A DNA stretch of 64,000 bases, taken from the NCBI RefSeq assembly GCF_005844325.1, contig NZ_SPFY01000001.1:62001-126000 (forward strand), given 5' to 3'. Below, one piece after another: positions 1 to 64,000 of the stretch (positions are counted from its first letter, which is position 1; every line of letters begins with the position of its first letter). Both the position numbers and the translations under genes were made by a program. The DNA comes from Collinsella aerofaciens. GTDB taxonomy: Bacteria > Actinomycetota > Coriobacteriia > Coriobacteriales > Coriobacteriaceae. Below the pieces are notes generated by a model. That model made no database searches, had not been told where the DNA came from, and saw only the letters and a program-made list of their open reading frames with translations.

Positions 1-299
1 TCGACCGCTATACCGCGGTGTCGCATCAGACCGCGCGCGAGATGGCGGCGGGTTCGCTGGAGCTGTACCAGAGCGATATTGCAGTGAGCGCAACGGGTTA
101 TGCCGGCCCCGGCGGTGGCACTGAGGAAGATCCGGCGGGCACTTTCTATATTGGCTGGGCGTATCGCTCCGCCGATGGGGGCGTGCCGGTCGTGGACTCT
201 GTGCGCTGCCACTATGAGGGCGACCGTTCGTGTGTTCGTGCCCATGCGGTCGCGGAGGCATTGGGACGCATTGCCCTTGTGCTCAACTCTATGGAATAG
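1..299 (+). CDS. cinA: CinA C-terminal domain (nicotinamide-nucleotide amidase), 5' partial
   Basis: The reading frame is open from the left edge (first full codon at 3) to the stop at 299, so only the last 98 residues are seen. The segment TGYAGPGGGTEEDPAGT is the signature of the CinA/PncC amidase fold, which hydrolyses nicotinamide mononucleotide to nicotinate mononucleotide and ammonia in pyridine nucleotide salvage. Whether the N-terminal MoCF-like domain of full CinA is present cannot be seen. cinA next to recA is common in Gram-positive bacteria, where the two are often co-expressed in competence or damage responses; here a strong hairpin and a separate recA promoter lie between them. 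Confidence 0.9.
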   Translation, partial: DRYTAVSHQTAREMAAGSLELYQSDIAVSATGYAGPGGGTEEDPAGTFYIGWAYRSADGGVPVVDSVRCHYEGDRSCVRAHAVAEALGRIALVLNSME

Positions 300-306
300 A
301 CGTGTT

Positions 307-330
307 TTAAGGGGCCTCCGGGCCCCTTAA
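307..330 (+). terminator. Hairpin terminator after cinA
   Basis: A perfect 10-bp stem (TTAAGGGGCC / GGCCCCTTAA) closes a TCCG tetraloop eight bases after the cinA stop codon. The T run after the stem is weak, so part of the termination efficiency is inferred. Confidence 0.75.
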
Positions 331-405
331 TTGTGGAGATAGGGACCTCAGAAGAATTTAGCGTTTGTGCTGTTCATGGGTGTATTTTTGCCTGCCTTGT
401 TCATT

Positions 406-467
406 TTTGGTCCTTTGTGGTCAAGCATTTGGTCAGTGTTTGGTCGGCGTTTGGTTGGGTTTTGGAA
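406..467 (+). repeat. Phased TTTGGTC repeats upstream of recA
   Basis: Copies of TTTGGTC or close variants begin at 406, 428, 439, 450 and 461 (the last two are TTTGGTT and TTTGGAA), with a weaker copy near 416. The last four are spaced exactly 11 bp apart, about one helical turn. They lie 30-90 bp upstream of the recA -35 box. Function unknown; no coding potential is supported here. Confidence 0.55.
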
Positions 468-497
468 AGGTCGGCTGCATATGATTTATCTGAACGG

Positions 498-526
498 TTG
501 ACCACGAACAGCCGTTCGTTTATTAT
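498..526 (+). promoter_or_regulatory. recA promoter with embedded LexA box
   Basis: A -35 box TTGACC (498-503) and a -10 box TATTAT (521-526) are separated by 17 bp. Inside that spacer, at 505-518, lies CGAACAGCCGTTCG, which matches the Gram-positive LexA operator (CGAAC N4 GTTYG). LexA bound here would cover the promoter, giving classical SOS control of recA-recX. Confidence 0.85.
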
Positions 527-556
527 CGATGCAGGTTGTTAAGAGGAGGGCTATTC

Positions 557-1705
557 ATGGCCAAGAATTCAGGTCCCGTACGTACCGTTCATGCTCGCAC
601 GACGGGTAAAGAGCGCGATGAGATGATCGCCACCACCAAGGCCGAGATCGAGAAGAAATTCGGCCAGGGTTCCATCATGAGGTACGGCGACGGTGGCCCC
701 GAGCTCGAGGTCGAGGCCATCCCTACGGGCGCTCTGGCACTCGATGCCGCTCTGGGTATCGGCGGTGTGCCGCGCGGCCGAATCGTCGAGATCTACGGTC
801 CCGAGTCCTCCGGTAAGACGACGCTTTCGCTCGAGATCTTGGCCGAGGCCCAGGCAATGGGTGGCGTTGTTGCATTTATCGATGCCGAGCACGCGCTCGA
901 TCCCACGTATGCCGCGCGCATCGGCGTGGATATCGACGAGGTGCTCATTTCCCAGCCCGATACGGGCGAGCAGGCGCTCGAGATTGTTGACATGCTCGTG
1001 CGCTCCGGCGCCATCGATGCCATCGTCGTCGACTCCGTCGCCGCGCTGACCCCGCGTGCCGAGATCGAGGGAGAGATCGGCGACACTACGGTCGGTCTTC
1101 AGGCTCGCCTGATGAGCCAGGCGCTCCGCAAGCTCGCCGGCTCGCTGTCCAAGTCCAACACGACGTGCATCTTCATTAACCAACTGCGTGAGAAGATTGG
1201 CGTCATGTTCGGCAACCCCGAGACTACGACGGGCGGCCGCGCCCTTAAGTTCTTCTCTTCGGTGCGTATCGACATTCGCCGTATCGACAGCATTAAGCTT
1301 AAGGACGAGGTTATCGGTAACCGCGTGCGAGCCAAGGTCGTTAAGAACAAGGTGGCAGCTCCGTTCCGTTCTGCTGAGTTCGACATCATGTACGGTACGG
1401 GCATCTCTAAGGAAGGCTCGATTCTGGACATGGCTGTCGAGTGCGGCATCTGCAAGAAGATGGGCTCCTGGTTTGCCTATGGCGAGGACAAGCTCGGCAA
1501 CGGTCGCGAGGCCGCCAAGGCTTTCCTGCGCGAACACCCCGATTGCGCCGACGAGATTGAGCATAAGGTCCGCCTTGCCTGCGGACTTGAGTTTGATGAC
1601 GATGCTCCGTCCGAGGTCGAGCTGACCGATCAGCCTGCGCCTGAGGAGTTTGACGAGCTTTACGCCATCGATGGTTCCGCCATGCTCGATGATGACGACG
1701 AGTAG
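557..1705 (+). CDS. recA: RecA recombinase
   Basis: 382-residue ATP-dependent strand-exchange protein. It forms filaments on single-stranded DNA, drives homologous recombination and stimulates LexA self-cleavage. The Walker A motif GPESSGKTT lies at about residues 81-89, and the core is closely similar to the family throughout; the tail is acidic (ends LDDDDE), as usual. The ATG at 557 is chosen because AAGAGGAGGG ends 6 bases before it; an in-frame TTG at 536 has no ribosome binding site. recX follows 11 bases after the stop, so the two are probably one SOS-regulated transcript. Confidence 0.98.
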
Positions 1706-1716
1706 CGGTTACGCTC

Positions 1717-2409
1717 ATGTCGTATACGGTGACCGAGGCCACGGTCGTCTTTCCCGATAAGAAGGCGGCCTCCTCGTTCTCGAGCGGGTATGCGTCCAAA
1801 AAGCCTTGCGCACATATCGATTGTGAGCTTGAGGGCGGTTTTGAGCGTTCTATTTGGATTCCCGTGCGGGTCGCGCGCCTGTATGTCAAAAACCGCCCAG
1901 ATCTTCCCTGTGATTGGGACAACTTTCGTGAGGCGGTGCAGCTCATCGAGCGTAAATGTGCACTTACCATGGTGACCGAGATGTTATCGCGCCGCGACCA
2001 TGCGACGGGTGAGGTCCGTGACAAGCTGGCTTGCTACGGCTTTCACCAGACAGCGATTGATTTCGCCGTCGAGCGCGCCACCGAGTATCGCTTTTTAGAC
2101 GAGAACCGCTTTTGCTCGTACTTTATCGAGGAACGCAAACGGCGTGGTTGGGGACAGCGCAAAATCGAGACCGAGCTCAAGCGTCGTCATGTCGTGCTCG
2201 ATGACATTCCCGGTTATCCCGAGGAATATTTTGCCGTCGAAGACGATTTGGCGCGTGCGTCAGCCCTGCTCGCCAAGCGACGTGTTCCAGAGACGCGCGG
2301 ATTCGAAAAACTGGTTCGGTTTTTGATGGGCAAGGGCTTCTCGTATCACATCGCCGCCGATGCCGTTAAGGCACGCCTCGATGCCGAATGCGAGGAATGT
2401 GCGGTTTAG
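1717..2409 (+). CDS. recX: RecX regulatory protein
   Basis: 230 residues. RecX proteins bind RecA filaments and limit their growth and ATPase activity. The central and C-terminal part shows the three-helix RecX repeats (for example ALTMVTEMLSRRDHATGEV and the FLDENRFCSYFIEERKRRGWG segment). The N-terminal ~70 residues are more divergent, which is usual in this family. It sits 11 bases after recA with no promoter between them, the standard recA-recX arrangement. Confidence 0.92.
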   Translation: MSYTVTEATVVFPDKKAASSFSSGYASKKPCAHIDCELEGGFERSIWIPVRVARLYVKNRPDLPCDWDNFREAVQLIERKCALTMVTEMLSRRDHATGEVRDKLACYGFHQTAIDFAVERATEYRFLDENRFCSYFIEERKRRGWGQRKIETELKRRHVVLDDIPGYPEEYFAVEDDLARASALLAKRRVPETRGFEKLVRFLMGKGFSYHIAADAVKARLDAECEECAV

Positions 2410-2471
2410 GCATATGCGTTTTGTGGTCCTGCCGTTCACCGCGTTTTAGCCGCCGTGCTGGGGCCATTTAT

Positions 2472-2500
2472 TTGACAGTTGTTGTGGTTCAACGTACGAT
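2472..2500 (+). promoter_or_regulatory. Promoter for the rny operon
   Basis: TTGACA (2472-2477), a 17-bp spacer and TACGAT (2495-2500) form a near-consensus sigma-A promoter in the 257-bp gap between recX and rny. It leaves a leader of about 160 bases before the rny start. No other gene is seen in the gap. Confidence 0.65.
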
Positions 2501-2666
2501 AAACACTGTCATTTGCTTTGTGATATGTGCTCATCTGTGATGAGTTTGTTTATATGTTTATCTGTATCCGACCCGCATAAGCTGCGCCCATATTACTCAA
2601 ATGTCGCGAGCCGTTCGTAAGGATGGTTCGCTTTGTTGTGTAACGAATCCATAAAAAGGAGTGAGC

Positions 2667-4217
2667 ATGCCTATCATCGCAGCGCTCGTTGGCATCGTTT
2701 TGGGTGCCATCGCCGCCATTGCCTTCATGCGCACCGCCAAGCAGGGTAGTCTTCACGAGGCCGACGAAAAGATTCAGTCGGCACACGCACAGGCTGAGTC
2801 CCTGATCGGTGATGCTAAGCGTCAGGCCGAGACCCTCAAAAAAGAGGCTCTGCTCGAGGCTAAAGAGGAAATCATCAAGAACAAGCAGGCGGTCGAGGCC
2901 GAGGACAAGCAGCGTAAGAACGAGATTCGTACGCTCGAGAACCGCGTGATGCAGCGCGAGGAATCCCTCGATCGCCGCAACGACGCTCTCGACAAGCGCG
3001 AGCATCAGCTGTCCAGCCAGGCCGGTCAGGTCGAGAAGCGCTCCCGTGAGCTCGAGGAGCTCTGCGCAAAGCAGACCTCCGAGCTCGAGCGTATTGCCGA
3101 CCTTACCCGCGAGGACGCCCACAAGGAGCTCCTCGATAAGGTTCGCGGCGAGGTCACCCACGAGGCTGCCACGATCATTCGCGAGTCCGAGCAGCAGGTT
3201 CGCGCCGAGTGCCACAAGACCGCCCAGGAGATTCTGTCCCTGGCGATTCAGCGCTGCGCTGCCGACCACACAGCCGAGGTCACCGTTACCTCCGTGCACA
3301 TTCCCTCTGATGACCTCAAGGGCCGTATCATCGGTCGCGAGGGTCGCAACATCCGGACCTTCGAGCAGGTTTCCGGCGTCAACCTCGTGATCGACGACAC
3401 GCCCGAGACTGTCGTTCTTTCGAGCTTCGACCCGGTCCGTCGTGAGACCGCCCGTGTTGCCCTCGAGAACCTCATCGCCGACGGCCGCATTCACCCCGCC
3501 CGCATCGAGGAGATGTATCACAAGGCTGCCGACCTGGTTCAGCAGCGCGTGCGCGAGGCTGGCGAGCAGGCTGCCTTCGATACCGGCATCCACGACCTGC
3601 ATCCCGAGATCGTCAAGACCCTTGGTGCCCTGCGCTACCGTACCTCGTTTGGTCAGAACGTGCTTCAGCACTCCCTCGAAGTCTCTGACCTGTGCGGCGT
3701 GATGGCTTCCGAGCTTGGCCTGGACGTTGTGACCGCCAAGCGCGCCGGCCTGCTGCACGACCTGGGCAAGGCAATCGACCATGACGTCGAGGGCCCGCAT
3801 GCCGTCATCGGCGCCGAGCTTGCCCGCCGTTATGGCGAGAAGCCCGTTATCGTCCACGCTATCGAGGCTCACCATGCCGACGTCGACCCCAACACGGTGC
3901 TCGATGTCCTGGTACAGGCCGCCGATGCTGTCTCTGCCTCTCGCCCCGGTGCCCGTCGCGAGTCTGCCGAGAACTACATCAAGCGTCTTGAGAAGCTCGA
4001 GGAGATCGCCAACTCCCATGATGGCGTCGAGCGTACCTATGCCATGCAGGCTGGTCGCGAGGTCCACGTCATGGTTCAGCCGGACAAGATCTCCGATGCC
4101 CAGTCCACGGTCCTGGCTCACGATATCGCCCATCAGATCGAGGAAGAGATGGAGTATCCCGGTCAGGTGCGCGTCGTCGTGATTCGCGAGAGCCGCGCTG
4201 TCGATATCGCTAAATAA
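2667..4217 (+). CDS. rny: Ribonuclease Y
   Basis: 516-residue membrane-anchored endoribonuclease that starts mRNA decay. Residues 1-20 form one membrane segment, about 25-190 are a charged coiled coil, a KH RNA-binding domain follows ([14 protein letters not shown] near residue 217), and then an HD phosphohydrolase domain ([10 protein letters not shown] near residue 360). Length and order match the family. I choose the ATG at 2667: the AAAAAGGAG site directly abuts the GTG at 2661 and leaves a proper spacing only for the ATG. The next gene begins one base after its stop, suggesting translational coupling. Confidence 0.96.
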
Positions 4218-4218
4218 C

Positions 4219-5304
4219 ATGAGCGACGCGAACGAGCTCATCTCATTTATCGCGTCGATGTCGGGGGAGGGCAACCTTCGCGTCGAGGAGAACCTTGGCG
4301 AGGGTTATGTCCGCCTCCGCGTTTCGGAGGCCGAGAGGCGCCAGGCAAAGCACGACATTCAGCATGTCGAGGATATCGTCATTGAAATGCTCCGTAATGC
4401 TCGCGATGCTGGCGCCGACAAAGTCTATCTCGCTACGACCAAGGAAGATGGCGTCCGCACGCTTGTCTTTCTGGATAACGGTTCGGGCGTTCCGCAAGAT
4501 ATGCAAGAGCGAATCTTCGATGCCCGTGTTACCTCCAAGCTCGAGAGCATGAAGATGGACCGTTGGGGCGTTCACGGTCGTGGCATGGCATTGTTTTCGA
4601 TCAAGCAGAACACCGACGAGGCCCGTGTGGTCACGTCCGGTGTCGATCTTGGTTCAGCCTTTAAGGTGAGCGTTGCGGCCGACCGCCTCAGTGAGCGTGC
4701 CGATCAGTCCAGCTGGCCCCAGGCCGTCAAGGATGAGGACGGACGTTATGTCTGTGCTCGGGGCCCGCATAATATTATTCGCGCTGCTTGTGAGTTTGCG
4801 CTCGAGGAGTTGCGTGGTTGCGATGTCTATCTTGGTTCTCCGTCTGAGATTGCCGCGACCCTTTATGCTCAGGCGTCAAGTCGGCTCGATACGTCGCGTC
4901 TCCTGTTCATTGATGACGAGAGCGAGCTTCCGGTTGTTGATCGTCTAGGCCTTGCCTCTGATGCCGAGGACTTTATCCGTATTTGTTCGGGTTTGGGTCT
5001 TGAAATGTCCGAGCGCACGGCCCATCGCATTTTGGCAGGGCAGATTAAGCCCGTTCGCGGTGTGACTGCGCGTCTGCTGCGCGAGCGTGACTCATCCTCG
5101 CATGCGCCGGCTCCTGTCGATCTCGCGAAGGATCGTCGTGGGCTACGTATTGCCAAGGATGACATGGCACAGTTTTCGCGTGCTGTGGAGCGCGACTTTA
5201 ATGACCTTGCCGCCCGGTACTATCTCAACCTTTGCGGCGACCCAAAGATTCGCGTTTCGCGTGATCGAATCACCGTGACATTCGATCTTGCCAAAGAGGA
5301 ATAG
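4219..5304 (+). CDS. GHKL (HSP90/histidine-kinase type) ATPase protein
   Basis: 361 residues with an N-terminal GHKL ATPase fold. The N box (EMLRNARDAGAD, about 56-67), G1 box (DNGSGVP, about 85) and G2 box (GVHGRGMALFS, about 115) are all present. No histidine-phosphotransfer, MutL or HSP90 middle domain can be recognised in the remaining ~230 residues, and there is no membrane segment. The gene starts one base after rny, so it is translated with it, and spoVS follows. The cellular role is unknown; the pairing with RNase Y suggests a function linked to RNA turnover or to the same growth programme, but that is inference. Confidence 0.8.
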   Translation: MSDANELISFIASMSGEGNLRVEENLGEGYVRLRVSEAERRQAKHDIQHVEDIVIEMLRNARDAGADKVYLATTKEDGVRTLVFLDNGSGVPQDMQERIFDARVTSKLESMKMDRWGVHGRGMALFSIKQNTDEARVVTSGVDLGSAFKVSVAADRLSERADQSSWPQAVKDEDGRYVCARGPHNIIRAACEFALEELRGCDVYLGSPSEIAATLYAQASSRLDTSRLLFIDDESELPVVDRLGLASDAEDFIRICSGLGLEMSERTAHRILAGQIKPVRGVTARLLRERDSSSHAPAPVDLAKDRRGLRIAKDDMAQFSRAVERDFNDLAARYYLNLCGDPKIRVSRDRITVTFDLAKEE

Positions 5305-5378
5305 TGCCTTTACCGAGTCCACTCGGTACGATACAGTTATTGCAGTTAAAACGTACTTTTAAACGCAGGAGTTTCTTC

Positions 5379-5696
5379 ATGGATTGCCTGAAGGTATCAA
5401 GCAAATCATCGCCCGCGTCCGTTGCCGGCGCCATCGCCGGCATGGTCAAGGATGGTGTGCCCGTCAACATCCAGTGTGTCGGTGCCGGTGCTGTCAACCA
5501 GGCCATTAAGGCCGTTGCTATCGCGCGCGGTTTTTTGATTCCAACCGGTTTTGATATTTCCTGTGCGCCCGTGTTCTCCGACATCCTCATTAACGGGGAG
5601 TCGCGCACGGCTATCCGCCTTTCTATCTACGTTCACCAGATCAATCGGGCTGCTATGGATAACGTCGTCATGGATGATGTTAAGCCTGTGGCATAG
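5379..5696 (+). CDS. spoVS: Stage V sporulation protein S (SpoVS), Alba-like
   Basis: 105 residues, full length, beginning MDCLKVSSKSSP and carrying the conserved VAGAIAGMV and VQ/CVGAGAVNQAIKA segments. SpoVS proteins have an Alba-like fold and probably bind nucleic acid; in Bacillus spoVS affects spore coat and septum formation. Coriobacteria do not sporulate, so the role here is likely general (a nucleoid- or RNA-binding regulator). The ATG at 5379 has the site GCAGGAG seven bases upstream; the longer frame from 5304 would be an artefact. A small inverted repeat (ACCGAGT...ACTCGGT, 5312-5327) lies between the GHKL gene and this start. Confidence 0.93.
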   Translation: MDCLKVSSKSSPASVAGAIAGMVKDGVPVNIQCVGAGAVNQAIKAVAIARGFLIPTGFDISCAPVFSDILINGESRTAIRLSIYVHQINRAAMDNVVMDDVKPVA

Positions 5697-5745
5697 CTTC
5701 TGCTTGCCTCGATTCGCCTCCCTTCCATCGTTAGGACTTATGCAC

Positions 5746-7116
5746 ATGGACCAGCGTTCCGTACGCGATATTCTTGCCGGTAAAACCTACTTTATCCGCA
5801 CCTTTGGCTGCCAGATGAATCAGCACGATTCCGAGCGCGTGAGCGGTCTGCTTGATTCGTATGGCTGTCTCATGGCGCTCGATCCCGAGCATGCCGATAT
5901 CGTTGTCTTCATGACATGCTGTGTGCGTGAGGCCGCCGATTCTCGCCTGTACGGCCAGTGCAATTCCTGTAAAAGCCTGCCGCCTTCGCCTTCGGGCAAG
6001 CGTGTGGTTGCCGTTGGTGGTTGCATCGCGCAGCGCGATGGCGAGGGCCTGCTCACCAACGTCGATAACGTCAATGTCATCTTTGGTACGCATTCCATCG
6101 CACATGTGGCAGAGCTCATTGCCGAGGCGTTCCTTGATGGCAAGCATCATATCCGCACCAATGAGCATGAGGATACGGATGCCATGAGCATGCCGTGGCA
6201 TCGCGAGACCCAGTATCACGCTTGGGTGCCCATCATGACGGGCTGCAATAATTTCTGTACCTATTGCATCGTTCCGTACGTGCGCGGTCGCGAAAAGAGC
6301 CGCTCCTTCGAGGAGATTGTCGACGAGGTGACCGGTTTGGTGCGCCAGGGCGTGCGTGAGATTACGCTGCTGGGCCAAAACGTTAACTCATATGGTCGCG
6401 ATCTGTTTGGCAAGCCGCGTTTTGCCGATTTGCTGCGTGCCGTGGGCGATACGGGTGTGGAGCGCATCTTCTTTACGTCTTCGCATCCCAAGGATCTGCT
6501 GCCCGAGACCATCGACGCCATGGCCGAGACGCCTGCTGTTATGCCGCAGCTGCACCTGGCCGTCCAGTCAGGTTCGACGCGGATCCTCAAAGAGATGAAT
6601 CGCCGTTATACACGCGAGGACTATCTGGGCCTGGTCGATCGCATTCGCAACCGCATGCCCGATATCGCGCTCTCGACTGACATTATCGTTGGCTTCCCGG
6701 GCGAGACTGAAGAAGACTTTGAGCAGACGCTTTCACTTGCCGAGACGGTCCGCTATGCCCAGGCCTATACCTTCATCTATTCCAAGCGCGCCGGTACCCC
6801 GGCCGCAGAGATTGACGATCCTACGCCGCATGAGGTTATTCTCGGGCGTTTCAACCGCCTGGTTAAGGTTATCGAGACCACGGCACATGAGTATAACCAG
6901 GGTGAACTTCATACTGTGGTTCCGGCGCTCATTGAGGGAACGAGTAAAAAGAACGACGCGGTCCTGCTGGGCAAGAGTCCCAAGAATCAGACCGTGCATG
7001 CGCCTATCCCCGAGGGTTACAGCATCGATCAGCTTGTTGGCAAGATCGTTGATGTTGACGTTGACGTTGCCAAGACCTGGTATTTGTCCGGCTCCGTTGT
7101 GGGCGAGCCGCGCTAA
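5746..7116 (+). CDS. miaB: tRNA-2-methylthio-N6-dimethylallyladenosine synthase MiaB
   Basis: 456-residue radical-SAM methylthiotransferase that converts i6A37 to ms2i6A37 in tRNAs reading UNN codons. The N-terminal domain has the three cysteines for the auxiliary cluster (FGCQMN, CCVRE, GGCIAQR), and the radical-SAM motif CNNFCTYC lies near residue 166; a TRAM-like region closes the protein. The start at 5746 is preferred over the ATG at 5740 because the weak AGGA site (5733-5736) is 9 bases from it. The stop overlaps the miaA start by one base; miaA makes the substrate modification, so the pair acts in one pathway. Confidence 0.96.
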   Translation: MDQRSVRDILAGKTYFIRTFGCQMNQHDSERVSGLLDSYGCLMALDPEHADIVVFMTCCVREAADSRLYGQCNSCKSLPPSPSGKRVVAVGGCIAQRDGEGLLTNVDNVNVIFGTHSIAHVAELIAEAFLDGKHHIRTNEHEDTDAMSMPWHRETQYHAWVPIMTGCNNFCTYCIVPYVRGREKSRSFEEIVDEVTGLVRQGVREITLLGQNVNSYGRDLFGKPRFADLLRAVGDTGVERIFFTSSHPKDLLPETIDAMAETPAVMPQLHLAVQSGSTRILKEMNRRYTREDYLGLVDRIRNRMPDIALSTDIIVGFPGETEEDFEQTLSLAETVRYAQAYTFIYSKRAGTPAAEIDDPTPHEVILGRFNRLVKVIETTAHEYNQGELHTVVPALIEGTSKKNDAVLLGKSPKNQTVHAPIPEGYSIDQLVGKIVDVDVDVAKTWYLSGSVVGEPR

Positions 7117-8054
7117 TGGTTTCTTCCGGGGCAGGTCTTTCCGCCGTTGCGATCGTCGGTCCGACGGCGGTTGGTAAGAGTGATGTTGCCGACCGTTTGG
7201 CCGCTCGTCTTTCGTCCGAAGTGCTGTCGTGCGATGCGATGCAAATCTATCGTGGCATGGACATCGGTACCGCAAAGATGACGCCCGATGAGTGTACGGC
7301 GCCGCTGCGTCTCGTCGACATTGTGGAGCCGGGTGTGGCATATTCTGCTGCGCTTTATCAGGCTGACGCTCGCGCGCATGTTGAACGTCTCATTGGTTCG
7401 GGTTGTCTGCCGGTTTTTTGCGGAGGTACGGGGCTATATCTCAAGGCCGCCCTCGATGAGATGGACTTTCCCTCGGGTGAACTTGAGGACGATCGCCGTG
7501 TGGGCTATCAGGAGCTTGCCGAGCGTATTGGCGAGGAAGAACTGCATGCCCTGCTTGCCGAGCGCGACCCAGAATCGGCTGCTGTTATTCATCCCCATAA
7601 CGTGCGCCGTGTGATTCGTGCGCTCGAGATGCATGATGATGGTATCTCCTATGCACAGCAAAAAAGTCAGTTTAGTGTTCCGCGCGAGCATTATCATGCT
7701 CTATGGTTTGGTCTGACGCGTAATCGCGAGGTGCTCTACGAGCGCATTAACCTGCGTGTCGATCTGATGTTTGAACAGGGTCTTGTTGATGAGGTTCGCG
7801 GTCTTATGGACCAGGGGCTGGGAGATGCCCTGACTTCGATGCAGGCAATTGGCTATAAAGAGATCATTGATGCTTTCAATGGCGTGATTTCTATGGATGA
7901 GGCTCGCGAACTCATCAAGATGCGTTCGCGTCGCTATGCCAAACGTCAGCTTTCGTGGTTTAAGCGCGATGACCGTATCGTGTGGTTTGATATGGACGAG
8001 TTTACGATCGATGAGGTCGTTGAGGACATCCTGCATCGTATTGAGGCTGCCTAA
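7116..8054 (+). CDS. miaA: tRNA dimethylallyltransferase MiaA
   Basis: 312 residues. Transfers a dimethylallyl group from DMAPP to A37 of tRNAs reading U-starting codons, the step before MiaB. The P-loop GPTAVGKS is at residues ~13-20, followed by the DxxQ(I/V)Y segment CDAMQIYRGMDIGTAK that contacts the tRNA. Length is typical. The start codon overlaps the miaB stop (TAATG) and its own stop overlaps hflX in the same way, so the three genes are tightly coupled. Confidence 0.97.
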   Translation: MVSSGAGLSAVAIVGPTAVGKSDVADRLAARLSSEVLSCDAMQIYRGMDIGTAKMTPDECTAPLRLVDIVEPGVAYSAALYQADARAHVERLIGSGCLPVFCGGTGLYLKAALDEMDFPSGELEDDRRVGYQELAERIGEEELHALLAERDPESAAVIHPHNVRRVIRALEMHDDGISYAQQKSQFSVPREHYHALWFGLTRNREVLYERINLRVDLMFEQGLVDEVRGLMDQGLGDALTSMQAIGYKEIIDAFNGVISMDEARELIKMRSRRYAKRQLSWFKRDDRIVWFDMDEFTIDEVVEDILHRIEAA

Positions 8055-9343
8055 TGGCCCGTTTCCCCCTTGTTCCCACGGCACCCGAGCCCGAGCGTGC
8101 CATTTTAGTTGGTGTTGAGTGGCGCGACAATGCATGGCCGCTCGATCGTTCGCTTGACGAGCTTGAGCGCCTGGCCCATACGGCTGGCGCCCAGTGCGTG
8201 GCGCGTTTGTCACAGCGTCTGGTTAAGCCGTATCCAAAATCGTTTATCGGTTCCGGTAAGGTTGAGGAGCTTTGCGGGCTCGTGCATCGTATGGATGTCG
8301 ATGTTGTTATCTTCGACGACGATTTATCGCCCTCGCAGCAATCCTATTTGGAGAAAGCCGTGGGCGAGCCGGTAAAGATTATCGATCGTACAGCACTGAT
8401 CCTGGATATCTTTGGCCTGCATGCTCAGACGCGTGAGGGACGCCTACAGGTACAGCTGGCGCAGCTTCAATATCTGTTGCCTCGTCTGCGCGGTATGTGG
8501 AGCCATCTTGCCAAGGAGCAGACGCGCGGCGGCATCGGTTCACGCTTTGGTCAGGGCGAAAGTCAGCTCGAGGTCGACCGTCGCCTCATTCGTAATAAGA
8601 TCGCTGCGCTTCGTCGTGAGCTCAAGCAGGTTGAACAGCGTCGCGATGTCCAGTCCAAGAGCCGCATTGAGTCACCGGCGTTTCGAGTCGCGTTAGCCGG
8701 TTATACCAATGCCGGTAAATCGACGTTGCTTAATCGCCTGACCGGCTCTACGGTACTTTCGCAGGACAAGCTGTTTGCTACGCTCGACCCGACGACGCGT
8801 TCGTATCGCCTGCCCGGCGGTCGCGGCATGACGATTACCGATACCGTTGGCTTTATTCAAAAGCTACCGCATGGTCTCGTTGATGCCTTTAAGTCCACGC
8901 TGTCTGAGGTTCTTGGTGCCGATCTGATCCTTAAAGTTGTGGATGCCTCTGACGAGGACTACGAGCGCCAGCTCGAGGCAGTCGATCGCGTTCTTGACGA
9001 GATCGGTGCCGGCGAGCGTTTGACGCTTACGGTGTTCAATAAAATCGATCTTCTCGATAGCGTTGATCGATTGAGTTTCCGTCGTCGCTATCCCGAGGCC
9101 GTGCTGTTCTCGGCCCAGACGGGCGAGGGACTCGACGATCTCGTCGACCGTATTGCTCGTGAGGCGGCTGCCACCGATGTGTTGCTCTCCGCTGATATCC
9201 CGTATCGCGAGGGCGCCCTCATCACGCTGGTGCATGAACAGGGAACCCTTTTGCACGAGGAATATCTTGAGGGCGGCGTTCGTATTGTTGCGAAGCTGCC
9301 GGCTCGCATCGCGCCGCGGCTCAAGCGTTATCGCACCGAGTAG
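8054..9343 (+). CDS. hflX: GTPase HflX
   Basis: 429-residue ribosome-associated GTPase that splits stalled ribosomes under stress. An N-terminal ~200-residue HflX domain with the glycine-rich GIGSRFGQGESQLE(V)DRR segment precedes the G domain: G1 GYTNAGKS near residue 215, G3 DTVGF, G4 NKID. It overlaps miaA by one base. Its last 16 bases overlap the 3' end of the convergent DUF1624 gene on the other strand, so the two transcripts must run into each other. Confidence 0.96.
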   Translation: MARFPLVPTAPEPERAILVGVEWRDNAWPLDRSLDELERLAHTAGAQCVARLSQRLVKPYPKSFIGSGKVEELCGLVHRMDVDVVIFDDDLSPSQQSYLEKAVGEPVKIIDRTALILDIFGLHAQTREGRLQVQLAQLQYLLPRLRGMWSHLAKEQTRGGIGSRFGQGESQLEVDRRLIRNKIAALRRELKQVEQRRDVQSKSRIESPAFRVALAGYTNAGKSTLLNRLTGSTVLSQDKLFATLDPTTRSYRLPGGRGMTITDTVGFIQKLPHGLVDAFKSTLSEVLGADLILKVVDASDEDYERQLEAVDRVLDEIGAGERLTLTVFNKIDLLDSVDRLSFRRRYPEAVLFSAQTGEGLDDLVDRIAREAAATDVLLSADIPYREGALITLVHEQGTLLHEEYLEGGVRIVAKLPARIAPRLKRYRTE

Positions 9344-10032
9344 ACGAGCTCCAAAAAGCCCAGAATAGTGGGCTGATGCAGTAGATAAAAGGGGAGTGCG
9401 TGACGTCCAAGGCTGGCGAGCGCCGGGATGGGATTGGCGTAGGCCCAGCTTGGGACGGTCTTATCGATTCCCTGCGCTATGTGTGCGGCGAAGTATCCTG
9501 CAAGATACATAAAGAAAAACGGGATGATGGGGTAGTAATCACCTGAAACAAACCCAGTGCTCGGAAATCCCAGCCACGCCAGGTAGGGGACAGGATAGAT
9601 CGTTTTGGGGATACTCCAGGTGAGGGCGAACAACACAAGGCATAGGGACATGCCCCATCTCGCCGATATCTTCTTAAGGACGGGATCGGTCAACGCCACG
9701 ATGCCGGTACATGCGGCCATGCAGTAGATGATGCCAAAATTAACAGAATCGTCAACTGAGACAAGTGTTGTTGCCAACCAGACGACGAGTGCTGCTAAGG
9801 CGTATTTGGCGGCACGTTTGATATTGTTGCGCGAAAGGGTGCACATCCAACCCGCGATAAACAAAAATACCCAGCTGATGCTGGCGCGCCAGATGTCTTG
9901 AAAGACAGTCTGGGTAAACCAGGGCATATCCCAGTCGTACAGGTAGGCAAGATCGTAGCAAGCGTGAAAACCTGCCATTGAAATCATCGTAAGCCCGCGG
10001 ACGGTATCAAAGATGGTGATGCGTTTTTGCAT
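9328..10032 (-). CDS. DUF1624-type membrane protein (heparan-alpha-glucosaminide N-acetyltransferase-like)
   Basis: 234 residues with about seven hydrophobic segments. The opening (MQKRITIFDTVRGLTMISM) with a D-x-x-R-G motif, and the later H/L-P-F-Y-L-L-H-Q-P segment near the C terminus, are typical of DUF1624/HGSNAT-like acyltransferases, which move acyl groups onto sugars at the membrane. The substrate is unknown. Its ATG overlaps the lexA stop codon (TAATG), so it is cotranscribed with lexA and probably follows SOS control. Its 3' end overlaps hflX by 16 bases in convergent orientation. Confidence 0.82.
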   Translation of the reverse strand: MQKRITIFDTVRGLTMISMAGFHACYDLAYLYDWDMPWFTQTVFQDIWRASISWVFLFIAGWMCTLSRNNIKRAAKYALAALVVWLATTLVSVDDSVNFGIIYCMAACTGIVALTDPVLKKISARWGMSLCLVLFALTWSIPKTIYPVPYLAWLGFPSTGFVSGDYYPIIPFFFMYLAGYFAAHIAQGIDKTVPSWAYANPIPALASLGRHALPFYLLHQPTILGFLELVYSVR

Positions 10033-10676
10033 TACGAGAACCGGCGCATCAAGCCGACGACTTTGCCCAAGATAACGGGATTCGTTGCATAGATAGGCTC
10101 CATGGTGTCATTCTCAGGCTGCAGGCGTACGCGTCCCTGCTCCTTGTAGAACGTCTTGACGGTCGCTGAACCATCAATCATAGCCACGACAATTTCGCCG
10201 TTCATGGCACTCTTTTGTTCACGGACGATGATGTAATCGCCATTGAAGATACCGACATTGATCATTGAGCTCCCATGCACCTCAAGGATAAAGGAACCCT
10301 GATCAGTGGCGATTTCGGTCGGGATAGTAAATGTGTCTTCGATATTCTGCTCGGCCAGAATGGGAATCCCAGCCGCGACGCGACCAACGAGCGGTAGTGA
10401 GACCGTTCCGCGAGGTGCGGTGGTCTCGTCAGATTTAGAAATTGAGACAGAGGAACCGTCCTCGTTAAAGAGTTCCAGAGCGCGCGGTTTGGTGGCATCG
10501 CGCTTGAGTAGCCCGCGCGCCTCCAGGGCAGATAGATGGGCGTGCACGGTGCTGGGGGAGGAAAGGCCCACGGCAGAAGCCATCTCGCGCACGCTGGGCG
10601 GATAACCCTTCTCCTGCTGATATTCCTTGATGAAGTCGTAAATTTGCTGCTGACGCTTGGTAATTTTGCGAGCCAT
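10032..10676 (-). CDS. lexA: LexA repressor
   Basis: 214-residue SOS repressor and self-cleaving protease. The N-terminal winged helix (VREMASAVGLSSPSTVHAHL) is followed by the cleavage site Ala-Gly in VAAGIPI, the catalytic serine in HGSSM and the catalytic lysine in SATVKTFYK. I choose the ATG at 10676 (MARKITKRQ) because AGAGAGGA lies eight bases upstream; an in-frame extension to 10781 would run through the operators. LexA boxes in the divergent promoter region indicate autoregulation. Confidence 0.97.
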   Translation of the reverse strand: MARKITKRQQQIYDFIKEYQQEKGYPPSVREMASAVGLSSPSTVHAHLSALEARGLLKRDATKPRALELFNEDGSSVSISKSDETTAPRGTVSLPLVGRVAAGIPILAEQNIEDTFTIPTEIATDQGSFILEVHGSSMINVGIFNGDYIIVREQKSAMNGEIVVAMIDGSATVKTFYKEQGRVRLQPENDTMEPIYATNPVILGKVVGLMRRFS

Positions 10677-10699
10677 CAGGGCATCCTCTCTACCCATGT

Positions 10700-10713
10700 C
10701 AAACAAATGTTCG
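10700..10713. promoter_or_regulatory. LexA box 1 (lexA-proximal)
   Basis: CAAACAAATGTTCG matches the Gram-positive LexA operator with one changed base in the left half. It lies 24 bases upstream of the lexA start, where bound repressor would block lexA transcription. Confidence 0.65.
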
Positions 10714-10721
10714 AATTTTGC

Positions 10722-10750
10722 TTGACAGGAACAACTGTTCGAAGATAATA
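10722..10750 (+). promoter_or_regulatory. Promoter of the LysM gene with LexA box 2 in its spacer
   Basis: TTGACA (10722-10727), a 17-bp spacer and ATAATA (10745-10750) form a rightward promoter. GGAACAACTGTTCG, a LexA box, fills 10728-10741 within the spacer, exactly as at recA. The leader to the LysM gene start is about 80 bases. Confidence 0.75.
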
Positions 10751-10755
10751 ATAAC

Positions 10756-10769
10756 CGAACATTCGTTCT
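10756..10769. promoter_or_regulatory. LexA box 3
   Basis: CGAACATTCGTTCT matches the LexA operator in 13 of the conserved half-site positions or so (the last base differs from G). It lies between the lexA and LysM-gene promoters and gives the intergenic region three boxes in 70 bp. Confidence 0.6.
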
Positions 10770-10836
10770 CGCGCTAGACATTTTTGTCCGCGCGGCTTGA
10801 TAAAACTGTTCTCAGCAAAACACGCGAGAGGAGAAC

Positions 10837-11289
10837 ATGATGAACGCAACGAATATGGTCCAGGGAAACCTCGCCCTTAAGCTCGAGACGTCTGCAGAAT
10901 ACACTTTTACGGTTGTTCAGGGTGGCTGCTCCGGCTTTCAGCCTTTGACCGTAAAGCCTGCTCGCAATCAGCAGGCTGTAGCCGCGCCGGGCCGCGTTGC
11001 CCTGAAGGTTCCGACGATTGTCGCCGTTGCCGTTGCGCTTACGCTCTTCTTTGTCCTCGCTACGTCGGTCTTTAGCGCTCGTCACGCCGCGTATGCCGAG
11101 TCCGTTTCCAACGTTACCTATGAGACCATTCGCGTTCAGTCTGGTGATTCTCTTTGGTCGCTTGCCGAGGAATATCCAATCGAAGGCCTTTCCACGCAAG
11201 AGACTTCCGACATGATCCGTAACGTCAATCATCTGGAGCATGGTTCGCTCGCCGCCGGTGCGCATCTTAAGGTTCCTGCTCGTTCGTAA
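10837..11289 (+). CDS. YneA-like LysM protein, probable SOS cell-division inhibitor
   Basis: 150 residues: about 55 cytoplasmic residues, one membrane segment (about 60-85, VPTIVAVAVALTLFFVLATSVF), then an extracytoplasmic LysM domain (SGDSLWSLAEEYP ... LKVPARS). LysM binds peptidoglycan. In Bacillus, yneA lies divergent from lexA, is LexA-repressed, and encodes a small TM/LysM protein that delays division after DNA damage. Position, layout and LexA boxes match; the longer cytoplasmic N-terminus differs. RBS GAGAGGAG is 6 bases before the ATG. Confidence 0.8.
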   Translation: MMNATNMVQGNLALKLETSAEYTFTVVQGGCSGFQPLTVKPARNQQAVAAPGRVALKVPTIVAVAVALTLFFVLATSVFSARHAAYAESVSNVTYETIRVQSGDSLWSLAEEYPIEGLSTQETSDMIRNVNHLEHGSLAAGAHLKVPARS

Positions 11290-11302
11290 TCATTATCGCG
11301 CT

Positions 11303-11346
11303 GCGCATGGTACCCTTGTTATCGTTTAAGAGGAGGTACCATGCGC
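11303..11346 (+). promoter_or_regulatory. Perfect inverted repeat enclosing the nrdR start codon
   Basis: GCGCATGGTACC (11303-11314) and GGTACCATGCGC (11335-11346) are perfect 12-bp complements separated by 20 bases. The right arm contains the nrdR ATG and the last bases of its AGGAGG site. In mRNA this hairpin would hide the start codon; as DNA it could be an operator. Confidence 0.55.
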
Positions 11347-11784
11347 TGTCCCAAATGCGGCAAGGCACATACCCGCGTCGTTGATTCCCGTATGCAGGAG
11401 TCAAATAACACCATTAAGCGTCGCCGCGAATGTTGCTCGTGTAACTATCGCTTTACAACGTTCGAACGATGCGAAGACCCAATCGAGGTCATTAAGTCGG
11501 ACGGAACCAAGCAGCGGTTCGATCGCAATAAGCTGCTCGTCGGCTTGATGCGCGCCACTATCAAGCGCGATATCGACACTAAGAAGCTCAATGAGATTAT
11601 CGATGACATCGAGGTCGAGCTGCGCTCTCGCACGCTGACGGCCGTTACGTCCCATGAGTTGGGTGACATGGTACTCAAGCGCTTGGCCAAGATCGACAAG
11701 GTGGCGTACATCCGCTTTGCCTCGGTCTACCGCGATTTCAAAGACGTCGATGAGTTTCTGCAAGAGCTCGACAAGCTAAGGTGA
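11341..11784 (+). CDS. nrdR: Transcriptional repressor NrdR
   Basis: 147 residues. NrdR senses ATP/dATP through an ATP-cone and represses ribonucleotide reductase genes. The N-terminal zinc ribbon ([17 protein letters not shown] ... [12 protein letters not shown]) and the ATP-cone (about residues 49-139, starting [16 protein letters not shown]) are complete. AGGAGG lies five bases before the ATG. dut starts four bases after its stop, so two genes of deoxynucleotide balance share a transcript. Confidence 0.97.
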
Positions 11785-11788
11785 TTCC

Positions 11789-12232
11789 ATGTCCAACATT
11801 ACCGTCAACATAAAGCGTCTCGACCCCACCGTCGAGCTTCCCAAATACGCCCATCCCACCGATGCCGGCTTGGATTTGCGCTCCAACGAGGACTGCATTC
11901 TGAAGCCCTTCGAACGCCGTCTGGTCTCTACTGGGCTGGCCATCGCCCTGCCCGATGGCTACGCCGGCTTCGTCCAGCCCCGAAGCGGTTTGGCCATCAA
12001 GCAGGGCCTGTCTATAGTCAATACGCCGGGCCTCATCGACGCCCACTACCGAGGAGAACTCAAGGTTATCCTCATCAACCTGGATCCCTCCAACAACATC
12101 CAAATCAACAAAGGCGACCGCATAGCCCAACTCGTCATCCAAGAAGTCCCCACGGTCAACCTCATAGAAGTAGAAGAACTAGACGAAACCGACCGAGGCA
12201 ACGGAGGCTTCGGCTCCAGCGGCGTCGCCTAG
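11789..12232 (+). CDS. dut: dUTP diphosphatase (dUTPase)
   Basis: 147-residue trimeric dUTPase that hydrolyses dUTP to dUMP, keeping uracil out of DNA and feeding dTMP synthesis. All motifs are seen: motif 1 DAGLDLRS, motif 2 [10 protein letters not shown], motif 3 [13 protein letters not shown], motif 4 RIAQLVI, motif 5 [10 protein letters not shown]. It is translated four bases after nrdR. Codon use shifts toward A-ending codons over the last ~60 codons, ahead of the repeat-rich gap that follows. Confidence 0.97.
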
Positions 12233-12249
12233 GGGCGCTCGTATCCCTC

Positions 12250-12350
12250 CCGCCCGGGGCTTACCTATATCATTCCATGCTCAAACATTCTCGCGTCGCT
12301 TCGCTCGCTGCGAAACTGCGCGTGGAACGATATAGGTAAGCCCCGGGCGG
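12250..12350. repeat. Palindromic repeat A (core plus 21-bp clamp)
   Basis: A 21-bp perfect clamp (12250-12270 pairs with 12330-12350, starting CCGCCCGGGGCTTACC) encloses a core, 12267-12333, that begins ATATCATTCCATGC and ends GCGTGGAACGATAT. The core is itself nearly self-complementary at its ends. The same core occurs in inverted orientation at 12534-12591, but the clamp there is different. Confidence 0.8.
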
Positions 12351-12384
12351 GCGGCTACTCGCTTGAAACAATATTTACTTTTCT

Positions 12385-12433
12385 AGTAAGCCGATGCGAC
12401 AAAGGGGCTGTCCCTTTGTCGCATCGGCTTACT
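12385..12433. terminator. 22-bp perfect hairpin between the two palindromic repeats
   Basis: AGTAAGCCGATGCGACAAAG and two further bases (12385-12406) pair perfectly with 12412-12433 around a GCTGT loop. An A/T-rich stretch follows. It probably ends the nrdR-dut transcript, although no clean T run is present. Confidence 0.6.
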
Positions 12434-12510
12434 GTATTTATATTTTCCTGTTTTACCTTTGCAGGTTCTAATGGAGGGGATACCGAAGTAGCTGCTAGTA
12501 AGTAAACGCA

Positions 12511-12614
12511 GCCGCTCTGCCGGAGCCGCCCTTATATCGTTCCACGCGCAGTTTCGCAGCGAAGCGAGAATGTTTGAGCATGGAATGATATAAGGGCGGC
12601 TCCGGCAGAGCGGC
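12511..12614. repeat. Palindromic repeat B (inverted copy of the core, 27-bp clamp)
   Basis: A 27-bp perfect clamp (12511-12537 with 12588-12614, starting GCCGCTCTGCCGGAGCC) encloses a 58-bp core (12534-12591) that is the reverse complement of the core of repeat A, minus nine bases in the middle. It lies 11 bases from the stop of the glycosyltransferase and may end that transcript. Confidence 0.8.
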
Positions 12615-12624
12615 GGACATTCGA

Positions 12625-13926
12625 CTAGCGGATATGCGCGGGCTTTCCTCCCCAGTAGAAGCGGCAGAAGGCTCGTTTACGTTTTTGGGGCTTACCTGCA
12701 AGCTCCATGGTGGCGATGGCGATGTCCTCGGCTGCGTGTGGACGGCGCAGGACTTCGCCATTGATGAGCAGTGCCTTGAGCGACTCCGGATGATCGTGGA
12801 GATGGCGCAACGTCACGATGAGTTCTCGTGCGGTGGTGACATGCATGCTGGCGCCCATGCCGGTGAGCATCGTGGTGTTTGCCTTTTCCTGGCCATAGGA
12901 CTTGCCCAGCAGGATCATCGGCAGATGCGCGCACAGGCACTCGGTGACGGTGAGTCCGCCCGATTTGAGAATTGCCAGGTCGCAGCCGTGCATGAGGGCC
13001 GCCATGTCGTCCACGTAGTCTAGAACCGTGACGTTTTCGAGCTTCATGGCGTCGAAGAGCGTCTTGAGTCGGGTGGCGTATTCTTTATCCTTGCCCGGTA
13101 AAAAGACAAAGTGCATGTCCTCAAAGCTGCGTAAGAAGGGGAGCGTGTGGTCCATCGCGGCGCGGAAACGCACGTATGGTTGGGGTAAACTGGCACCGGC
13201 CATCACCAATACGACGGTTTTGTCTATGGGGAGATTGAACTTGCTGAGCTCATCTTCGCGTTTGTAATCTGAATCGAAACCGGCTCGGATGGGGATGCCC
13301 GTTATGCGGATCTTTGACTCGGGAACCTTGCGCGGGCGCAGCGTTTCGGCCATAAACTCGTTGGCTACACAGAATAGGTCGGTGTCCTTGTGGGGCCAAA
13401 AGCCTTCGACTTCGTAATCGGTCGGCACACAGATGACCGGGTAATCGATACCCGTAATTACGCGGGCGCCCACGGCAACATTGGCTGCTGTGATGTGCGT
13501 TGCGACCACGGCTATAGGCCTGCGGCGACGAATATATTCGTTGAAGGCGGGGAACATAATACGCGACCATGCCGTGCCGCCACCCCAGAGAAGATGTCCC
13601 GTAAGCGTATATCGCCAGGTCAGGTCGTAAATGGGGCGTGTGGCTCCCGTAAAAGAAGCCGCGGTCTTATTGCCGTCGAATTTAATACGTCCAAAATCAA
13701 GGATATCGAGCACTTCAATTTCAATATCCTCAGGGATTCCCTTGGTGCCGCGGATAAGTTCAAATGCTTGTGCAATCGCGTTGGCGGCGGCTTTGTGGCC
13801 CGATCCAACCGATGCGTGCACAATGGTTACTAGGGGTTTTTGTGCAGGTGAAACGGTCATTTGCTCCGGTTGGGGAGTGGCTTGCATGGGCAGGGGAGCG
13901 CTATTGCTCATCTGCGTTTGATCCAT
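12625..13926 (-). CDS. MGDG-synthase-like glycosyltransferase
   Basis: 433 residues. The N-terminal half has the MGDG-synthase/UgtP signature (HASVGSGHKAAANAIAQAF near residue 35 and the DLTWRYTLTG segment), and the C-terminal half is a GT-B fold with the sugar-nucleotide site (AILKSGGLTVTECLCAHLPMIL). Such enzymes transfer a sugar from UDP-sugar to diacylglycerol or a related lipid on the inner face of the membrane. The acceptor here is not determined. The ATG at 13926 follows GAAGGGGAG by six bases. It diverges from trxB. Confidence 0.87.
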   Translation of the reverse strand: MDQTQMSNSAPLPMQATPQPEQMTVSPAQKPLVTIVHASVGSGHKAAANAIAQAFELIRGTKGIPEDIEIEVLDILDFGRIKFDGNKTAASFTGATRPIYDLTWRYTLTGHLLWGGGTAWSRIMFPAFNEYIRRRRPIAVVATHITAANVAVGARVITGIDYPVICVPTDYEVEGFWPHKDTDLFCVANEFMAETLRPRKVPESKIRITGIPIRAGFDSDYKREDELSKFNLPIDKTVVLVMAGASLPQPYVRFRAAMDHTLPFLRSFEDMHFVFLPGKDKEYATRLKTLFDAMKLENVTVLDYVDDMAALMHGCDLAILKSGGLTVTECLCAHLPMILLGKSYGQEKANTTMLTGMGASMHVTTARELIVTLRHLHDHPESLKALLINGEVLRRPHAAEDIAIATMELAGKPQKRKRAFCRFYWGGKPAHIR

Positions 13927-14043
13927 CGATAACTCCCCTTCAGCTTTGTTACGCGATTTATCATTGTAGTGCATGAGTGTCATGTTCACGTAAATTTGGG
14001 TATGAGCGCAAAGAACGCCAATCTTTCGACAGGAGGTCTCTTC

Positions 14044-14982
14044 ATGACTACCCATCAGCCGATCGATGTTGCGATTATCGGTGGCGGCCCTGCGGGCTAT
14101 GCTGCGGCCATTTATGCGGCGCGCTCCAACCTAACGACGACCGTGATTGAACAGGGCATGTCGGGAGGGCAGATCGCCACGACCAATGAAGTCGAGAACT
14201 ATCCGGGCATTCCGCTCTTGAGTGGCGCCGAACTCGGTGAGCGTTTTCAGCAGCATGCAGAGGGCCTGGGAGCACAGGTTACATGGAGCATGGTTACGGG
14301 TATCGATTACGATGCCGATGCAGCGCTGTTTACGGTGCATCACGATTTGGGCGATACGTCGGCCTCGAGCGTTATCGCTTGCATGGGTGCCACGCCGCGA
14401 TCTGCTGGTTTTGTTGGCGAGGATGCGTATCGCGGTCGCGGCGTTTCGTATTGCGCGACGTGCGACGGCATGTTCTTTCGCGGCAAGCAGGTTTTTGTCA
14501 TCGGCGGCGGCAATGCTGCCTGCGAGGAAGCTCTGTTCTTGTCAGAAATCGCCAGCAGCGTGACCATCGTTTTGCGCCGCGATCAGTTCCGTGCCCCCGA
14601 TGGTGTGGTTCAAAAAGTTCTTGCAAAAGATAATATTTCAGTTAGGTACCAAACTAGTATTGTCGAGCTCTCGGGCGAAGCCATGCCAACGACGATTACC
14701 TTTAAGGACAATGCATCCGGGGAAACTCACACCGAGTCATTTGTCCCTGGCTCGTTTGGTATCTTTGTCTTTACCGGAACGCAGCCCCATTCCGAGCTCG
14801 TTGAGCATCTAGTCGATCTGGCGCCGGACGGCGGTATTGTTACTGATGATTCCATGGCGACCCGCACGCCAGGTCTATTTGCCGCTGGCGACATCCGTTC
14901 CAAGCGTTTACGCCAGGTTGTGACTGCCGTTTCTGATGGAGCCATAGCGGCAACGAGCGTATACGCGTTTCTCCGTGGATAA
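14044..14982 (+). CDS. trxB: Thioredoxin reductase
   Basis: 312-residue FAD/NADPH disulfide reductase. It shows the FAD site GGGPAGYAAAIYAARS, the redox motif CATC (YCATCDGMF, about residue 137), the NADPH site GGGNAACEEALFL, and the C-terminal FAD segment FAAGDIRSK. Length is typical of low-molecular-weight TrxB. The ATG at 14044 has AGGAGG eight bases upstream, so the in-frame start at 13969 is not used. No thioredoxin gene is adjacent. Confidence 0.93.
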   Translation: MTTHQPIDVAIIGGGPAGYAAAIYAARSNLTTTVIEQGMSGGQIATTNEVENYPGIPLLSGAELGERFQQHAEGLGAQVTWSMVTGIDYDADAALFTVHHDLGDTSASSVIACMGATPRSAGFVGEDAYRGRGVSYCATCDGMFFRGKQVFVIGGGNAACEEALFLSEIASSVTIVLRRDQFRAPDGVVQKVLAKDNISVRYQTSIVELSGEAMPTTITFKDNASGETHTESFVPGSFGIFVFTGTQPHSELVEHLVDLAPDGGIVTDDSMATRTPGLFAAGDIRSKRLRQVVTAVSDGAIAATSVYAFLRG

Positions 14983-15023
14983 GTACGATAATATATCTTA
15001 TGTAAGGTTGCTATCTTTAAAAC

Positions 15024-15065
15024 AAAGTGGTTGGACGGTGCATCAATGTGCTGTCCAACCACTTT
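15024..15065 (+). terminator. Hairpin terminator after trxB
   Basis: AAAGTGGTTGGAC (15024-15036) pairs perfectly with GTCCAACCACTTT (15053-15065), 13 bp, then TTACTT. It separates trxB from the DUF1836 gene. Confidence 0.7.
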
Positions 15066-15137
15066 TACTTGCCGGCTATATGGTATGAAAAACTAGATAA
15101 CCTAGAATACAATATAGCTAATGAACGGAGGATCCTT

Positions 15138-15749
15138 ATGAACCACGCCAAACGCGTTATCCCGATGTCCGATACATCGGTCAGCATTAAGCCTGAGGAT
15201 ATTCAGCCCACTGTGCTGCCCGATGCATTTATTCAGTCCGATATCGTGCGCAAACTTAATACGTTGAGTCTGCCGCGCTATAACCAGTTGCCCAATGTGA
15301 CGCTCTACCGCGACCAGGTTATTGAGTATGTTGCGCTGTGGATGGAGCCGCTGTCCATTTGCGTTGAGCAGCCTGTCATTACGCCATCGATGATCAATAA
15401 CTACGTGAAGGTCGGCCTGGTGCCTGCTCCGGTCAAAAAGCAATATGGCCGCGAGCAGATTGCCCGCCTGATCGCTATCTGCATCTTTAAGCAGGTGCTA
15501 CCTATTGCTGCGGTGCAGGCACTCTTTAACATTCAGCGTTTGAGCTACGATGCCCCGACGGCCTTTGATTATGTGGTCGATCAGCTCGAGGCATCGATTC
15601 GTTCGGCGTTTTCCGTCGAGCAGACGCCGGTTCCCGATACGGCGCATCAGGTAACGCGTGAGTCGCTGCTTGTGCGCAGCGCGGTTTCATCCTTTGTTTC
15701 GAAGGCTTACTTGATGAGCTATCTCAAGTTCAACGGGTTTAATAGCTAG
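15138..15749 (+). CDS. DUF1836 protein, MerR-like helix-turn-helix
   Basis: 203 residues beginning MNHAKRVIPMSD. The middle contains a MerR-type winged-helix pattern (VTLYRDQVIEYVALWMEP, then PSMINNYVKVGLVPAP) typical of DUF1836, a family of probable DNA-binding regulators with no assigned target. The start is fixed by CGGAGGAT seven bases upstream of the ATG. A short AACTAG/CTAGAA motif lies in its promoter region (15090-15107). It is convergent with degV and shares its terminator. Confidence 0.8.
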   Translation: MNHAKRVIPMSDTSVSIKPEDIQPTVLPDAFIQSDIVRKLNTLSLPRYNQLPNVTLYRDQVIEYVALWMEPLSICVEQPVITPSMINNYVKVGLVPAPVKKQYGREQIARLIAICIFKQVLPIAAVQALFNIQRLSYDAPTAFDYVVDQLEASIRSAFSVEQTPVPDTAHQVTRESLLVRSAVSSFVSKAYLMSYLKFNGFNS

Positions 15750-15758
15750 CCGACGTAT

Positions 15759-15809
15759 AAAACGGGCGGGACAAAGAGCCATCTGTCGCTTTGTCCCGCC
15801 CGTTTTTTT
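15759..15809. terminator. Bidirectional terminator between the DUF1836 gene and degV
   Basis: An 18-bp stem (AAAACGGGCGGGACAAAG with CTTTGTCCCGCCCGTTTT) followed by TTTTTT on the plus strand. The leading A run gives a T run on the minus strand as well, so it serves both convergent genes. Confidence 0.9.
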
Positions 15810-15822
15810 GCTTGGTTGGACT

Positions 15823-16689
15823 TTATTTGCCCGAAGCTACGCCCATGCCGTAGCCGATGATCAGGCCGTGCATCTCGGCGTAATAGGAATCCAGGCCGTT
15901 GCAGGGCATGATGATGGTCTTGGAGCAGGGCCAATGTTCGACTATGCGATCAGTAAGCGCCTGGGCTCCAGCTTCGTTCTCAACGTGATCGATGATGACC
16001 TCACCGCCCGTAAAGCCCTCGGCTTCCATAGTGTCGATGATCTTGTTGAGCATCTTCTTTTCGCCACGCGTGTGCCCGACGAGTTCGATTTTACCGGCCT
16101 CACTCGCCGTGCCCAAAATGCGGATATTGAGCTTGTTGGCAATGACGCCGGCTGCCTTAGGGATACGTCCGGCTTTGGCGAGGTTTTCGTAATTGCACAA
16201 ACTGAAGAGGATTTTGCTGTTCTGTTCAAGGCTATCGAAGTATGCGCAAGCATCCTCGAATGAGACATTCGGATTGCTTGCAAGATAGCGGTCGAACAGC
16301 AAGAAAATGAGGTCCATTTTGCCGCCAGCTGCGCGTGAATTGACTAGATGAATCTGTCGGTCGGGCTCCTCGGCAAGAACCATATCGCGAGCCGTGGCTG
16401 CCGCGTTGTAGCTGCCCGACACGCCCTCAGAGATCGGCATGCAGATGGTCTTGTCTGCCAATTTGAAGAGCTCGGCCCACTCCCCCACGCTGGGACAAGC
16501 GCTCGAAGAGGCATTCGTCTCCGCCTGAACAGCGCAGTTGAGCTCATGAACATCGAGCGAAAGGTCATCGACGAATTCACGCTCCCCCACTCGAATTTTG
16601 AGGGGAGCAAATGCAAAGGTGGTATGGGGTGCGATCGGTTGCCAATCGCGGAGGTTGCAGCTTGAATCGGAGATAAGTGCCCAGCTCAT
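15823..16689 (-). CDS. DegV family fatty-acid-binding protein
   Basis: 288 residues. DegV (FakB) proteins bind fatty acids and present them to the FakA kinase for phosphorylation and entry into lipid synthesis. The start MSWALISDSSCNL has the family motif DSSC(x)L, and the SEGVSGSYNAA segment is the second lipid-head contact (usually S-G-T-Y). The C-terminal domain is complete. No fakA is nearby. A gap of 164 bases with a hairpin separates it from the NlpC/P60 gene upstream. Confidence 0.9.
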   Translation of the reverse strand: MSWALISDSSCNLRDWQPIAPHTTFAFAPLKIRVGEREFVDDLSLDVHELNCAVQAETNASSSACPSVGEWAELFKLADKTICMPISEGVSGSYNAAATARDMVLAEEPDRQIHLVNSRAAGGKMDLIFLLFDRYLASNPNVSFEDACAYFDSLEQNSKILFSLCNYENLAKAGRIPKAAGVIANKLNIRILGTASEAGKIELVGHTRGEKKMLNKIIDTMEAEGFTGGEVIIDHVENEAGAQALTDRIVEHWPCSKTIIMPCNGLDSYYAEMHGLIIGYGMGVASGK

Positions 16690-16746
16690 AGAGGGTCCTT
16701 TCTAATCGTTCCCATTCAATTATAGCCATCTTGCAGACCGATTGGG

Positions 16747-16777
16747 CCGCTATCTAGTATTCAAAACTAGATAGCGG
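16747..16777. promoter_or_regulatory. Inverted repeat upstream of degV
   Basis: CCGCTATCTAGT and ACTAGATAGCGG form a perfect 12-bp inverted repeat around ATTCAAA. No T run follows, so it may be an operator or a weak terminator. The half-site AAACTAGATA also occurs upstream of the DUF1836 gene near 15090. Confidence 0.45.
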
Positions 16778-16853
16778 ACTGCACTAAAGGCAAAAGAATG
16801 GACCCCATGACTCAAAGCCACGAGGTCCATATCCGTTTGCTTTATCTGAATAC

Positions 16854-17981
16854 TTAGTAGCGCACGAAAATGTAGTTGTTGTTCATGCCGGCGGCAACGG
16901 AGCTGATGATAACACCCGTGTTGTAGTCGGAAGCATGAATCATCTGACCACCACCGATGTAAATGCCGGTGTGGTACGAGTTGACCACAACGTCACCGGG
17001 CTGCGGATCGGACACACGCGTCCAGCCCATAAAGGTGCCCGTGGTGCCCAGGCGGCAATAGCGACCAGTGAGGCAATAGCTAACAAAACCAGAGCAGTCG
17101 AAACTGTTCGGGCCAATTCCGCCCCAGGAATAGGCGCAACCAAGCTTGCTGTATGCACGCGAGACAACAGAACCGCCATCGACGGACTGGCTCGGAGCAG
17201 AAGGCGTCGGAGCCGGGGCAGGCGTGGAGGGCTGCGGTGTCGGAGCAGGTGCCGGCGTAGGAGCCGGAGTGTTGCCGCCCTGGTTGTTGTTATTGCTGGT
17301 CTGGCCACCGTTGTTGGTGTTCTCGGTCGCACCGGCAGTCTCGTTGCTCACCGTGGCCTTCTCGGCGGTACTGGCGTTGATGCCGGCCTGCAGCGCGGCG
17401 TTGGCCTCGGCCTCAGCGGCAAGCTCAGCCTGCAGCTGTGAATCCAGAGAGTTTACGACGTTCTGTGCTTCAGCCTGCTGGGCGTTAAGCTCGTCGACCT
17501 TCTTTTGCGTGGTGGCGACGTTCTTTTCCTGCTCGGCCTGCTTATCGGTGAGCTGCTGTTTGAGCTCCTTGACCTCTTGAATGGTCTGAGCCTGCTTATC
17601 GGAAACTTTGCCGTAGTAGAACAGACGGTTGAGCATATCGCTCAGGTCATCGACGCCCGTCAGAACCTGAAGCAGGCTCAGACCGCCGGTTTTGTACTCG
17701 CCGGCGACATAGGTCGAGAGCTTGGCCTGACCATCGGCGATCTCCTGCTGCTTTTGCGTGATCTCGCCAGCAGTCTGATCGAGCGCCTGCGTCTGCGTGG
17801 CGAGCTCATCGTAAATCTGCTGAGTTTGGGTACCGATCTGCTCGAGCTTCGTACGAGCAGCGGCAAGGTCGGATGCGGTATCGGCGTAGGCAGGAGCCGC
17901 GAGGCCCAAGCCCAAAACACAAGCGAGGGTTGCCGTAGCAGCGCAGCGTGCCATGTTTTTGTGCGTGTTTGCTGTGCGCAT
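16854..17981 (-). CDS. Secreted NlpC/P60 peptidoglycan hydrolase
   Basis: 375 residues: a signal peptide (about 1-33, ending APAYADT), a coiled-coil region (about 35-200) like those of PcsB/RipA-type hydrolases, a linker rich in N, P, A and T, and a C-terminal NlpC/P60 (C40) domain with the catalytic Cys in FDCSGFVSYCL and His in YHTGIYIGGG. It should cut D-Glu/m-DAP-type stem peptides during cell separation. AGGAAG precedes the ATG by six bases. The long low-complexity linker is normal for the family. Confidence 0.92.
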   Translation of the reverse strand: MRTANTHKNMARCAATATLACVLGLGLAAPAYADTASDLAAARTKLEQIGTQTQQIYDELATQTQALDQTAGEITQKQQEIADGQAKLSTYVAGEYKTGGLSLLQVLTGVDDLSDMLNRLFYYGKVSDKQAQTIQEVKELKQQLTDKQAEQEKNVATTQKKVDELNAQQAEAQNVVNSLDSQLQAELAAEAEANAALQAGINASTAEKATVSNETAGATENTNNGGQTSNNNNQGGNTPAPTPAPAPTPQPSTPAPAPTPSAPSQSVDGGSVVSRAYSKLGCAYSWGGIGPNSFDCSGFVSYCLTGRYCRLGTTGTFMGWTRVSDPQPGDVVVNSYHTGIYIGGGQMIHASDYNTGVIISSVAAGMNNNYIFVRY

Positions 17982-18013
17982 GTAGCTTCCTTTCCAGTAA
18001 CTAAGGGTAACGG

Positions 18014-18544
18014 CTAGTCCACCGTCACCAGGCTAAAGAGCTCCACATCGTCATTAGACGGTGTGAGCTTCTCGCGCGGGTTGAGAAACGCAAGCTCAAG
18101 GATACAACCGTAACCGACAAGCTTTGCGCCCATATCTCGCACCAGTTTACCTGTTGCCTCGACGGTTCCGCCCGTCGCGACCAAGTCGTCCAGAATCAAC
18201 ACGGTATCTTTAGAGCTGATAGCGTCGGCATGGATCTCAATTGAATCGGTGCCGTACTCGAGCTCGTAGCTCTGACTTACGGTCTCGCGCGGTAGCTTGC
18301 CAGGTTTACGTGCGGGAACAAAGCCGGCGCCAAGGGCTACAGCCACCGGTACGCCAACCATAAAGCCGCGAGCCTCGGGACCCACGACCTTGGTGATTCC
18401 CATGCCGGCAAAGTGCTCGGCGAGGGCATCGGTCATGGCTTTGAGCGCCTCGGGATTGCCAAAGAGCGGCGTGATGTCTTTAAAGATGACTCCGGGCTCG
18501 GGATAGTCGGGGATGTCGACGATTTGAGATTCGAAGTCGTACAT
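18014..18544 (-). CDS. apt: Adenine phosphoribosyltransferase
   Basis: 176 residues. Makes AMP from adenine and PRPP in purine salvage. The PRPP-binding motif VLILDDLVATGGT and the conserved ARGF segment (GPEARGFMVG) are present; the N-terminal IPDYPEPGVIFKDITPL is nearly invariant in Apt. I use the ATG at 18544 (MYDFESQ), with AAAGG upstream; an in-frame ATG five codons earlier overlaps that site. Confidence 0.96.
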   Translation of the reverse strand: MYDFESQIVDIPDYPEPGVIFKDITPLFGNPEALKAMTDALAEHFAGMGITKVVGPEARGFMVGVPVAVALGAGFVPARKPGKLPRETVSQSYELEYGTDSIEIHADAISSKDTVLILDDLVATGGTVEATGKLVRDMGAKLVGYGCILELAFLNPREKLTPSNDDVELFSLVTVD

Positions 18545-18584
18545 TGCATGACCTTTCAATGGGTTGCCGGATAAGCGGCAGCTG

Positions 18585-19463
18585 TTATTTGCCCGCGGTG
18601 GCGGTGCCGGATTGCGAAGGGGTGACGACCTTGAGCGGCTTTACGAGGGAATCCTCGTGCGAAGCCGGCGCGCCTATCTCTTCGTTTTTGGCCTTGGTTG
18701 ACTCGGAGCGAGTGATTTCCTCATCGAGTGCATCGATGTCGGCGTCCTCGACCACGGCGTTGAGCGACTCAAAAACGCGGTTCTTGAGCAGCGCGGTGTG
18801 CACGCCCTCCGTCAGGTCGTGAAGCTTCTTAAACGCACGCTCGAGCTTGGCGTCGCGCTCGTCATCGGAGGTGTCCATGCCGAGCATGCTCACGAGCACC
18901 TGCTCAAACATCGAGGACTCGCGGTTGGCGGAAGACACGTACTGACGCAGGTTGCGCGGCTCGATATGGAAGCGTGACAGCTCGGAGCAGTAGCGGATGA
19001 TCGGGAAATCGCGACCATCGACGAGCTCACGATTTTGCGGACTCTTGATGATGCGAATGAGGTCGTTCTCGGCGAGCGAGCGGATAAACGAAATCTCGAC
19101 GCCCAGCATATCGGGAATGGTCTCGATAGGATGCAGCTTTTGCTTAGTCTCCTTGGGCTCCGTCTTGAGCGGAACATCGGACAGCAAGCCCACCTCGTAA
19201 GCGAGCGTTGACAGGTCCGTGGCGTTTTCCAAGCGCTGCTTAATCACGTTGAGTGGCATATAGCGGGTCTTCTGCAGGTGCAGAATGACCTCCAGGCGAT
19301 CAACGTCCTCCTTGGAGTACTGACGGTATCCCTTAGGCGTACGATGAGGGGTAATGAGCCCCTCATCCTCTAGAAATCTAATTTTTGAGTTCGAAAGATC
19401 GGGGTATGCGCCTCGAAGTAGGTTGACGACTTGGCCGATACTCAGATAGTTGCGTTCGGCCAT
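18585..19463 (-). CDS. MerR-family regulator, FtsR-like
   Basis: 292 residues. The N-terminal winged helix is MerR-like (LSIGQVVNLLRGAYPDLSNSKIRFLEDEGLITPHRTPKGYRQYS) with the insertion PDLSNSKIRFLE that marks the actinobacterial FtsR/MerR subgroup. A long, acidic C-terminal part contains no recognised ligand domain. It starts three bases after an FHA gene, the same pairing as odhI-ftsR in Corynebacterium, where FtsR activates ftsZ. The target here is inferred only. Confidence 0.82.
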   Translation of the reverse strand: MAERNYLSIGQVVNLLRGAYPDLSNSKIRFLEDEGLITPHRTPKGYRQYSKEDVDRLEVILHLQKTRYMPLNVIKQRLENATDLSTLAYEVGLLSDVPLKTEPKETKQKLHPIETIPDMLGVEISFIRSLAENDLIRIIKSPQNRELVDGRDFPIIRYCSELSRFHIEPRNLRQYVSSANRESSMFEQVLVSMLGMDTSDDERDAKLERAFKKLHDLTEGVHTALLKNRVFESLNAVVEDADIDALDEEITRSESTKAKNEEIGAPASHEDSLVKPLKVVTPSQSGTATAGK

Positions 19464-19466
19464 GCC

Positions 19467-19901
19467 CTACTCACCGGTTTCGATGCGCTCCGGCGTGCTC
19501 TCGTGGTAGATGAGCGTAAACGTACCGATCTGGACGGAAGAACCGTCGTGCAGCGGGGCTGCATTGACGATGGCACCGTCGACCCAGGTGCCATTGAGCG
19601 AGCCCAAGTCCTCGATGCGAGCGCCGAGGCCCTCGCGAATAATGCGCGCGTGGCTGCGCGAAACGGTCATGTCATTGAGGAAGATGCCGTTCGCGGGATC
19701 GCGGCCAATGGTGGTCACGTCATCCTCGAGCTCAAAAGCGGCACCAGTCTGCGGACCCTTGACGATGGACAGAACGGGGGCGGTGATGCGCACGTTGGCC
19801 ATGAGGTCGGGAACGGTGACGTCGCTTGAAGGCACGCGGAATACGCAGGTAGCGTCAGCAGTCTTATCATTCTGAGGCATATTGTTAACCATGTTGTCCA
19901 T
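19467..19901 (-). CDS. FHA-domain protein (GarA/OdhI-like)
   Basis: 144 residues: a ~50-residue N-terminal tail and an FHA domain with the phosphothreonine-binding signature (TTIGRDPANGIFLNDMTVSRSHARI ... GSLNGTWVDG). GarA/OdhI proteins are switched by Ser/Thr kinases and regulate 2-oxoglutarate metabolism through a threonine pair (ETT) in the tail. I do not see a clear ETT motif here, so the metabolic role may not apply. The ATG at 19901 follows AGGGG by six bases. Coupled to the MerR gene. Confidence 0.85.
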   Translation of the reverse strand: MDNMVNNMPQNDKTADATCVFRVPSSDVTVPDLMANVRITAPVLSIVKGPQTGAAFELEDDVTTIGRDPANGIFLNDMTVSRSHARIIREGLGARIEDLGSLNGTWVDGAIVNAAPLHDGSSVQIGTFTLIYHESTPERIETGE

Positions 19902-19967
19902 GACAACCCCTAACTTATCGCGGACGTGCCGCAAATAATGAACCGTACGTAATCATACCCCAACGAA

Positions 19968-20672
19968 TCAGTCTTCGATTTCAGGGTTCAGAAAGTCGAT
20001 GTCCTCGTCCTCGGGATGCGTGAGAGCCTGTTTAATGGCCGCTCCGCCCTTAATGGAGTAGATGACAGCGGTGAGCATGGAGAAGATCACGCCGCCGTAC
20101 ACAAAGAAGATGCCGAGGGGCATCGAGCTTCCGTTGAGGCCCGGGAAGGCCGTAAGGGCTGAAGGTAAAAGATGCAGGCCGTCAATAACGGGGAACCCGA
20201 GCAGCATGAGCGAGAAGCCGGTCATGAGCAGCGCTGTGGCAATCTTTCCGGGGAAGACAACATCGATGGGGCGACGGTGATAATGGCGCACGATAAGCGT
20301 GCCGATGCCCAGATAGATGTCGCGGCCAATAATGAGCACGCAGACCCAGATGGGCAGCTCTCCGCGGACCACCAGCCCCAAGACGCCGGTGAACAGCAGC
20401 GCACGGTCGCAAATGGGATCCATGACCTTGCCGAGCCATGAGACCGTCTTAGTCATGCGAGCGATCTGACCGTCCATCCAGTCGGTGGAGGCGGCAACGG
20501 CGTAGATAACGATGGCGATGACGCGGTTGTTGTCCGTCACAAACAGGTACAGAAATACCAGGGTGAGGATCAGGCGCGTAAAGGTGATGAAATTGGAGAT
20601 CGTAAAGATCTTATTCGACGGGTAATCGGAAGTGCCGATAAGCTCCTTTTTGATCTTCTTTTTGATGCCCAC
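19968..20672 (-). CDS. CDP-alcohol phosphatidyltransferase (PgsA family)
   Basis: 234 residues, about five membrane segments. The catalytic motif D-G-x2-A-R-x8-G-x3-D-x3-D is seen in full (DGQIARMTKTVSWLGKVMDP ICD), so it should join a CDP-diacylglycerol to an alcohol, most likely glycerol-3-phosphate or a related polyol. The GTG at 20672 is chosen because GGGGGAG lies five bases upstream; earlier in-frame codons lack a site. The C-terminal ~60 residues are acidic and unusual. It lies upstream of the FHA-MerR pair on the same strand. Confidence 0.85.
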   Translation of the reverse strand: MGIKKKIKKELIGTSDYPSNKIFTISNFITFTRLILTLVFLYLFVTDNNRVIAIVIYAVAASTDWMDGQIARMTKTVSWLGKVMDPICDRALLFTGVLGLVVRGELPIWVCVLIIGRDIYLGIGTLIVRHYHRRPIDVVFPGKIATALLMTGFSLMLLGFPVIDGLHLLPSALTAFPGLNGSSMPLGIFFVYGGVIFSMLTAVIYSIKGGAAIKQALTHPEDEDIDFLNPEIED

Positions 20673-20798
20673 AGGACTCCCCCGCTGGTTAACGACAAAA
20701 CTTTCGATACTATACCCGTTCCGGCGATGTCTATCCAGCGTAAGCATAGAGAGTCCAGACATGTGGAGGGCGCTTTTAGGCGGCGGGGATTTCGCATT

Positions 20799-20857
20799 CG
20801 TGTACATCAGCCTCCAAACATGTCGAAAAATGTCGATTTTGGTGGCTGATGTACACG
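20799..20857. repeat. 14-bp inverted repeat in the gap before the tRNA fragment
   Basis: CGTGTACATCAGCC (20799-20812) and GGCTGATGTACACG (20844-20857) are perfect complements 31 bases apart. It lies upstream of the pgsA-family gene. Function unknown. Confidence 0.5.
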
Positions 20858-20931
20858 TTTTGATTCGGTGATTACATCGAGCGGGAACGTTGTTGCTTTA
20901 AGCAAAATAATCATGGTGATTAAAACAAAAA

Positions 20932-20956
20932 AGGTCAGGCACTAGGTGCCTGACCT
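20932..20956 (-). terminator. Terminator of the former tRNA-Pro gene
   Basis: AGGTCAGGCAC and GTGCCTGACCT form a perfect 11-bp stem with a 3-base loop; on the minus strand it is followed by a run of Ts (A run at 20926-20932). It lies 10 bases past the CCA end of the tRNA fragment. Confidence 0.85.
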
Positions 20957-20965
20957 GCAAACTTC

Positions 20966-21010
20966 TGGTCGGGACGACTGGATTCGAACCAGCGACCCCT
21001 TGACCCCCAG
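20966..21010 (-). pseudogene. 3' fragment of tRNA-Pro(GGG), probable attachment site
   Basis: On the minus strand the sequence reads as the 3' half of a tRNA: CTGGGGGTCA (anticodon loop end with GGG), variable loop, T arm GGTTCGAATCC, acceptor CGTCCCG, A, CCA. The D arm and 5' acceptor strand that should pair with CGTCCCG are absent to the right. This is the expected leftover when an element integrates at a tRNA 3' end and the intact gene lies at its far end. An integrase gene starts 250 bases away. The gap from here to 21,260 shows no gene; it has repeated AGCGCA motifs (21,050-21,080) that could be arm sites. Confidence 0.8.
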
Positions 21011-21260
21011 CGAGGTCAGAATGACCCTGACCTGTGCTTATTTTGTTAAAACACGCGCAGATAGCGCAAGTAGCGCATTTCCGCATTTGCATATTTTACC
21101 AGCTCAGCGCGGTCTGTCCAGATAGCATATTTTCGGCTTCGAGGAGCGCGGTGCAGCCGATGATTTAATCAACGGGGGTAGGAGCCCCGAATCGTCGCCT
21201 CTCCGGGTTCCCGCAGGTGGGCCCGCCTGTTTCTAATCAACTGCGGATTTAGGAGCAGAC

Positions 21261-22385
21261 ATGCAGAACGAGAAATGCAGCAATAAAACCTTACGCGTAT
21301 GCGGAGCCGGCGGCGTGAGGAAGAACAAGGGCAAATGGCAGGCTGTCGTGACGGTGGCCGACGAGATGACCGGGAAGAAGGTCCAGAGGACCAGGAACAC
21401 CCGCGTGCCCTGTCTGAAGCAGAGCGCGCGGGGAAAGGCGGCGGCGATGCGCGTCCTCGCGGAATTCAGGTCGGAGGTCGAGCTGGAACTCGCCGAGGCC
21501 GAGGAGGCGAGGGCCGCTATCGGCGCCGGGCTTCCCGCCGAACAGCGGGATGACTACGCCGCGCTGCCGCTTTCCGAGGCGCTCGAGAAGTTCATCGACT
21601 TCTGCCTGGAGATGAACAGGATCACCCCGACGACCCGCGACGACTACCACTACAGCGCCCTGCACATCGAGCGAGACGAGCTGGGTCTGGTCCCCGTGAA
21701 CGAGGTGACGACCGACGACGTCAACGCGTGGTCGAGGCGCAGGATCGCCCTGGGCACGGCGCCGGACACGCTCAACAAGTCATTCAAGCTCGGCAAGCGG
21801 CTCTACGCCGTCCTGCTGAAGCGCAGCAACGACACGATCGGGAGGAACCCGTTCGACGGCGCCCTCGCGCCCAGGGTCATTGCCAGGCCCAGGAACGCGC
21901 TGCGCTCCGACCTCGTGCCGAAGCTCAACTCGGTGACCTCGATGATGCCGGACTCGACCTTCAGGCGGGCGGTCGTGCTCGCCCTGCACACCGGGATGCG
22001 CATCGGCGAGGTCTGCGGCCTGCGCTGGTGTGACGTCGACTTCGAGTCGGGGCTCATCACGGTCAGGCACTCGGTGGCCTACGTCAAGGACAGGGGCTCC
22101 TTCATCAAGGACACCAAGAACCACGACTTGAGGACGATCCCCGTCGATCCGGTGGGCCTGCTCCCCTTCCTGAAAGAGATCCACGAGATCGATTCGCAGA
22201 GGCTCCGGGAGGCATCGGCCCTCGGCCTGCGCGACCTCGCGGACAGCTACGTCGTGTCGCGGCCGGACGGCTCCTTCGCCACCACCAGTTACATCCGCAG
22301 GGCGTTCAAGACGTTCTCGGAGACCAACGGCCTCATGGGCACCAACGACGAGCTGATCACGTTCCACGGCCTGCGCCACCCGTAT
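21261..22385 (+). pseudogene. Tyrosine integrase, truncated by the ICE
   Basis: About 373 native residues of a phage/ICE tyrosine recombinase. The N-terminal AP2-like arm-binding and SAM-like core-binding regions are present, and the catalytic domain has its first arginine (LHTGMRIGEVCGLRW) and the start of the HxLR box (FHGLRH). After the codon at 22377-22379 the family similarity ends, and the frame runs into ICE sequence up to 22547, so the second half of the HxxR/H/Y cluster including the nucleophilic tyrosine is lost. The protein cannot recombine. RBS TTTAGGAG before the ATG at 21261. It originally belonged to the island at tRNA-Pro. Confidence 0.85.
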
Positions 22386-22407
22386 GTCAAGCACACGACA
22401 AAAATTT

Positions 22408-22545
22408 TTAGCTTGCGCTTGATGGATTTTCAAGCGCAGGCTTATCCTGATGCTCGGCGAAAAACTCGCGGAGCTTGTCAGCTTCATCGGGGAGGACAAA
22501 GCCAAAGCCCTGTCCGTCCACTCTGCAATAGAAAGCAATTTTCAT
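22408..22545 (-). CDS. Small hypothetical protein at the ICE end
   Basis: 45 residues starting MKIAFYCRVDG, with GAGGTGGC six bases before the ATG. It starts 10 bases after the stop of the first recombinase and ends at the ICE border, inside the hairpin at 22414-22438. I do not recognise it. Its position suggests it is translated with the recombinases; it might be an excision helper, but nothing in the sequence shows this. Confidence 0.45.
   Translation of the reverse strand: MKIAFYCRVDGQGFGFVLPDEADKLREFFAEHQDKPALENPSSAS
22414..22438 (-). terminator. Terminator at the ICE left end
   Basis: TGCGCTTGA and TCAAGCGCA form a 9-bp stem around a 7-base loop; on the minus strand it is followed by AAAAATTTTT. 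It would end the recombinase transcript before it leaves the ICE. Confidence 0.65.
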
Positions 22546-22555
22546 GACTGCCACC

Positions 22556-24082
22556 TCAATCAAAAATGTCCTGGATTTTGTATGCGATCTCAATGCGCTT
22601 GTCGGGGTACACCAGCACCCTGTCGATCAGCAGCTCGGCCAGCTCGGTGGTCAGCGTGTCCGCATCGAAAATTGCCTTGGACGCTTCCATGCGGCTGTCC
22701 TGCCGTGCCTGTTCGTCCCGTTTCTGCTTCGCCTGTGCCAATACTGCGGCATAGGCGTTTTTCGTTTTCAAAAGCAGCTCGTCACACGCAGTCTTTTCCG
22801 CCTTGTAGGTGTTCAGGTCAATCTCGCCCATGAGATAGCGTTCATACAAGGCGCGCTTACCGTCTTGCAGTGCCTCGATCTGCTGCTCATATTCGGTGCG
22901 TTCCGGTACGGAAGCATCCACCCGGAGCGTACCGTCAGGGGCAAGTGGCGCGGCGGCTTCCATCTGCTTTTTCAGCGTCAGGAATACCGCCTGCTCCAGC
23001 TCTGCGGCGTTCAGGCGCATCTTGTGGCAGCGGCTTTCTTCGTCTGCTTCGGAATGGCGGCAGTAATAATACGAGGTTTTCTGCATGGTGCGGGACAGTG
23101 CATGGCCGCAGCAGCCGCAGAAGGCTTTGCCCTTCAGCGGGTAGTCCCGCTTCTTTTTGTTGGGCTGTGAAAAGCGGAGCTGACTGGCCTGCGCGGTATC
23201 AAACACGGCTTTCTCAATGATGGCCGGGTGATGGTCGGGGATGATGTACCATGATTCTCTGTCCTTCAGGCGGCTTCTGTTGCCGCCTACTTCGAGAACT
23301 GCCCGCTTGCCAATCACATACACGCCGGTGTAGCGTTCGTCCTCCAAAATGCGGAGAATGGTGGATGTACTCCAAATCCCGTGACAGCGGGAAATATCGT
23401 GTGTGTGATTGCCTCGCGCCGCTTTGTACTGGCCGGGGGTGGGGATGTTTCTGCGGAACAGCTCTCGCGTGATGGCGGTGGCGTTGATGCCCTCGGCGGC
23501 AAGCTGGAAGATGAGCTGCACAACGGCAGCGGCCTCCGGGTCAGGCTCCATTCTGCCATCGGCGCTTTTGCGGTAGCCATAGGGACAGATTTTGCTCTGA
23601 TACTCGCCGCGCTGCATCTTGGCGTACTTGGCGCTCTTGGTCTTGATGGACATATCGCGGCTGTAATATTCGCTGATGAGATACTTGAATGCTACGTCCA
23701 TGCCGCCGGTGTCACCCTTGAATTTGCTGCTGTCAAAATCGTCGCTGATGGAAATGAAGCGGGTATGGAACAGCGGGAACACGCGCTCGATAAAGTAGCC
23801 GGTTTCAATGCTGTTTCGCCCGAAGCGGGAAAAATCCTTGACGATGATGCAGTCGATTTGATTGGCCCGCACCAGCTCAATGAGCTTCTGTACCTGCGGA
23901 CGCTCAAAATTCGTGCCGCTGTACCCGTTGTCGATGAACTCCATGATCTCCGCGTTCAGGGCTTCCGGCATGGAGGCCGCATATTCGTGGAGGACAAGAC
24001 TCTGGTTTTCGATACTCAGACTGTCATACTTGTAGTCCTCAATGGAGAGGCGGATATAGAGAGCAATCACATATTTCTGCAT
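22556..24082 (-). CDS. Large serine recombinase 1
   Basis: 508 residues. Resolvase-type catalytic domain at the N terminus (YIRLSIEDYKYDSLSIENQ with the nucleophilic Ser; VKDFSRFGRNSIETGYF), a Recombinase domain, a zinc ribbon (FCGCCGHAL ... CRHSE/CHKMR) and a coiled-coil region. Large serine recombinases of this type integrate and excise ICEs without high-energy cofactors. It overlaps the next recombinase gene by 16 bases and has GGAGGTG before its ATG. Ser in Y-x-R-x-S is present, so it should be active. Confidence 0.93.
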   Translation of the reverse strand: MQKYVIALYIRLSIEDYKYDSLSIENQSLVLHEYAASMPEALNAEIMEFIDNGYSGTNFERPQVQKLIELVRANQIDCIIVKDFSRFGRNSIETGYFIERVFPLFHTRFISISDDFDSSKFKGDTGGMDVAFKYLISEYYSRDMSIKTKSAKYAKMQRGEYQSKICPYGYRKSADGRMEPDPEAAAVVQLIFQLAAEGINATAITRELFRRNIPTPGQYKAARGNHTHDISRCHGIWSTSTILRILEDERYTGVYVIGKRAVLEVGGNRSRLKDRESWYIIPDHHPAIIEKAVFDTAQASQLRFSQPNKKKRDYPLKGKAFCGCCGHALSRTMQKTSYYYCRHSEADEESRCHKMRLNAAELEQAVFLTLKKQMEAAAPLAPDGTLRVDASVPERTEYEQQIEALQDGKRALYERYLMGEIDLNTYKAEKTACDELLLKTKNAYAAVLAQAKQKRDEQARQDSRMEASKAIFDADTLTTELAELLIDRVLVYPDKRIEIAYKIQDIFD

Positions 24083-25725
24083 TGTTCCAGCACCTCCGCA
24101 TAGGTTTCAAACTCGCTCTGGAAACGATAGCGCACCGTGATTTGCTTATCATGGGACACCTCGATGCGGTCGATCAGCCGCTCGATGAGTGCGCCGGTCA
24201 GCGCCCGGTCGGTCTTGATTTGTGCGGCATCCTGTTCCAGCACCCGGTGCTGCTCTGCTTGAGCATCCATCGTTCGCAGGCCGTCCTCCAACTGTTCCAT
24301 TTCCACGGCGAGGTCGGCAATGCGGCTTTCGTACTTCTCCTTGTAGTCAAAGTATTCATCCTTGGTGAGAACGCCTTGGACGAGGTTTTCATATAAACTC
24401 CGCACGATACTGCGAAGCCGCTGGATTTCCTGTTTGCGGCTGGTGATCTTCTCCCGCAGCTCAGCGCGGTCAGCGGCCTGCCGGGGCAGCTCCGCAAGAG
24501 AGAGGGTGTATTGCCCCAGCGCCGTATCAAGCGAGTCCTGAAGCATATCTGCCAACATATCCAGCAACGCATCCTCGCGGATGGTCACGCCGGGGCAGGC
24601 ATCCTTGCTGATTCGGCTCTGGCTCAGACAATGGTAGAAGTACACATCGTCGGACTTCTTGCGGATGTTTCTCTGCCGGTGCAGGCTGCCGCCGCAATGG
24701 GCGCAGAACACCTTGCCTTTGAGAAGATTCGGCGTGTAGGCTTTGACCTCCCGTGCCTTGGCGCGGCTGGCGGTCTGATTGAGTATTTCCTGCACCGCCG
24801 CGAACTGTTCCCGGCTGATGATGGCCTCGTGGGTGTCCCGTACCACCGTCCATTCCTCGGCATCGGCCTTGACCTGCCGGTGATCCACGGTTTTGGTCTG
24901 CCCCTGAACGAGATCTCCGGTGTAGACCTCGGAGCGGAGAATAACGCCGACTGTTCGGGTTTGCCACTTGCCGCTGCCGAGCAAATTTTCGTGGGTGATC
25001 TTGCCCTGCATCTTCTTATAGTGGCTGGGAGTGAGAACGCCCGCTTCATTCAGCCGCACGGCGATGGTATTGAGGCCAGCGCCCTCGGAAGCCCAGCGGA
25101 ACATCCGCTGCACCACAACGGCGGCAACAGGGTCGATGATAAGCTGGTGGCAATCGTCCTCGGCTTTCAGATAGCCGTAGGGAGTACGCGCCCCGATGAA
25201 CTTGCCGTCCTTCATGGCCTGCCGCTGCTGCGCTCTGATCTTTCGCCCAATGTCCAAAGCGTAGGCTTCGTTTATCATGTTCCGCAGCGGAATGATGATA
25301 CCGGAATGGGCGTCCTCCGGGGCGACGGTATCGAAGTTTTCATTGACCGCAATAAAGCGGATGTTGCGGATGCGGAAATACTGCTCAATGTAGTAGCCGG
25401 TGTCGATGGTGTTCCGCCCCAAACGGGAGAGGTCTTTCACAATGACGCAGTTGACGTGACCAGCCTCAATATCTGAGAGCATCTGCTGAAAGCCCGGACG
25501 GTGGAAGTTTGTCCCGGTCGCGCCGTTGTCAATGTAGGTATCGTACACGCTGATCTCCGGGTACTGCTCCAGATAGCGGGCAATAATCATCTGCTGGGTT
25601 TCAATGGATACGCTGTGCGTGTGGGTATCCTCCACCGAAAGGCGGACATAGATCGCGGCGCGGCAAGCGGCGTCAGCCTCCTGCACGGCCACCGCAGCCG
25701 TTTCTTTTCTGCTTTTCCTTGCCAT
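24067..25725 (-). CDS. Large serine recombinase 2
   Basis: 552 residues with the same three-part layout: catalytic domain (YVRLSVEDTHTHSVS ... VKDLSRLGRNTIDTGYY), Recombinase domain, zinc ribbon (FCAHCGGSLHRQ) and a C-terminal coiled coil. It is only distantly similar to recombinases 1 and 3, so this is an old multi-recombinase set rather than a recent duplication. It starts 3 bases after the stop of recombinase 3 and has AGGTGGG before the ATG. Confidence 0.93.
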   Translation of the reverse strand: MARKSRKETAAVAVQEADAACRAAIYVRLSVEDTHTHSVSIETQQMIIARYLEQYPEISVYDTYIDNGATGTNFHRPGFQQMLSDIEAGHVNCVIVKDLSRLGRNTIDTGYYIEQYFRIRNIRFIAVNENFDTVAPEDAHSGIIIPLRNMINEAYALDIGRKIRAQQRQAMKDGKFIGARTPYGYLKAEDDCHQLIIDPVAAVVVQRMFRWASEGAGLNTIAVRLNEAGVLTPSHYKKMQGKITHENLLGSGKWQTRTVGVILRSEVYTGDLVQGQTKTVDHRQVKADAEEWTVVRDTHEAIISREQFAAVQEILNQTASRAKAREVKAYTPNLLKGKVFCAHCGGSLHRQRNIRKKSDDVYFYHCLSQSRISKDACPGVTIREDALLDMLADMLQDSLDTALGQYTLSLAELPRQAADRAELREKITSRKQEIQRLRSIVRSLYENLVQGVLTKDEYFDYKEKYESRIADLAVEMEQLEDGLRTMDAQAEQHRVLEQDAAQIKTDRALTGALIERLIDRIEVSHDKQITVRYRFQSEFETYAEVLEQCRNM

Positions 25726-25727
25726 GC

Positions 25728-27362
25728 TCAGCCCACCTTTCTCTGTTCGTAATCTTTCTGCTGCGCTGCCAGCGCCAGAAGCTGCAACGCCTTTTTGTAT
25801 TCGTCCTCATGGGTAAAGGTAATATCCAGCTCCTTCTTCCCACGGACGCGGATGCTCTGTACCATGTGAATGAGCGCCCTGCGGTCTAAGGTTTCCAGCG
25901 TGGAGAACTGCGTAAACTGTGAAATCCAGCGGTTGCGCTCACTCCGGTTTTCCAGCACCTCCGTGAGTTTTTCCTTGAGAACGCGGACGCTTTCTCGGAT
26001 GTCCTCGGCCTGCTTGGTGTACTTTGCCTTATAGGAAGCGTATTCTTCCTTGGTAAGCATACCCCCCACAAGGCTCTCATAAAGCCGTGCCTTGAACTCC
26101 AGCACCTGCTCCAACCGGCGCTCGTTGTCGGTGATGTGGTCGCTGTATTCCTTGGCAAGCGCCTGATTGATGCTGGTCTGGTCAATGCCGGTCAGCAGCG
26201 CCTCCAGAGAAGCAATATTGCCGATATAGGCTTTCAGGCTGTCCCGCACACAGTCGATCAGGCTGCTTTCTTTCAGCATGACCGGATGGGCGCAGCCCTT
26301 TTTCTTGCCGGTTGGACAATAATAGTAGTGGTACTCCTTGCCGTTCGCACGGTTGGTCTTGCGGGTCATGCGGCTTCCGCAGCACCCGCAGATCAGAATA
26401 CCGGAGAACAGGTAAACCGTATCCTCGTTGGGAGAAGTCCGGGTATCCAGTCCCTTAATGCGCTGCACCAGCTCAAAATCCTGACGGGCAATCAGCGCTT
26501 TATGGGCATCCGGGACGCGCACCCACTCGGAGGCGGGGCGCTGCTCCATCTGCTTGATCTTGTAATGCGGCGTACCCTGTTTGCCCTGCACCAGCGTTCC
26601 GGTATAGGTTTCGTCCTGCAAGATGCGGATGATGGTGGTTGCTGACCACTTGCAGTCGGCTTTGTCCGCGTAGCCCTTTTTCGCGTAGGGCAGACCGTTG
26701 TTCTTCTTGTACGCCAGCGGGGAGAGAATACCCAGCCGGTTCAGCTCAGATGCGATCTTGGAGGCGCTTGCGCCCTCCAGCCGCATACGGAAAATGTCGC
26801 AGACAACGCAGGCAGCGTAGGGGTCAGGGACGAGCAAATTCTTGTTGTCCTCGGCTTTCATGTAGCCGTACACCGGGAACGCGCCGACGAAATCGCCATT
26901 GCGCCGCTTCACGTCCAGAGAAGAACGGGTCTTGATGGAAATGTCCCGGCAGTAGGCTTCATTCATAATGTTCTTGACCGATACGGTCAGATCATCGCCG
27001 CTGTCGTGGGCGGTGTCGATGCTGTCGGTGATAGCGATGAAACGCACCCCGTAGGCCGGGAATACCCGGCGCAGATACCGGCCTGTTTCGATGTACTCGC
27101 GCCCTAAGCGGGAGAGGTCTTTTACAATGACGCAGTTGATGTTGCCATCGGTGACATCCTGCATCATTTCCTTGAACGCGGGGCGGTCAAAGATGATGCC
27201 GCTGTATCCATCGTCGATCTTTTCGGAAACGACCTCAATATCCGGGTTACGCTCTACAAAGTTTTCAATGAGCTTGCGCTGATTGGAAACGCTGTCGCTT
27301 TCGCTGGAATGATCGTCGGTGTAGGACAGGCGGATGTAAGCGGTAGCTTTGTATTTAGGCAT
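25728..27362 (-). CDS. Large serine recombinase 3
   Basis: 544 residues from the ATG at 27362 (MPKYKATAYIRLSYTDD), preceded by GAAAGGAG; the in-frame extension to 27398 is not used. Catalytic domain (YIRLS; VKDLSRLGREYIETGRYL), Recombinase domain, zinc ribbon (CGCCGSRMTRK) and coiled coil are complete. It is the first gene of the three-recombinase transcript. Which of the three acts in integration and which in excision cannot be told from sequence. Confidence 0.93.
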   Translation of the reverse strand: MPKYKATAYIRLSYTDDHSSESDSVSNQRKLIENFVERNPDIEVVSEKIDDGYSGIIFDRPAFKEMMQDVTDGNINCVIVKDLSRLGREYIETGRYLRRVFPAYGVRFIAITDSIDTAHDSGDDLTVSVKNIMNEAYCRDISIKTRSSLDVKRRNGDFVGAFPVYGYMKAEDNKNLLVPDPYAACVVCDIFRMRLEGASASKIASELNRLGILSPLAYKKNNGLPYAKKGYADKADCKWSATTIIRILQDETYTGTLVQGKQGTPHYKIKQMEQRPASEWVRVPDAHKALIARQDFELVQRIKGLDTRTSPNEDTVYLFSGILICGCCGSRMTRKTNRANGKEYHYYYCPTGKKKGCAHPVMLKESSLIDCVRDSLKAYIGNIASLEALLTGIDQTSINQALAKEYSDHITDNERRLEQVLEFKARLYESLVGGMLTKEEYASYKAKYTKQAEDIRESVRVLKEKLTEVLENRSERNRWISQFTQFSTLETLDRRALIHMVQSIRVRGKKELDITFTHEDEYKKALQLLALAAQQKDYEQRKVG

Positions 27363-27484
27363 GAAAAAGCACTCCTTTCTCCCGGACTGCTCCCGCATGA
27401 AAAGAGTGGTTATCTGGCTATTAGGTTTTCATCCTTTTCCACACCGATCATAGCACTCTCTGCGGAAAAAAGCGAGGATGTCGC

Positions 27485-27709
27485 TCAGCGCAAAATGCCT
27501 TGCAGACATTCCTCCAACGTAACGCCGTTCCCGGCAAAGCAGGCGTTTACCACAAAATCGCCGCAGCGGAAGCGGTAAGGATTTTTGATCTGGCGGATAA
27601 AGGCGACAATGCGTTCTTCCTTGGGAAGATTTTTGTCTACGGATACTTCCCGGATGTCCACCAGTTCATCCGTGTGGATTTGGGTTTCGTTTGGCGTCGG
27701 CTGCATCAT
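27485..27709 (-). CDS. Small conserved ICE protein (DUF6870-like, tentative)
   Basis: 74 residues from the ATG at 27709 (MMQPTPNETQIHTDELVDIREVSVD...), with AAAGGAG upstream. Contains a two-cysteine core (RFRCGDFVVNACF) and the segment LPKEERIVAFIRQIKNPY. Small proteins of this kind recur just upstream of ICE recombinases in Clostridia; the family name is from memory and tentative. It is probably part of the recombination module. Confidence 0.65.
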   Translation of the reverse strand: MMQPTPNETQIHTDELVDIREVSVDKNLPKEERIVAFIRQIKNPYRFRCGDFVVNACFAGNGVTLEECLQGILR

Positions 27710-27755
27710 GGCGATCTCCTTTCTCGGTTTGGTGGGTTTCCTCAAGGTCACATGA

Positions 27756-27784
27756 ATGCGCTGACGGAAAGGCCGTCAGCGCAT
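27756..27784. repeat. Hairpin upstream of the small ICE protein
   Basis: ATGCGCTGACGG and CCGTCAGCGCAT form a perfect 12-bp stem with an AAAGG loop. The whole stretch 27,710-28,289 holds no gene I can support; it also contains GC-rich complementary segments near 27,800-27,865 and a purine-rich AAGGAGGTGATT (minus strand) near 28,120 not followed by a convincing frame. Confidence 0.55.
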
Positions 27785-28289
27785 GGTATCTGACTTTGAG
27801 AGGCGGCTGCGCGGGTAGAATTGGAGCCACATAACATAATGGCGAATACCGGCGCAGCCGCTCTGCTTGTCCATTTGAGAAGATCCATCCTATTTGCCAC
27901 GCGCCCCGGATAGTGGGCATGATGCAGGCCGCCCTTGGCAGGGCTGTCATAACTCCACGATACCGCTGCCTCAAAGAGCTGGCGCATACCGCAGGGTTCC
28001 CCCTCAAGTCTGTGGGAGGGCGTGAGCAAGTTTCATTATCCGCCGCGCTGTCATCGCGCCCGATTTGCCGAATCGGGTCTAAGGCTGCGTAGATCGCTCG
28101 GATGGCTTTTCCGGAATCACCTCCTTGAAGCCATCGTCGTGGCGGCGCACCTTATGCCGCTATCACGCGGGTTTTGTGCCTGCATCATGGTCTATTCAGT
28201 TTTCAACGTTCAACGAAAGGCTTCGTGGAGAATGTCCCTTCACCTATCGCCGATTTTGGGCCACTTTTGCAAGGTGTTTTTGAAAAACC

Positions 28290-28763
28290 TCAGAAATATT
28301 TTTTGATTTTTCTGATTGCTGCTGTAATGTTGAGAGAAATAGCCTGATGCGACACGCCTTCGACTTTTCCAATCTCGTCAATCGTCATTCCATCCACGAA
28401 ATACATCCACATCCTGCGGAACTGAGTGTCCGTCAGGTGCTTCCTGATTTGCGTAACCTTTTGGGTGCTACGGCGGATTTCCGCCACCCGGTCATGCGCC
28501 TGCTCCATGCAGATATCCGCAGCGGGAATAGATGCTGCTTCCTCGGAAAGCTCGTCCAGTGCAAGGGTATGATTAGCGTAGACATGATCCTCTTTCTCGG
28601 AAGCATGATAGTCTGCATCCGACAGGGACTTCCATTTCAGAAATTCTTCCTCGCTGGCAAAGTCCTCGCGGGTCAGGCGGATGATGGCTTCGTTGGCATC
28701 CATGTAAACGATAGCGTTGGGGTCTTTCTTGTTCAGCGCATAGCTGCTCTTTCTGTTAAACAT
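28290..28763 (-). CDS. Sigma-70 region-4-like DNA-binding protein
   Basis: 157 residues from the ATG at 28763 (MFNRKSSYALNK), with CGGAGGA upstream. The C-terminal ~60 residues resemble sigma region 4 (RRMWMYFVDGMTIDEIGKVEGVSHQAISLNITAAIRKIKKYF); no region 2 is visible. Such proteins are common in ICEs of Clostridia and probably control excision or transfer genes. A membrane-free, acidic N-terminal part has no known domain. Confidence 0.75.
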   Translation of the reverse strand: MFNRKSSYALNKKDPNAIVYMDANEAIIRLTREDFASEEEFLKWKSLSDADYHASEKEDHVYANHTLALDELSEEAASIPAADICMEQAHDRVAEIRRSTQKVTQIRKHLTDTQFRRMWMYFVDGMTIDEIGKVEGVSHQAISLNITAAIRKIKKYF

Positions 28764-28846
28764 AATATGTCCTCCGTTTCGGTGTTGGGTGGGTGGTGAA
28801 CCAGACCAACACCGGCGGAGAACGACAGCCGACAGGAAAACGTAAA

Positions 28847-28886
28847 AAGGCGCTCGAACAGGCATGATGACCTGAACGAGCGCCTT
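28847..28886. terminator. Inverted repeat between the sigma-like gene and the Xre gene
   Basis: AAGGCGCTCG and CGAGCGCCTT (10 bp) enclose 20 bases that also contain partial complements (ACAGG/CCTGA). A second hairpin (GAGCTGCA...TGCAGCTC) lies at 28966-28996. The 450-bp gap 28,764-29,216 shows no gene otherwise. Confidence 0.5.
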
Positions 28887-29216
28887 GCGTGCGAGTGAAA
28901 ACATGAGTAACGAATACTGTACCGGGAGGGGCTAAATCACGGATGAACCAAACCGCATAAAAAGAGAGCTGCAACTCGCTTTCGTGAGTGCAGCTCGTCT
29001 GGGGGATAGCCGCGTGCTTTTTGAAGTGGACGGCTAATCGGTGCTTATGCTTTTTTACATGACCGCGAGCGGCCTTAGCAGTATCTCCTGTTCATCCGTG
29101 ACATCATAAAATTACCTCCAACTCGCTGAATGTGATTTGCGGCTCATTCAATGTGAGCTTCATGTGTATTTAAGTGAATTGAGGCTCACTCTACAATGTA
29201 GTAGAGGTGATTTACA

Positions 29217-29534
29217 ATGAACTTTCTTGACCTGTTCGCCCAAAAGCTTCGCGAAAAGCGGGAGCAGAAAAAGATCACGCAGCGCGAATTAGCGGAACGG
29301 CTTAATATGTGTACCCGAACTGTCATTGAGATTGAAAAGTGCAAGAGCAATCCGAAATTTGAAACGGTTGCGCTGATCTCAGAAGAAATGGACATCAGTC
29401 TGGATGGAATCGTGTTCCACGATAGAGCGCCGCAGACCGTTGCCAAGTGCGTTCTTGATTACTTTGCAGGAAAGGGTGAAGAAGAGTCGCAACGGTACAT
29501 AGACCTGTGCATGAGCGCAGATAAGCTGAAGTGA
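29217..29534 (+). CDS. Xre-family helix-turn-helix regulator
   Basis: 105 residues. N-terminal Cro/CI-type HTH (LREKREQKKITQRELAERLNMCTRTVIEIEKCKSNP), then a ~40-residue acidic tail. AGAGGTG lies eight bases upstream of the ATG. Upstream sequence (29,130-29,200) holds a direct repeat (GCGGCTCATTC / GAGGCTCACTC, each followed by AATGTG or CAATGTA) that could be its operator. It is the only plus-strand regulator at this ICE end and may be the element's master repressor. Confidence 0.82.
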   Translation: MNFLDLFAQKLREKREQKKITQRELAERLNMCTRTVIEIEKCKSNPKFETVALISEEMDISLDGIVFHDRAPQTVAKCVLDYFAGKGEEESQRYIDLCMSADKLK

Positions 29535-29576
29535 TGTACAGGGGAAAACAAAAGGGCCGATGATTGTCTTTCATGT

Positions 29577-29617
29577 AGAGCAGCCAGTGGGCTTATATTT
29601 TCCCCACTGGCTGCTCT
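29577..29617. terminator. Bidirectional terminator between the Xre and DtxR-type genes
   Basis: AGAGCAGCCAGTGGG pairs perfectly with CCCACTGGCTGCTCT (15 bp) around an 11-base AT-rich loop, between two convergent genes. Confidence 0.8.
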
Positions 29618-29651
29618 TGTCCGCACAGTTGGAACGACGGGCATTAGTATC

Positions 29652-30017
29652 CTATTTTTCCTGTTTGTGTGCATCCCGGATCTTTTCAAAGGTGTCCTGA
29701 CTGATGGCGTGTTCAATCCGGCAAGCATCTCGCTCTGCAATTTCAGGGTCAACGCCAGCTGCGATAAATTGCTCTGTAAAGAACTGATGCCGCTCATAAA
29801 TTTTTTCGGCAACATTCCGGCCTGTTTCGGTCAAATGCAAAACGTAATCACTATCTACCGTTAAAAAGCCCCCTTCACGCAAAGCCGACACCGCATAGCT
29901 TACACTGGCTTTTGAAACTCCAACACGCCGTGCAACATCAATAGAGCGGACAGCACCGTGATTCTTTTGAAGAACCAGCACAGCCTCCAGATAATCCTCT
30001 CCGGACGCATGAATCAT
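29652..30017 (-). CDS. DtxR/MntR-family metal-dependent regulator
   Basis: 121 residues from the ATG at 30017 (MIHASGEDYLEAV), AAAGGAG upstream. HTH: RSIDVARRVGVSKASVSYAVSAL. Metal ligands of the MntR type are visible: E/D in GEDYLE, H in ERHQFF, and E and H in RIEHAI. It has no SH3-like third domain, as in MntR and streptococcal iron regulators. It is the last gene downstream of the transporter cargo and probably represses it when metal is plentiful. The equibactin locus of Streptococcus equi carries a DtxR-type regulator in a similar role. Confidence 0.87.
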   Translation of the reverse strand: MIHASGEDYLEAVLVLQKNHGAVRSIDVARRVGVSKASVSYAVSALREGGFLTVDSDYVLHLTETGRNVAEKIYERHQFFTEQFIAAGVDPEIAERDACRIEHAISQDTFEKIRDAHKQEK

Positions 30018-30031
30018 CACTATTGTCTCCT

Positions 30032-31780
30032 TTATGCAAGGCTCCAGCCGGAGGACTTTTTACGGATATTTACAAAATCCTGATAAATCCCGGCTTTTGC
30101 CATAAGCTCGTCATGGGTTCCCTGTTCGCTGATCCGTCCATCGGAGATCACCAAAATCTGATCTGCCTGACGGATGGTATTCAGGCGGTGTGCAATCACA
30201 AGCAATGTTTTACCCTTTACCAGTTCATTGATTGCCTCCTGGATATAGCTTTCATTATCGGTATCAACACTTGCAGTCGCTTCATCCAAAATGACAATCG
30301 GTGCGTCCTTCAAAATGCAGCGGGCGATAGAGATTCTTTGCTTTTCGCCGCCGGACAGAGTAGCGCCGCCTTCACCGATGACTGTCTGGAATCCATCTGG
30401 CAGCGCCATGATAAAATCATAGCAGCGGGCTTTTTTTGCAGCCTCATAGACTTCTTCCTCGGTAGCGTCCGGTTTACCCATGCTGATATTGTTGTAAATG
30501 GTATCCTGGAACAAGTACACCCTCTGGAAAACCATGCTGATCTGTTCCATCAGTTCGGCGAGAGGTACATCCCGAATATCTGTACCACGGATTGTCACTT
30601 TGCCGGATTTCACATCCCACAGCCGCGCCAGAAGGTTCGCAATCGTGGATTTGCCACCGCCAGACGGTCCCACAAGTGCGGTCATGGTATTCTTCTGCAT
30701 AGAGAAGCTGATGTTGTGCAGGACTTCCTTGTCCTGATAGGCGAAGGCCACATCGCTAAATTGTACTTCTGGCTGATCCGGCTGTGCCTGTGACAGAATA
30801 TGTTGATTTCCGTTATCGGGAAGTTCGGGCTCGTCCAAAACAGCTTCAATGCGGTCTAATGCGGCATTCATCACGGTCAGTCGGGTTGCTTCTCCATAAA
30901 GAGCTTTCAGAGGTCCAAAGAGATCAAAGACAAACAGCAGCACGCCCAAAAGATAAGCCAGGGAGAGTACGCCTTCCTGATGTAAAAAAACGGATAAACC
31001 GAAGATAGCGGCAATACCCACGCCATAGAGAATGTTTAAGCCAGTGGTCCACGGTGTCATTTTCTGCTCAAACTTCGTATTGACATCCCTTGATTTTTTG
31101 AAGTTTTCCGTTAATTCGTCAGATTTTTCTCCGAGCAGATTGTAACTTTTGATAACCCCAATTCCTTCAGCAAAAGACAAGACCGCATCCGTCAAATTCT
31201 CGCTTTGGTTTTGACGCCCGACAGCCTCCTTGAAGGAAACCTTATTCATATATTTTGCAACCAGCGATGCCAGCAAGGTAATGATTACCGCAATCAGCCC
31301 AAGTCTCCAATCCAGTACGAACATAAAAACAGCTAAAACCAAAGTAGACAGCATATAGCTCATCATGTTGCCAATGGTACTCATAGAAACTTCCTCAATG
31401 AAAACCATATCCGTACTGAGAACAGAGCTGATTTTGCCAATATTCCCCGATGTAAAGTAACCCATCGGCATTTTTCTTAAATGATTTCCCAACTCCATCC
31501 GTTTATCAGCAAAGATCATAAATCCAGCGGCACTTTGCAGACGGTCGCTCAAATAGTGAACCACTGTCTGAACCACTACAACAGCTAATAATCCAAGTCC
31601 GACAAACAGACAGGTCTTTCCAGTCAGCGTATTATCAGCAAACCCGGCAAAGACAATAAACGCCATGAAGATCGGCATTTTGGAGAGAATGGACTCGACA
31701 AATGCACATAGAAATGCAGCCTGAATACGGCTTTTATACCTCCCGGAGAGGTTCAGGATTCTTGAAATCAATGCAAACAT
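30032..31780 (-). CDS. Half ABC transporter (YbtP/Q- or IrtB-like), subunit 2
   Basis: 582 residues: six membrane segments in an exporter-type fold (about 1-310), then an ATPase domain with Walker A GPSGGGKST, signature LSGGEKQR and Walker B IVILDEAT. It begins directly after the stop of the partner gene, so a heterodimer is likely. Exporter-fold pairs next to a DtxR regulator and an ECF module match siderophore importers such as YbtPQ and IrtAB; the substrate here is inferred, and drug or peptide export cannot be excluded from the fold alone. Confidence 0.88.
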   Translation of the reverse strand: MFALISRILNLSGRYKSRIQAAFLCAFVESILSKMPIFMAFIVFAGFADNTLTGKTCLFVGLGLLAVVVVQTVVHYLSDRLQSAAGFMIFADKRMELGNHLRKMPMGYFTSGNIGKISSVLSTDMVFIEEVSMSTIGNMMSYMLSTLVLAVFMFVLDWRLGLIAVIITLLASLVAKYMNKVSFKEAVGRQNQSENLTDAVLSFAEGIGVIKSYNLLGEKSDELTENFKKSRDVNTKFEQKMTPWTTGLNILYGVGIAAIFGLSVFLHQEGVLSLAYLLGVLLFVFDLFGPLKALYGEATRLTVMNAALDRIEAVLDEPELPDNGNQHILSQAQPDQPEVQFSDVAFAYQDKEVLHNISFSMQKNTMTALVGPSGGGKSTIANLLARLWDVKSGKVTIRGTDIRDVPLAELMEQISMVFQRVYLFQDTIYNNISMGKPDATEEEVYEAAKKARCYDFIMALPDGFQTVIGEGGATLSGGEKQRISIARCILKDAPIVILDEATASVDTDNESYIQEAINELVKGKTLLVIAHRLNTIRQADQILVISDGRISEQGTHDELMAKAGIYQDFVNIRKKSSGWSLA

Positions 31781-33565
31781 TTATCTTCCCTCCTTTGCAG
31801 TAGATACTTTCCACTCGGCGCTGTCCTGAGCCGCTTTCCACAACTTTTGGTATTCTGGGCAAGCTTGAATCAGCTCCTGATGTTTTCCGGTTGCCACCAT
31901 CTTTCCGTGATCCATAACGCATATTTGATCTGCGTTCATTATAGCGGGAAGTTTGTGAGCGATAACTACCAAGGTTTTTCCCTTCACCAGCTCCGCAATA
32001 GCAGCCTCCATTTTTTCCTCATTTTCTGGATCAGCATAGGCCGTGGCCTCGTCAAGCACTACAATCGGGGCATCCTTCAATATTGCTCGCGCCAGGGAAA
32101 TTCGCTGGCGCTGCCCCCCGGAAAGCATTTTCCCCGCATCGCCCGCCATGGAGTGAATACCTTGCGGCAGCTTTTCCAGAAACTCCATACACTGGGCTTT
32201 CTTCGCCGCCTCCATTACTTCCTCATCGGTAGCATCCAAACGTCCAAGACGGATATTTTCCAGCAGGGAGGTGTTAAACAGGTACTGATCCTGAGCCACA
32301 TAGGAAATGCGGCTGTTCAATGCCTCCAGGCTCATATCACAAAGTTTCTGCCCGCCAATGGAAATGCTCCCTTTCTGCGGGTCATAGTAGTGGATCAACA
32401 GTTTTGCAAGGGTGCTCTTGCCAGAACCGGATTCACCAACCAGGGCAGTTTTTTGTCCTGCTTTTGCCACAAGGGTAATATCGTGGAGGACTTCGTTTTC
32501 CGCTATTATCGGTTTCCCATCTGGGCCAGGCTGTGTCGTTTGATACGCAAAGGAAACATGATCGTAAGAAATGTTAAAATCCTGTCCGTGGAAATCATCC
32601 TCAGCAGCTTGCAGCGGTGCCGCATTTAACATCTGTTCAAGTGCCGTGATCTTATAATTCAGATTCGGAATCGTCTCCATAAAGCCCAGTGCTTTCAGGA
32701 GAGGAATCCCAATGCTGAGGGAAAGGCAGAGGACTAAAATCAAATCAGGTAAAGTGCTTATGCCACAGAGAACAAACCATGCCCCAAGAGGCAAAGTCAG
32801 AATAACAGTGCAGGGCAGCAGACTTCCGTATATCGCCATCCAGGGCCAGGCGGCCTTATACCATGCCAAGGTATAATCCCGATAGTCCGTTACATCCTTG
32901 CGGAAGTTCTCGTAAGATTCACTCTCCCGGTTGAAAACCTTGACAACCTCCATACCATTGATGTACTCAATGATCGTGTTGTTCATTTTCTGTGCAGACT
33001 GATAGTAGGGACCCATGCGCTTCATTCCAACAGAGTACATAATGACCATGGAGAGCAGGCTGATCGGGATAGAGGCCAAAGACATAAGAGCCAGTTTCCA
33101 GTCCGCACAAAACATAGCAACATAAATCACCAGCGGGATCAGCAAATTTGCGATACCCTCCGGGACTGAATGAGCAAGGAGCAATTCCAAGCTGTCCACA
33201 TCATCGACAAACAGCTTTTTGATTGTCCCTGTCCCTTTTTCCTCCACAATGCCAAGGGGAAGTTTCTCAAACTTCTCTTGCAGAGATACCCGCAGCCGGA
33301 ACAATGTGTTATATGCTGCTTTATGAGAAATTGATAATCCCCATCCATATAAAACCGCCTGCAAAACAAGACAGATCAAAACCCCTATAACACGCAATAA
33401 AACAAATTCTGTCTCAACAGAATCGCCCATAACCAATGGTGAAATGACCTGATAGGCCAGCACAAAAGGCAGGACGCCCATAAGAACGCTGACCAGTACG
33501 ACAACCGTGGCCACATACATATTTTTCTTATATGGCCCTGCGTACTCAAAGATTTTTTTGAACAT
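31781..33565 (-). CDS. Half ABC transporter (YbtP/Q- or IrtA-like), subunit 1
   Basis: 594 residues with six membrane segments and an ATPase domain: Walker A GESGSGKST, signature LSGGQRQR, Walker B IVVLDEATAYADPENEE. No siderophore-interacting domain like that of mycobacterial IrtA is fused to its N terminus. Its stop directly abuts the start of subunit 2. A hairpin at 33609-33637 separates it from the ECF genes upstream, so the pair may be expressed at a lower level than the ECF genes or from its own promoter. Confidence 0.88.
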   Translation of the reverse strand: MFKKIFEYAGPYKKNMYVATVVVLVSVLMGVLPFVLAYQVISPLVMGDSVETEFVLLRVIGVLICLVLQAVLYGWGLSISHKAAYNTLFRLRVSLQEKFEKLPLGIVEEKGTGTIKKLFVDDVDSLELLLAHSVPEGIANLLIPLVIYVAMFCADWKLALMSLASIPISLLSMVIMYSVGMKRMGPYYQSAQKMNNTIIEYINGMEVVKVFNRESESYENFRKDVTDYRDYTLAWYKAAWPWMAIYGSLLPCTVILTLPLGAWFVLCGISTLPDLILVLCLSLSIGIPLLKALGFMETIPNLNYKITALEQMLNAAPLQAAEDDFHGQDFNISYDHVSFAYQTTQPGPDGKPIIAENEVLHDITLVAKAGQKTALVGESGSGKSTLAKLLIHYYDPQKGSISIGGQKLCDMSLEALNSRISYVAQDQYLFNTSLLENIRLGRLDATDEEVMEAAKKAQCMEFLEKLPQGIHSMAGDAGKMLSGGQRQRISLARAILKDAPIVVLDEATAYADPENEEKMEAAIAELVKGKTLVVIAHKLPAIMNADQICVMDHGKMVATGKHQELIQACPEYQKLWKAAQDSAEWKVSTAKEGR

Positions 33566-33608
33566 AAGCCCTCCTTATATTGAGCCGTACTGTCTGTGCT
33601 TCAAAAAC

Positions 33609-33637
33609 AAGAGGCCGCCAAAGTAAAGCGGCCTCTT
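33609..33637 (-). terminator. Hairpin between the ECF ATPase gene and the ABC pair
   Basis: AAGAGGCCGC / GCGGCCTCTT, a perfect 10-bp stem with a 9-base loop; on the minus strand TTGTTTTTG follows. It may terminate or attenuate the transcript between the two transporter groups. Confidence 0.7.
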
Positions 33638-33691
33638 ATCATTATCTTTCTGTCCAGTCAAGGCGGCCCTGACATTCATAATTTCTAAAAT

Positions 33692-35158
33692 TCACTGGCG
33701 GATTCGGAAAAAATCCAAAACCTTTTTACTGCCGGATTCGTCCAATGGATAGCTTTCTTTTATTTGCCCTTTTTCCATATGGACTACATACGAACATCCC
33801 GCCATCACCAACTCCGGATCATGCGTAATAACAAGAAGCGTTTTGCCCTGATCCGCGAGTGACTTCAAACTCCGCGCAACTTCCCACATATGTTTGAGAT
33901 CAAGCCCGCTGGTTGGTTCGTCAAACACAATGATCTCCCGGTTACTCACAATGGCAGATGCGATCGCTACCCGCTGTTTTTGCCCGCCGGAAAGAGAAAG
34001 CGGGTGCCTGTCTTTATATTCCAGCAGATCAAACTGTTTAAGGATTTCATCTGCAACAGTTTCATCCTCGTTGTCCATGCTCAGAAGCACTTCATCCATC
34101 ACGCTTTCGGTAAATAGCTGATGGCTGGTATCCTGCATTACCATGTAGCAATGTTTGAGCCGGGCTTTCCAATCAAGGGTTTTCCCGTCAACCTGCAAAA
34201 GGCCACACTTCTTTTCCAGTCCGCAAATACAGCGGGCCAAAGTAGATTTTCCAGCGCCATTCAGGCCGATAATGGCAATCGTTTCTCCAACAGGCAGTTC
34301 AGCACTCGGAATATGGAGGCTTTCCGGTTCCCGCTTTTTATACGCAAAGCAGAAATTTTGAAATTCCATCAGTTTAGCTGTATGCGCCTGATACTGATTC
34401 GCGGGTTTCAACTTCGAGAGAGAAAACGGCCGCAGCCCCATTTCTTTTCGAGTGCTATCCGATAAACTGTCAAATTCAGCAGGCGTGTATTCCCGTTCAA
34501 TCTCCCCATCTTTTACATACAGCACACGATCTGCAAGATCGTGAAGGTAGTAAAGGCGGTGTTCTGCAATCAGAATTGTTTTGCCCTGCTTTTTCCAGAG
34601 GCTCAAGACCTGCCGCAGGTCATCAATAGCAGCCATATCCAGATTAGAAGATGGTTCGTCAAGGACCATAATTCCCGGTAGCAATACACTTGATGAAGCA
34701 CAGGCTATTTTTTGCTTTTCGCCCCCGGACAGAGCAAACACGCTTCGCCCCATCAAATCTTCAATATGATAATCGGAAACTGTACGGTCAATCCTTTTCA
34801 GGATATCTTCCTGGGGATAGCCTAAATTTTCACAGGCAAAGGCTAATTCACTATCCGTATCCACGTTGAAAAACTGACTTTTGGGATTCTGGAATACAGA
34901 TCCCACCATAGCAGCCAAGTCATAAAGCGGCGTATCTGATACGCTTTTTCCGTCCAGAAGGACATCACCCTCTAAATTGCCCTCGTAATAATGAGGCACC
35001 AGCCCGTTTACCAAACGGGTAATCGTTGTTTTCCCACAGCCGGATTCTCCCGTGAGTAAAACAAATTCCCCTGTGTTTATGGTGAGATTGACATTTCTAA
35101 TCCCTCCGCCGCTGGATTCTTCACCATAAGAAAAAGAAACATTTTGAAAATCTATCAT
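33692..35158 (-). CDS. ECF transporter, fused AA' ATPase
   Basis: 488 residues from the ATG at 35158 (MIDFQNVSFSYG). Two ABC ATPase domains in one chain: the first with GESGCGKTT and LSGGEKQK, the second with GLNGAGKST and LSGGQKQR. It is the energising part of an energy-coupling factor transporter, working with the T and S proteins encoded just upstream. The start overlaps the T-gene stop by four bases (ATGA); CAGGAGG lies upstream. In EcfAA' from housekeeping operons the two ATPases are separate; fusion is common in dedicated ECF modules. Confidence 0.92.
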   Translation of the reverse strand: MIDFQNVSFSYGEESSGGGIRNVNLTINTGEFVLLTGESGCGKTTITRLVNGLVPHYYEGNLEGDVLLDGKSVSDTPLYDLAAMVGSVFQNPKSQFFNVDTDSELAFACENLGYPQEDILKRIDRTVSDYHIEDLMGRSVFALSGGEKQKIACASSSVLLPGIMVLDEPSSNLDMAAIDDLRQVLSLWKKQGKTILIAEHRLYYLHDLADRVLYVKDGEIEREYTPAEFDSLSDSTRKEMGLRPFSLSKLKPANQYQAHTAKLMEFQNFCFAYKKREPESLHIPSAELPVGETIAIIGLNGAGKSTLARCICGLEKKCGLLQVDGKTLDWKARLKHCYMVMQDTSHQLFTESVMDEVLLSMDNEDETVADEILKQFDLLEYKDRHPLSLSGGQKQRVAIASAIVSNREIIVFDEPTSGLDLKHMWEVARSLKSLADQGKTLLVITHDPELVMAGCSYVVHMEKGQIKESYPLDESGSKKVLDFFRIRQ

Positions 35159-35907
35159 GGCAAAATCCCTCCTGCGGAAATTATCGGGGAAGCAATCGCC
35201 CAAAACACTACAAAGCAACAAAACAAGATCAGCACCACATCGGCAAAATTGAATTTAAGCTGGCAAATGTTTGTGCGTTTGACAGGAGCACCGAGGCCAC
35301 GGGTAATTGCCGCAGCGGAAAGTTCCTCACCGATTTTCACGGAGCAGGTAATCATCGGGATCAGCTTATACTCCAATATTTTTGAAGATTTTTTCCCTCC
35401 AAGTTTAATCCCACGCATTTTCATAGCGTCACTGATTGCTTCTGACTCCTGAAAGACAGTTGGAAAGAAGCGGAACATGACCGTTAAGGGGATCGTCACT
35501 TCTTTAGGCATATGGATTCTTTCCATGCCGGAAATCAATTCACTGACCGTTGTTGTTTTCACTGCATAGGCAGCAATCGCAACACTGGGAAGGATTCGGC
35601 AGAAGAATCCTGTTGTAAACAGAACGAGGAAATTCAATATTCCCGTAAGGTGCGGTAAAACATAAATTTGAACAGCATAAAAAGCAGAAAACACAGCAAT
35701 ATAGCCCACAGCTTTTGCACATTGTTTCGAGGTAAGCAGCAATATAGCCGGAACCGTACAAAGAACAAGGCGGATCAGCCCCATAGCTTCTCCGCCTGTT
35801 CCACCCATGACAAAAATGCTTATGATGAAGATGAGCAACAGTTTTGTACGCGGATCGAGCCGTAACCCTTGTTCTGTTTTTTTGCTGAGCAGAATTTCCC
35901 GCGCCAT
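35155..35907 (-). CDS. ECF transporter, T component
   Basis: 250 residues from the ATG at 35907 (MAREILLSKKTEQ), with about five membrane segments and the EcfT coupling motif region (ARG-like segments near SDAMKMRGIKLG and AAAITRGLGAPV). It links the ATPases to the S component. The ATG overlaps the S-gene stop (TAATG), and its stop overlaps the ATPase start, so the three are translated as a unit. Confidence 0.9.
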   Translation of the reverse strand: MAREILLSKKTEQGLRLDPRTKLLLIFIISIFVMGGTGGEAMGLIRLVLCTVPAILLLTSKQCAKAVGYIAVFSAFYAVQIYVLPHLTGILNFLVLFTTGFFCRILPSVAIAAYAVKTTTVSELISGMERIHMPKEVTIPLTVMFRFFPTVFQESEAISDAMKMRGIKLGGKKSSKILEYKLIPMITCSVKIGEELSAAAITRGLGAPVKRTNICQLKFNFADVVLILFCCFVVFWAIASPIISAGGILP

Positions 35908-36503
35908 TATGCAATACCGGCACGCTGGAAGTGCTTTTTGCAAATAGCTTTCCCAATCACACCTCCGACAAGGCCAAACACAAAGCAGGCAACCAGCAGA
36001 ATAGGCGCAATCCACATAGGCATATATGTATTAAGGGTAGCTGCATATTCAGCGCCGTATCCTTCAGTCAACATTACCATATAGCTTTCACGGTTCAGGA
36101 AAATGGGAGCAAAGTTGCCAAACACCCAGATGCTGAACACGCCGCAGGAAAGAACTGTACTCTTTGCACTTTTGTAGTCCGCCTTTTTCAGGATCACGTC
36201 GGCCAACAGGCCGCCAACGAGACCAGTTACCATAGTAAGATAGCCGTTGCCGAAGAACACCATGATTAGGCCAATCAGGAAACCCATGATTGCAGTCATC
36301 CCGAATTTTTTAGCCTTTGTAACATACAGCATATAGGGGATGCCGCCAATCAAAGGGCACAGTACCGCCATCAGCGGAATAAAAATGGGGATAAAGCCAA
36401 GCATCGCCACCAGCATAACAATCACGACATAGATGACGGTGTAGATGCCGATAGTAATTAAATCTTTTCCCTCAAGCCGGGAACTTTTTTTCTGGGAACT
36501 CAT
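35907..36503 (-). CDS. ECF transporter, S component (MptD/Trep_Strep family)
   Basis: 198 residues, five to six membrane segments (first about residues 20-45: IGIYTVIYVVIVMLVAML). MptD-type S components form a separate family with no proved substrate; their genes recur next to YbtPQ-like ABC pairs, which points to a siderophore, metal chelate or related small molecule. AGGAGG lies eight bases before the ATG. First gene of the cargo transcript, directly behind the palindrome at 36534-36565. Confidence 0.85.
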   Translation of the reverse strand: MSSQKKSSRLEGKDLITIGIYTVIYVVIVMLVAMLGFIPIFIPLMAVLCPLIGGIPYMLYVTKAKKFGMTAIMGFLIGLIMVFFGNGYLTMVTGLVGGLLADVILKKADYKSAKSTVLSCGVFSIWVFGNFAPIFLNRESYMVMLTEGYGAEYAATLNTYMPMWIAPILLVACFVFGLVGGVIGKAICKKHFQRAGIA

Positions 36504-36533
36504 ACCAGTATCCTCCTCTGAGAAAATGAAAAT

Positions 36534-36565
36534 GTGGTGTGGTTAGAGTGTTCTAACCACACCAC
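36534..36565 (-). promoter_or_regulatory. Palindrome over the transcription start of the ECF operon (candidate repressor site)
   Basis: GTGGTGTGGTTAGA and TCTAACCACACCAC are perfect 14-bp arms around GTGT. The inner GGTTAGA...TCTAACC recalls DtxR-type half-sites, though with a wider spacing. It lies 2 bases downstream of the -10 box, over the expected start point, where a repressor such as the cargo's DtxR-type protein would block transcription. Confidence 0.6.
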
Positions 36566-36567
36566 GC

Positions 36568-36596
36568 ATTTTAGCAATTTCATGTCCAATATCCAA
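36568..36596 (-). promoter_or_regulatory. Promoter of the ECF/ABC cargo operon
   Basis: On the minus strand TTGGAT (36596-36591) and TAAAAT (36573-36568) are separated by 17 bp. It drives the S-T-A genes and possibly the ABC pair and regulator. Confidence 0.6.
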
Positions 36597-36615
36597 CCCA
36601 AAAGCAATTTCATTC

Positions 36616-36643
36616 TACCCAAAATCGGTATTTATTTTGGGTA
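36616..36643. promoter_or_regulatory. Upstream palindrome (candidate AraC-type site)
   Basis: TACCCAAAAT and ATTTTGGGTA, perfect 10-bp arms 8 bases apart, lie 20 bases upstream of the -35 box of the cargo promoter and 11 bases past the AraC gene stop. Position suits an activator site; it could instead be a weak terminator of the AraC gene. Confidence 0.5.
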
Positions 36644-36653
36644 TGCAAAGCAC

Positions 36654-37619
36654 CTATTTGATTCGGCTGGCCTCTCGATAATCTTTTGGCATAACTCCAT
36701 ACTTTTTCTTAAATGCAGCAGAAAAGTTGCTGGGCTTTGTATAACCCACAAGAACCGCTATCTGCCCAATGTTCATATTGCTCTCCAATAACAATCCTGC
36801 GGCTCGCTCTAACCGCTGCTCAATAACATACGCATGAACCGAAATGCCGTACATCATGGAGAATCCCCTTGATAATTTAGAGACGCTGATTTGAACCTGC
36901 CTTGCCAGTCCTTCACAGCTTGGCGCAAAGGCAAGCTCGCTGTCAATGATTCTCTTTGCCTCGATGATGCAATCACGTTCACTTTTTGATATGCAGCAGT
37001 ATTCCGGCGAGAGGATTCGCAGCTCCAACACTTCGCTCAAATATACTGACAGCAATTCGTGGATTTTGCTTTCCAGAAACAGATACCCAAGCCCACCCCG
37101 ATAATGTGTAAAGTCTTGTAACTCTGCGAAAATATGCTCCATATAGGGCGTTATGCTCACCTTTGAAATTCCGGTCAGCAGTTTCTTTTCATAGACGGTA
37201 ATCTCGCCATCCTCGAAGTAGTCCTGTAATAAACGTTTGAAATATGGAACGGGAATTTTGATGTTCTTAAAATAGAAGTCGCTGTTTTGCGCATAACAGA
37301 GAGACTCCATTTTCCCGTGTCCACGGTAAATGCAGGATTCTCCCTTTGCAAGACAAGCGCCCTCTCTGCTGCCTGCAATATTCCACGACACGCCGTCGTT
37401 CAGGCAGAACAGCATTTGAATATAGTCCTCGCTGTTAATCCCGCGCACATTCATGTCAGAAAAATAATTCATCTTCCAGTCTGAAACAACGGCACCCTGT
37501 TTTGTCACCACCTGCGCAATTTGTCCGGTTCCCATATCAGAAGGAATCGGGATCGTTACGGTCTGCGGTGAATTGGAGAGCAGATCCCGATAGAGGTTGT
37601 TCATGTATTCGCTTGTCAT
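36654..37619 (-). CDS. AraC-family transcriptional regulator (YbtA-like context)
   Basis: 321 residues. The C-terminal AraC domain has both HTH units (LARQVQISVSKLSRGFSMMYG and MNIGQIAVLVGYTKPSNFSAAFKKKYG). The ~220-residue N-terminal domain is a ligand domain without a clear family. It lies upstream of the transporter operon in the same orientation. In yersiniabactin systems YbtA, an AraC protein, activates the uptake genes when the siderophore is present; a similar role is inferred. AAAGGAGGG lies seven bases before the ATG. Confidence 0.88.
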   Translation of the reverse strand: MTSEYMNNLYRDLLSNSPQTVTIPIPSDMGTGQIAQVVTKQGAVVSDWKMNYFSDMNVRGINSEDYIQMLFCLNDGVSWNIAGSREGACLAKGESCIYRGHGKMESLCYAQNSDFYFKNIKIPVPYFKRLLQDYFEDGEITVYEKKLLTGISKVSITPYMEHIFAELQDFTHYRGGLGYLFLESKIHELLSVYLSEVLELRILSPEYCCISKSERDCIIEAKRIIDSELAFAPSCEGLARQVQISVSKLSRGFSMMYGISVHAYVIEQRLERAAGLLLESNMNIGQIAVLVGYTKPSNFSAAFKKKYGVMPKDYREASRIK

Positions 37620-37665
37620 TGGATGCCCTCCTTTTTTCGGTTAGCAGTGACTAATGTACTAATAT

Positions 37666-37694
37666 AGTTTACACGATTTACGCCTGAAAGTCAA
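37666..37694 (-). promoter_or_regulatory. Promoter of the AraC gene
   Basis: On the minus strand TTGACT (37694-37689), 17 bp, TAAACT (37671-37666). The leader to the AraC ATG is about 40 bases. Confidence 0.6.
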
Positions 37695-37925
37695 TTTTCA
37701 GCACGAATGCAAGCTGCTACAGAAAAAATCAGGGACGTTCCCGCAGGGGCAGAGTGCCATGTCGCGCAGTTCGGGTACGACGAGGCGCAGACGCAGACAC
37801 GGTCAACCGGCCGCGTGCGAGGCGAAGCGTTACGCTATATGCGGCATCGAAAACCACGGCTTCAGAGGGGTTACGAACGGGAACAAGAAACTGGCAAGCA
37901 ATGCAAAGCGGTACCCACTTTGCGA

Positions 37926-37963
37926 AAACAGGCGGATTCCGTTTACACGGAGCCCGCCTGTTT
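37926..37963 (-). terminator. Terminator downstream of the relaxase gene
   Basis: AAACAGGCGG and CCGCCTGTTT (10 bp) around an 18-base loop, with further hairpins (TTGGGGC GCT GCCCCAA at 37972-37988). The stretch 37,695-38,075 contains no gene I can support; an open frame there is arginine- and serine-rich and looks spurious. Confidence 0.55.
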
Positions 37964-38075
37964 CATGCTTGTTGGGGCGCTGCCCCAATCCCCGCAGAAC
38001 ACAAAATGTGTGTTCTGGAACGCAGGATAAATCCTGCGGCTGCGCGATTTTGCAAATCGCTTGTGGGCGGGTAGC

Positions 38076-39500
38076 TCAGCGCTGCTCCGCCTCTTTTTCC
38101 CGTCGTTCATTCGCTTCCTCCTGCTCCTTGTCCAGCTCCAGAATACGGTCGATATTGGCTTTGGCCGTCAGCAGCTCTTTCATTTCCTCACGGGCTTTTC
38201 GGTATTCGGCGTAGGCCGCTTTCTTCTCCGCCAGCAGCTCGGCGTACTCGGTATTCAGCGCCTTGATGGTGGGCAGCTTCTTGAAGCCCAGTCCATCAAA
38301 ATAGTCCTTTGCGGCCTTGTGGATCGTGATCTCGCTTTCATGCTCTGCAAGAAATTTCTTGGAGTACCCTGCCTTGCGATAGGCAACGTAGGTATCGCGG
38401 GTCTTGGCGTAATTGACAATATGCTCCCGCAGCACCGCAATCTCGGCCATGCGTTTTTCAGCAGATTTGATCCTTGCGGAAAGCTCATTGAAGTGAGCGG
38501 ACGCTGCCGCCGCTTTCTCCGAGAGAACGGCGTAATCTAAAAGCTCATGGTCTTGCAGATAGGCCACCGTCTGTGCCATCTGTTTCAGGTTGAACAACGT
38601 CACCCAACGCGCATAACCGGCACCCTTGCCAGCGCGTAATTTGGCCTGAATGTCCACCAGCAGATTCCCGCTGCGCTTTTGCGGTTTGACTGGCGGTGCG
38701 GCGCTCTTTCGCGGCGTATGCGCCTTTTCACCTGCAATCACCGCGCGGAGATCTGCGGGAGTATAGCCGTCACCGAGGGTATCCATGCGAATGGACTTTT
38801 TCTGTTCGCCGCCTAACAGGGACGGGACTTTCTTGCCCTTGATCTCATACCCGGCCTGCCGCAGCTGCTCCAGCAGCGTTTCAAAGCTATCGGGCTTTTG
38901 TGTCAGCGCATCGTCAATGGCCGCGCAGATTCGCTCCCGGTGGGAGGGCTTCTTTTTGTCGCCCAGCCACTTGTTGTAGCTCTTGCCGTGGCGCTTTGGA
39001 TTCTCCACGATGGAGTAGCCATTCTCGATGCAGATGGTATCGTTGAGCCGCCGCACGGCGCGGCTGCTGCCCCAAAAGTTTCTGAATTTCCGGGTCTGGC
39101 TGAGTGCGGTGGAGTTCCAGATCACATGATTGTGAATATGGGCTTTGTCGATATGGGTGCAGACGATATAGGCGTGATTGCCCTTGGTGAAGCGCTTGGC
39201 CAGCTCACAGCCCAAACGGTTCGCGTCCTCTGGTGTGATCTCTCCGGGAACAAAGGATTGCCGCAGATGGTAGGCGATCACATCATCCTCGCCGCGCACT
39301 CTGCCGGTCTTTTGGGTGTATTGATTTTTGGCGAAAAGGAACTCGGCATCGGCGATCCTGCTGTCGCACTGCCAGCTTGTTATCAGCCTGCCGCCGTCTG
39401 TCTTTTGCGGATTTTTGGTGTAGTCGATGATAGCGCTGATGGCCTGTCCCACCGTGCGGCCTTTGCCGGTGTGGAGAGGCATCAGGCGTGTGGTTGCCAT
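38076..39500 (-). CDS. MobA-type relaxase (MOB-P)
   Basis: 474 residues. Nicks oriT and pilots the strand into the recipient. The N-terminal relaxase domain has an early tyrosine (IIDYTKNPQKT, about residue 26) and the three-histidine motif in THIDKAHIHNHVIWN (about 114-128). The C-terminal third is a charged coiled coil. ATG at 39500 follows AAGGAGG by six bases. Its partner MobC is encoded 3.5 kb upstream, separated by accessory genes. Confidence 0.93.
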   Translation of the reverse strand: MATTRLMPLHTGKGRTVGQAISAIIDYTKNPQKTDGGRLITSWQCDSRIADAEFLFAKNQYTQKTGRVRGEDDVIAYHLRQSFVPGEITPEDANRLGCELAKRFTKGNHAYIVCTHIDKAHIHNHVIWNSTALSQTRKFRNFWGSSRAVRRLNDTICIENGYSIVENPKRHGKSYNKWLGDKKKPSHRERICAAIDDALTQKPDSFETLLEQLRQAGYEIKGKKVPSLLGGEQKKSIRMDTLGDGYTPADLRAVIAGEKAHTPRKSAAPPVKPQKRSGNLLVDIQAKLRAGKGAGYARWVTLFNLKQMAQTVAYLQDHELLDYAVLSEKAAAASAHFNELSARIKSAEKRMAEIAVLREHIVNYAKTRDTYVAYRKAGYSKKFLAEHESEITIHKAAKDYFDGLGFKKLPTIKALNTEYAELLAEKKAAYAEYRKAREEMKELLTAKANIDRILELDKEQEEANERREKEAEQR

Positions 39501-39612
39501 GTTGGACACCTCCTTGAAAAGTAAAACGGCCTGCCGAAGCAGACCGTTTGAAATGTGTTAATTTGCAAGAGGTAAAAGCAAACTGATAGTTCGACAAACT
39601 GGAATTTTCAAA

Positions 39613-40215
39613 TTAGTCTTTGCAAATAACCTTTGAATCTTCACCATCAATTACAATTCCCTGACGGTTGTTAATTGGGCATAGATTCAAATCCGAAAAC
39701 TCAGTCATTATTTTCTCGGTAACTTTCTTAAATGGTGCTGTAAGATAATGCGGAAGAACATAGAAATCAATCAAATCAATCCCTGCATCATCTTCTTGTG
39801 AGTAGTCCTCCGGCTTTTCATCCATTTGCTCGATATATTGGATGCTTGGAGCGCATATAATCGCACCTGCCGATTCACCAATCATCAGTTTTCCCTTTGC
39901 CAATTCTTTCTTCAACAGCTCATCCGTTCCCGTTTTACGGAGCTGGTCTATAAGGAAAAAAGAATTTCCGCCGGTAAAATATATCACATCCGCATCTTCA
40001 AAAACAGACTGTATCGTTGAATAAGCCTCCGTTGAAATATCAATTTCAGTTACGATTGCTCCCAACTTTTTGAATAATTTTCGAGCCGAGCCGACATAAC
40101 CGGTGTAGCCTTCACGCAGCGAAGCTGTTGGAATAAATGCGACTTTTTTATTTTCAATTTCTTCCTTTATCAGACTTCCTACACTTGAAAAGTGCGAACA
40201 TAAAAACAGTTTCAT
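39613..40215 (-). CDS. Peptidase S51 / PepE-like protein (class-I glutamine amidotransferase fold)
   Basis: 200 residues. The nucleophile elbow GESAGAI fits the serine of dipeptidase E-type S51 peptidases; the segment YFTGGNSFFLIDQL is also typical. S51 members cut Asp-X dipeptides or cyanophycin products; the substrate is unknown. The gene is clearly more AT-rich than its neighbours and lies alone between the AbiE pair and the relaxase, so it was probably acquired separately. GGAGAA precedes the ATG at 40215. Confidence 0.8.
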   Translation of the reverse strand: MKLFLCSHFSSVGSLIKEEIENKKVAFIPTASLREGYTGYVGSARKLFKKLGAIVTEIDISTEAYSTIQSVFEDADVIYFTGGNSFFLIDQLRKTGTDELLKKELAKGKLMIGESAGAIICAPSIQYIEQMDEKPEDYSQEDDAGIDLIDFYVLPHYLTAPFKKVTEKIMTEFSDLNLCPINNRQGIVIDGEDSKVICKD

Positions 40216-40258
40216 CAATATTCTCCTTTATATATAAATTCCGATTTGCTGCTCTCTA

Positions 40259-41101
40259 TTACTCCCGTGCCAGTTCATATAGGCTGCGGATGGATTCCAT
40301 GACCGTATGCCACGACAGGTCGGCGGCATAGGAAAACTTCTTCTGATAAGCCCGCCACAGCTTTTCCATGTTCGGGTCGGCCTCAACTTCATCAAAGGCC
40401 GCAGGCGCGTCGGCAAGATACTTCTCTGTACCGCGTTTCCTGGCCGTTGCAATGAGCGCCGCACGGAGATCGGCTGGGACGATGCTCTGGCCGTGGAGCT
40501 GGCTCAGAATGTGCAGATCATAGAAATCTCTCATGCGGGTGTTGGTGGTGGCGCGGGACACGACAGTTTCCAGCTTCTCAGCCAGAACAGTTTCCAGATT
40601 GTACGCCAAAATTTCAATGGAACGATCCTCCAGCATCAGCTTGAAGCTGTAACGCACTTCGCGGGGCGTGATGGCGTCGCCGGTGGAAATGTCGATCTTG
40701 AGCGGCGTTATCACGCCGTCAAACTCCGTTTCCATGCTGACACGGATGCCCGGATACTCGGCCTCGTCCATGATCTCGGAAATGCGCTTCACCCGGAACC
40801 CCACGCCATCGTCCACCGGTACGGAGATGATGGAGGCAATCATGTTCTCCACGTCCTCGATGCCGACCGTCGCACCCTTTACGGTCGCGTCAATGTCCAT
40901 CGTGGAGCGGGCGTCAAGGCCGACCATTGCAGCCACCAGCATCCCGCCTTTAAGGATGAACTTGTCCCGATATTCCGAAAGAGAAATGCGCTCCAGAAAG
41001 CGCTCCATCATGTAATTGCGCATCAGGATTTGCGCATCTGCGGATTTGTCCTTGGAGAGATTGCGTATCAGGTCTTTGAGCTGCCGTGCAGTCTTAATCA
41101 T
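40259..41101 (-). CDS. AbiEii-type nucleotidyltransferase toxin
   Basis: 280 residues. The nucleotidyltransferase motif GG...S/T-x-D-x-D (ILKGGMLVAAM ... STMDIDATV, about residues 50-75) identifies the AbiEii/MenT family, which inactivates tRNAs by adding nucleotides and stops growth, for example after phage infection. Its start overlaps the antitoxin stop by four bases. In the ICE the pair could stabilise the element and protect the host from phage. Confidence 0.9.
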   Translation of the reverse strand: MIKTARQLKDLIRNLSKDKSADAQILMRNYMMERFLERISLSEYRDKFILKGGMLVAAMVGLDARSTMDIDATVKGATVGIEDVENMIASIISVPVDDGVGFRVKRISEIMDEAEYPGIRVSMETEFDGVITPLKIDISTGDAITPREVRYSFKLMLEDRSIEILAYNLETVLAEKLETVVSRATTNTRMRDFYDLHILSQLHGQSIVPADLRAALIATARKRGTEKYLADAPAAFDEVEADPNMEKLWRAYQKKFSYAADLSWHTVMESIRSLYELARE

Positions 41102-41691
41102 AAGAGTACCTCCAAATACTGCCGAAGCAGTTTTTCAACACGGAACATCTGCGCATAGCGCATCAGCTTCCGCAAGTCCTTGTCTTTTCGTTTTGCGTAT
41201 TGCTTGAGTGCATCCTGAAAGGTCTGCATCTCGATTCCACTGCGGCTGCGGATCAGATCGCAGATGGTACGCTCCATATCATAGACGGGAACCGGGTTGC
41301 CAAAGGGCGTGTTCATCGTGACGATCCCCACATCATGCAATTCTTTCTTGATGGTGTAGACCTTGATGCCGTCTGCTTGCAGGCTGGCAGGATTGTAGCC
41401 GGTCTTGACCGTGATGGAATACGGATTCGGCTCCCGGTCGGTCAGGTCATGGAAAAACAGCGCGCTTTCATGGGAGAATACGGCCTGCGCACAGCGAAGG
41501 TGCAGCAGGTACATGGCGTCCGTCCATGCGTCAGGCGAAACATAAACACCGTGCGCGGCCTGCTCTACGCCGTGCTGCTTGGCGTAGGCGTAAAACGTGG
41601 ACTTGGAAATACCGATTTCCAAAACCTGCGCGGTTTTGACGATCCCATTGTTTTGCTGAAAAAGCAGATCAAGCCGGTCGTAGGCGGTCAT
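41098..41691 (-). CDS. AbiEi-type antitoxin and autorepressor
   Basis: 197 residues: an N-terminal winged helix (RLDLLFQQNNGIVKTAQVLEIGISKSTFYAYAKQHGV) and the C-terminal AbiEi domain. AbiEi binds an inverted repeat in its own promoter; a matching 13-bp palindrome lies just upstream (41704-41737). It precedes the toxin gene, the usual order for type IV AbiE systems. Confidence 0.9.
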   Translation of the reverse strand: MTAYDRLDLLFQQNNGIVKTAQVLEIGISKSTFYAYAKQHGVEQAAHGVYVSPDAWTDAMYLLHLRCAQAVFSHESALFFHDLTDREPNPYSITVKTGYNPASLQADGIKVYTIKKELHDVGIVTMNTPFGNPVPVYDMERTICDLIRSRSGIEMQTFQDALKQYAKRKDKDLRKLMRYAQMFRVEKLLRQYLEVLL

Positions 41692-41703
41692 GTTATCACT
41701 TCC

Positions 41704-41737
41704 TTCTTGCTAATATTATATCCGATATTAGCAAGAA
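41704..41737 (-). promoter_or_regulatory. Palindromic operator of the AbiE operon
   Basis: TTCTTGCTAATAT and ATATTAGCAAGAA, perfect 13-bp arms separated by TATATCCG, 12 bases upstream of the antitoxin start. AbiEi proteins bind inverted repeats at this position. Confidence 0.8.
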
Positions 41738-41790
41738 AGTAAACAACGATTTTAGAAAAGCAAGCCGAGGCGTTCGCCCCGGCTTGTGTT

Positions 41791-42078
41791 TTAACTATGA
41801 ATGAAGTTTTTCATGGCGGTGTTCATGTCTTGCAGCTTGCCAAGCCCCTGCACAGCCAGCAGCGGAAGTCCCATCGGGCTGATCAGAAACGCCAGCATAA
41901 GGAGGATGATGCCGTTCTTTACGGAGTAGGTAATCAGCACGGCGAAAGCCAGCAGGGAGAGCAGTCCGCTTGCCAGTTTGAACACGAAGCCGGAGCAGGA
42001 CAGCAGCCCTGCGCACAGCCAAACGAACAGGGACAGGATAAGCGACAGCGGCGCAAAGAGAATTTTCAGGATGAACAT
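41791..42078 (-). CDS. CD1845-family membrane protein
   Basis: 95 residues, three hydrophobic segments filling most of the chain (FAPLSLILSLFVWLCAGLL, FVFKLASGLLSLLAFAVLITY, IILLMLAFLISPMGLPLL). Members of this family recur in Tn1549-type ICEs between mob and accessory genes; function unknown, probably linked to the mating apparatus. AAAAGGAGG lies before the ATG, and the start overlaps the upstream gene by 13 bases. Confidence 0.8.
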   Translation of the reverse strand: MFILKILFAPLSLILSLFVWLCAGLLSCSGFVFKLASGLLSLLAFAVLITYSVKNGIILLMLAFLISPMGLPLLAVQGLGKLQDMNTAMKNFIHS

Positions 42079-42383
42079 TTTGCGGCCTCCTTTTCACAAA
42101 GTGCGGTCAGCGCGTCACGCTCTTTGGCGAGCTTTTCTTCTTCCTTTTCGGTCAAATCACGATCACCGCCCGTGATCTCCAGCTCGCGGAAGCTCTCATA
42201 GGCGTTTAACAAAGAATCCCGCAGCGCTTCGGGCGTAGGGCAAAAGTCCACGGTGTTCCAGTCCTGACGGTGGTTGTCAAAACCCATGACCGTGTAGCCT
42301 CTGCTGGTCAGGACAACTTCAAAATCCGTATCGCGGTTGAGGTAGTCAGAAAATACTTTTAGCACAATTTCGTTTGTCAGCAT
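42066..42383 (-). CDS. Conserved ICE hypothetical protein
   Basis: 105 residues from the ATG at 42383 (MLTNEIVLKVFSDYL), chosen because AAAGGAG lies ~10 bases upstream; the frame stays open to 42512, and the upstream part then encodes the ribosome binding site itself, so the longer form is unlikely. The centre (FEVVLTSRGYTVMGFDNHRQDWN) is conserved in ICEs I can recall from Clostridia, without a known role. The C terminus is charged and probably helical. Confidence 0.65.
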   Translation of the reverse strand: MLTNEIVLKVFSDYLNRDTDFEVVLTSRGYTVMGFDNHRQDWNTVDFCPTPEALRDSLLNAYESFRELEITGGDRDLTEKEEEKLAKERDALTALCEKEAAKCSS

Positions 42384-42608
42384 ACGTTCCGCAGCTCCTT
42401 TCCAAGCAGTCAAATCTTTTTCTGATATTAGAATACTTTGCCCATTGGTGTTTTGCAAGGATGCGGCAAAGTCATACGAATAGTTTTCGCCTTTTGCCCG
42501 ACATCTAACCATATCACATAATCCTTCTTTAGTACAGCTACCTGAACTAATTTTCTCCAGATGGGAAATATAATATTGGTACAGTTACAGGGACGGGAGG
42601 TGTGGTAC

Positions 42609-42848
42609 TTGCAGTTGAATGAAGCCGTCAGCAGGCGTTTGGTTGAGCTGATGCAGGAGCGTGGCATGACGCAGTATCAGCTTTATATGAAAAGCGGCGT
42701 ACCGAAGTCCACCATCGGTAATCTTGTGAACTGCGCATACCCGTCTATGAAGCTGCGGATCATCCACGAGCTTTGTCAGGGATTGGAGATCGACCTGAGC
42801 AGCTTTTTTGCCTCGCCGCTGTTTGATGAAAACAATCTGGAACCGTAG
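42609..42848 (+). CDS. Small Xre-type helix-turn-helix regulator
   Basis: 79 residues from a TTG start at 42609 (LQLNEAVSRRLVELM), which has GGGAGGTG six bases upstream; an ATG at 42561 in the same frame has no such site. HTH: MTQYQLYMKSGVPKSTIGNLVNCAYPSMKL. Close to ICE regulators that lie divergent from the mob genes; probably controls the transfer operon. Confidence 0.8.
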   Translation: MQLNEAVSRRLVELMQERGMTQYQLYMKSGVPKSTIGNLVNCAYPSMKLRIIHELCQGLEIDLSSFFASPLFDENNLEP

Positions 42849-42926
42849 AAGCTCCGATGCTGTTTTGCGTCGGGGCTTTTGCTTTTGTGTGAACAGGGGC
42901 GGCGGAGTGACCGCCGCCCCTGCGAC

Positions 42927-43265
42927 TTATTTCAGCGCCGCCAGCGAGGAAACGATTTTCTCTGCCGCCGTCCATATCCGTTCCTGACTTTGCTGAATGT
43001 CCTCCAGATCGGTTTCGTAGATACGGCCTGTTTCGTGGGCGCGGCGGGTGAGCTGGTTGAGGTTGTTGCTGGAATACCGAAGCAGGGACACCAGCTCCCG
43101 CAGCTCCGGAAGGTCGAGCTTCACCACATATCCGTCAATCGCCATCTTGCGGAGATACGCCGCCATGTTGGTGGTGCCGAACTGCGCCATCTTTGTTTCG
43201 ATCATTTCCCGTTCCTGCGGCGTGACGCGGAATTTAAGCTGAATATCCCGCTTGCGTTTTGCCAT
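42927..43265 (-). CDS. mobC: MobC relaxosome protein
   Basis: 112 residues. MobC binds oriT and helps the relaxase open the strands. The N-terminal ribbon-helix-helix segment (IQLKFRVTPQEREMIETKMAQFGTTNMAAYLRKMAI) and the C-terminal NLNQLTRRAHETG motif are typical. It lies three bases after the DUF3849 gene. oriT is probably near this gene or the relaxase start, but I cannot place it. Confidence 0.88.
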   Translation of the reverse strand: MAKRKRDIQLKFRVTPQEREMIETKMAQFGTTNMAAYLRKMAIDGYVVKLDLPELRELVSLLRYSSNNLNQLTRRAHETGRIYETDLEDIQQSQERIWTAAEKIVSSLAALK

Positions 43266-43268
43266 CGC

Positions 43269-43766
43269 TCAGCGCTCCGGGGCTTTGGACTTCGCCGAAA
43301 TTTTCGGCGAAGTTGTTTCAGGCGGCTTTTTCAGCTTGTCCCGGACAGAGGCTTTCTGCCGCTCCTGCGCGTAGGCTTTGCGGGTCTGGCTGAGAAACAG
43401 ATCGACCAGACCGGGATGGCTGTTGACGGCCAGATAGCAGTTGCGGTCAGTACCCCATGCGTCAGGATTGGCGGGGATGGACATGGCGTTTGCCCATGCC
43501 CGGTTGTCGGGAGAATAGCGCCTGTCCCAATCCGCTTGACAGACGGTGATGGCAAGGATATGAAACGCGCGGTCATAGCCGAACTGCTGCACCACCTGAT
43601 CGACCGCCGCTGTATCCAGCCGGTTATCCCGGTAGTGGTCACGGATGGCGGTTTCAATCGCTTCCTTGCAGGCCGTGTTCGCTTGATTGGATGCGCGGTA
43701 GGCGGCAAGCTCGTCATGCTCTCTGGCATAGGATGCCGGGTGTTTGTAAACGGGGAGATTTTTCAT
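43269..43766 (-). CDS. DUF3849 protein
   Basis: 165 residues. The segment YASREHDEL-like (YAREHDELAAYRASNQANTACKEAIE) and the later FGYDRAFHILAITVCQADWDRR are diagnostic of DUF3849, found only in ICE transfer regions. Its ATG overlaps the stop of the giant helicase gene by one base. No enzymatic motif is visible; the C-terminal 35 residues are basic. Confidence 0.85.
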   Translation of the reverse strand: MKNLPVYKHPASYAREHDELAAYRASNQANTACKEAIETAIRDHYRDNRLDTAAVDQVVQQFGYDRAFHILAITVCQADWDRRYSPDNRAWANAMSIPANPDAWGTDRNCYLAVNSHPGLVDLFLSQTRKAYAQERQKASVRDKLKKPPETTSPKISAKSKAPER

Positions 43767-46700
43767 TATCGTGCCTCCATTTCTTTCTTGTGGGGCTTTT
43801 CCGGTGCGCCATGAACAGGCGGCGCTTTCAGCCTGTCCAGAACGGAAGGCCGCGCCGATTTTGCAATCGCCTGCTCAGGCTGCGGCTGTCCCTTGCCGTC
43901 CAGATTCAGCTCCATATCCAACTCAATGAGCCGCGCCGTTTTCGCGGCCAGCTCCTGCTCCTGCGGAAACGGCTTACCGACCTCGGCCTTTGCCGCCGCC
44001 TGCTGGTTATAGAGGTTTTCAAGCTGCTCCTGAACGCTGCGCAAACGCTCCGGCATTTTATCCAGCGCGTTCTCGATGCGGACAAGGTTGCCTCTGGCAT
44101 CCGAACCGAGTTCAACGCGATGGGTCATCCGGCCTTTCAGCGTCAGCGTGTACGTTTTCCACATGGAATCAAAAGCAACGGACATGGTAAAGCCGCGATA
44201 GCTCCCGATCTGTACCGGGTCTTTGCCCTTAACCTCCTTGCAGGTGTCCAGCAGCGCGGCACCGGCGTTTTCCTTATCGGTGAGCCGGTCGCCGCGAATC
44301 TCCATGCCGACAAAGCCCTCTGCCGGGAGCGGATGCGCTGCGAGGGTCTGCATATCCGCCTCCAGCCCACGAACAAAGCCCTTGTGTTCTTCTATCTTTT
44401 CCGGAAAGTATTTCAGCAGACTGTCCTCCAATCGGAATTGCTTGCTGTTGTGGTCTGCCTTCATAATTTTTAGCTTGGACACCTCAATGTCCAAATCCAT
44501 ACGCTCCTTGATGCGGGGATCACCGGCACACAGCGCCTTGATCTCCGCAAAAGACAGCGCCGTAGCGTCCACGTCCTCACAGGAGCGAACCGGGGATTTT
44601 GAGGTCATGATCTGAGAGATGAATTTCTGCTTGTTCTCAACGGTCTGCCAGAGGTAGGCGTCAAACGTCCCTTCGGTCACATAGCGGCAGACATGAACGA
44701 GCTTGTTCTGATTGCCCTGACGCTCAATGCGGCCTTTTCGCTGTGTGAGATCACGGGGACGCCACGGGCAATCCAAATCGTGAAGTGCGACCAAACGATC
44801 CTGTACGTTGGTTCCTGCGCCCATCTTGGCCGTGCTGCCCATCAGGACGCGCACCTGACCGCTGCGTACCTTTGCGAACAGTTCCCGCTTTTTGACCTCC
44901 GTATTGGCATCGTGGATGAACGCGATCTGTTCCGGGGGCATACCGGCGTCAATGAGCTTTTGGCGCACATCCTCATAGACCGTGAACGGCGTTTCCGCAC
45001 TTTCCTCCAATGAAATCGCGCTCTCCAGCGCATGGATTTCCGGGCTGTCCAGCGTACCGGGGGAAGCCTTTGCCGCCCGCTGCGAGGGCGTGGACTTTGG
45101 CGTAGAAATGTCGCAAAACACAAGCTGTGTCAGTTTTTCCTCCTCGCCGTCGCGCCAGTATTGGAGAATGTTCGCCACGCACTGATTGACCTTGGTGGTT
45201 TCCTCGTCGGGGAGCATGGGATTGATGATGCGCTGGTCAAGCCCCAGCTTGCGTCCGTCCGAGGTGATTTTGAGCATATTGTCCACATCCGGGCTGACCG
45301 CACCGCTGTGTACCTTGGACGCTCGTTCCGAGAGGGCTTTCACCATGTCCTGCTGGATCTGCGTGGGTTTGGTGGCGATGGTGTGATACACAACCTCCGG
45401 CGTGGGTAAGTGGAGCTGATCCGCCGTTTTGATGTCGGCAACCTCTTTGAACAGATTCATCAATTCGGGTAAGTTGAAAAACTTTGCAAAGCGCGTCCTT
45501 GCCCGGTAGCCGGTTCCCTCCGGGGCAAGCTCCAGCGCGGTGGTGGTTTCACCAAAGCGGCTTGCCCAGCAATCGAAGTGGCCCATACCCATCTCTTGCA
45601 GCCGGTCATGCTGCAAATAGCGCTGGATGGTATAAAGCTCTGTCATGGAGTTGGAAACCGGGGTGCCGGTGGCAAACACCACGCCGCGCCCGCCGGTCAG
45701 CTCATCCATGTAGCGGCACTTGGAGAACATATCCGAGGATTTCTGCGCATCGGTGGTGGAAAGCCCTGCCACGTTGCGCATCTTTGTATAGAGGAAAAGA
45801 TTTTTATAATTGTCCGACTCGTCCACAAACATCCTGTCTACGCCGAGCTGTTCAAAGTAAATCACATCATCCTTGCGGTCGCTGGCTTGCAGCTTTTTCA
45901 GCCGCGCCTCCAGTCCCTTTTTCGTGCGCTCCAAGCTCTTGATGGTAAAGCTGTTGCCGCCTGCGAGCTTGGTATCCTGAATGCCATCGGTGATTTCCTC
46001 AATCTGCTGATGAAGGAGCCGCTCCTGCCGCTCCGGGCTGATGGGGATACGCTCAAACTGCGAGTGGCCGATGATAACAGCGTCATAGTCGCCGGTGGCG
46101 ATACGGGCGCAGAATTTCTTGCGGTTGTGGGTTTCAAAGTCCTTCTTGGTAGTGACAAGGATGTTGGCCGAAGGGTAGAGCCGCAGAAACTCGGATGCCC
46201 ACTGTTCCGTCAGATGGTTCGGCACGACAAAAATGGATTTCTGGCACAGTCCCAACCTCTTAGATTCCATCGCAGAGGCTACCATTTCAAAGGTTTTTCC
46301 CGCGCCAACTTCGTGTGCCAGCAGCGTATTCCCGCCGTACAACACATGGGCGATGGCGTTTTTCTGATGCTCCCGGAGGGTGATTTCCGGGTTCATACCG
46401 GAGAAAACGATGTGGCTGCCGTCATACTCGCGGGGACGAGTGCTGTTCATTTCCTCGTTGTATTGCCGTACCAGCGTTTCGCGCCGCTCCGGGTCTTTCC
46501 AAATCCAGTCCTTGAACGCATCCCGGATAAGCTGCTGCTTCTGCGCGGCAAGGGTGGTTTCCTTGGCGTTGAGGACACGGCGCTCCCGTCCGTCTGCGTC
46601 CTCAATGGTATCGTAGATGCGAATATCGCGGAGGTTCAGCGCATCCTCCAGCAGCCGGTAGGCGCTGGCGCGGTCTGTGCCGTAGGTGGTGAATGCCGCC

Positions 46701-49700
46701 ACATCGTTGTAGCGCACCATGCTCTTGCGGGAAACCTGCCATTCTGCGGTGTACGGGACATAGCTGATCTCGATCTGTCCGCGCAGATAGCGGGGCGTTT
46801 CAAAGGTTTCGTACATGAATTGCTCGATGTACTTCTTATCAAACCATGTCGCACCCAGCCGCACCTCAATCTCATTGGCTTCAAGGTCTTTCGGCTGGGC
46901 AGCAATCAGGGCGTCCACATTCCCAGCGAAGAATGGGTCGCGCGCTGCCACGCGCTGCGCGGTACGGAGCTTCTGCCGGACGTTGCCGGAGAGATATTCG
47001 TCCGCCGTCTGCCAGCCCTTTGCCCAATGCTCGCCGCCGTCCTGCAAGTCAAACGGACCACTGTTGGGTTCCTTGTAAATGACGCCCTTCAAATCCTCAA
47101 CAATCTGCGGGATTTTCTCGCTGCCGCCCATGAGGGAGGCCATGAAGTCGAGATCGACGCAGGCTCTTTCTCCGATGCAGACAGCAAGGGCTTCGCTGGC
47201 GGTATCCACAGAATCTACGCTGCGCTGCTGCTTGATGGTGCGCTTGTGGAACATATCCGCCTTGCGCTCCAGCTTTCCGTCGTCGTCCAGCACTTCCAGT
47301 GAACACAGGAGGTAGTAAGAGGAATCGTCAGAGAACGCAAGACGGTTCGCACGGTCATTGATTAGGCCATGTTTTGCGGAGAACGCATCATAGAGGCGGT
47401 TTAGCTCGGTCTGCGCTTCCTGAATCCGGCTTTCTGCGCTGTACTCGTCCATTTGCAGGGCAATCAGCTCATTCACGCAATCCCGCAGCGCGACCATGCC
47501 CTTGACACGCTCGGCGGCGGTGGCGTTCAGCTCCGGTTTGACCATGCGGCTGTTTTCCCGGTAGTACACCTCGCCGTCCACCACGGTGTAGGAGTAGTTT
47601 TTCACATTGGGGTCTGCGGGGATGGACGTGTCGATCTGTTCGCCCTCGCCCAGCTCTGGCAGTTCCGCCTCCTGATAGGTGCCGCGAATGTTTTTCACGG
47701 CATCATGGAGCTGATCTGCAAGCTCCAGCCCCTCAATGGGGACAACGGTGAAATCCTGCTTGCCGTATTGGGTGCTTTCGGAGGTCTGCCTGCCTAAAAT
47801 CATCTCCGGGTGGTCAACAAAATAGCGGTTGATAGCAAAGCCATCCTCGTTCTGGCCGAGGTGTACCCAATCCGGTTCGATCTCAATGGGACGGTCACGC
47901 TTTTGGAGAAAGAGAATGTCCGAAACCACATCCGTACCGGCATTGGCGCGGAACGCATTGTTGGGCAGACGAATGGCACCCAGCAGCTCCGCCCGCTGCG
48001 CGATGTACCTGCGGACTTCGGGCGATTGCTTGTCCATCGTGTAGCGGGAGGTCACGAACGCGATCACGCCGCCCGGACGCACTTGGTCGAGGGTTTTGGC
48101 AAAGAAGTAGTCGTGAATGGAAAAACCGAGCTTGTTATAAGCCCGGTCATCTACCTGATATTGTCCGAACGGGACGTTGCCCACGGCGAGGTCGTAAAAG
48201 TCTTTTCTGTCCGTTGTTTCAAAGCCCGCGATGGTAATGTCCGCCTTGGGATAAAGCTGCTTGGCAATACGTCCGGTGATGCTGTCCAGCTCCACGCCGT
48301 AGAGCTTGCTGCCCTGCATCTGCTCCGGCAGCAGGCCAAAAAAGTTGCCAACGCCCATAGACGGCTCCAGAATGTTACCGGTCTGGAAGCCCATATTGCC
48401 GACCGCTTCATAGATCGCCTTGATGACGGTAGGGCTGGTGTAGTGGGCGTTCAGCGTGGACGCACGGGCGGCAGCGTATTCCTCCGGGGAAAGTGTGGCG
48501 TACAGCTCTGCAAACTCGTCCGACCAGTTTGGTTTATTTTCATCGAACGCATCAGCCAAACCGCCCCAGCCCACATAGCGGGAGAGGATTTCCTGCTGCT
48601 CCGGGCTGGCCTGTAAGCCCTCAAACTCCAGCCCTTGCAGGAGATGGATAGCCGCCATATTTGCCCGAAACTTTGCTTTTGCGCCGCCGACGCCGAGGGC
48701 ATCATCGGTGATGTGGAAATTCTGCGCGTTGCGGCGGCTTGCCGCCTTGAAGTCAGCATAAGCGGCCTGCTCCGCAGCGGCGACGCTGGGAAAGTCCTGC
48801 CACTCGCCGTCAATGGGGATAGATACCGCAGGACGGTGTGCGGGAGGCTCGTCGATCTCAGCCTGAGAGATGGCATCATCAAAATCAGGCACAAACTCGC
48901 CCATTTCCGAGAGTGCCGCTCGGCCTTCCTGCTCCAGAATCAGCGCTTCTTCCTCGCTCATGGCGGGAGGTTCAGGCTCGGCGGGTTCCACAGAGGGCGG
49001 GTCATGCTCCGGTTCCGGGATGTGCAGCGTCTGGATTTCTATGTCGTAGGGCAAGTGTGTTTTCTCGGCGGGATAGAACGCGACGGGTTTGGTGATGGGC
49101 TGCGGCTGCTCCTGTTCCTGTTCTTCAACAAACGAGCGTACAAACGCAATGTGTTCAGCGCGGAAGATGGGAAAGCCCTGCCTGTTTTGAAAAGTCACAT
49201 CGCGCAGAGATACTTCATCTGCGCCGAAATTCACGCTGTCAATGACAAACTTCCGTCCGTCAATCTCCAGCTCCATGCCAATGGGGATATACTCCTTGGC
49301 ATCGGCCTCGTTGATAACATCATAGCCGTCGGTTTCATTTGGCTGCGCAAACACGAAGCTGTGTCCATGCTCCAGCAGCCGCTTTGCGGCGCTTGCCCAT
49401 TGTCCAAAATCATAGCCGGTCACAGCGGTTTCGCCCATACCGGGAATATCGCGTTGCAGCAGGCGGCGATTCAAAGCGCTGGCGGCTCGTTCTGCATCCG
49501 CGCCATAAAAAAGCAGCCGTTCTCCGACGCGGACACCGATGAGCTTTTCGGGATGCTCTGCACGAAGTGCCTGATATGCCGAAATATTCGGCGCAAGCTC
49601 ACGACCCTGATCTGCAATTCGTGTGAGGACAGCAGAAACCGGTTCGGTTCTGTGTTCCGGATCGTGATTGCTCTCGCTGGAGGATGAAACGACGCTGAGA

Positions 49701-52700
49701 TGCGCGACAGTTTCATCTGCGGAATCAACATTATAGAGCTTACCATCAATTTCCACGCGCTGCCCCATAAGGTTTTGAACCGCTTGCGGCGTCTCCGGGG
49801 TTGGCTGTTCTGTGTGCTGCGCCGCAATGACGCGCTGCGGCTCCGGTTCAGAAACCTCGAAATATCTGGTGTCGAGGTAGCGTTCAAAGGAATTGCGGTC
49901 GATGCTGACAGGTTCCTGTCCGGGTACGTTCGGTAACGTGTGCCAGACGTGATCTTCATCTACACGCGCGATAACGCCGACTGCTGCTATGTGGTCTAAC
50001 TCTATGGATGAAATGCGATCTCCAATATGATAAGTATAGCCAAGCGGTGTTGTAAACGCCGGAGGGGATAGCTCAATTCCCATATCTCGTTTGATGCCAT
50101 CCAAGTAAGCAATGGCGTTATTCTGTTCTGCAAAGCGGAGCGTTTGTTCCCCATCTCCGCAGAACCGTTCCAACACCTCATCCCAAATGCCGGTAATTCC
50201 GCCCTCGCCGGGATGCAGACGAATGGAGTATCGGTCAGGTGAAAATAACCGCAGTCGCTCATTCTCATCGTAAAATTTATTCTCGCGGATGAGCTGTGCC
50301 AACCGCCGCTGTACCTGCGCCCATGTGAGCGTCACCGGCTCGGCGTTTCCTACATGGATATACATGGGAGTTTTGCTATCTTCCCAGCCATATTTTGCAG
50401 CCAGCCATGCGGCGGTGCTGCGTTCTCGCCCATGCGCCTGCATATATAGTGCGACTTCCTGCTTGCCCTTTAGGTTGTTGTGCCAATCCAGAAGCGCGTT
50501 GTCAATGTCCTCCTGTGTGATCTGATAGGGAGAGGGTGCGACCGTCGCTGCCAGCGTGGGATACAGTTCCTCCAAAAGCTCCTGATGCAGCCGGTTATGG
50601 AACGCGGGCATATCAAAGTACAGGCGGACAAGCTGGAGATCATCAGATGCCGTGACAATACGACGGATAGCGTCCGCTCCCTCCAGATAAGCGTTCTGGC
50701 GGTCTGAATTGCGGCAGGCATTGACAAAAGCCGTATCTTTGGAAAGCGCGTTGCCAACGGTCAGCTTGTACCCGTCAAACAGCTCCCGTACCGTGGGCTG
50801 CGGCGCGTCGGCGGCAGGATCGCGGATCACCCTTGTGCCGTCCGCGCCGAACTCTGCTTCATAAGCATTGATGGCCTGTTCTGCCTCGTGGTCGATGGAC
50901 GGAAGCGTATATGCCGTGTGTTCATGGCCGGAATCGCCAATGCGCGAAATTGTTACATCATGCTTTTCCCGCAGCTTTTCAACGTATTTCTCCAAATCCT
51001 TTGCAGGGAAGCCGCACATGGTAACACGGCCTACTCCCTCCAAATTGCGGCGCGTCAGCTCAAGGCTGAGATCATCTGCAACTGCCCGCGCATCCTCGCC
51101 ATACAGCTCGAAGAAGTCCCCAACCTGATACAGCACAATTTCATCGGGGTGCGCCGCCTTTACGTCGTTATAGTCGTTATAAACCGCGTTCCGCATGGCG
51201 TCCTGCGCCATTTCCTTGTCATAGGCTGCCTGCTCATCCGGCGTAAGGTAGCGATTCAACCGAACCAGCTCCGAGATGCGCGAAGCGACCTTGTTCCAAT
51301 TCATCTGAATGTCTGCACAGCCGTTCTTTTTCAGCACAATGCCTTTGCTGCCGTGATCTTCATAGCTGCCGCTTTCTCTGGATACGGCATGGGTATGCCC
51401 GCCGATGCCGTACTCCTTTTTCAGAAAATCGGCATTCTCCTTGGGAGTGTGCGAAGTCTGGAAAAACGCATAGATGCGGGTCTTTCCACCCTCAAAGCTG
51501 CTCCCGTTTGCAAGAGAAGCCGCAATTTCATCTTCGGTGATAAACCTGCCGGTTTCTGGAATAGCCTCCATATCGGAGCGGAATTCCTTTCGCGGAAGGG
51601 ACAAATCTTCCAAACGTGTGAGAAGTGCCTGCGACTTGTGGTAATGGAAGCGCAGCAGCGCACGGTTTTCGCGGTAAGCGTCCATGAATACCTTGTATTC
51701 CGACAGGAGCCTATCCCGGAACGCCGGATTCAGCAGATCGTCCGTCAGACGCTCCGTTTCCTCTGGAAAGCTGGTGCTATGGATATTACCCAAGCAGGAC
51801 AGATACCCCAGCGACTTTGCTTCATCCGAGAAATCGTGATAAAGGTTCCAGACATCCACAGCAATACCCAGCCGCTCATAGCGCGGGGCTTCCGTGACCT
51901 CAAGATTGGTGGCAAATGCGCCGCCGTCCAGAAGCTCCTCAATACGCTCCGCCGCATCTGCCCAGCCTATCACTTGGGCAGAACGAAGATAGCGAGAGGT
52001 ATCTCCGGTTGCAATATGGATACCATCGTCCCCGTACCATGCGGAAAGCCTGCCGTTATCCGTAATCAGGCCGTTGCCGCCGTAGTAAAGAGCTTTCAGA
52101 AATGCCGCGCAATCCTCTAAAGGTTTTTGCTTGGAGAATTCCGCAGCAATTTTCATCCGCGCTGCATCCGCATTACCGCCCGCGCGCAGGATGTGGTCAA
52201 TATCATCCTGAGAAATGAACATAGAAAAAGCGGAGGGTGTTACACTCTCCGCTTCTGCGATGGATTGAATTTGTTCTGCCTCTGAGGGGAAGAAGGACAT
52301 CTGCGCCCCAGCAGGGGCATCGAACATATTTAGCTGAACACCAGTTCCGTGAGGATCGTTTCCTCGGCCTGCGCTTTCAGCGTGTTCATCAGCCCTACCC
52401 ACTTCATCGGGTCGCTGGCTTTCAGCGATTCCGTCACGCCCGCCGACTTCATCAGCTCCGGCATCATCTGTTCCAGCCGGTTGTTCGCCGCCTCGTCGAT
52501 CTCCCGCAGATGGGGGTACAGCTTCTCGGACAGCAGCAGGCTGTTCCACAGCACCGGACGATGCTCCTTCAGGTAATCCTTCCGCATCCTGCCGTACTTG
52601 CCCAGCGGGGCTTGCGGCTGCTCTGTCAGGCTCAGGTCGGGAATCAGATAATCCCCGCTGCGGGTGTAGGTCAGTTCGCTCATGGCTTTCGCTCCTTTCC

Positions 52701-53458
52701 GCGATTTTCTCGCGCTCATAATTCTTGATGGTGACTTCGATCTGCCGCAGCACCAGCTCGCTGGACTGGCTGATGGCCGTTCCAAGAGCGGCGACGGTCT
52801 GCGGGGTATTGAAATCAAAGACATTCAGAAAATCCTCATGCTCGAAGTAATCTCCCGGCTGCATCCCGCAGCGGGACAGCAGCGCATAGGTGGTGCTGAC
52901 AACGGCGGCGTTCCGAAAAGCGGCTCCGATGTTGAACTCATCATAGTCCTCCAAAAAGGAACCGTCAACGATGCCGACAATATCGCGCCAGTTGTCGTGC
53001 CAGTATTCATCTACAAGCTGCGCCGCCACACGCTCCATCTGATCGGCAAGTCCGTTTTCACCGGAAACGTCGAAGCGCTGTTCCAGCGCCGCAGATACCA
53101 CCTCACGATGCTCCTGCCGGTATTCCCAAAGATAAGGGCGGCGAGAGTTCTCGCCGCCGCTGGTATCGGAAACATCGAATACATATCGGAGTTTGGGTTG
53201 GTCGCTGCTGGTATCCACAAGGGCGATGCCCTTGCTGCCTCGCCGCACATAGCGGCGCATCTGCTTATTCCAAAGATCGTATTCCGCGCAGGCCGTGGCT
53301 TCCGGGCGCTGGGCGAAAATCATGAGCTGTTCATTGTAGGGGTACTTATACAGCCTTGCGGCGGTGGTCAGAAATGCCGTCCACTTCTGGTAGCTTCCCG
53401 TGATCTGCTCCGCCGTGCGGTCTGCCATCTGCGCATAGAGCTGTACTTTACTCGGCAT
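43766..53458 (-). CDS. Giant DNA methylase / SNF2-type helicase polyprotein of the ICE
   Basis: 3,230 residues from the ATG at 53458 (GGAGG upstream), with no interruption. Order: an ArdC-like N-terminal domain (YNEQLMIFAQRPEAT), a low-complexity linker (about 258-376) overprinted by tnpV, two MutS domain I-like repeats (LYQVGDFFELYGEDA near 781 and a degenerate one near 1,330), an N6-adenine methylase region (LEPSMGVGNFFG near 1,700; GNVPFG in place of NPPY near 1,763), then a helicase (HEVGAGKT near 2,385, DESD box, FATGTPVSNS, and QRKGRIERQG near 2,909). Proteins of this kind in conjugative elements may protect incoming DNA from restriction; this is not proved. Next genes: TTRAP upstream, DUF3849 downstream. 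Confidence 0.88.
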   Translation of the reverse strand: MPSKVQLYAQMADRTAEQITGSYQKWTAFLTTAARLYKYPYNEQLMIFAQRPEATACAEYDLWNKQMRRYVRRGSKGIALVDTSSDQPKLRYVFDVSDTSGGENSRRPYLWEYRQEHREVVSAALEQRFDVSGENGLADQMERVAAQLVDEYWHDNWRDIVGIVDGSFLEDYDEFNIGAAFRNAAVVSTTYALLSRCGMQPGDYFEHEDFLNVFDFNTPQTVAALGTAISQSSELVLRQIEVTIKNYEREKIAERSESHERTDLHPQRGLSDSRPEPDRAAASPAGQVRQDAEGLPEGASSGAVEQPAAVREAVPPSAGDRRGGEQPAGTDDAGADEVGGRDGIAESQRPDEVGRADEHAESAGRGNDPHGTGVQLNMFDAPAGAQMSFFPSEAEQIQSIAEAESVTPSAFSMFISQDDIDHILRAGGNADAARMKIAAEFSKQKPLEDCAAFLKALYYGGNGLITDNGRLSAWYGDDGIHIATGDTSRYLRSAQVIGWADAAERIEELLDGGAFATNLEVTEAPRYERLGIAVDVWNLYHDFSDEAKSLGYLSCLGNIHSTSFPEETERLTDDLLNPAFRDRLLSEYKVFMDAYRENRALLRFHYHKSQALLTRLEDLSLPRKEFRSDMEAIPETGRFITEDEIAASLANGSSFEGGKTRIYAFFQTSHTPKENADFLKKEYGIGGHTHAVSRESGSYEDHGSKGIVLKKNGCADIQMNWNKVASRISELVRLNRYLTPDEQAAYDKEMAQDAMRNAVYNDYNDVKAAHPDEIVLYQVGDFFELYGEDARAVADDLSLELTRRNLEGVGRVTMCGFPAKDLEKYVEKLREKHDVTISRIGDSGHEHTAYTLPSIDHEAEQAINAYEAEFGADGTRVIRDPAADAPQPTVRELFDGYKLTVGNALSKDTAFVNACRNSDRQNAYLEGADAIRRIVTASDDLQLVRLYFDMPAFHNRLHQELLEELYPTLAATVAPSPYQITQEDIDNALLDWHNNLKGKQEVALYMQAHGRERSTAAWLAAKYGWEDSKTPMYIHVGNAEPVTLTWAQVQRRLAQLIRENKFYDENERLRLFSPDRYSIRLHPGEGGITGIWDEVLERFCGDGEQTLRFAEQNNAIAYLDGIKRDMGIELSPPAFTTPLGYTYHIGDRISSIELDHIAAVGVIARVDEDHVWHTLPNVPGQEPVSIDRNSFERYLDTRYFEVSEPEPQRVIAAQHTEQPTPETPQAVQNLMGQRVEIDGKLYNVDSADETVAHLSVVSSSSESNHDPEHRTEPVSAVLTRIADQGRELAPNISAYQALRAEHPEKLIGVRVGERLLFYGADAERAASALNRRLLQRDIPGMGETAVTGYDFGQWASAAKRLLEHGHSFVFAQPNETDGYDVINEADAKEYIPIGMELEIDGRKFVIDSVNFGADEVSLRDVTFQNRQGFPIFRAEHIAFVRSFVEEQEQEQPQPITKPVAFYPAEKTHLPYDIEIQTLHIPEPEHDPPSVEPAEPEPPAMSEEEALILEQEGRAALSEMGEFVPDFDDAISQAEIDEPPAHRPAVSIPIDGEWQDFPSVAAAEQAAYADFKAASRRNAQNFHITDDALGVGGAKAKFRANMAAIHLLQGLEFEGLQASPEQQEILSRYVGWGGLADAFDENKPNWSDEFAELYATLSPEEYAAARASTLNAHYTSPTVIKAIYEAVGNMGFQTGNILEPSMGVGNFFGLLPEQMQGSKLYGVELDSITGRIAKQLYPKADITIAGFETTDRKDFYDLAVGNVPFGQYQVDDRAYNKLGFSIHDYFFAKTLDQVRPGGVIAFVTSRYTMDKQSPEVRRYIAQRAELLGAIRLPNNAFRANAGTDVVSDILFLQKRDRPIEIEPDWVHLGQNEDGFAINRYFVDHPEMILGRQTSESTQYGKQDFTVVPIEGLELADQLHDAVKNIRGTYQEAELPELGEGEQIDTSIPADPNVKNYSYTVVDGEVYYRENSRMVKPELNATAAERVKGMVALRDCVNELIALQMDEYSAESRIQEAQTELNRLYDAFSAKHGLINDRANRLAFSDDSSYYLLCSLEVLDDDGKLERKADMFHKRTIKQQRSVDSVDTASEALAVCIGERACVDLDFMASLMGGSEKIPQIVEDLKGVIYKEPNSGPFDLQDGGEHWAKGWQTADEYLSGNVRQKLRTAQRVAARDPFFAGNVDALIAAQPKDLEANEIEVRLGATWFDKKYIEQFMYETFETPRYLRGQIEISYVPYTAEWQVSRKSMVRYNDVAAFTTYGTDRASAYRLLEDALNLRDIRIYDTIEDADGRERRVLNAKETTLAAQKQQLIRDAFKDWIWKDPERRETLVRQYNEEMNSTRPREYDGSHIVFSGMNPEITLREHQKNAIAHVLYGGNTLLAHEVGAGKTFEMVASAMESKRLGLCQKSIFVVPNHLTEQWASEFLRLYPSANILVTTKKDFETHNRKKFCARIATGDYDAVIIGHSQFERIPISPERQERLLHQQIEEITDGIQDTKLAGGNSFTIKSLERTKKGLEARLKKLQASDRKDDVIYFEQLGVDRMFVDESDNYKNLFLYTKMRNVAGLSTTDAQKSSDMFSKCRYMDELTGGRGVVFATGTPVSNSMTELYTIQRYLQHDRLQEMGMGHFDCWASRFGETTTALELAPEGTGYRARTRFAKFFNLPELMNLFKEVADIKTADQLHLPTPEVVYHTIATKPTQIQQDMVKALSERASKVHSGAVSPDVDNMLKITSDGRKLGLDQRIINPMLPDEETTKVNQCVANILQYWRDGEEEKLTQLVFCDISTPKSTPSQRAAKASPGTLDSPEIHALESAISLEESAETPFTVYEDVRQKLIDAGMPPEQIAFIHDANTEVKKRELFAKVRSGQVRVLMGSTAKMGAGTNVQDRLVALHDLDCPWRPRDLTQRKGRIERQGNQNKLVHVCRYVTEGTFDAYLWQTVENKQKFISQIMTSKSPVRSCEDVDATALSFAEIKALCAGDPRIKERMDLDIEVSKLKIMKADHNSKQFRLEDSLLKYFPEKIEEHKGFVRGLEADMQTLAAHPLPAEGFVGMEIRGDRLTDKENAGAALLDTCKEVKGKDPVQIGSYRGFTMSVAFDSMWKTYTLTLKGRMTHRVELGSDARGNLVRIENALDKMPERLRSVQEQLENLYNQQAAAKAEVGKPFPQEQELAAKTARLIELDMELNLDGKGQPQPEQAIAKSARPSVLDRLKAPPVHGAPEKPHKKEMEAR
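52330..52683 (-). CDS. tnpV: TnpV-like protein nested in another frame of the giant gene
   Basis: 117 residues, MSELTYTRSGDYLIPDLSL..., a full-length match to the TnpV family first described in Tn4451-type elements (GKYGRMRKDYLKEHRPVLWNSL). It has its own site, AAAGGAGCG, 8 bases before the ATG. It lies wholly inside the giant gene on the same strand in a different frame. In the giant frame the same DNA encodes a linker rich in G, P, A, R and E with no hydrophobic core, as expected if tnpV is the constrained frame. Function unknown. Confidence 0.8.
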   Translation of the reverse strand: MSELTYTRSGDYLIPDLSLTEQPQAPLGKYGRMRKDYLKEHRPVLWNSLLLSEKLYPHLREIDEAANNRLEQMMPELMKSAGVTESLKASDPMKWVGLMNTLKAQAEETILTELVFS

Positions 53459-53678
53459 CCATATCCTCCTTTTCAAAATCGGGGAACAGGTCGAGCGCGT
53501 CATATTCTGCGTCGCTCATCCTGCGCAGCTTTGCGATGGCGCTGTCCGTCAGCTCCCGCAGCTCCGTTTCATCCGCAGCGAGGTAGCCGCGCATTTCCTC
53601 CAGCGCCGCGATCAAGCCCGTGCGGGTACCGGTGTTGTAGAGGCTCATAAGCTGGCGTTCTTCAAAGGTGATGTTCAT
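53448..53678 (-). CDS. Transposon-transfer assisting protein (TTRAP family)
   Basis: 76 residues starting MNITFEERQLMSLYNTGTR, typical of TTRAP proteins found between the ltrC-like and helicase genes of Tn1549-type ICEs. It is acidic and largely helical, with no catalytic motif. It starts one base after the upstream gene and its 3' end overlaps the giant gene start by 11 bases. Confidence 0.82.
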   Translation of the reverse strand: MNITFEERQLMSLYNTGTRTGLIAALEEMRGYLAADETELRELTDSAIAKLRRMSDAEYDALDLFPDFEKEDMDAE

Positions 53679-53679
53679 A

Positions 53680-56127
53680 TCAAAGCTCCTTTTCCGCGCT
53701 CTTTTTGGGCGCTGTTTTGTGTGGACGTTCTTGGGTCGGTTGGCTTTTGAGCTGCTCCAGCACAGACTTTTTCTTTTCCCGGTGTGCCGCCTCTGCCAAA
53801 TCCATCAGGGAGATGGACATACCGGCCTTGACCTGTGCTTCAAGGTCGGCGACGGTGGGCTGTTTGGGGCCGTTGTTGATAATGCCGTCGATCATGCCGT
53901 AATCATCCTCCATCGACATTTCGGCGGCTTTCAGGTAATTCTCCGGTTTCTGAAAGGCGGGCAGCTCCTGAAATCCCATGCTGTCACAGTAGTGATAGGA
54001 TACCTTGCCGTCCTGTTTCAGCGCAACGATGTCGCTGACGGAGAGGCTGTGTCCCACAAAATCGCCGGGGCGCTCGTCGTTGAAAATGTAGTAGAAGTTT
54101 TCAAGGATTCTGCCGGTATCATCGTCCGGGTACACCTCGCGGGTATAGATGGCTTCATAGTTGGCAGGGTCAGGCGGCGCGGCCAAACTGCCGAGATTGG
54201 CAAAACGCAGCTCGACCGGCGCATCCCGGCGTAGCTGGTAGATCGCCATAGAATCGGTGGGACTGTTCAAAAAGCGCTGCTCCACATCGCGGGGAGGAAT
54301 ATGGCCTTTGACCGCATCCCAATCCGGTCTTGTGATACCGAACATTCCGTCGTGCTTGATGATGTCTTCGGCCTCAAAGACCATTTCCTCGGCGTTGTCG
54401 GGATGGAGCATATAAACCGTGATGTCATGCTCCAGCAGCTCCAGCGCCCGGTCTTTGGAAAGCGGGAGCATATCGCCGTCCAGATACCCATAGCTGCGCA
54501 TATCGTCCACCGTCAGCGTGGGGTCGGGCATCGGGGTGGCCTGTTCCAGCTCTGGCGAAGTTGGAAGTGTGCCTGCGGCACGAGAACCGGCCTCCTCGTG
54601 AACAACCTGATTGTCGTCCGATGACAATTCGAGTGAGTACAAAATCCCTGCAAACTTGTTTGACAAAACTTCAAACGGCACGGTCTTATCATAGCCATGT
54701 GTTTCGCAGATACGAATCGCAGCCGCCAAAAGAAAGTTTACATCATCGTCATGTACTGTTCCGCTTTCCAGAAGGTGTAGAGTGTCCTTGTCGTAAAGTT
54801 CATAGGCATATTTTGCACCATCTTCTGTTATGCGAAGATGCTTGCTCCCACCATCAACCGCATACCAACGCTCATTAGCGTCGAGTTCCTTTAAGGAAGT
54901 GTGACTTTTCTGAAATGCCTCAACTTCCAACAGCAGCTCATTCGCTCTGTGCGCGTATTCATCGCTCTGCTCAAGTGTTTCGGACAGGAAGCCTTTTATC
55001 TCATCTGCTCCTGTCAACAGATCTTCGTAGAAATGCTGGAGGCAATCTTCCTGACTTGCAAATTCGCTGAGAAAGGCAAGGCCATTCGCATCGAGATACA
55101 GCTCTGAAATGCTTTTTGCCAAGTCAGCCGCAGACATATTGCTGTTCTCTTTTAATTGGCTTTCCGCTTGCTCGGATTTCTCCACAGAAATGCCGCGCTC
55201 CTTGCAAATCTCCGCAAAGTGCCGGTCAATGTCCGTAATCAGCTCGGAGGCAGTCTTGTTGATGGTTTCCAGACTGGCGCGAAGTTCTTTCAGCTCCTTG
55301 CCCTTTGACCATGTGGCGATATAGCCGAAGCTGTTTTCTCCCGTTTCAATGCCGTAATACTGGCAGACCGCATAGGAGATGCTTTCGGCCTCGACCTCCT
55401 CGGTGTTGCGGCTCTTTTCGCCGGGGACAAGGATCGTCTCACCATCGTCCGCAAGCTCCGTCATGTGTTCGTAGTCGTGGAGCTTGGCGTGTGCAATCTC
55501 ATGGACGGCGGCACATACCGTCTGCACCTCGCTCATACCGGCGCGGATGGTGATGCTCTGCGCCTTAATGCTGAAAAAGCCGTCCGTATCCCGCGCAACG
55601 GGCTTTATCTCCATCGGAACGGGAGAAGCACGGCGCAGCGCCTCCATGAAAACCTCATACTGCTGCACATTGCCGCTCAGATCGGCGGCAAGCTGGGGCA
55701 AGGGCTTTCCATAAGTCTGCGACACATCAAAGACGGATACCACCTTGAACATAGGGATTCGGATTTCCTTTTCCTCAATGATGGCCTTGCCGTCCGCATC
55801 CAGCACCGGCGCATTGGTTTCGGGGTCGGTCTTGATTTCCTCGACCTTTTTCTTATAGGGAGTGGGAGCGATGATGCGAATGCCTTTTTCGCCTTTCAGG
55901 ACGTTCCTGCCGAACTGATCGCGCCACTTGTTGAAGCCCGCCACATGGGTGGCGTCGGGGCGCTGCATATAGATGAGCATGGTATTATTGACCGAGTAGC
56001 GGTGAAAGCGGCTCATGGTGGCAAGGTACTTCCGGTACTTATCGCTCTCGAACAGCTCCTTGATGCCGTTTTCGATGCTGTCAACGATCTCCCGCATCCG
56101 GTCTTTGCTGGTTTGTTTTTCAGCCAT
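53680..56127 (-). CDS. ArdC/LtrC-like zincin with YodL and DUF4316 regions
   Basis: 815 residues. The N-terminal domain (FHRYSVNNTMLIYMQRPDATHVAGFNKW) is ArdC-like, binding single-stranded DNA. A metallopeptidase motif HEIAH lies near residue 210 (AAVHEIAHAKLHD) with a downstream Glu-rich helix. The centre is a YodL-like region, and the last ~80 residues (GIINNGPKQPTVADLEAQVKAGMSISLMDLAEAAHREKK) are DUF4316. Such proteins coat or protect transferred DNA, possibly against restriction. It lies upstream of TTRAP. Confidence 0.83.
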   Translation of the reverse strand: MAEKQTSKDRMREIVDSIENGIKELFESDKYRKYLATMSRFHRYSVNNTMLIYMQRPDATHVAGFNKWRDQFGRNVLKGEKGIRIIAPTPYKKKVEEIKTDPETNAPVLDADGKAIIEEKEIRIPMFKVVSVFDVSQTYGKPLPQLAADLSGNVQQYEVFMEALRRASPVPMEIKPVARDTDGFFSIKAQSITIRAGMSEVQTVCAAVHEIAHAKLHDYEHMTELADDGETILVPGEKSRNTEEVEAESISYAVCQYYGIETGENSFGYIATWSKGKELKELRASLETINKTASELITDIDRHFAEICKERGISVEKSEQAESQLKENSNMSAADLAKSISELYLDANGLAFLSEFASQEDCLQHFYEDLLTGADEIKGFLSETLEQSDEYAHRANELLLEVEAFQKSHTSLKELDANERWYAVDGGSKHLRITEDGAKYAYELYDKDTLHLLESGTVHDDDVNFLLAAAIRICETHGYDKTVPFEVLSNKFAGILYSLELSSDDNQVVHEEAGSRAAGTLPTSPELEQATPMPDPTLTVDDMRSYGYLDGDMLPLSKDRALELLEHDITVYMLHPDNAEEMVFEAEDIIKHDGMFGITRPDWDAVKGHIPPRDVEQRFLNSPTDSMAIYQLRRDAPVELRFANLGSLAAPPDPANYEAIYTREVYPDDDTGRILENFYYIFNDERPGDFVGHSLSVSDIVALKQDGKVSYHYCDSMGFQELPAFQKPENYLKAAEMSMEDDYGMIDGIINNGPKQPTVADLEAQVKAGMSISLMDLAEAAHREKKKSVLEQLKSQPTQERPHKTAPKKSAEKEL

Positions 56128-56261
56128 GATGATCTCCTTTCAGAAAAAATAGCGCCCCTGCGCAGAAGAAAACACATCCTGCACAGGGGCGATTCTCCGC
56201 AGATAGACGTTGTTTTTGAGCTTGCGGATAGAATGACGCAGCCCCTTGTGATTCCGCATGG

Positions 56262-56287
56262 AAAAAGCCTTGCGGCACGGGGCTTTT
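56262..56287 (-). terminator. Hairpin downstream of the cysteine-rich VLP gene
   Basis: AAAAAGCC pairs with GGCTTTT around a short loop, within a 167-bp gap before the ltrC-like gene that also contains CGCCCCTG/CAGGGGCG (56153-56191). It may attenuate transcription between the two parts of the transfer operon. Confidence 0.45.
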
Positions 56288-56294
56288 ACGCCCT

Positions 56295-56660
56295 CTATTT
56301 GCGGAGGTTCCAGTATTGTTCACGCTTTCGTTTGGCGTCCTGCTTTCGGCGCTCCTGCTTGGCGCAGGCGGGGCAATATTTGGCGCGATTGGAGGAAGAA
56401 TAGACCGGCTTACCGCAGACGGCGCAGCGCTTCCCCGGCCTTTCCCGCATCACGTCGGCCAGCAGCTCATGGTCGGCGGGAAGTACCGCGTTTCGGAACC
56501 AGTTGCACAGCAGCGAGTAGGAAATACCCTGTACGCAGGCGCAAGGCTCTCCATCATCCAGAGCAAGGCAGTTGCCGTGATCGTAATTACAGCAGAGCTT
56601 CCGAATGAGCTTCTTGGCGCGGCGGAGCTGCTTGTGATCCATACGCGGCGCATCAGCCAT
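56295..56660 (-). CDS. Cysteine-rich VLP protein
   Basis: 121 residues with two cysteine clusters (LCCNYDHGNCLALDDGEPCACVQ and RCAVCGKPVYSSSNRAKYCPAC) and the NAVLPADHELL segment that names the family. The second cluster looks like a zinc ribbon, so nucleic-acid binding is likely. The ATG at 56660 overlaps the topoisomerase stop by 8 bases; no clear site is present, so translation is probably coupled. An ATG at 56642 is a second choice. Confidence 0.78.
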   Translation of the reverse strand: MADAPRMDHKQLRRAKKLIRKLCCNYDHGNCLALDDGEPCACVQGISYSLLCNWFRNAVLPADHELLADVMRERPGKRCAVCGKPVYSSSNRAKYCPACAKQERRKQDAKRKREQYWNLRK

Positions 56661-58695
56661 TGTCGAACACCATCTTATAGCCCGTGCGCTGTCCATCGTC
56701 CTCCAGAAGAACACTGGCATCATAGGTTTTCCCGGTTTTTTCCGAGTAGCAGCCTTTCAGCGGGGCGCGGCCATTTTTCAAAAGCGCAGCGGCAAGGGAT
56801 TTTGTCAGCACCTTTTTCTTGGCTGTGAAAAAGCGGCTGTTTTTCCAGAGAACAAAGGAACAGGCACGGTTCTCACAGAAAAAGCCTTTCGGTGATTCCG
56901 TCACCTCGGCTCCGCAGCGGGGACACTTGCCGACTACCTCACGCCCGGAGGGGAACAGGACTTCCGTACCGGGGATGGGTTTGTAGGTCTGCACCAGCTC
57001 ATGTAGCATGGCGGCGATCCCATCCATGAAGCTGTCCGGGGCGATTTCGCCGCGCTCAATCTCTTTCAGGCGGTGTTCCCATTCAGCGGTGAGCTGCGGA
57101 GACTGGAGCTGTTCGGGCAGAACGGTGATAAGCGCCGTGCCGGTAGAGGTGGGCAGCAGATTTGTGATCTTTTTGGACTTCCTGCGCTCCACAAAACCGG
57201 AGGACACCAGCTTTTCAATGATACCGGAACGGGTCGCCGGGGTGCCAATGCCCTTGCGCTCGGCATCATCAGGCATATCCTCCTTGCCCGCGTTCTCCAT
57301 TGCAGCCAGCAGCGTATCCTCGGTGAAGTGCTTGGGCGGCGTGGTTTTTCCGGTCTTGACCGATGCGGCAGATACGGAAAGCGTCTGATTCTCCGTTACC
57401 ACCGGCAGCGCAGGCGCTGCCTCTACCTGCTCCTGCTCATAGCGCTTCCAGCCGGGAGTAAGAACGGTTTTGCCCTTGGCGGTGAAGCTCTGACCGGCAC
57501 AGTCCACCGTAATGACCGTTTCTGCGTAGCGATGTGGTTCATCCACCGCACGAAGCAAGCCCCTTGCCGCCAGCTTCAGCACCTCGCGTTCGCCCAGCGG
57601 CAGAGAGGCCATATCTACCTTTTCCGCGCTGATGGTGGGAACAATGGCGTGGTGATCGGTGACTTTTTTACTGCTGCATACCTGCTTGGCGCAGATGGTC
57701 GGAGGCTTCTCCATGCCGCAGACAGCGGCAGCGGCAGCGACAAGGCCGGGGACGCTGCCCTCCATATCGTCGGTCAGGAAGCGGCTGTCGGTGCGCGGGT
57801 AGGTACAGAGCTTCTTTTCATAGAGCGCTTGGAGATAGTCGAGGGTCTGCTGAGAGGTGTAGCCGAGAACGCGGTTGGCGTCGCGCTGGAGGGAGGTCAA
57901 ATCGTAGAGCGCGGGCGCTTTCTCAGACTTTTCCTTGCGCTCCACGCTTTTGACGGTTACTGCCTTGCCCTTGCAGGCGTTGGCGATGGCGTCGGCGTCC
58001 TTCCTGTCCTTCATTCGGCCTGTCGTGGCGGGAAAGCCGCAATCGAGCTGGACGGTGTAGAACGGTTCTGCCGCAAATGCGGAGATCTCCGCCTCGCGCT
58101 GTACCAGCAGCGCCAGCGTGGGCGACATGACGCGCCCGATGTTCAATGTGCGGCCATACGTCAGGGAGAAATACCGCGTGGCGTTGATACCAACCAGCCA
58201 ATCAGCCTTGGCGCGGCACAGGGCAGATTGATGCAGGCCGTCATAGTCGCGCCCAGATTTAAGCTGCTGGAAGCCGCTGCGGATGGCATCATCCTCCATG
58301 GAGGAAATCCAAAGCCGCAGAATCGGCTTGGAGCATCCCGCAAGGCAGTAAACCGTGCGGAAGATCAGCTCACCCTCGCGCCCAGCGTCGCAGGCGTTGA
58401 CCACCTCTGCCACATCCTCCCGGCGCATCAGCTCCCGCAGAATGTCAAACTGCTTCTGCTTTTCAGAGCGGACGATGAAGCGGAACGAGGTAGGAATGAT
58501 GGGCAGCGCCGCCAGCGTCCATTTGGCATCATCGGCATTGTAAATGGCGGCATCGGCCAGCTCTGCCAGATGCCCGAAGCACCACGACACGATATACCCT
58601 CTGCCCTCCAGATACCCATCATGCCGGGATTTTGCACCCAGCACGGCGGAGATGCTCTGCGCCACGGAGGGTTTTTCGGCGATCACAAGGCGCAT
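56653..58695 (-). CDS. topB: DNA topoisomerase III
   Basis: 680 residues. Type IA topoisomerase: TOPRIM domain at the N terminus (MRLVIAEKPSVAQSIS; CDAGREGE), active-site tyrosine in TYPRTDSRFL (about residue 297), and a C-terminal zinc finger (CPRCGAEV ... CENRACSF, about 598-620). ICE-borne TopB resolves DNA during transfer or replication. The start overlaps the small upstream gene by 13 bases. Confidence 0.95.
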   Translation of the reverse strand: MRLVIAEKPSVAQSISAVLGAKSRHDGYLEGRGYIVSWCFGHLAELADAAIYNADDAKWTLAALPIIPTSFRFIVRSEKQKQFDILRELMRREDVAEVVNACDAGREGELIFRTVYCLAGCSKPILRLWISSMEDDAIRSGFQQLKSGRDYDGLHQSALCRAKADWLVGINATRYFSLTYGRTLNIGRVMSPTLALLVQREAEISAFAAEPFYTVQLDCGFPATTGRMKDRKDADAIANACKGKAVTVKSVERKEKSEKAPALYDLTSLQRDANRVLGYTSQQTLDYLQALYEKKLCTYPRTDSRFLTDDMEGSVPGLVAAAAAVCGMEKPPTICAKQVCSSKKVTDHHAIVPTISAEKVDMASLPLGEREVLKLAARGLLRAVDEPHRYAETVITVDCAGQSFTAKGKTVLTPGWKRYEQEQVEAAPALPVVTENQTLSVSAASVKTGKTTPPKHFTEDTLLAAMENAGKEDMPDDAERKGIGTPATRSGIIEKLVSSGFVERRKSKKITNLLPTSTGTALITVLPEQLQSPQLTAEWEHRLKEIERGEIAPDSFMDGIAAMLHELVQTYKPIPGTEVLFPSGREVVGKCPRCGAEVTESPKGFFCENRACSFVLWKNSRFFTAKKKVLTKSLAAALLKNGRAPLKGCYSEKTGKTYDASVLLEDDGQRTGYKMVFDNG

Positions 58696-58871
58696 GGCGC
58701 AGCCTCCATTCTCTTTACGTCACGGTAGCAGGGGCGAACGCAGCTCTGTCCGAAGCGCTTGCAGCCATAGCAGAAGTGTTCCTTGGCAGCGGCGGGAGGG
58801 CTGTCCTCCCGTGCTGCTTTCGGCTTCTGCATCATCAGGCGTTCCAGCGGATTATTGGTGAAGTATCTCAT
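58683..58871 (-). CDS. Small conserved ICE protein upstream of topB
   Basis: 62 residues: MRYFTNNPLERLMMQ..., then a cysteine pattern (FCYGCKRFGQSCVRPCYRD). Proteins with this N-P-L-E start and a CxxC...CxxxC end are usual between DUF4366 and topB genes in Tn1549-type ICEs. Function unknown; four cysteines suggest metal binding. Overlaps both neighbours by a few bases. Confidence 0.7.
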   Translation of the reverse strand: MRYFTNNPLERLMMQKPKAAREDSPPAAAKEHFCYGCKRFGQSCVRPCYRDVKRMEAAPCAL

Positions 58872-59902
58872 GTGTCCGTATCCTCCGTAGTATCCTGTTC
58901 CGGTTCGCCCTCATACGGCTCAAACTCGTATTCGTCCTCGTCCTCGCCGTAGTCATAATCGTCCAGATCGGCGCTGCCCTTGGTTTGCGGCTTGGCCTTT
59001 TTCTGCTTGAAGATGTAGAACGCTGCACCGCCGCCCAGCGCGACGATCAGCAGAACGACAAGGATGCCGCCCACGCCGCTCTTTTTCTCCGGTTCCTCGG
59101 CGGCGGGTTCTGTCGGCTCAGCGGGGACTTCTATCTTTGCCTCCTTGCCCACGCACTCGGTCATGTTGACCGCACAGACGGGGCAGGATGTATTGACGGC
59201 ACCGGCCACGCATTTTGTGGTGCAGGAGCAAGTGGCGGGCGTTTCTTCCTCGCCGGTCAGCGCCATCAGGTCGGCCTCATCCACCTGATTCAAGAAGTGG
59301 ACGGTTTCTTCGCCCTCATCGTCACGGTCAATAATCAGGTAAAACACATTGCCGTTCTTGCTTTCCAGCGTAATGAACTGTTTTCCAGCCTTGGTGCTGG
59401 TGCCAATATCGTCGATCAGCGTCAGATTGCCGTCCGGTGTCAGCGCGTCGCTGCCGCCCGTCATGCTGCCGACAAGGAGCTGCCAGAGGTCGGCCAGCTC
59501 TTTTTCATCAAACGGAAGCGTAATGCCGCCGATACTCACGGTACTGTCGGCGGCGTCGGTGACGGTCAGATAGCTGCCGTACACATAGCCCACACGGGCA
59601 GGTAGCAGGATTTTTACCCAATCGCCGTCCCTGCCAATCACATCGACCACCGTGCCGTTGGGGAGCTGCGTAAACGCGGTGTTGTCCAGTCCCGCGCCGG
59701 TGCGGACGTTCAGGTTGCCGCCGTTGGTCGTGACCGTGCCGATCTGTTTTGTTTCCTGCGTGCCTGCGGCGCTGCTTTCGACGGCAGGCAGCGTATCATC
59801 GGGATAGTCGCCGCTGCTGGCAAAAGCGGAAACGGGGAGAATCCCGATACACAAGAGCATCAGCAGCAGACTGATAAAAATGCGCGGTGTGTTCTTAGTC
59901 AT
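58868..59902 (-). CDS. DUF4366 surface protein with SH3 domain
   Basis: 344 residues: signal peptide (about 1-28), a bacterial SH3 domain (GGNLNVRTGAGLDNTAFTQLPNGTVV, about 60-120), DUF4366 (about 125-225), a cysteine cluster (CSCTTKCVAGAVNTSCPVCAVNMTEC), one membrane segment (GGILVVLLIVALGGGAAFYIF, about 277-300), and an acidic tail. It is an exported part of the mating apparatus; SH3 may bind peptidoglycan. Confidence 0.87.
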   Translation of the reverse strand: MTKNTPRIFISLLLMLLCIGILPVSAFASSGDYPDDTLPAVESSAAGTQETKQIGTVTTNGGNLNVRTGAGLDNTAFTQLPNGTVVDVIGRDGDWVKILLPARVGYVYGSYLTVTDAADSTVSIGGITLPFDEKELADLWQLLVGSMTGGSDALTPDGNLTLIDDIGTSTKAGKQFITLESKNGNVFYLIIDRDDEGEETVHFLNQVDEADLMALTGEEETPATCSCTTKCVAGAVNTSCPVCAVNMTECVGKEAKIEVPAEPTEPAAEEPEKKSGVGGILVVLLIVALGGGAAFYIFKQKKAKPQTKGSADLDDYDYGEDEDEYEFEPYEGEPEQDTTEDTDT

Positions 59903-60134
59903 GGTTCAACGCCTCCTTTTCCAAAGTGGCCGGTGCAGGCGCGGCCTGCATACGGCGGAACAGCTCGGCAAACTGCTCCATCGTCATGCCGTTCTCACGC
60001 ACCATGCCGATGATGTCGGTGTCCTCCAGCTCACGAATCTGCTTTTCCAGCTCGCGGTTGCGGCCTTGCAGATCAGAGATTTTGCCTTTGTTCTTCTCCA
60101 GCTCTCCACGGAGCTTCATAATTTTCGGGTTCAT
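59895..60134 (-). CDS. DUF4315 protein
   Basis: 79 residues from the ATG at 60134 (MNPKIMKLRGELEKNKGKI), with AAGGAG ~10 bases upstream; the GTG at 60143 is too close to the site. An N-terminal coiled coil (GELEKNKGKISDLQGRNREL) is followed by the conserved GMVRENGMTMEQFAEL. Always found between CD1108-like and DUF4366 genes; function unknown. Confidence 0.85.
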   Translation of the reverse strand: MNPKIMKLRGELEKNKGKISDLQGRNRELEKQIRELEDTDIIGMVRENGMTMEQFAELFRRMQAAPAPATLEKEALNHD

Positions 60135-60149
60135 ATCGTTCACTCTCCT

Positions 60150-61859
60150 TTACGGCAAGCGCCCATAACGGTAGAAATGGGACTGCCAATAGCTTGAATT
60201 TAAGTTTGTATAAGAGATCGGATCGCCGCAGTGGATCATCATATTGTTGCCAACATAGATACCCACATGGCTGACACCGGGGGTATCATACGTTCCGGTG
60301 AAAAACACCAGATCGCCCGGCTTGACGTTAGCAGAGGATACAGGCGTACAGATATTGCAAAGTCCCTGCGCGCCCAGTCTGCCCACATCCCAACCGGAAT
60401 GATTGATGACCCAACTGACGAAGCCCGAACAGTCAAACGAGGTGGAGGGACTGCTGCCGCCCCAAACGTAGGGGTAGCCGAGATACTTTTCCGCTTCCTT
60501 GATGATGGCGGCAAATACCTCATCGTCCAGCGCCTCCGGGGGAATGTCGTAGTCGGTATAGCTGCCCTCCACATACTTGCCGATGTAGCCTGAACCGGGG
60601 AACAGGTCGGGACGGTTGCCGAGGGTGGCCATATAGGTGGCGTACATTCCGAGCTGTTCTTCGCTCATAATGTAGACGGGAACATGAGAGAGATTGAAGT
60701 TTTCCAGCGTGACCGTGCAGATGTAGTAGTCATACGGCACCTGATAGGTGTCCGTATGGGTGTTGCCGTCCGCGTCCGTCCATGTGTCGGTTTCTGTGCG
60801 GTAGCGGGTTTCCACCACCACATCCTCGGTCAAAATGTACTGGCGGTCAAAGAGCATCTGGAGCGTACCCTGCACCTCATCCAGCGTCCATTCCCCTTGA
60901 TGCAGCGCCGTAATCATGGAAATGAGTACATAGGGGTCATGCTCGATGGTGTCCAGATCAAAGTGGTACTCATCGTAGTCATGGGTGCTTTCGTAGGTGT
61001 CGAGGTAGCGCTGAAGCTCTGCTTCCATCACGCAATACTGCGCTTCCGCGCCCAGCATATCGGCGTCCTGCGACGGATAGGTACTGGCCGCGATCCCGGA
61101 GCCGACGCCATCCATCATCACCGAGCAGGAGGACAGGCCGTTGAGCAGAAATGCCAGCATCAGCAGAATTGCGGCGGCAATGGCAAAGCCGCGCCGGTGT
61201 TCCCACACATATTTGCCCGCTTTCTCAGCCTTTTCAGCGGCTTTTTTCGCGGCCTTGGCGGTATTCTCTGCCGCCTTTGCCGTAGTCTGCGCCGCCTGAT
61301 TGTGCTTGGCAGCGGCATACTGCTTCTTAATTGCCTGCTTCTGCTGCCATTTGGAAACGGGATTGCTGGTGGGGCTGTCGATCTCTGCTTTCTTCTGGAG
61401 CGCGTCAAGATTGGCTCGTTCCAGCTTTTTCTCTGCACGGATGGCAGCACGATAAGGCTTGAGCTGATGGGCGCGGTGGGCAGACTGCACCAGCCGCCCG
61501 CCGCTCTCCACGGCTTGCTCTACCTTGTGCGCGGCCTCTACGCCTACATTGTCATCCTCGCTCTGCCGCACCTCCCGGTGAACCTGAGAGAGAACAAAGC
61601 TGGCGGGGGCATCCTGCACGGCATGGGTCAGCTTTGAGGGCGGCTTTTTCTTGTCCACCTCCTCAAATCGGAGCTGCGTTTTGACCTTGCCGGTGGCAGG
61701 ATCAAAGCCGCGTTCCTTTTTGACCACGGTTTTCTTGGGGATTTTCGCCTGCGCCTTATCCGCCTTGGCCTCCGCTTTTTTCACCCGCTTGATGGGCTTT
61801 TCCAGCTTCGGCTCGGCAAGATCGGCGTCGGAAAACTGCAAACGCGGTTCTCTTTTCAT
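60150..61859 (-). CDS. CD1108-type cell-wall hydrolase (NlpC/P60)
   Basis: 569 residues: a basic, helical N-terminal part (about 1-215), one membrane segment (FAIAAAILLMLAFLLNGLSS, about 226-245), a middle domain, and a C-terminal NlpC/P60 domain with the catalytic Cys in SFDCSGFVSWV and His in GVSHVGIYVG. It opens the cell wall for the mating channel, as the Orf14/CwlT-type proteins do. It lies between VirB4 and DUF4315; the stop is 16 bases before the DUF4315 ATG. Confidence 0.9.
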   Translation of the reverse strand: MKREPRLQFSDADLAEPKLEKPIKRVKKAEAKADKAQAKIPKKTVVKKERGFDPATGKVKTQLRFEEVDKKKPPSKLTHAVQDAPASFVLSQVHREVRQSEDDNVGVEAAHKVEQAVESGGRLVQSAHRAHQLKPYRAAIRAEKKLERANLDALQKKAEIDSPTSNPVSKWQQKQAIKKQYAAAKHNQAAQTTAKAAENTAKAAKKAAEKAEKAGKYVWEHRRGFAIAAAILLMLAFLLNGLSSCSVMMDGVGSGIAASTYPSQDADMLGAEAQYCVMEAELQRYLDTYESTHDYDEYHFDLDTIEHDPYVLISMITALHQGEWTLDEVQGTLQMLFDRQYILTEDVVVETRYRTETDTWTDADGNTHTDTYQVPYDYYICTVTLENFNLSHVPVYIMSEEQLGMYATYMATLGNRPDLFPGSGYIGKYVEGSYTDYDIPPEALDDEVFAAIIKEAEKYLGYPYVWGGSSPSTSFDCSGFVSWVINHSGWDVGRLGAQGLCNICTPVSSANVKPGDLVFFTGTYDTPGVSHVGIYVGNNMMIHCGDPISYTNLNSSYWQSHFYRYGRLP

Positions 61860-62122
61860 GCCGACGCCACCTCTTGCGGTTTGGTGGTCATGACGCGGTA
61901 CAGTTCGGTGTCCTTCGGGAAGTGGTCAATGAAGGGCAGGATCGTGTTGCCGTAGAACAGCAGCCCCTCGCCCTCGCCGGAGTGGGTCACATAAGAAAGC
62001 TGATGCGGCGAAATGTTGAGCTGCTTTGCGAGAATCTGCCGGTCGCCAGCGGCCTGATTGAGCATATAGATGAAATCGCTGTTCTCAAAAATGTTCTCAA
62101 CCTCGCGGCTGGATAACAGGTC
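61856..62122 (-). pseudogene. VirB4/TraE-type conjugation ATPase, 3' exon (split by a group II intron)
   Basis: The last 88 codons of a VirB4-family ATPase are seen: DLLSSREVENIFENSDFIYMLNQAAGDRQILAK... ending at 61856. The frame begins exactly where the group II intron ends (62123). If the intron splices, the mRNA is restored, so the gene may be functional; the 5' exon lies outside the window. VirB4 supplies energy for the type IV secretion channel. Confidence 0.82.
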
Positions 62123-64000
62123 GTAGGGTAGGGTAAAGGCGCCTTGCCGCCGTTGGCGGTAGGTTTCCTACACCCTCCCTCGGAACCGGACTTACTCCTC
62201 TCGAAGTATCCGGCTCCCCATTAGTAATTAACGTATTGATTAGTGTCTGTGTATTCTTTCATGGCACTTGCTACAAACAACAAGCGTTTTCCGCCGCTTC
62301 TTTTTCATCACGGTTTCCCAATCAGAATTACCCAATTCGTTTAAGTTCCGTATAACGTGAACCTCATACAAATCGGCTTCTTTACACCCACATAGTTCAC
62401 AAACTCTGGCATTGAGCCGTTGTCTAATAGTGGTTTTCCAGCTGAATTTCTTTCTCTGATAAATGATGTCACTCGCTTCGTCACGCTTACAATCTGCGAT
62501 TTTAACAGGGCGAACACGTTTTGTTCCTGCTTTAGTTTCATAAGGGACAGACCATGTTTTCCCGTCTTTATACTGGCGAATGATTTTGCGGATACTGGTT
62601 TTGTGCTTATTAGCAATCGTCTTTAAGCAACTGTACTCCATAAGATAGCAGAAGTAGTCCAGCGTGTGATAATCACAAGCCAGATTGTAATAGTTGCATA
62701 ATCCTCTTGCTTCGGCATTGTACTGTTCCACAATCTCATAATCCGCAAGGTTGAGAAGTCCGGCTCGGTGTATCGGCTGAAACTCCCCGTTTTCCTTTTG
62801 GCGAATGACTTTCTTTGCAAACATGAATTTCTCAATCTTTTCCGTATGGGGAACAGACAGGGCAACTTTCATGTGCAGGGTACGGGATTTTCTCCACGTT
62901 CCGTTTTTCATTCTGTGACCTTTGACTTCCTGATTTCTGCGGACGCAAATATCATATCCAATGAAACGGACTTTTTCGGAGCTGTGCGTTATCAGCGTCT
63001 TTTCCTCGCTTAGAGTTAATTTCAGCTCTGTGCTTAGAAATTCAGCGATTTCGGCTTTCAAGTCCTCACATTCCGCTTTTGTGCCGCACACACCTGCCAG
63101 CCAATCGTCCGCATAACGGACAAAAGTGAACTTCTTGTTGTCGGCAGGTTTGCAGGGCAGATTTCTCATAGCTTTCTTCTGTGCCCTATGCTGGTCAATC
63201 AGTTCTTGTCTTGCCGCTTCATCAGCGGTATGGTCAATCCAATAAGACAGTCTTTTTAATTCTTTGCTTGCCGCATGATATTCCGGTGTCTGATATGCAG
63301 ACTTCGGCTTATCAAAGCGTTCTGCGATTTCCCGAAACTTCTTGTCCAGCTCATTCAGATAGATATTTGCAAGTATTGGAGAACAGATACCACCCTGCGG
63401 GGAACCGCTGTAAGTGGCGTTGTATTTCCAATTCTCGATATACCCAGCTTTCAAAAACTGGCGAATGATGTTCAGAAAACGACTGTCCTTGATTTTCCTG
63501 CTCAAAATCTCAATCAATTTTTCGTGATTGATGTTATCAAAACAACCTTGTATATCGCCCTCGATAAACCAGACCACGCCTGTGAAGTCAGAAGAAATCT
63601 GACGGAGTGCGGTATGACAGCTTTTACCCGGTCTGAAACCGTGGGAGCGGCTGTCAAAGACAGGTTCATAGATAGCTTCTAAAATCATTCTGACAACTTC
63701 TTGCAGGAGCTTGTCACGGAAAGACGGGATACCCAGCGGACGGAGCTTTCCGTTTTTCTTTGGAATATACTCACGCCTTACAGGATTGGCTTTGTAGGTT
63801 CCGTCCTTTAGTGACTGGATTAACTCTTTTACATAGAAGTCACTGAAACCGTCTGCGGTATCGTTGTCGATACCCTGTGTTGTTGCACCTTTGTTTGCAT
63901 AAAGTTTCTGATAGGCGGCGTAGTAAATATCTTCACGAAGTAAGTATCTGTAAAGTCTTGTGAATACGCCGTCTTTGTGTTCGCTGGAACACTTTTCAAT
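62123..64000 (-). mobile_element. Group II intron, 5' end outside the window
   Basis: The 3' end is placed at 62123 (minus strand ...CCCTAC followed by exon GACCTG). Domain V is recognised at about 62,179-62,212 on the minus strand: GAGCCGGATACTTC, GAGA loop, GGAGTAAGTCCGGTTC. A domain VI-like stem (GTAGG / CCTAC and neighbouring complements) lies between it and the 3' splice site. The intron ORF sits in domain IV and is on the same strand. Confidence 0.85.
62240..64000 (-). CDS. ltrA: Group II intron reverse transcriptase/maturase with HNH endonuclease (5' partial)
   Basis: The frame stays open to the right edge, so 586 residues are seen and the N terminus is missing. RT motifs are present (LRPLGIPSFRDKLLQEVV, FIEGDIQGCFDNINH, SGSPQGGICSPILANIYL, RYADD), then the maturase X domain (about residues 410-500) and a C-terminal HNH domain (CELCGCKEADLYEVHVI ... 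CSKCHERIH). It splices the intron RNA and drives retrohoming. All key residues seen are intact, so the intron is probably active. Confidence 0.92.
   Translation of the reverse strand: MEKCSSEHKDGVFTRLYRYLLREDIYYAAYQKLYANKGATTQGIDNDTADGFSDFYVKELIQSLKDGTYKANPVRREYIPKKNGKLRPLGIPSFRDKLLQEVVRMILEAIYEPVFDSRSHGFRPGKSCHTALRQISSDFTGVVWFIEGDIQGCFDNINHEKLIEILSRKIKDSRFLNIIRQFLKAGYIENWKYNATYSGSPQGGICSPILANIYLNELDKKFREIAERFDKPKSAYQTPEYHAASKELKRLSYWIDHTADEAARQELIDQHRAQKKAMRNLPCKPADNKKFTFVRYADDWLAGVCGTKAECEDLKAEIAEFLSTELKLTLSEEKTLITHSSEKVRFIGYDICVRRNQEVKGHRMKNGTWRKSRTLHMKVALSVPHTEKIEKFMFAKKVIRQKENGEFQPIHRAGLLNLADYEIVEQYNAEARGLCNYYNLACDYHTLDYFCYLMEYSCLKTIANKHKTSIRKIIRQYKDGKTWSVPYETKAGTKRVRPVKIADCKRDEASDIIYQRKKFSWKTTIRQRLNARVCELCGCKEADLYEVHVIRNLNELGNSDWETVMKKKRRKTLVVCSKCHERIHRH

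Follow-up and report, generated by a model that had tools for sequence, protein, structure and literature searches.

A putative DtxR-type operator with RNA-hairpin-like arms in the control region of a probable metal-chelate uptake cassette

Introduction

The iron boxes of DtxR/IdeR and MtsR/SloR carry a TTAG-N6-CTAA spacing within their consensus palindromes, and the yersiniabactin genes are subject to iron repression via Fur. Activation of the yersiniabactin genes involves YbtA, an AraC-type protein (PMC3672683). In the horse pathogen Streptococcus equi, the equibactin locus of ICESe2 encodes EqbA, a DtxR-like repressor with a 36-bp palindromic operator, AACTATTATT-GTTAG-ATGTAT-CTAAC-AATAATAGTT, of 15-bp arms (PMC3672683). 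The EMSA shift of EqbA required this palindrome, binding after EDTA was restored by Fe2+ and Zn2+ and less so by Mn2+, and deletion of eqbA raised the eqbE transcript 13-fold (PMC3672683). Its authors called the operator unlike other iron boxes (PMC3672683). We found no paper on this operator outside S. equi in the open-licence literature.

Results

The region studied here lies in a 64-kb stretch of DNA, the window, and governs an ECF/ABC uptake operon that has spread by horizontal transfer and probably imports a metal chelate (Table 1). Serine recombinases and relaxase pieces near the operon fit a mobile element. The protein encoded by the last gene of the operon scored above the Pfam cut-off for both PF01325 and PF02742 and showed, upon alignment, Asp at what we take to be the MntR-type metal-ligand position and Cys at what we take to be the DtxR-type one. 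Elsewhere, the window holds an AbiEii-type toxin (Pfam) with an adjoining weak AbiEi-type match (40259-41691); its longest inverted repeat, with perfect 22-bp arms, is found at 12385-12433.

Table 1. Features of the uptake operon and its control region (window coordinates)
Feature	Position	Strand
122-aa metal repressor of DtxR/MntR type, encoded at the operon end	29652..30020	-
ABC transporter (membrane + ATPase) 2	30032..31780	-
ABC transporter (membrane + ATPase) 1	31781..33565	-
Double ECF ATPase	33692..35221	-
CbiQ-like ECF T component	35155..36015	-
MptD/Trep_Strep family ECF transporter S component	35907..36503	-
Terminator-like T-rich tract (ATTTTCATTT) following the hairpin; edge of mosaic boundary	36524..36533	-
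Palindrome, 14-bp arms, 4-nt loop, over predicted operon start; RNA-hairpin-like arms	36534..36565	-
Core GTTAG-N6-CTAAC, EqbA/DtxR-type operator core	36542..36557	.
-10 TAAAAT, TG one base upstream (extended -10)	36568..36573	-
-35 TTGGAT, abuts proximal direct repeat	36591..36596	-
Proximal TTTTGGGT repeat, probable AraC half-site adjoining the -35	36596..36603	-
10-bp-arm palindrome, 8-nt loop; second arm unconserved, judged incidental	36616..36643	-
Distal TTTTGGGT repeat, within the 10-bp-arm palindrome; 21 bp farther upstream than the proximal copy	36617..36624	-
AraC-family regulator, directly upstream of the S-component operon, same strand	36654..37619	-
Second core ATTAG-N6-CTAAC; 36 bp ahead of the start codon of araC	37640..37655	.
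araC promoter TTGACT-N17-TAAACT, consensus match	37666..37694	-

Near-identical S genes were found in Roseburia, Blautia, Emergencia, Faecalibacterium, Intestinimonas, Butyribacter and others, and more distant relatives at 66% and, in whole-genome searches, down to about 45%, all homologues being species representatives and an uneven sample. The promoter region was without a match in the plasmid collection, no relative was found in viral contigs, and phages yielded a single S-component match of 47%. One contig (G333 contig 12, 150-220 kb; L125-L128) carries related S/T/ATPase/ABC/DtxR/AraC cassettes in an array, and most of them have a GTTAG-N6-CTAAC site.

Identity to the window was not uniform along these relatives. 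At L015-L020, L022 and L026 it amounted to 64-78% over araC and promoter; from the palindrome edge onward, across the S, T and ATPase genes, it rose to about 94-100% and was mostly 98-100%. At L021 this latter stretch was about 90-97% identical. The first jump fell at 36500-36540 of the window, and a second break, which separates the ATPase gene from the first ABC gene at about 33600, was seen in L014, L017, L019 and L020. At L187, the araC module of the window was joined to a different S gene. These breaks and L187 thus show exchange of a regulator-promoter module and a transport module that meet beside the operator. At the second boundary, between the ATPase and ABC genes, a GC-rich inverted repeat was observed (AAGAGGCCGC / GCGGCCTCTT, 33609-33637), after which the minus strand reads TGTTTTTG.

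The initial annotation had described two perfect palindromes around the transporter promoter and proposed dual control, by a DtxR-type repressor at the one with 14-bp arms and by AraC at the one with 10-bp arms. The former is indeed perfect and lies over the predicted start. A chance origin of its arms could be ruled out, as no perfect palindrome (loop of at most 10) had arms longer than 11 bp when the 64-kb window was shuffled 20 times with a Markov model. Its core reads GTTAG-AACACT-CTAAC. Of 57 distinct regions upstream of ECF S-component homologues, 47 had this GTTAG-N6-CTAAC motif, 38 exactly and nine with one mismatch, while none of four control patterns was matched exactly in the same regions. 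In 18 genomes, RGTTAGN6CTAACY occurred at 167 sites versus 11 for the backwards control, a 15-fold excess. A search of related cargos, as the annotation had suggested, thus found the 14-bp-arm element conserved and its core nearly fixed. The core was retained even where no AraC resembling that of the window lies next to it (L024, L025 and others). Arms of 14 bp in the window reached 15 bp in relatives; at most sites the core alone was conserved and the arms were short, at some loci of only 5-6 bp with the core still fixed.

Since the core is identical to that of the EqbA operator and conserved across distant relatives, the initial proposal that a DtxR-type repressor would act at the 14-bp-arm palindrome is well supported on sequence grounds. 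Which protein does so within the cargo, we infer from EqbA and from linkage: a DtxR-type gene closes the operon in the window and, judged by position, in most cargo relatives checked. No linked DtxR match was found in three Faecalibacterium cargos, though the site is kept, and there the protein acting on it must be a chromosomal homologue (about 50% identity), if any acts at all. In one Faecalibacterium cargo (L129:16069-16494), a response-regulator-like winged-helix ORF, recognized by eye in the translation, occupies the usual place of the DtxR gene after the operon. A host regulator instead of the cargo DtxR might be considered as the user of the sites, given that many GTTAG-N6-CTAAC sites lie elsewhere in these genomes, where the motif is common in host chromosomes, and that cargos devoid of a linked DtxR still keep theirs. 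The linkage in most cargos checked speaks against such a regulator, which we regard as rather improbable, although shared use of the sites would still be compatible with it.

The transporter promoter was present where it had been proposed, as TTGGAT-N17-TAAAAT on the minus strand. Its hexamers do not exceed shuffle background (11 promoter-like sites versus 13.6 expected); support comes instead from the extended -10, kept in an alignment of close relatives. From this promoter, transcription is predicted to start under the 14-bp-arm palindrome, a few bases inside its left arm.

The second palindrome is real as well, with perfect arms that end 19 bp upstream of the -35, but perfect 10-bp arms occur about 0.3 times per Markov shuffle of the 64-kb window and are weak evidence alone. 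It is intact in the window and L014 only. A single base breaks it at L187, where AraC is 100% identical, and its araC-side arm is absent from other relatives with AraC proteins 53-75% identical. What is kept is a direct repeat of TTTTGGGT, 21 bp from start to start, which uses only one palindrome arm. Across 13 AraC-linked promoters (AraC 53-100% identical), this repeat always lies 46 bp before the operator core with its proximal copy touching the -35, and it is co-inherited with the AraC protein; it was not evident at L196, where AraC is 42% identical. AraC-type class II activators use direct repeats of 21-bp periodicity next to the -35. The TTTTGGGT repeat is therefore a probable site for an activator of this class. 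We rejected the 10-bp-arm palindrome as the AraC site, its second arm not being conserved; perfect as it is in the window and L014, binding of AraC there appears most improbable in view of the missing arm in relatives and the broken copy beside an identical AraC. Dual control is thus well supported and activation by AraC is favored by the direct repeat, but the initial annotation had assigned AraC to the wrong element.

A second DtxR-type core, which had been overlooked in that annotation, precedes araC itself. Its distance to the start codon is 35-36 bp in all close homologues as in the window; 14 of 15 distinct araC upstream regions contained a core at two mismatches or fewer and one lacked it. 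Thus araC, too, is probably controlled by the same DtxR-type repressor.

A further property of the 14-bp-arm palindrome concerns its outer arms, the sequences of which vary between loci while their complementarity is kept. In 20 distinct sequences with 13 pairs each, 99.2% of the arm cells were paired and 24 cells showed double changes, compared with 5.0 in shuffles (0/500); sliding the partners destroyed the signal, leaving 0-2 such cells. Single departures from pairing, read on the sense strand of 22 sequences, comprised 16 G-U, one A-C and two others, a tally that counts related rows more than once and that our own grouping brings to about 12 events versus 1. The same tendency was seen at sites with the one-off core RGTTAGN6CTAAT from eight genomes, for which a hand tally with several ambiguous sites gave about 15 versus 5. 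Departures of the G-U kind only are expected from pairing in a transcript, whereas symmetry kept for a dimer on DNA should yield as many A-C as G-U departures. The G-U excess could be due in part to common descent or to stronger constraint on the left arm. This covariation, also missed initially, suggests that the arms are under selection as an RNA hairpin as well, either as a terminator of araC or as a 5' stem-loop.

Folding of the palindrome RNA of the window gave -28.2 kcal/mol (z -5.7), and the hairpin, with 14 pairs, 7 of them GC, followed by ATTTTCATTT, is the terminator-like match with the most pairs on the minus strand of the region. As a terminator it is likely weak, since the T run is interrupted. 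A strict terminator-like rule was passed by 11 of 19 oriented long-arm sites and by none of 60 short-arm sites, a contrast that partly follows from the minimum stem of the rule. We were not convinced that long arms make up for the lack of a separate terminator: one lay upstream at 9 of 60 short-arm and 1 of 19 long-arm sites. A search against Rfam returned no family at gathering score, only sub-threshold chance matches. Given the predicted start inside the left arm, the outermost 3-4 pairs would fall outside the operon's own mRNA and the full stem would form only in RNA reading through from araC. An RNA role would therefore rest on read-through transcripts, and a terminator or insulator is our first choice for it, a 5' stem-loop our second.

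Could the palindrome be a DNA operator only, its long arms stemming from co-operative binding by two repressor dimers or from co-evolution with repressor variants? The many sites that conserve just the core with short arms would agree with this, as would the 15-bp arms of the EqbA operator. We nevertheless hold it to be unlikely, though deserving serious attention, because the arm sequence is free to vary with symmetry kept, the sense-strand departures favor G-U over A-C by 16 to 1 with the same lean in the hand-tallied one-off-core survey, and a T-rich tract follows the arms. Conversely, the fold energy and the number of pairs might point to a pure intrinsic terminator or 5' stem-loop to which no repressor binds. 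This is very unlikely, as the core stays fixed even with 5-6-bp arms and is identical to that of a DtxR-family operator tested by EMSA. We consider the balance to be even for the reading in which one 32-bp element combines a DtxR-family operator in its core, acting as DNA, with a hairpin in its arms, acting as RNA and tolerating G-U but not A-C; it would repress the transporter promoter and either insulate it from araC or protect the mRNA, across a large family of uptake cassettes on gut mobile elements.

Discussion

The control region is real and conserved, and the elements, their conservation, the covariation of the arms and the fixed geometry were observed here. On this basis the following model may be put forward, which as a whole, with DtxR repression at both cores, AraC at the direct repeat and a hairpin acting at the RNA level, we judge likely. 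The metal-loaded DtxR/MntR-type protein of the cargo would bind GTTAG-N6-CTAAC over the transporter start point and ATTAG-N6-CTAAC over that of araC, shutting both promoters. When metal runs short, AraC would be made and, together with a ligand, perhaps the imported chelate, would bind the two TTTTGGGT repeats 21 bp apart and activate the transporter promoter. The transporter operator would be lengthened into a 13-15-bp hairpin with a T-rich tract that is kept at the RNA level and most likely terminates read-through from araC, caps the transporter mRNA at its 5' end, or does both. The metal, the ligand of AraC, the start site, the role of the hairpin and the pairing of protein and site in the cargo are what we infer in this model.

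The present data connect a family of cassettes for metal uptake, widespread in gut Firmicutes but little studied, with one repressor site that has been tested by experiment, and the GTTAG-N6-CTAAC motif can be used for calling the regulon across genomes. They also provide a clear case of an operator that seemingly doubles as an RNA element, and of a regulator-promoter module that recombines separately from transport genes with the junction at the operator's edge. The RNA-level role suggested by the arm sequences is the newest part.

Several described systems share features with this locus. Compared here by its genes, the cargo of the conjugative Clostridioides difficile element 023_CTn1 (PMC6814731) also brings together a DtxR/MntR-type regulator and AraC, ECF and ABC genes; it differs in carrying a siderophore synthesis cluster (PMC6814731). 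The yersiniabactin system resembles the window in pairing a metal repressor with an AraC activator that may sense the chelate, whereas the repressor here is of DtxR type and not Fur, the mobile element is Gram-positive and the transporter has ECF S, T and A components. With the DtxR/IdeR and MtsR/SloR boxes, the TTAG-N6-CTAA spacing is common, but outer bases and arm length differ. The likeness to EqbA and ICESe2, compared here by operator, lies in the identical GTTAG-N6-CTAAC core, the long arms and the linked DtxR-family gene; in both cases, moreover, there is a DtxR-like repressor on a mobile element, an ICE for EqbA, and the equibactin cluster has ABC genes for iron uptake. The site in the window differs in its place across the start point predicted for an ECF/ABC operon in which no NRPS genes were seen, in its different arm sequence, in the AraC activator and the site preceding araC, and in the RNA-type covariation of its arms.
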